A stretch of 10,237 bases of DNA from Huberarchaeum crystalense [NCBI: Candidatus Huberarchaeum crystalense]. Lineage in GTDB: Archaea > Huberarchaeota > Huberarchaeia > Huberarchaeales. Below the pieces are notes generated by a model. That model was not told the origin of the DNA, did no database searches, and was given only the letters and a program-made list of their open reading frames with translations. The position numbers and the translations under genes were made by a program. The stretch lies in NCBI GenBank assembly GCA_002790315.1, contig PFUW01000012.1, positions 6,456 through 16,692 of the forward strand, given 5' to 3'. Shown piece by piece: positions 1 to 10,237 of this stretch (positions within the stretch are counted from its first letter, which is position 1; each line of letters begins with the position of its first letter).

Positions 1-2
1 GT

Positions 3-286
3 TTATTTTGTAACCTGAAAGCTCTTAACCTTTTCAAGCAAATCTTTTGCTTTTTTATCATCAGCAAAATGCTTTCTTATTGGCTTAAGCAGTTCGTTTA
101 TTGCTTTTGCTACTCCTAATTTTAAATCAATTGACTTTAATTTCTGTCTTTGAATGCTGTCTCCAATTCTTCATAAGAACTAAATTTAATATTTCTCCCA
201 TATTTTTCTGGTCGCTCAATTTTTATTTGTCTTTTAGTTCAAATACAATATATTTTGCATATTCTAAATAAATTTTAGTTTGTGTT
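3..286 (-). pseudogene. tyrS: C-terminal remnant of tyrosyl-tRNA synthetase, frameshifted
   Basis: Read on the minus strand, three consecutive frames together give the C-terminal end of an archaeal TyrRS. The first piece contains YLEYAKYIVFEL. The second contains IKIERPEKYGRNIKF followed by SSYEELETAFKD. The third contains SIDLKLGVAKAINELLKPIR and ends in KSFQVTK-stop at 3-5. These match the family pattern of RPEK-(Y/F)-GG, a SYEELE motif, LHP-(M/L)-DLKNAVA and LLEPIRKHF. Each frame ends in its own stop, so two frameshifts separate the pieces. Upstream of the first piece the frame is closed by a stop and rnhB begins, so the catalytic Rossmann domain with the HIGH/KMSKS-type motifs is absent. 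What remains is roughly 90 residues of the anticodon-binding side. I infer a decayed duplicate or the scar of a rearrangement. TyrRS is essential, so a functional copy should exist elsewhere. Sequencing error alone would not explain the missing N-terminal part. Confidence 0.8.
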
Positions 287-326
287 CATATTATTTTCTC
301 TTCTTTTATTCTTTCTAAAATCAATT

Positions 327-998
327 ATGGCTAATTTTATTGGGGGGATTGACGAAGCAGGTCGTGGGTGTGTTATTGGGCCCTTGGTTGTTTGTTTAGT
401 TAGTATAAGCGAAGAAAAAACCGAACAATTGCAAAAAATAGGTGTAAAGGACTCAAAATTATTATCGCCAGAAATGCGTGCAAAACTCGCTGAAAAAATC
501 AAAAAAATCGCAGACCTTGTTAAAATTCAGAAAATTGAGGTCTCAAAAATTAATAAACTTACTACTTTAAACAATCTCAACCAAATAGAAATCCATGCAT
601 TCTGCGAGCTGATAGATCAATCTAGGTGTGACCAAATAATCATTGATTCTCTAGAAACAAATCTAAAAAAATTTAAGGAAAAAATTAAAAATAATCTCAA
701 AAACTTTGATGGCGAAATTATAGCAAGAAACAAAGCAGATCGCGATTATATAATTGTTGGTGCTGCTTCAATTATTGCAAAAGTTGAAAGAGATAATAAG
801 ATTGCGCACCTTTATAAACAATTTGGCGACTTTGGATCTGGCTACCCAAGCGATGAAAAAACAATTTATTTTTTAAAGGAATATTATAAAAAAAATCATT
901 GTTGGCCTAACTGTGCAAGGACCTGCTGGGATACGCTTAAACAAATAAAGCGAAAAAGCAACAGCAATAAACAAACAACCTTTGATAGATTAGAATAG
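327..998 (+). CDS. rnhB: Ribonuclease HII
   Basis: This 223-aa protein cleaves the RNA strand of RNA-DNA hybrids and incises at single ribonucleotides embedded in DNA. The start at 327 is chosen because GIDEAGRG then lies at residues 7-14, as in archaeal RNase HII. The in-frame ATG at 282 would add a hydrophobic run (MFILFSLLLFFLKSI) unlike the family. The expected metal-binding residues are visible: Asp9-Glu10, Asp107 in IIIDSLETN, and Asp138 in NKADRDY, followed by the conserved AASIIAKVERD stretch and GSGYPSD. Length is normal for the archaeal enzyme. The last 20 or so residues (RKSNSNKQTTFDRLE) are low-complexity, and the final codons are the first unit of a 30-bp tandem repeat. No Shine-Dalgarno is seen. 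The T-rich tract at about 291-313 may hold the promoter. It is a monocistronic-looking gene divergent from the tyrS remnant. Confidence 0.95.
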   Translation: MANFIGGIDEAGRGCVIGPLVVCLVSISEEKTEQLQKIGVKDSKLLSPEMRAKLAEKIKKIADLVKIQKIEVSKINKLTTLNNLNQIEIHAFCELIDQSRCDQIIIDSLETNLKKFKEKIKNNLKNFDGEIIARNKADRDYIIVGAASIIAKVERDNKIAHLYKQFGDFGSGYPSDEKTIYFLKEYYKKNHCWPNCARTCWDTLKQIKRKSNSNKQTTFDRLE

Positions 999-1100
999 GA
1001 TAAAAATAAATTTAATAAATTAGAATAAAACAAAAACAGATTTGAGGGATTAGAATAAAACAAAAACAGATTTAATAAATCAAAATAAAACAAAAACAGA
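981..1100 (+). repeat. Four 30-bp tandem repeats starting in the rnhB 3' end
   Basis: Four units of exactly 30 bp lie at 981-1010, 1011-1040, 1041-1070 and 1071-1100. A typical unit is TTTAATAAATTAGAATAAAA followed by CAAAAACAGA. Unit 1 contains the last rnhB codons (FDRLE-stop). Because 30 is a multiple of three, units 2-4 carry the same frame and read FNKLE-stop, FEGLE-stop and FNKSK-stop. Unit 1 is the most divergent in its last third, while units 2-4 share CAAAAACAGA exactly. The array fills the space up to about 28 bp before the next gene. No function is evident. Slippage duplication of the gene end is the simplest origin. Confidence 0.93.
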
Positions 1101-1128
1101 AAACACAACAAAACATCTTAAATAATAT

Positions 1129-2496
1129 ATGAAATCTATAAAGCAAGACGAGAAAAATAAATATCTTCTTGACACAAGCGTAATAATTAATCAAAAAATA
1201 AGCGAATTAATAAAAGCAAACAGCATTCCTGATCACAGTATAATAATTGTACCAACTATTGCTTTGCGCGAACTTGAACACCAAGCAAACCGTAAAGAGA
1301 GAAGAGGATATGCGGGACTTGAAGAACTACAAACTTTGCAAGATTTTGCAAAAAGCGGAAAAATAGAGTTGATTTATGAAGATGTTCTTTACACAGTAGG
1401 AGATGTCACTTCTGCAAAATTAGGATCTCTTGATGACATCATTGTTAAAGCAGCAATTCGCAATAATGCAATATTAATTACCGCAGATCGCGTGCAATCA
1501 AAAGTAGCAGCTGCTCAAGGTTGCAAAACATATTTTTATGATTTTTCGAGCAACAAATTCGTTTCTGACTTTCAAACAAAAGAGCCCACTACTTTATCTT
1601 TTGAAGAATTTTTCAACAAAGACACACTGTCAATTCATTTGATTCAAGACAGTTTTGTTTTTGCAAAAATAAGAAAAAACAAAAAAGTAAATTATATAAA
1701 AATATCAAAAAACTTTTTATCCTATGATGAAATAAAAAGAATACACCACGAAATAAAAAACCACCCTCTTTTTGTTTCAGAAAGCGCTGATCAAAATTAT
1801 ATTTTGGGGAAAATAAATGAATATCGCATCATAATGACAACTCCTCCACTTAGTGTAAGGTTAGAAATAATTGTTATTAAACAGAGAACCATAAAAACAT
1901 TTGCAGAGTATAAGATATCTAAACAACATACAGATTTTTTGATAAATGCCAAAAGTGTTATCATTGCAAGCGAAATTGGCGGTGGAAAAACATCTTTTGC
2001 GCGCGCACTTTTCTTCAAACTATCAAAATGCGGAACTGAAAAAGTCGCAAAAATACTTGAATCCCAGCCAGAGCAAATTATGTGTGAAAATATAAATCAA
2101 TACAACAAATCTACAATCACAACAGAAGATTTAAAGCAGTTGATTTTATCAAGTAGAACCGATGAATTATTATTTGATGAAATCAAAACACAGGAAGATG
2201 TGAAATTGTTTGCAGACCTCAGATTAGCAAATATAACAACAATAAGCACTTTAAATATCGCTGACAAAGTGTGCGCGCTTCATTTTATTTTCAGCAACTT
2301 GCCTTTTATTGTTGCCATCAGTGTTATTAATGCGTTTGTGTTCTTAAATAAAGACGGCAGTATTGATGAAATTTTGGTCCCAAAAATAAATATTAAAAAT
2401 AGTAATTTATCAGTAAAAATTGTTGATCTAAATGGAAATGCAAGATTTGAGTGTTTTAAGCAGCAAAATGAATTGGTTGTTAATGCTATAAAATAA
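1129..2496 (+). CDS. PIN-domain / P-loop ATPase, COG1855-like, shortened
   Basis: This 455-aa protein combines an N-terminal PIN nuclease fold with a secretion-type (PilT/VirB11-like) ATPase domain, as in the archaeal COG1855 family, whose members are usually about 600 aa. PIN acidic residues are visible: Asp15 in LLDTSV, Glu48 in ALRELEHQ, Asp102/Asp103 in GSLDDIIV and Asp120 in ITADRVQ. The P-loop is SEIGGGKTS at residues 281-289, with Ser in place of the usual first Gly. A Walker-B-like DEIK is at 350-353 inside ELLFDEIKTQEDVKLFADLR, which matches the family pattern of YDE followed by FADMRLAG. Family members usually end in a KH-type RNA-binding domain. Here only about 50 residues follow the ATPase core and no GxxG motif is seen, so that domain appears lost. 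PIN plus ATPase suggests an RNA-directed role, but the substrate is unknown. The gene stands alone, convergent with the coiled-coil pair. Confidence 0.82.
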   Translation: MKSIKQDEKNKYLLDTSVIINQKISELIKANSIPDHSIIIVPTIALRELEHQANRKERRGYAGLEELQTLQDFAKSGKIELIYEDVLYTVGDVTSAKLGSLDDIIVKAAIRNNAILITADRVQSKVAAAQGCKTYFYDFSSNKFVSDFQTKEPTTLSFEEFFNKDTLSIHLIQDSFVFAKIRKNKKVNYIKISKNFLSYDEIKRIHHEIKNHPLFVSESADQNYILGKINEYRIIMTTPPLSVRLEIIVIKQRTIKTFAEYKISKQHTDFLINAKSVIIASEIGGGKTSFARALFFKLSKCGTEKVAKILESQPEQIMCENINQYNKSTITTEDLKQLILSSRTDELLFDEIKTQEDVKLFADLRLANITTISTLNIADKVCALHFIFSNLPFIVAISVINAFVFLNKDGSIDEILVPKINIKNSNLSVKIVDLNGNARFECFKQQNELVVNAIK

Positions 2497-2536
2497 GCAA
2501 AGAATTATAATCTTAAAATAACTTATTTATATTTAG

Positions 2537-2773
2537 TTAAGCTTTTTCATTTTCTTGTAGTATTTCAGTTATTTTGTTTTTTGTGGTTTCAAGTTCTGTA
2601 AATGACCTCTTAATTTCATTATTTATGGTTTTTATAAGCAGAACACTGTTTTCAGTTTTTTTTAAATTTTCATTAAGACCAATAAGCTCGAGTTTTATTT
2701 TTTCAAAAAGCAAATTAATTTCATTATACTCAGCAGTATCAATAAATAAAGATCCCATTTTTGGTATAATCAT
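2537..2773 (-). CDS. Small coiled-coil protein, second of a paralogous pair
   Basis: This is a 78-aa acidic/lysine-rich protein without signal peptide or membrane segment. After a short head (MIIPKMGSLFID) almost the entire length is predicted helix with heptad-like spacing of L, I and F, so a coiled coil is likely. Its ATG overlaps the TGA of the upstream gene in an ATGA arrangement at 2770-2773, implying translational coupling and stoichiometric production. The motif LFIDTAEYNEI at residues 9-19 aligns without gaps with LFIKIPNYKQI of the upstream protein, and both are followed by about 55 helical residues, so the two look like tandem duplicates. I do not recognise a named family. From memory, short proteins of this F-I-x3-Y-x2-I plus coiled-coil pattern occur in DPANN genomes, but I cannot verify that. 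A heteromeric coiled-coil complex is an inference. Confidence 0.7.
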   Translation of the reverse strand: MIIPKMGSLFIDTAEYNEINLLFEKIKLELIGLNENLKKTENSVLLIKTINNEIKRSFTELETTKNKITEILQENEKA

Positions 2774-3126
2774 TCCAAACGCCCGCCAAACCTTTTATCT
2801 AGTTCTATTAGAATTCCCTCAAACCCAACAATTTTTTGTTTAATAATTTCAATACTAAGCATTTCTTCTTCTTTTTGCTTTTCTAATTCAATTATTTTTT
2901 GACTTATCTCTTTAAGAGACACATCTAATTTGTTTAGCTCGTCGACAATTTGCTTATAATTAGGAATTTTTATGAACAATAGCGACTCATCAATGTTTTG
3001 CAAAGGAGATTGCATAATTGTTTCTATTTTTGCTTTAGTTGTCTGTTCTTCAACTTCTACGGGCGGAAGTTTTTCTGTCTCGTCTTTCTCACTTTTTTCA
3101 CTTTTCCAATCATCCCATCGACCCAT
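2770..3126 (-). CDS. Small charged coiled-coil protein, first of a paralogous pair
   Basis: This 118-aa protein has a strongly charged, probably disordered N-terminus (about residues 1-45, MGRWDDWKSEKSEKDETEK and a PPVEVEE stretch). The motif LFIKIPNYKQI follows at residues 50-60, and then a long helix rich in E, K, L and I to about residue 110. No membrane segment, cysteine pair or catalytic motif is visible. It is the leading gene of a two-gene unit, and its TGA overlaps the start of the 78-aa paralogue. A TATA-like box about 22 nt before the ATG and no Shine-Dalgarno suggest a leaderless mRNA. The conserved part is shared with its neighbour, while the acidic head is unique, so this subunit may carry the interaction or localisation function. 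Function is unknown. Confidence 0.72.
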   Translation of the reverse strand: MGRWDDWKSEKSEKDETEKLPPVEVEEQTTKAKIETIMQSPLQNIDESLLFIKIPNYKQIVDELNKLDVSLKEISQKIIELEKQKEEEMLSIEIIKQKIVGFEGILIELDKRFGGRLE

Positions 3127-3143
3127 AATATTATTATATATAG

Positions 3144-3151
3144 TTTAAATA
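3144..3151 (-). promoter_or_regulatory. TATA-like box for the coiled-coil operon
   Basis: On the minus strand TATTTAAA lies with its centre about 22 nt before the ATG at 3126, close to the spacing of a leaderless archaeal promoter. A second AT-rich run, CTATATATAATAATATT, lies directly against the ATG but is too close to serve as a TATA box for this start. Assignment rests on sequence and spacing only. Confidence 0.45.
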
Positions 3152-3257
3152 CCTTTTAACAAATCAAGTAAATCTTTCCACAGCAAGATATAAAATATTT
3201 GTTTAAGATAAACTACGCTTTATAATGGGCTGTTGGAATTCTTTAATTAATCAAATC

Positions 3258-4595
3258 TTAACAGACTTGTTTTCTTTTTAGTATTTTTATTGCTGCTTTA
3301 AAAAGAAGTTTTTGCTCGCAATTTTGAATCTGCCCATAAATGTTTAAAATGCTATTTTCATCAAATATTTCAAAACATAGTGGCTGTTCTAATAAAAGCA
3401 ATTGTAAAATTGTTTCTGAATCTTGCGACTGCATAAAAAATACACAATCAACACCAATAGTCTTACAGCGCGCGCTAATATATTCTAGTTCTTGTAGTAG
3501 TAAATTTTCAGACAAAGAATTTACTTTTAACAAAAGTTGTTTTGGATGCAATTTCAATAGATCGTCAATAGAAAGCGCGTCTTGCTCACGAACTAAAAAA
3601 CCAAAAATATAATTAAAACTTCGCAAAACAGAAACAACCTCTTCAATTTGAAAAATATCAAAACCAGAGCAATCAAGCAAAATTTTTAAATCGCGCAAAA
3701 AATATGTGCTTGCCATAGACAACAAGGTATTTATTTGCTCTTTTTTTACAATTATCCACTTAGAACTATCTGCCGATTTATTATTAAAATATATATAAGA
3801 AGCAAGATTATTGTTTAGGTTTGCTAAAAATAAAACTTGGGTAAAAGGCAATTGTAAATTTAAATCAGTTTCTTTAACTTGATTTTCAATAATATTAATA
3901 AATCTTATTAAAAAGATAGAACTATTTTCTATAACAAATTGTGCAACAGTATTTTTTAAATTTAGTTGTTGAAGTTGTGCAATAAATTGCCGAAGCAATA
4001 TTTTGTCTTGTGTATTTAATTTTTGTTGTGTTTGCTGCTCTTGGGAAATAGGCACAGATATTAAATCAAATGTGTAATCGTCTCTTGCTAACCTCTTTGT
4101 TTGTGAAAAAATCTTTTTAGGCACAATTTCTTGACTGTTCTGATCAAAAATATATTCTTCAAATTCAGAGTCCTTAGCATACATACCTATTTTGGCTTTT
4201 ATTCTAATTTCAGAATTTTTAAACTCAACATCCCCACTTTTTTCTGCAAAAATTGTGCGTTGCACAAGAATATTTTTTCCATCTTTAACAATGGACTTTA
4301 TATTAGCAAAAAAATCCGCAAAACTTCGAATATTATATTTTTCAAAATCTTCACAAAACAAACTTATTGGAAAAATATCATGTGTTTTCGCAAGTGAAAT
4401 ATTAGCATAAGTGAGTTGCTGTTGTGTATTAGAAGTGAAAGACACATAAAAAGCGCGCAACTGCTGTTCATCAAGAGCAGATTCATCTTGCTTTTGACAA
4501 ACAAGCAAACTTGTTTGGGGTAATTTAAACCCTACACTGCGCGCTGCTGTTAAAAGAAAAGAGTTATCAAGTTGATTAAGAGAAAGTATTTTCAT
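3258..4595 (-). CDS. Degenerate PEP synthase/PPDK-like protein, probable pseudoenzyme
   Basis: This is a 445-aa soluble protein. I read it as an eroded member of the PEP-utilising family (PEP synthase, PPDK, enzyme I), normally about 750-900 aa. Residues 18-32 (ARSVGFKLPQTSLLV) fit the AGxPVPPGFVVT start of the ATP-binding domain. Residues 109-125 (ILVQRTIFAEKSGDVEF) fit VVVQxMVxSExSGVxFT. Residues 131-169 fit the following I-x-I-x-A-x-x-G, Y-x-x-D and K-x-x-Q stretch. VIENSSIFLIRFINI (221-235) fits WAIEDGKIYILQSRPIT. The C-terminal part resembles the PEP/pyruvate TIM barrel: TQVLFLANLNNNLA (252-265), a segment at 331-362 resembling MVExPAAVLLADEL and SIGTNDL, and MQSQDSETILQLLL (388-401) at the place of CGxxASDP. 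The phosphohistidine swivel domain, the RSS motif, the catalytic Cys and the GSND motif are missing or replaced. The reading frame is nevertheless intact. Homology is by eye and catalysis is unlikely; a regulatory or structural role is inference. It is divergent from ligase. Confidence 0.6.
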   Translation of the reverse strand: MKILSLNQLDNSFLLTAARSVGFKLPQTSLLVCQKQDESALDEQQLRAFYVSFTSNTQQQLTYANISLAKTHDIFPISLFCEDFEKYNIRSFADFFANIKSIVKDGKNILVQRTIFAEKSGDVEFKNSEIRIKAKIGMYAKDSEFEEYIFDQNSQEIVPKKIFSQTKRLARDDYTFDLISVPISQEQQTQQKLNTQDKILLRQFIAQLQQLNLKNTVAQFVIENSSIFLIRFINIIENQVKETDLNLQLPFTQVLFLANLNNNLASYIYFNNKSADSSKWIIVKKEQINTLLSMASTYFLRDLKILLDCSGFDIFQIEEVVSVLRSFNYIFGFLVREQDALSIDDLLKLHPKQLLLKVNSLSENLLLQELEYISARCKTIGVDCVFFMQSQDSETILQLLLLEQPLCFEIFDENSILNIYGQIQNCEQKLLFKAAIKILKRKQVC

Positions 4596-4744
4596 AAATT
4601 TTTTAGATTAGTGAACAAGCATGATAGATAAACAATTTTGTAAATTTTTTAGATTAGTGAATAGATATAATATCTAATCAATTTTGTAAATTTTTTAGAT
4701 TAGTGAATAGATATAATATCTAATCAATTTTGTAAATTTTTTAG
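4596..4744. repeat. 46-bp tandem repeat array in the divergent promoter region
   Basis: Three complete 46-bp units lie at 4596-4641, 4642-4687 and 4688-4733, followed by the first 11 bases of a fourth at 4734-4744. Each begins with AAATTTTTTAG; units 2 and 3 are identical and unit 1 differs in its middle third. The first base touches the start codon of the PEP-synthase-like gene (ATG complement at 4593-4595). The partial fourth unit forms the probable promoter of DNA ligase. Units 2 and 3 contain the 15-nt palindrome TAGATATAATATCTA at 4662-4676 and 4708-4722, which could bind a dimeric regulator. Promoter duplication or an operator array are both possible. Confidence 0.93.
4737..4744 (+). 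promoter_or_regulatory. T-rich promoter-like box for DNA ligase
   Basis: The run TTTTTTAG is centred about 23 nt upstream of the ligase ATG at 4763, and no Shine-Dalgarno precedes that ATG (AGCCAAAAAACAT). A similar TTTTTTA box occurs about 29 nt upstream of ftsZ and LSm and a T-run about 29 nt upstream of taw1, so it may be this genome's form of the TATA element. It is inside the partial fourth copy of the 46-bp repeat. Confidence 0.4.
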
Positions 4745-4762
4745 AAGACAGCCAAAAAACAT

Positions 4763-6439
4763 ATGAAATATCTTAAACTTGCTGAACTTTACAAAATATT
4801 GGAAGAAACACCTAGCACACTCGAAAAAACAAAAATAATATCTAACTTTTTAAAAAATATGACATCAAAAAGTGAAATAGAAAATGTAATTATGCTTATT
4901 TTGGGGCGCGCATCATCAAAAATTGAAGGGGTTGTATTTAATATGGCTGAAAATTTAATTATAAAAGCAATTTCTTTGAGCAGCGGAAAATCTATCAAAT
5001 ATATCAAAGACATTTTTGCAAAAACAGGAGACCTCGGGCTAACAACAGAAAAAATTCTTGAAAACAATTATCAAAAATCACTTTTTTCAAAAGAGCTAAC
5101 AATTTCAGATATAATTGCTAATCTAAGAAAACTTGCAGAAATAGAAGGAAAAAAATCTCAAAATATCAAAATAAACATACTTCTTAATCTTTTAAATCAA
5201 GCATCGCCGCTTGAAAAACGCTATTTGATTAGAACTATTTTAGGTCAACTAAGAACGGGTGTGTCTGACGGTTTTGTTAGAAATGCGCTAGCCAATGCTT
5301 TTGACAAAGATCCAAATATTGTTCAGCAAGCCATTGATTATACAAATGACATTTCAGAAGTTGCTGTTGCAGTGGTTGAAAATAGGATTGAAAAAATTAA
5401 ACCTTGCTTGTTTAAGCCGATTTCTTCTATGTTAGCGCAAAAAGAGCCTTCAATTGAAGAAGCATTAAAAAGGTTTGAAAAACCGTCAGCAATAGAACAA
5501 AAGTATGATGGAATGCGCGCACAAATTCATAAAAAAAAAGATATAGTTATAATTTTTACGCGACGGTTAGAAAATATAACAAAACAATTCCCTGAGCTTG
5601 CTAAGTTAGTAAAAACAAACATAAAAGCAGAACAAGCAATTGTTGAAGGAGAAATTGTAGCTATTGATGAAAATAGAAAACCCCTACCATTTCAATTTTT
5701 ATCCCAGAGAGTTAAACGAAAATATGGTATTGAAAAAATAATAAAACAAATACCTATTGAAATCAATTTATTTGATTGTTTGCTTGTTGATGAAGAAATT
5801 ATAATAAATACCCCCTTTAAAGAGAGGAGAAAAAAATTAGAATTAATTGTTAAGGAAAGTAAAAACTTTTATCTTGCTAAGCAAATCATAAGCGATTCTG
5901 CTGACGAGATTAATAAATTTTATAAAGATGCATTAAAAATAGGTCATGAAGGAATAATACTTAAAAATCGCGATTCACCTTATGTTCCTGGAAAAAGAGT
6001 AGGACATATGCTAAAACTTAAACCTGTTTTAGAAACATTAGATTTAGTTATTGTTGGTGGTGATTGGGGTGAAGGAAAGCGCACGCAGTGGTTTGGATCT
6101 TTTCTTTTGGCGTGTGTCAATAAACAAACAGGTGAATATTTGACAATTGGAAAAATGGGCTCAGGCTTAACAGATGAAGAGTTTGCAAACATTACTGTTG
6201 AACTAAAAAAAGACATAATAAAGCAAGAAGGAAAGAGTGTGCAATTTTATCCAAAAATTGTTGTTGAGGTTGCTTATGAAGAGATACAAAAATCACTTGT
6301 TTATACAAGCAAGTATGCTTTAAGATTTCCGAGATTAGTAAAAATTAGAGATGATCGGCTGCCGACAGATGCCAGTGATTTGGAAGTTGTTGAAGAAATT
6401 TATAAACAGCAAAAAGGCAAGATTACAAATTATATTTAA
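4763..6439 (+). CDS. lig: ATP-dependent DNA ligase (archaeal type)
   Basis: This 558-aa enzyme seals nicks in duplex DNA by AMP transfer from ATP to its active-site lysine, then to the 5' phosphate; it joins Okazaki fragments and completes repair. Length fits the archaeal family (about 560 aa). Residues 1 to about 225 form the helical DNA-binding domain, including RTILGQLRTGVSDG. The adenylation domain carries motif I EQKYDGMRAQ with Lys247, motif III VEGEIVAID (294-302), motif IV GHEGIILKN (394-402) and motif V MLKLKP (416-421), followed by the WFGSFLLA and IGKMGSGLTDEE segments of the OB-fold domain and motif VI-like ALRFPRLVKIRDD near the end. All catalytic elements are intact. It is transcribed alone, with a promoter in the 46-bp repeat array, and its 3' end overlaps ftsZ by 17 bp in convergent orientation. 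RNase HII in the same window acts upstream of it in ribonucleotide excision. Confidence 0.97.
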   Translation: MKYLKLAELYKILEETPSTLEKTKIISNFLKNMTSKSEIENVIMLILGRASSKIEGVVFNMAENLIIKAISLSSGKSIKYIKDIFAKTGDLGLTTEKILENNYQKSLFSKELTISDIIANLRKLAEIEGKKSQNIKINILLNLLNQASPLEKRYLIRTILGQLRTGVSDGFVRNALANAFDKDPNIVQQAIDYTNDISEVAVAVVENRIEKIKPCLFKPISSMLAQKEPSIEEALKRFEKPSAIEQKYDGMRAQIHKKKDIVIIFTRRLENITKQFPELAKLVKTNIKAEQAIVEGEIVAIDENRKPLPFQFLSQRVKRKYGIEKIIKQIPIEINLFDCLLVDEEIIINTPFKERRKKLELIVKESKNFYLAKQIISDSADEINKFYKDALKIGHEGIILKNRDSPYVPGKRVGHMLKLKPVLETLDLVIVGGDWGEGKRTQWFGSFLLACVNKQTGEYLTIGKMGSGLTDEEFANITVELKKDIIKQEGKSVQFYPKIVVEVAYEEIQKSLVYTSKYALRFPRLVKIRDDRLPTDASDLEVVEEIYKQQKGKITNYI

Positions 6440-7706
6440 GGTTCTCAAAATTATCATCGTCTTCATCAGAATTTATGTCTTTAATTCCAAGTTCTAAAAT
6501 ATCTTGATTTTTTGCGCGCTCTCTTTCAATTCTTTCTTTTGCGTCCTCGTTTGCTCCACTTGTTAGTGCTTCAATGTTTAAATTGCGCGCTAAGGTTTCA
6601 GTAGCTTTTTTCTCCATAGTTGCCCGGGGACCCAGTATTTGTGCAGAATTAACATTTGTGATTAACAGTAAAAGTTTAACTGCATTTTCTTGGGCTTCGT
6701 CATATTGACAGCCCCAAATTTTCTTAGCACCATGAGCCATATTGTCAAGTTTTTTAATTATTTGATTTACTTGCGGCAAGGTCACTTTATTGTTAATTGT
6801 TATGTTTATAAGCATACCTGTAGCATCTGAAATATCTACACTAAGCAAAGGATTTGAAGTTGTATTGTTTATTAGTTCGTCAACAAAACCCTCATTATTT
6901 TGCGTAATACTGCTTACTCCAATCATTGCTACACCTCCTTCTTTCATTATGCTGCGAACATCATTAAAGTCCAAATTTATAAGTCCTGGTTTAACAACCA
7001 TATCTGCAATACCTTTTACTGCATTAGATATAATATTGTCGCACAACTTAAATGCATCTTTAAGTGATAAAGTAGGACTTATATTTAATAGTTTATCATT
7101 TGGAACAACAATAAGTGTATGAACTATGTTTTCAATCTCGCGAAATGCTTTTTTGCTGTTTTCCCATCTCTGCTTTCCTTCTGCTTCAAAAGGTAAAGTG
7201 ACAATTCCAACTACTAATGCACCAGTTTTTTTTGCTATTGCTGCGATAACAGGTGCTGCTCCACTACCTGTCCCACCCCCAAGTCCGCAAGTTATAAAAA
7301 CCATATCTGCATTATCTAACACATCTTGAATTTCCTTACTACTGTTTTCTGCTGCTTTTCTTCCTTTTTCAGGATCTGCGCCTGTTCCTAAGCCATGGGT
7401 AAGATCTTCGCCAATCAGTATTTTTTTATGCGCCTTTTTATTCAAAAGGTCTTGAGCATCTGTGTTTATTGCTATTGTTTCAAAACCCAAACCACTAAAT
7501 TCCATCAAATTATTCAAAGTATTGTTACCAGCTCCGCCAATGCCGACAACGCGAATTGCGCGGCTATTTTTTTTAACAAGTTCGCGCAACTTTTCCTCAA
7601 CACCTAACAAGCCAGCGTTTGACGATGAGGATTCATAAGTTAAGTAAGATGAAGGTAGAGAATCATAAGGTGTAATGTTTGCCTTTGACGAGGAGATAAT
7701 AACCAT
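6423..7706 (-). CDS. ftsZ: Cell division GTPase FtsZ
   Basis: This 427-aa tubulin-superfamily GTPase polymerises into the ring that drives archaeal cell division. The nucleotide-binding part starts with [12 protein letters not shown] after an N-terminal extension of about 50 residues. That extension is serine-rich ([13 protein letters not shown]) and then charged and helical ([15 protein letters not shown]). The tubulin signature GGGTGSG occupies residues 143-149, and the T7 synergy loop NLDFND carries Asp246 and Asp249, which activate GTP hydrolysis in the adjacent subunit, so the GTPase looks active. The tail after about residue 370 is charged ([33 protein letters not shown]) and probably serves as the partner-binding linker and peptide. 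The start at 7706 is supported by mirror symmetry with the LSm start in a shared palindrome. Transcription is divergent from LSm-eL37 and convergent with ligase. Confidence 0.97.
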
Positions 7707-7746
7707 ATATTTTTTAGAAATAATTCTATATTAAAAAATATATGGT
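7702..7746. promoter_or_regulatory. Palindromic bidirectional promoter between ftsZ and LSm
   Basis: Perfect 15-bp inverted arms (ACCATATATTTTTTA at 7702-7716 and its complement at 7732-7746) flank a 15-nt spacer that holds a smaller inverted pair, TAGAA/TTCTA. Each arm contains one start codon (ftsZ ATG ending at 7704, LSm ATG at 7742), both followed by GT, so both proteins begin Met-Val. The T6A run in each arm lies about 29 nt upstream of the start codon in the opposite arm, fitting a TATA-like element for it. Only 35 bp separate the two start codons, so the two genes almost certainly share control DNA. Confidence 0.7.
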
Positions 7747-7963
7747 AGATAAACCGCTGGACATATTAAATCGCGCCAAAGGCAAGAACATAACAATCTA
7801 TTTAAAAGATGGAAGAACAATTACAGGCATTCTAATTGCATTTGATATTCATCTTAATATAGGTCTTGAAGATGCTGAAATTATGCAAGATAAAAAAAAG
7901 AAAATAGTTCCTACAATGTTGGTGCGTGGGGATAATATTCTGTATGTTGAGGGAATAAAATGA
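7742..7963 (+). CDS. LSm / Sm-like archaeal protein (SmAP)
   Basis: This 73-aa RNA-binding protein of the Sm fold is expected to form a homomeric ring (usually heptameric) that binds U-rich RNA. The Sm1 motif spans about residues 15-47 with KDGRTITG (22-29), a conserved AFDIHLN (33-39) and GLEDAEI. Sm2 is LVRGDNILYV at 60-69, with the Arg-Gly-Asp-Asn that forms the RNA base pocket. Length is typical of archaeal SmAPs. It starts at the edge of the palindromic promoter without a Shine-Dalgarno, so it is probably leaderless. Its TGA overlaps the ATG of eL37 (ATGA at 7960-7963). The LSm-eL37 pairing is a known conserved archaeal gene pair, which supports both calls. Confidence 0.95.
   Translation: MVDKPLDILNRAKGKNITIYLKDGRTITGILIAFDIHLNIGLEDAEIMQDKKKKIVPTMLVRGDNILYVEGIK
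7949..7953 (+). promoter_or_regulatory. Shine-Dalgarno-like site of eL37
   Basis: GAGGG stands six nucleotides before the eL37 ATG at 7960, inside the last codons of LSm (Val-Glu-Gly-Ile-Lys). It complements the anti-Shine-Dalgarno CCUCC and is the only clear site of this kind that I see among the confident gene starts. This fits internal initiation within a polycistronic mRNA and leaderless initiation elsewhere. Confidence 0.55.
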
Positions 7964-8145
7964 AACAAGGACCAGCGACTTTTGGATCAAAGCACAAAGC
8001 AACACACAAAATTTGCCGCAGGTGCGGAGAGCATTCTTTTCACATCGCGCACGGAATTTGCGCAGGATGTGGATTTGGTAAAACAGCTAAAATAAAAAAA
8101 TACTCCTGGCAAACAAAAAAGAAAGGTGGAAAGGTTAGAAAGTAA
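7960..8145 (+). CDS. rpl37e: Large-subunit ribosomal protein eL37
   Basis: This 61-aa basic protein is a zinc-ribbon component of the archaeal/eukaryotic 50S/60S subunit. The zinc ligands are Cys19, Cys22, Cys34 and Cys37 in the pattern C-x2-C-x11-C-x2-C. The family features THKICRRCGEHSFHIAHGIC, CGFGKTAKIKKYSW and a lysine-rich tail are all present. Translation is probably coupled to LSm through the ATGA overlap. Unlike the first genes of units here, it has a Shine-Dalgarno-like GAGGG at 7949-7953, six bases before its ATG. Its last codons (GTT AGA AAG TAA, Val-Arg-Lys-stop) begin a degenerate tandem repeat that continues to the end of the convergent Nudix gene. Confidence 0.96.
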   Translation: MKQGPATFGSKHKATHKICRRCGEHSFHIAHGICAGCGFGKTAKIKKYSWQTKKKGGKVRK

Positions 8146-8280
8146 AATTTTATATTAAAGCAAGGTTGTTATAAAATAAGATATTTAAAAGTTGTTAAAA
8201 CAGAGTTGTTAGGAAGTAAACTTTATTAAAAATATCTAAAAGTTGTTAAAATAGAGTTGTTAGGAAGTAAAATTTAAAAT
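8134..8280 (+). repeat. Degenerate tandem repeats beginning in the eL37 3' end
   Basis: The segment GTTAGAAAGTAAA at 8134, which encodes the last Val-Arg-Lys-stop of eL37, recurs as GTTAGGAAGTAAA at 8208 and 8259. Between copies the sequence ATATTTAAAAGTTGTTAAAA at 8181-8200 recurs as ATATCTAAAAGTTGTTAAAA at 8232-8251, each followed by CAGAGTT or TAGAGTT. The last two starts are 51 bp apart; the first interval is 74 bp because of an extra segment around 8157-8180 that holds another GGTTGTTA. The third copy is cut short by the Nudix stop codon (complement at 8274-8276). It shows the same gene-end layout as the rnhB repeat. Confidence 0.85.
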
Positions 8281-8798
8281 AATGTCTTTTGCTGACATTT
8301 GTTTTTATTTTCATTTTTTTCTTTTGGAATATATTTTATGTGTTCTATAAGTTTATCTATAAAACCTGCCTGGCCTTTTAGAATTTTTAGTTTTGCTTGC
8401 TCAATTCCAAACCAGCTTGCTTTGTCAACTTCAAAATATTTGTGCATTTTTCCCGAGTTCTTTGGATATTCAAGTGTAAGGGTGTTGCTTCTTGCTTTTG
8501 TTTCATCAACATCTTTTTCAAGAGCCCAAACAAACATTATTTTTCCGCTAGGTTGCCGTAACTCTTCTAAATAAATAGAGTCATTCACAATACCCTCAAC
8601 TTCAAAACCTGTTTCTTCTTTAAACTCTCTTTTTGCTGCATCAAATGGTTTTTCATCTTTTTTTATTTTGCCTTTGGGAATTGACCACGCACCACTATCT
8701 TTTTTTACCCAAAAAGGTCCTCCTGGATGTATAAGCAAAACCTCAAGTTCGCTGTTTTTAAATCTGTACAAAAGAATTCCTGCACTTTGTTCGACCAT
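8274..8798 (-). CDS. Nudix hydrolase, COG4119-like
   Basis: This 174-aa Nudix protein hydrolyses a nucleoside diphosphate linked to another group; the true substrate cannot be read from sequence. The Nudix box is complete at residues 43-65 with the pattern G-x5-E-x7-R-E-F-K-E-E-T-G-F, and the catalytic Glu61 and Glu62 are present. Surrounding segments SAGILLYR, LLIHPGGPFW, GAWSIPKG, and later ARSNTLTLEYPKNSGK with FEVDKASWF and GQAGFIDKL match the COG4119 subfamily, which I associate mainly with bacteria. Acquisition by transfer is therefore possible, although codon use here is as AT-rich as in the neighbours. The C-terminal dozen residues (ENKNKCQQKTLF) are a lineage-specific tail whose stop lies inside the last copy of the eL37 repeat. 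It is transcribed alone, divergent from taw1 across 70 bp. Confidence 0.92.
   Translation of the reverse strand: MVEQSAGILLYRFKNSELEVLLIHPGGPFWVKKDSGAWSIPKGKIKKDEKPFDAAKREFKEETGFEVEGIVNDSIYLEELRQPSGKIMFVWALEKDVDETKARSNTLTLEYPKNSGKMHKYFEVDKASWFGIEQAKLKILKGQAGFIDKLIEHIKYIPKEKNENKNKCQQKTLF
8281..8335 (+). terminator. Possible terminator of the LSm-eL37 transcript
   Basis: A small hairpin (AATGTC, loop TTTTGCT, GACATT at 8281-8299) is followed on the plus strand by a very T-rich tract to about 8335. Archaeal polymerases stop at T-rich non-template runs, so this fits the end of the LSm-eL37 transcript. The segment is also the 3' coding end of the Nudix gene on the other strand, so its composition may simply reflect a lysine- and asparagine-rich C-terminus there. 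Confidence 0.3.
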
Positions 8799-8868
8799 CT
8801 TATATTTTTTAAAATATTTATGGGAAAAATACTTGCTTTTTTTGGTAAAAAATTAGGAAAAATATAAC

Positions 8869-9831
8869 ATGGCAAAAATCAAACCAGCAAATCTAAAAAT
8901 TTTCAAAAGGCAGCATTATTCTGTTGTTGGAAACCACTCTGCTGTTGAAGTTTGCTCTTGGACAAAAAAATCGCTGCTAAACAAAGGTGTTTGTTATAAA
9001 GAAAAGTTTTATGGTATAAAAAGTCATCGCTGCATTCAAATGACTCCTGCAGTAGCGTGGTGTGATTTTGCTTGCTTGTATTGCTGGCGATCGCACGAAT
9101 ACTCACAAGGAACAAGTATGAAAGGAAATATTGACGACCCAAAAACAATTATAGATGGTGCAATTGAAGCGCAACGCAAGCAACTTTCTGGTTTTAAAGG
9201 CAATGAAAAGACAAATCTTAAAAAATGGCAAGAAGCGCAAAATCCATTCTCATTTGCAATTTCTCTAAATGGTGAGCCAACACTATATAAAAAACTACCT
9301 GAATTTATTAGAGAATTAAGGGCGCGCAAAATAATCTCTTTTCTTGTTAGCAATGGGTCGCATCCACAAATGCTTAAAAAGCTTTATAACAGTGACTCTC
9401 TGCCTGACCAAATATATATTTCTCTTACTGCAATTAACGAAAAAATGCACAAAAACATTAATTGCCCTTTAGTTAAAAATAGTTGGAAGCGAATTTTGCA
9501 AACATTGAAACTCATCCCAAACTTAAAAGAAAAATGCAGAACCATCATTCGTTTAACTCTAATAAAAGACAAAAATGACAGCAACGATGCAGCAGAAAAG
9601 TTCGCACAACTAATTAAATTAGCTAATCCTAATTTTATTGAAATTAAGTCATATATGTTTCTTGGATACTCTAGAAAACGGCTGAAAAAAGAAAACCAAT
9701 GCACTCATGAACAAGTGCGTCAATTTTCAAAAACATTGGCAGGTTTGTGTGGATTAAAGGTTTTAGATGAGGCAGAAAATAGTAAGGTGTGTTTAATAGG
9801 AATGAAAAAGTGCGCGCGATTCGATAAATAA
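8869..9831 (+). CDS. taw1: tRNA 4-demethylwyosine synthase Taw1 (archaeal TYW1)
   Basis: This 320-aa radical SAM enzyme condenses N1-methylguanosine-37 of tRNA-Phe with pyruvate to build the tricyclic 4-demethylwyosine base, which guards the reading frame next to the anticodon. The radical SAM cluster motif is Cys65-x3-Cys69-x2-Cys72 in WCDFACLYCWR. The second 4Fe-4S cluster ligands are Cys29, Cys42 and Cys55, spaced 13 residues apart exactly as in the known archaeal enzyme, so both clusters should form. FAISLNGEPTLY (the GEP motif), FLVSNGSHPQML and the ISLTAINEKMHKNIN region follow in normal order. Length is normal. The substrate requires Trm5 for the m1G step, and that gene is not in this window. 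No Shine-Dalgarno is seen; a T7 run at 8837-8843 lies about 29 nt before the ATG and may be the promoter box. Confidence 0.95.
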   Translation: MAKIKPANLKIFKRQHYSVVGNHSAVEVCSWTKKSLLNKGVCYKEKFYGIKSHRCIQMTPAVAWCDFACLYCWRSHEYSQGTSMKGNIDDPKTIIDGAIEAQRKQLSGFKGNEKTNLKKWQEAQNPFSFAISLNGEPTLYKKLPEFIRELRARKIISFLVSNGSHPQMLKKLYNSDSLPDQIYISLTAINEKMHKNINCPLVKNSWKRILQTLKLIPNLKEKCRTIIRLTLIKDKNDSNDAAEKFAQLIKLANPNFIEIKSYMFLGYSRKRLKKENQCTHEQVRQFSKTLAGLCGLKVLDEAENSKVCLIGMKKCARFDK

Positions 9832-9885
9832 TTTTTATATGAATCAAATAAAAAAATAAAATGTTTGTCTTTATATAATTGCTTT
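9832..9885. other. AT-rich intergenic stretch, no gene seen
   Basis: Between the Taw1 stop and the short open frame there is only AT-rich sequence (TTTTTATATGAATC, then A-runs). The T5 run right after the taw1 stop could end its transcript, but nothing more specific is visible. Confidence 0.5.
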
Positions 9886-10035
9886 TTACAACTGTAAGTA
9901 CTGCTGTCTTTTGGAAAGGGAAAGGTTGTATTTCCTTTCTAATTCTTTATAATCAACCCAAATTTTGCACATAATTAAAGTATTTCTCATCACACGTTCA
10001 GGTTCAGGCAAAATAAATATGTCTTTCTCTCTTTC
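9886..10035 (-). other. Short open frame, small gene or gene fragment
   Basis: On the minus strand a frame stays open for 49 codons between a TAA at 10036-10038 and the stop at 9886-9888. The peptide includes DIFILPEPERVMRNTLIM and CKIWVDYKELERKYNLS, a composition that looks like real protein. The first ATG is at 9990, giving 34 aa (MRNTLIM to YLQL-stop); a TTG at about 10007-10009 could give about 40 aa. It lies directly downstream of the TPR-like gene and in the same frame, separated by two stops, so it could be a small co-transcribed gene or a remnant of a longer C-terminus. I recognise no family. Confidence 0.35.
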
Positions 10036-10053
10036 TTAACAATTAAAGGTTAT

Positions 10054-10237
10054 TTATAATTTAAGGTTGTGGGGACCCATGCTTAAGATTTCTAATAAAG
10101 GATTTTTTAATAACTCACTTAAATCTTCTGCTTTTATTTTGTATTTCTCTGCATTTTCAAAATCATCCATTTTGTTATAAGCCTTTGCTGTATTTTCATA
10201 AACAAGTTTAAGGTAATTTATTTGCCCTAATTCCTCA
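10054..10237 (-). CDS. C-terminal end of a TPR-like protein (partial)
   Basis: The minus strand is open from the right edge of the window to a TAA at 10054-10056, giving the last 60 residues of a longer protein. The segment LKLVYENTAKAYNKMDDFEN followed by AEKYKIKAEDL has the spacing of a tetratricopeptide repeat: an aromatic helix A, A-x-A-Y in the turn region, the D-(F/Y)-E-x-A motif and a following helix B with Y at the expected place. It ends in a short non-repeat tail (LLKNPLLEILSMGPHNLKL). TPR proteins are scaffolds for protein-protein contact; the partner is unknown. The start and any further domains lie beyond the window. An isolated helical pair from another helical-repeat family is the alternative. 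Confidence 0.65.
   Translation of the reverse strand, partial: EELGQINYLKLVYENTAKAYNKMDDFENAEKYKIKAEDLSELLKNPLLEILSMGPHNLKL

What the first reader, a model, noticed from the sequence alone, without database searches (positions are those of the whole stretch)
3258..4595. Intact 445-codon pseudoenzyme derived from the PEP synthase/PPDK family
Landmarks of the ATP-binding domain and of the PEP/pyruvate TIM barrel occur in the correct order over the entire length, but the phosphohistidine domain is absent and the catalytic Cys, GSND and RSS motifs are gone. An intact frame with lost catalysis points to a new role, for example a ligand sensor or a partner of the true PEP synthase, or to a gene in early decay. 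It also has its own unusual promoter region.
Basis: partly seen in the sequence, partly recalled or inferred. Interest (0 to 1): 0.72.

Follow-up and report, generated by a model that had tools for sequence, protein, structure and literature searches.

The report
Dead PEP synthase relic in archaeon
A small archaeon keeps an intact gene descended from the metabolic enzyme PEP synthase although the protein has lost the parts needed for that chemistry, and other archaea carry similarly degraded copies that natural selection still preserves, which suggests an unrecognised non-enzymatic job.

Summary
The 445-codon ORF (3258-4595, minus strand) is real and in frame. A profile of 14 archaeal PEP synthases (PpsA), not picked for likeness to it, finds one place in its whole genome: this ORF (E 6.5e-6, residues 145-242). 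Pairwise, residues 107-243 are 27% identical to one archaeal PpsA (score 112; best of 1000 shuffles 72). Standard Pfam, NCBIfam and PDB searches miss it. In that stretch it keeps 4 of 17 invariant PpsA residues. The catalytic-histidine domain is not detectable. The C-terminal half is predicted to be TIM-barrel-like, but descent from the PpsA barrel is not significant by sequence. No PpsA, enolase or pyruvate kinase was found in the assembly (75% complete). I also found ten degraded PpsA paralogues forming a clade across six archaeal families, and five Korarchaeum-like ones in which no histidine domain was seen; four related pairs show dN/dS 0.12-0.17. This makes a kept, non-catalytic role likelier than decay, but no relative of the window gene itself was found, so its own selection is untested.

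The parts
3258..4595 (-). Intact 445-codon ORF, PpsA-derived pseudoenzyme
3867..4277 (-). Residues 107-243: stretch homologous to the ATP-grasp (PPDK_N) domain of PpsA (PpsA ~195-342), 37 of 135 residues identical to L003; 4 of 17 invariant residues kept
   Evidence: profile hit 3870-4163 (residues 145-242) E 6.5e-6
4278..4595 (-). Residues 1-106: presumed remnant of the N-terminal part of PPDK_N (GGKG and RSS loops lost); position only, no significant similarity of its own
3261..3866 (-). Residues 244-445: C-terminal beta/alpha, TIM-barrel-like domain by single-sequence AlphaFold of residues 240-445 (ten-residue mean pLDDT 57-90 over about 280-439, below 40 before that); presumed compacted PEP/pyruvate barrel
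   Evidence: sequence link inconclusive
4595..4745 (.). 46-bp tandem repeat, 3.3 copies, in the intergenic region between this gene and the divergent DNA ligase

Best explanation
The ORF encodes a catalytically dead descendant of archaeal phosphoenolpyruvate synthase. Shown: the middle stretch descends from the PpsA ATP-grasp domain and has lost most invariant residues, and no working PpsA was found in the assembly. Inferred: the phosphohistidine domain was deleted, so the ATP-grasp remnant now runs straight into a shortened TIM barrel. It should be unable to move phosphate from ATP to pyruvate. Most likely mechanism (inferred): after the lineage lost the PEP-pyruvate end of glycolysis, the scaffold was kept as a binding or structural protein, with the barrel face or an old oligomer surface holding a ligand or partner.
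For: Unselected 14-sequence PpsA profile: one hit in the own genome at E <= 10, this ORF, E 6.5e-6. Smith-Waterman against L003 112 (max of 1000 shuffles 72), L074 84 (64), L024 80 (64); L074 and L024 were fetched without regard to the query. In 394 genomes (own included), 9 of 22 non-self genomes with a hit at E <= 0.05 hit a PpsA ORF, all within query residues 109-242. Match rate to the PpsA majority is flat across conservation classes: 12/44, 10/48, 6/26, 4/17, as expected once catalytic constraint is gone. Frame intact: simulated neutral substitution to 25% identity gives a mean of 27.8 in-frame stops, minimum 20 in 30 runs. No PPDK_N, enolase or pyruvate kinase in the own genome, while 116 of 120 other archaeal genomes have PPDK_N. 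Degraded PpsA proteins elsewhere are under purifying selection.
Against: Pfam PPDK_N does not hit the ORF or the genome even at E <= 10. L003, L074 and L024 are among the best of 77 PpsA-type proteins compared; z ran from 14.7 to -1.0, mean 3.5. Unrelated ORFs reached 44-76 against the best of eight PpsA, so 80-84 alone would be thin. With a 29-sequence profile HMMER gave E 1.5e-4 for one comparison, 2 of 2000 shuffles as good; hhalign 3 of 150 shuffles and 4 of 100 decoys as good. With the profile that included query-selected PpsA, 0 of 150 shuffles but 2 of 100 decoys were as good: one is a PpsA paralogue, one (L015) looks like an unrelated epimerase. N- and C-terminal parts have no significant sequence link. 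No relative of the ORF itself was found, so its own selection cannot be measured. Genome 75% complete: a true PpsA may be missing.
Confidence: 0.55

Rival explanations
1. The ORF is the most reduced member of an ancient clade of degraded PpsA paralogues in archaea, rather than an independent degeneration, and shares that clade's unknown role.
For: Ten such paralogues from six families form one clade in an N-domain tree (support 0.87); L061 of this clade scores 80 against the ORF (max of 200 shuffles 61); dN/dS 0.13 and 0.17 for two pairs of the clade.
Against: The ORF matches canonical PpsA L003 and L074 better (112, 84). Of the ten, only L061, L057 and L066 exceed all 200 shuffles. The tree of its own stretch puts it beside the Korarchaeum-like proteins with branch length 2.5, which is not informative.
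Confidence: 0.2
2. A gene in decay: PpsA became dispensable and the ORF happens to be still open.
For: Match rate does not rise at invariant positions; high Gln and low Gly against its neighbours; the pathway genes tested are not found.
Against: About 28 stops are expected at this divergence if neutral, none seen. Codon usage is normal. Much of the C-terminal half is predicted with fair confidence from one sequence.
Confidence: 0.15
3. PpsA-derived N-terminal part joined to an unrelated TIM barrel, for example an EAL-like one.
For: EAL domains lead the fold matches (Foldseek E 3e-5; VIA Z 11.6 over 184 residues at rmsd 6.3; Z 11.3 over 142 residues at rmsd 3.9).
Against: No EAL hit anywhere in the genome even at E <= 10. 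Many other TIM barrels match nearly as well, among them SbnG (Z 9.0 over 150 residues at rmsd 4.6; its place in the PEP/pyruvate superfamily is recalled). Order ATP-grasp then barrel is that of PpsA.
Confidence: 0.07
4. Chance similarity: an orphan protein unrelated to PpsA.
For: Curated families and PDB give nothing significant; hhalign marginal.
Against: Own-genome profile E 6.5e-6 and pairwise scores beyond 1000 shuffles for three PpsA.
Confidence: 0.03

Closest known systems
Archaeal PEP synthase (PpsA, pyruvate water dikinase, TIGR01418; e.g. L003, L074)
   Same: Residues 107-243 align in order with the second half of the ATP-grasp domain; predicted C-terminal barrel in the right place
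   Different: 445 instead of about 770 residues, phosphohistidine domain not found, barrel shortened, 13 of 17 invariant residues in the aligned stretch changed or missing
Korarchaeum-like 541-608 aa PPDK_N proteins (L056, L059, L065, L067, L068)
   Same: PPDK_N followed by a short C-terminal domain, no Pfam histidine domain or PEP barrel in the two scanned (L056, L068), no canonical PpsA listed in those five genomes
   Different: No significant sequence similarity to the window protein; Pfam still recognises PPDK_N, and several ATP-site residues (K30, R141, E325, Q337 of L074) are kept
Degraded PpsA paralogue clade (L057, L058, L060, L061, L063, L064, L066, L069-L071)
   Same: PpsA-derived, barrel active-site residues gone, intact frames
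   Different: Keep most of the length (about 700-980 aa, except L066 with 312), in genomes that mostly also have a canonical PpsA (9 of 10); Pfam still recognises PPDK_N in the seven scanned

Membership tests
PEP synthase (EC 2.7.9.2) | Homology to the ATP-grasp (PPDK_N) domain | tested here: met
   Residues 145-242, E 6.5e-6 in own genome; pairwise scores. Pfam PPDK_N itself does not hit.
PEP synthase (EC 2.7.9.2) | Invariant ATP-site residues (GGKG, RSS, DIEW motifs) | tested here: not met
   4 of 17 invariants kept in the aligned stretch, DIEW changed; no GGKG or RSS in the protein
PEP synthase (EC 2.7.9.2) | Phosphohistidine domain with catalytic His (PF00391) | tested here: not met
   No Pfam hit; alignment to it no better than shuffles; no other place in the own genome matches the full PpsA profile
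PEP synthase (EC 2.7.9.2) | PEP-binding TIM barrel (PF02896) | tested here: inconclusive
   No Pfam hit; barrel-like fold, sequence not significant
PEP synthase (EC 2.7.9.2) | NCBIfam PEP_synth equivalog score | tested here: not met
   0 NCBIfam families at E <= 10
Degraded PpsA paralogue clade found here | Groups with that clade in a tree | tested here: inconclusive
   Long branch, placed beside Korarchaeum-like proteins
EAL domain | PF00563 match | tested here: not met
   No match in own genome at E <= 10, fold similarity only

The most novel reading that the evidence does not exclude
Archaea carry an ancient, selected family of PEP-synthase pseudoenzymes with a non-metabolic job, in some lineages tied to the ribosome (gene next to L10e), and the window protein is its most reduced form, kept in a cell that has lost PEP metabolism altogether.
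Probability: 0.2. Interest if true: 0.75.

Novelty: new variant of a known kind. Interest (0 to 1): 0.52.

Why it matters
Pseudoenzymes are well known, but I found no description of one derived from PEP synthase, by itself or as a recurring archaeal family (PMC searches; most subscription papers are not held). Relatives that still hit PPDK_N may be named 'PEP synthase' and credit tiny archaea with a step they lack. A scaffold kept after its pathway has gone gives a testable case of what such a protein does without chemistry.

Tried and rejected
Relatives of the ORF: none in genome contigs or viral contigs; in 61 and 394 genomes (own included) only weak local hits, part of them PpsA. No other genome of its phylum is held. 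A synteny route through the DNA ligase found nothing. L002, the first weak hit, looks unrelated by eye and scores like background against PpsA. Defence and phage libraries: nothing for the ORF.

Phosphohistidine domain hidden in residues 244-317: suggested by the MAFFT alignment, not borne out by shuffles. EAL domain: leads the fold lists but has no sequence support. PpsA or PPDK rows do not appear among the 50 fold matches shown; that excludes nothing. A separately encoded histidine domain or a second PpsA piece: none found in the own genome. The four archaeal genomes without PPDK_N were searched with the PpsA profile for similar relics: one hit, in an 879-aa ORF of G097 at the barrel part, not followed up.

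Two weak hits (L011, L023) look like DUF1016-type nucleases (recalled, not scanned); they match the same query stretch and count against reading that list as purely PpsA. Thirteen of its 22 non-self hits are not PpsA.

First profile (E 2.3e-9) contained 7 of 17 PpsA picked by likeness to the query; I rely instead. One search failed and its printed numbers are stale leftovers; one search replaces it.

Full report
What is there. The ORF at 3258-4595 (minus) is 445 codons without a stop. Its codon preference matches its neighbours (r 0.89; four neighbours tested the same way 0.88-0.91) and its coding score per codon is 0.179 in frame, against -0.02 in the other two forward frames and at most 0.078 on the other strand. 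It is rich in Gln (9.0%) and poor in Gly (1.8%) relative to the neighbours. The window lies on an 11.5-kb contig of a 500-kb assembly, 75% complete, the only one of its phylum held. Neighbours by Pfam: PIN domain, DNA ligase, NUDIX, wyosine-type radical SAM protein, ribosomal L37e; RNase HII, FtsZ, Sm-like and the ATPase half of the PIN protein are named by recall.

Is it PpsA-derived? Curated libraries say nothing: no significant Pfam, NCBIfam or PDB match. Searching 394 genomes (own included) gave 22 non-self genomes with weak hits (E <= 0.05). Nine hit PpsA ORFs, all within query residues 109-242; thirteen do not. Pfam was run on one of the nine, L003, which is a full PpsA. To remove selection bias I built a profile from 14 PpsA chosen only through PPDK_N searches and searched the whole own genome: a single match at E <= 10, this ORF, E 6.5e-6, residues 145-242. 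Pairwise scores are 112 for L003, 84 for L074 and 80 for L024; the best of 1000 shuffles were 72, 64 and 64. These are among the best of 77 PpsA-type proteins compared, whose z ran from 14.7 to -1.0 with mean 3.5, and unrelated ORFs reached up to 76 against the best of eight PpsA. Weaker profile results are told under evidence against. On balance I take homology of residues 107-243 as established.

What has been lost. Against L003, 37 of 135 aligned residues are identical but only 4 of 17 invariant positions are kept. The match to the PpsA majority is about the same in all conservation classes: 12/44, 10/48, 6/26, 4/17. In the still recognisable paralogue L061 it rises in the most conserved class (14/44, 13/48, 10/26, 11/17). 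So the window protein evolved without the constraint of PpsA chemistry.

Rest of the protein. Residues 1-106: no significant similarity on their own. The histidine domain is not detectable. Residues 240-445 folded alone as a single sequence give alternating strands and helices, mean pLDDT 65, ten-residue means 57-90 over about 280-439 and below 40 before that; the other four models were poorer, 31-43. Fold matches are TIM barrels, EAL domains first (Z 11.3 over 142 residues at rmsd 3.9), with muconate cycloisomerases, dehydroquinases, PdxJ and SbnG lower. Sequence against the PpsA barrel is suggestive at best. Residues 318-445: z 2.3, 2 of 100 shuffles as good against the whole barrel; against its end 16 of 100 with BLOSUM62 and 2 of 100 with BLOSUM45. 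A profile of the whole barrel: 7 of 200 shuffles and 12 of 131 decoys as good, and the best alignment ended in mid-barrel rather than at the C-terminus. That the barrel is the PpsA barrel is an inference from domain order.

Genome setting. No PPDK_N, enolase or pyruvate kinase was found, and the full PpsA profile finds no second place. PPDK_N is present in 116 of 120 other archaeal genomes searched. If absences were independent and due only to incompleteness, three would coincide about 1.6% of the time (my arithmetic, 0.25 cubed). The organism therefore probably lacks the PEP-pyruvate end of glycolysis.

A wider pattern. Among lower-scoring PPDK_N rows I fetched 20 and found many with catalytic residues changed. 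Ten, from six families, form one clade beside canonical PpsA in an N-domain tree (support 0.87); all are fast-evolving, so long-branch attraction is possible. Of the nine that have a barrel, none keeps the residues equivalent to R515, N681 and C729 of L074 in the alignment, three keep the His equivalent to H421, and all nine keep the lysine of the GGKG loop (that these are active-site residues is recalled). Nine of the ten genomes also list a canonical PpsA. Five more proteins, 541-608 aa, come from the family of G037 (a single 1,590,757-bp contig, which I recall as Korarchaeum cryptofilum). The two scanned have PPDK_N but no histidine or PEP-barrel hit, the alignment leaves the histidine position empty in all five, and those genomes list no canonical PpsA. 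A comparison of their C-terminal part with the PpsA barrel was not significant (hhalign probability 3.7). dN/dS for four pairs of degraded proteins is 0.166, 0.116, 0.163 and 0.132, against 0.042 for canonical PpsA in the first of these genome pairs. Two of the four have dS above 1.5; one further degraded pair and one canonical pair were saturated. So such proteins are kept by selection, under weaker constraint than the enzyme. In 3 of 8 clade neighbourhoods inspected the gene follows ribosomal protein L10e directly (Pfam was run on those three L10e genes, the other five neighbourhoods were judged by the first residues of each ORF).

Selection on the window gene. No relative is available. Simulated neutral substitution of this CDS (no indels) to 25% identity gave a mean of 27.8 in-frame stops in 30 runs, minimum 20. 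The open frame therefore argues for selection over most of its divergence, though it cannot exclude recent relaxation.

Verdict. A PpsA-derived pseudoenzyme is the best reading; its function is inferred as binding or structural. It fails membership as a PEP synthase on tested features.

Literature. Search listings only plus passages of PMC8100219 (PpsA of Staphylothermus marinus is a 24-subunit complex), PMC12892359 and PMC9723730. I saw no account of PpsA pseudoenzymes.

Noticed in passing
L096:4509-7046, L101:4640-6748, L102:4377-6611: Degraded PpsA paralogues directly downstream of ribosomal protein L10e in three archaeal families; a dCMP-deaminase gene is adjacent to L10e in L101 and about 2.2 kb away in L096, and DUF1512 genes are nearby in L101 and L102.
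   Followed up: partly
L097:4355-5956, L105:5137-6777: Korarchaeum-like PPDK_N protein without a recognisable histidine domain sits between a SAM hydroxide adenosyltransferase (Pfam run on the L097 copy only) and a 354-355 aa ORF in both genomes.
   Followed up: partly
L096:1864-4305 and 4509-7046: Canonical ppsA and a degraded paralogue in tandem, a possible heteromer.
   Followed up: no
L095 (G097:C11:3665-4258): An 879-aa ORF matches only the barrel part of the PpsA profile (E 1.4e-13) in a genome without a PPDK_N hit.
   Followed up: no
window 2537-3126: Two short overlapping ORFs (118 and 78 aa), coiled-coil-like by eye, downstream on the same strand; no curated family match over its cut-off.
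   Followed up: no
window 981-1100: 30-base tandem repeat, 4 copies, between RNase HII and the PIN-domain gene.
   Followed up: no
window 327-998 and L098:2115-2837, L104:8208-8909: RNase HII (by recall of its motif) lies a few genes from a PpsA pseudoenzyme both here and in two genomes of family f14; may be chance.
   Followed up: no
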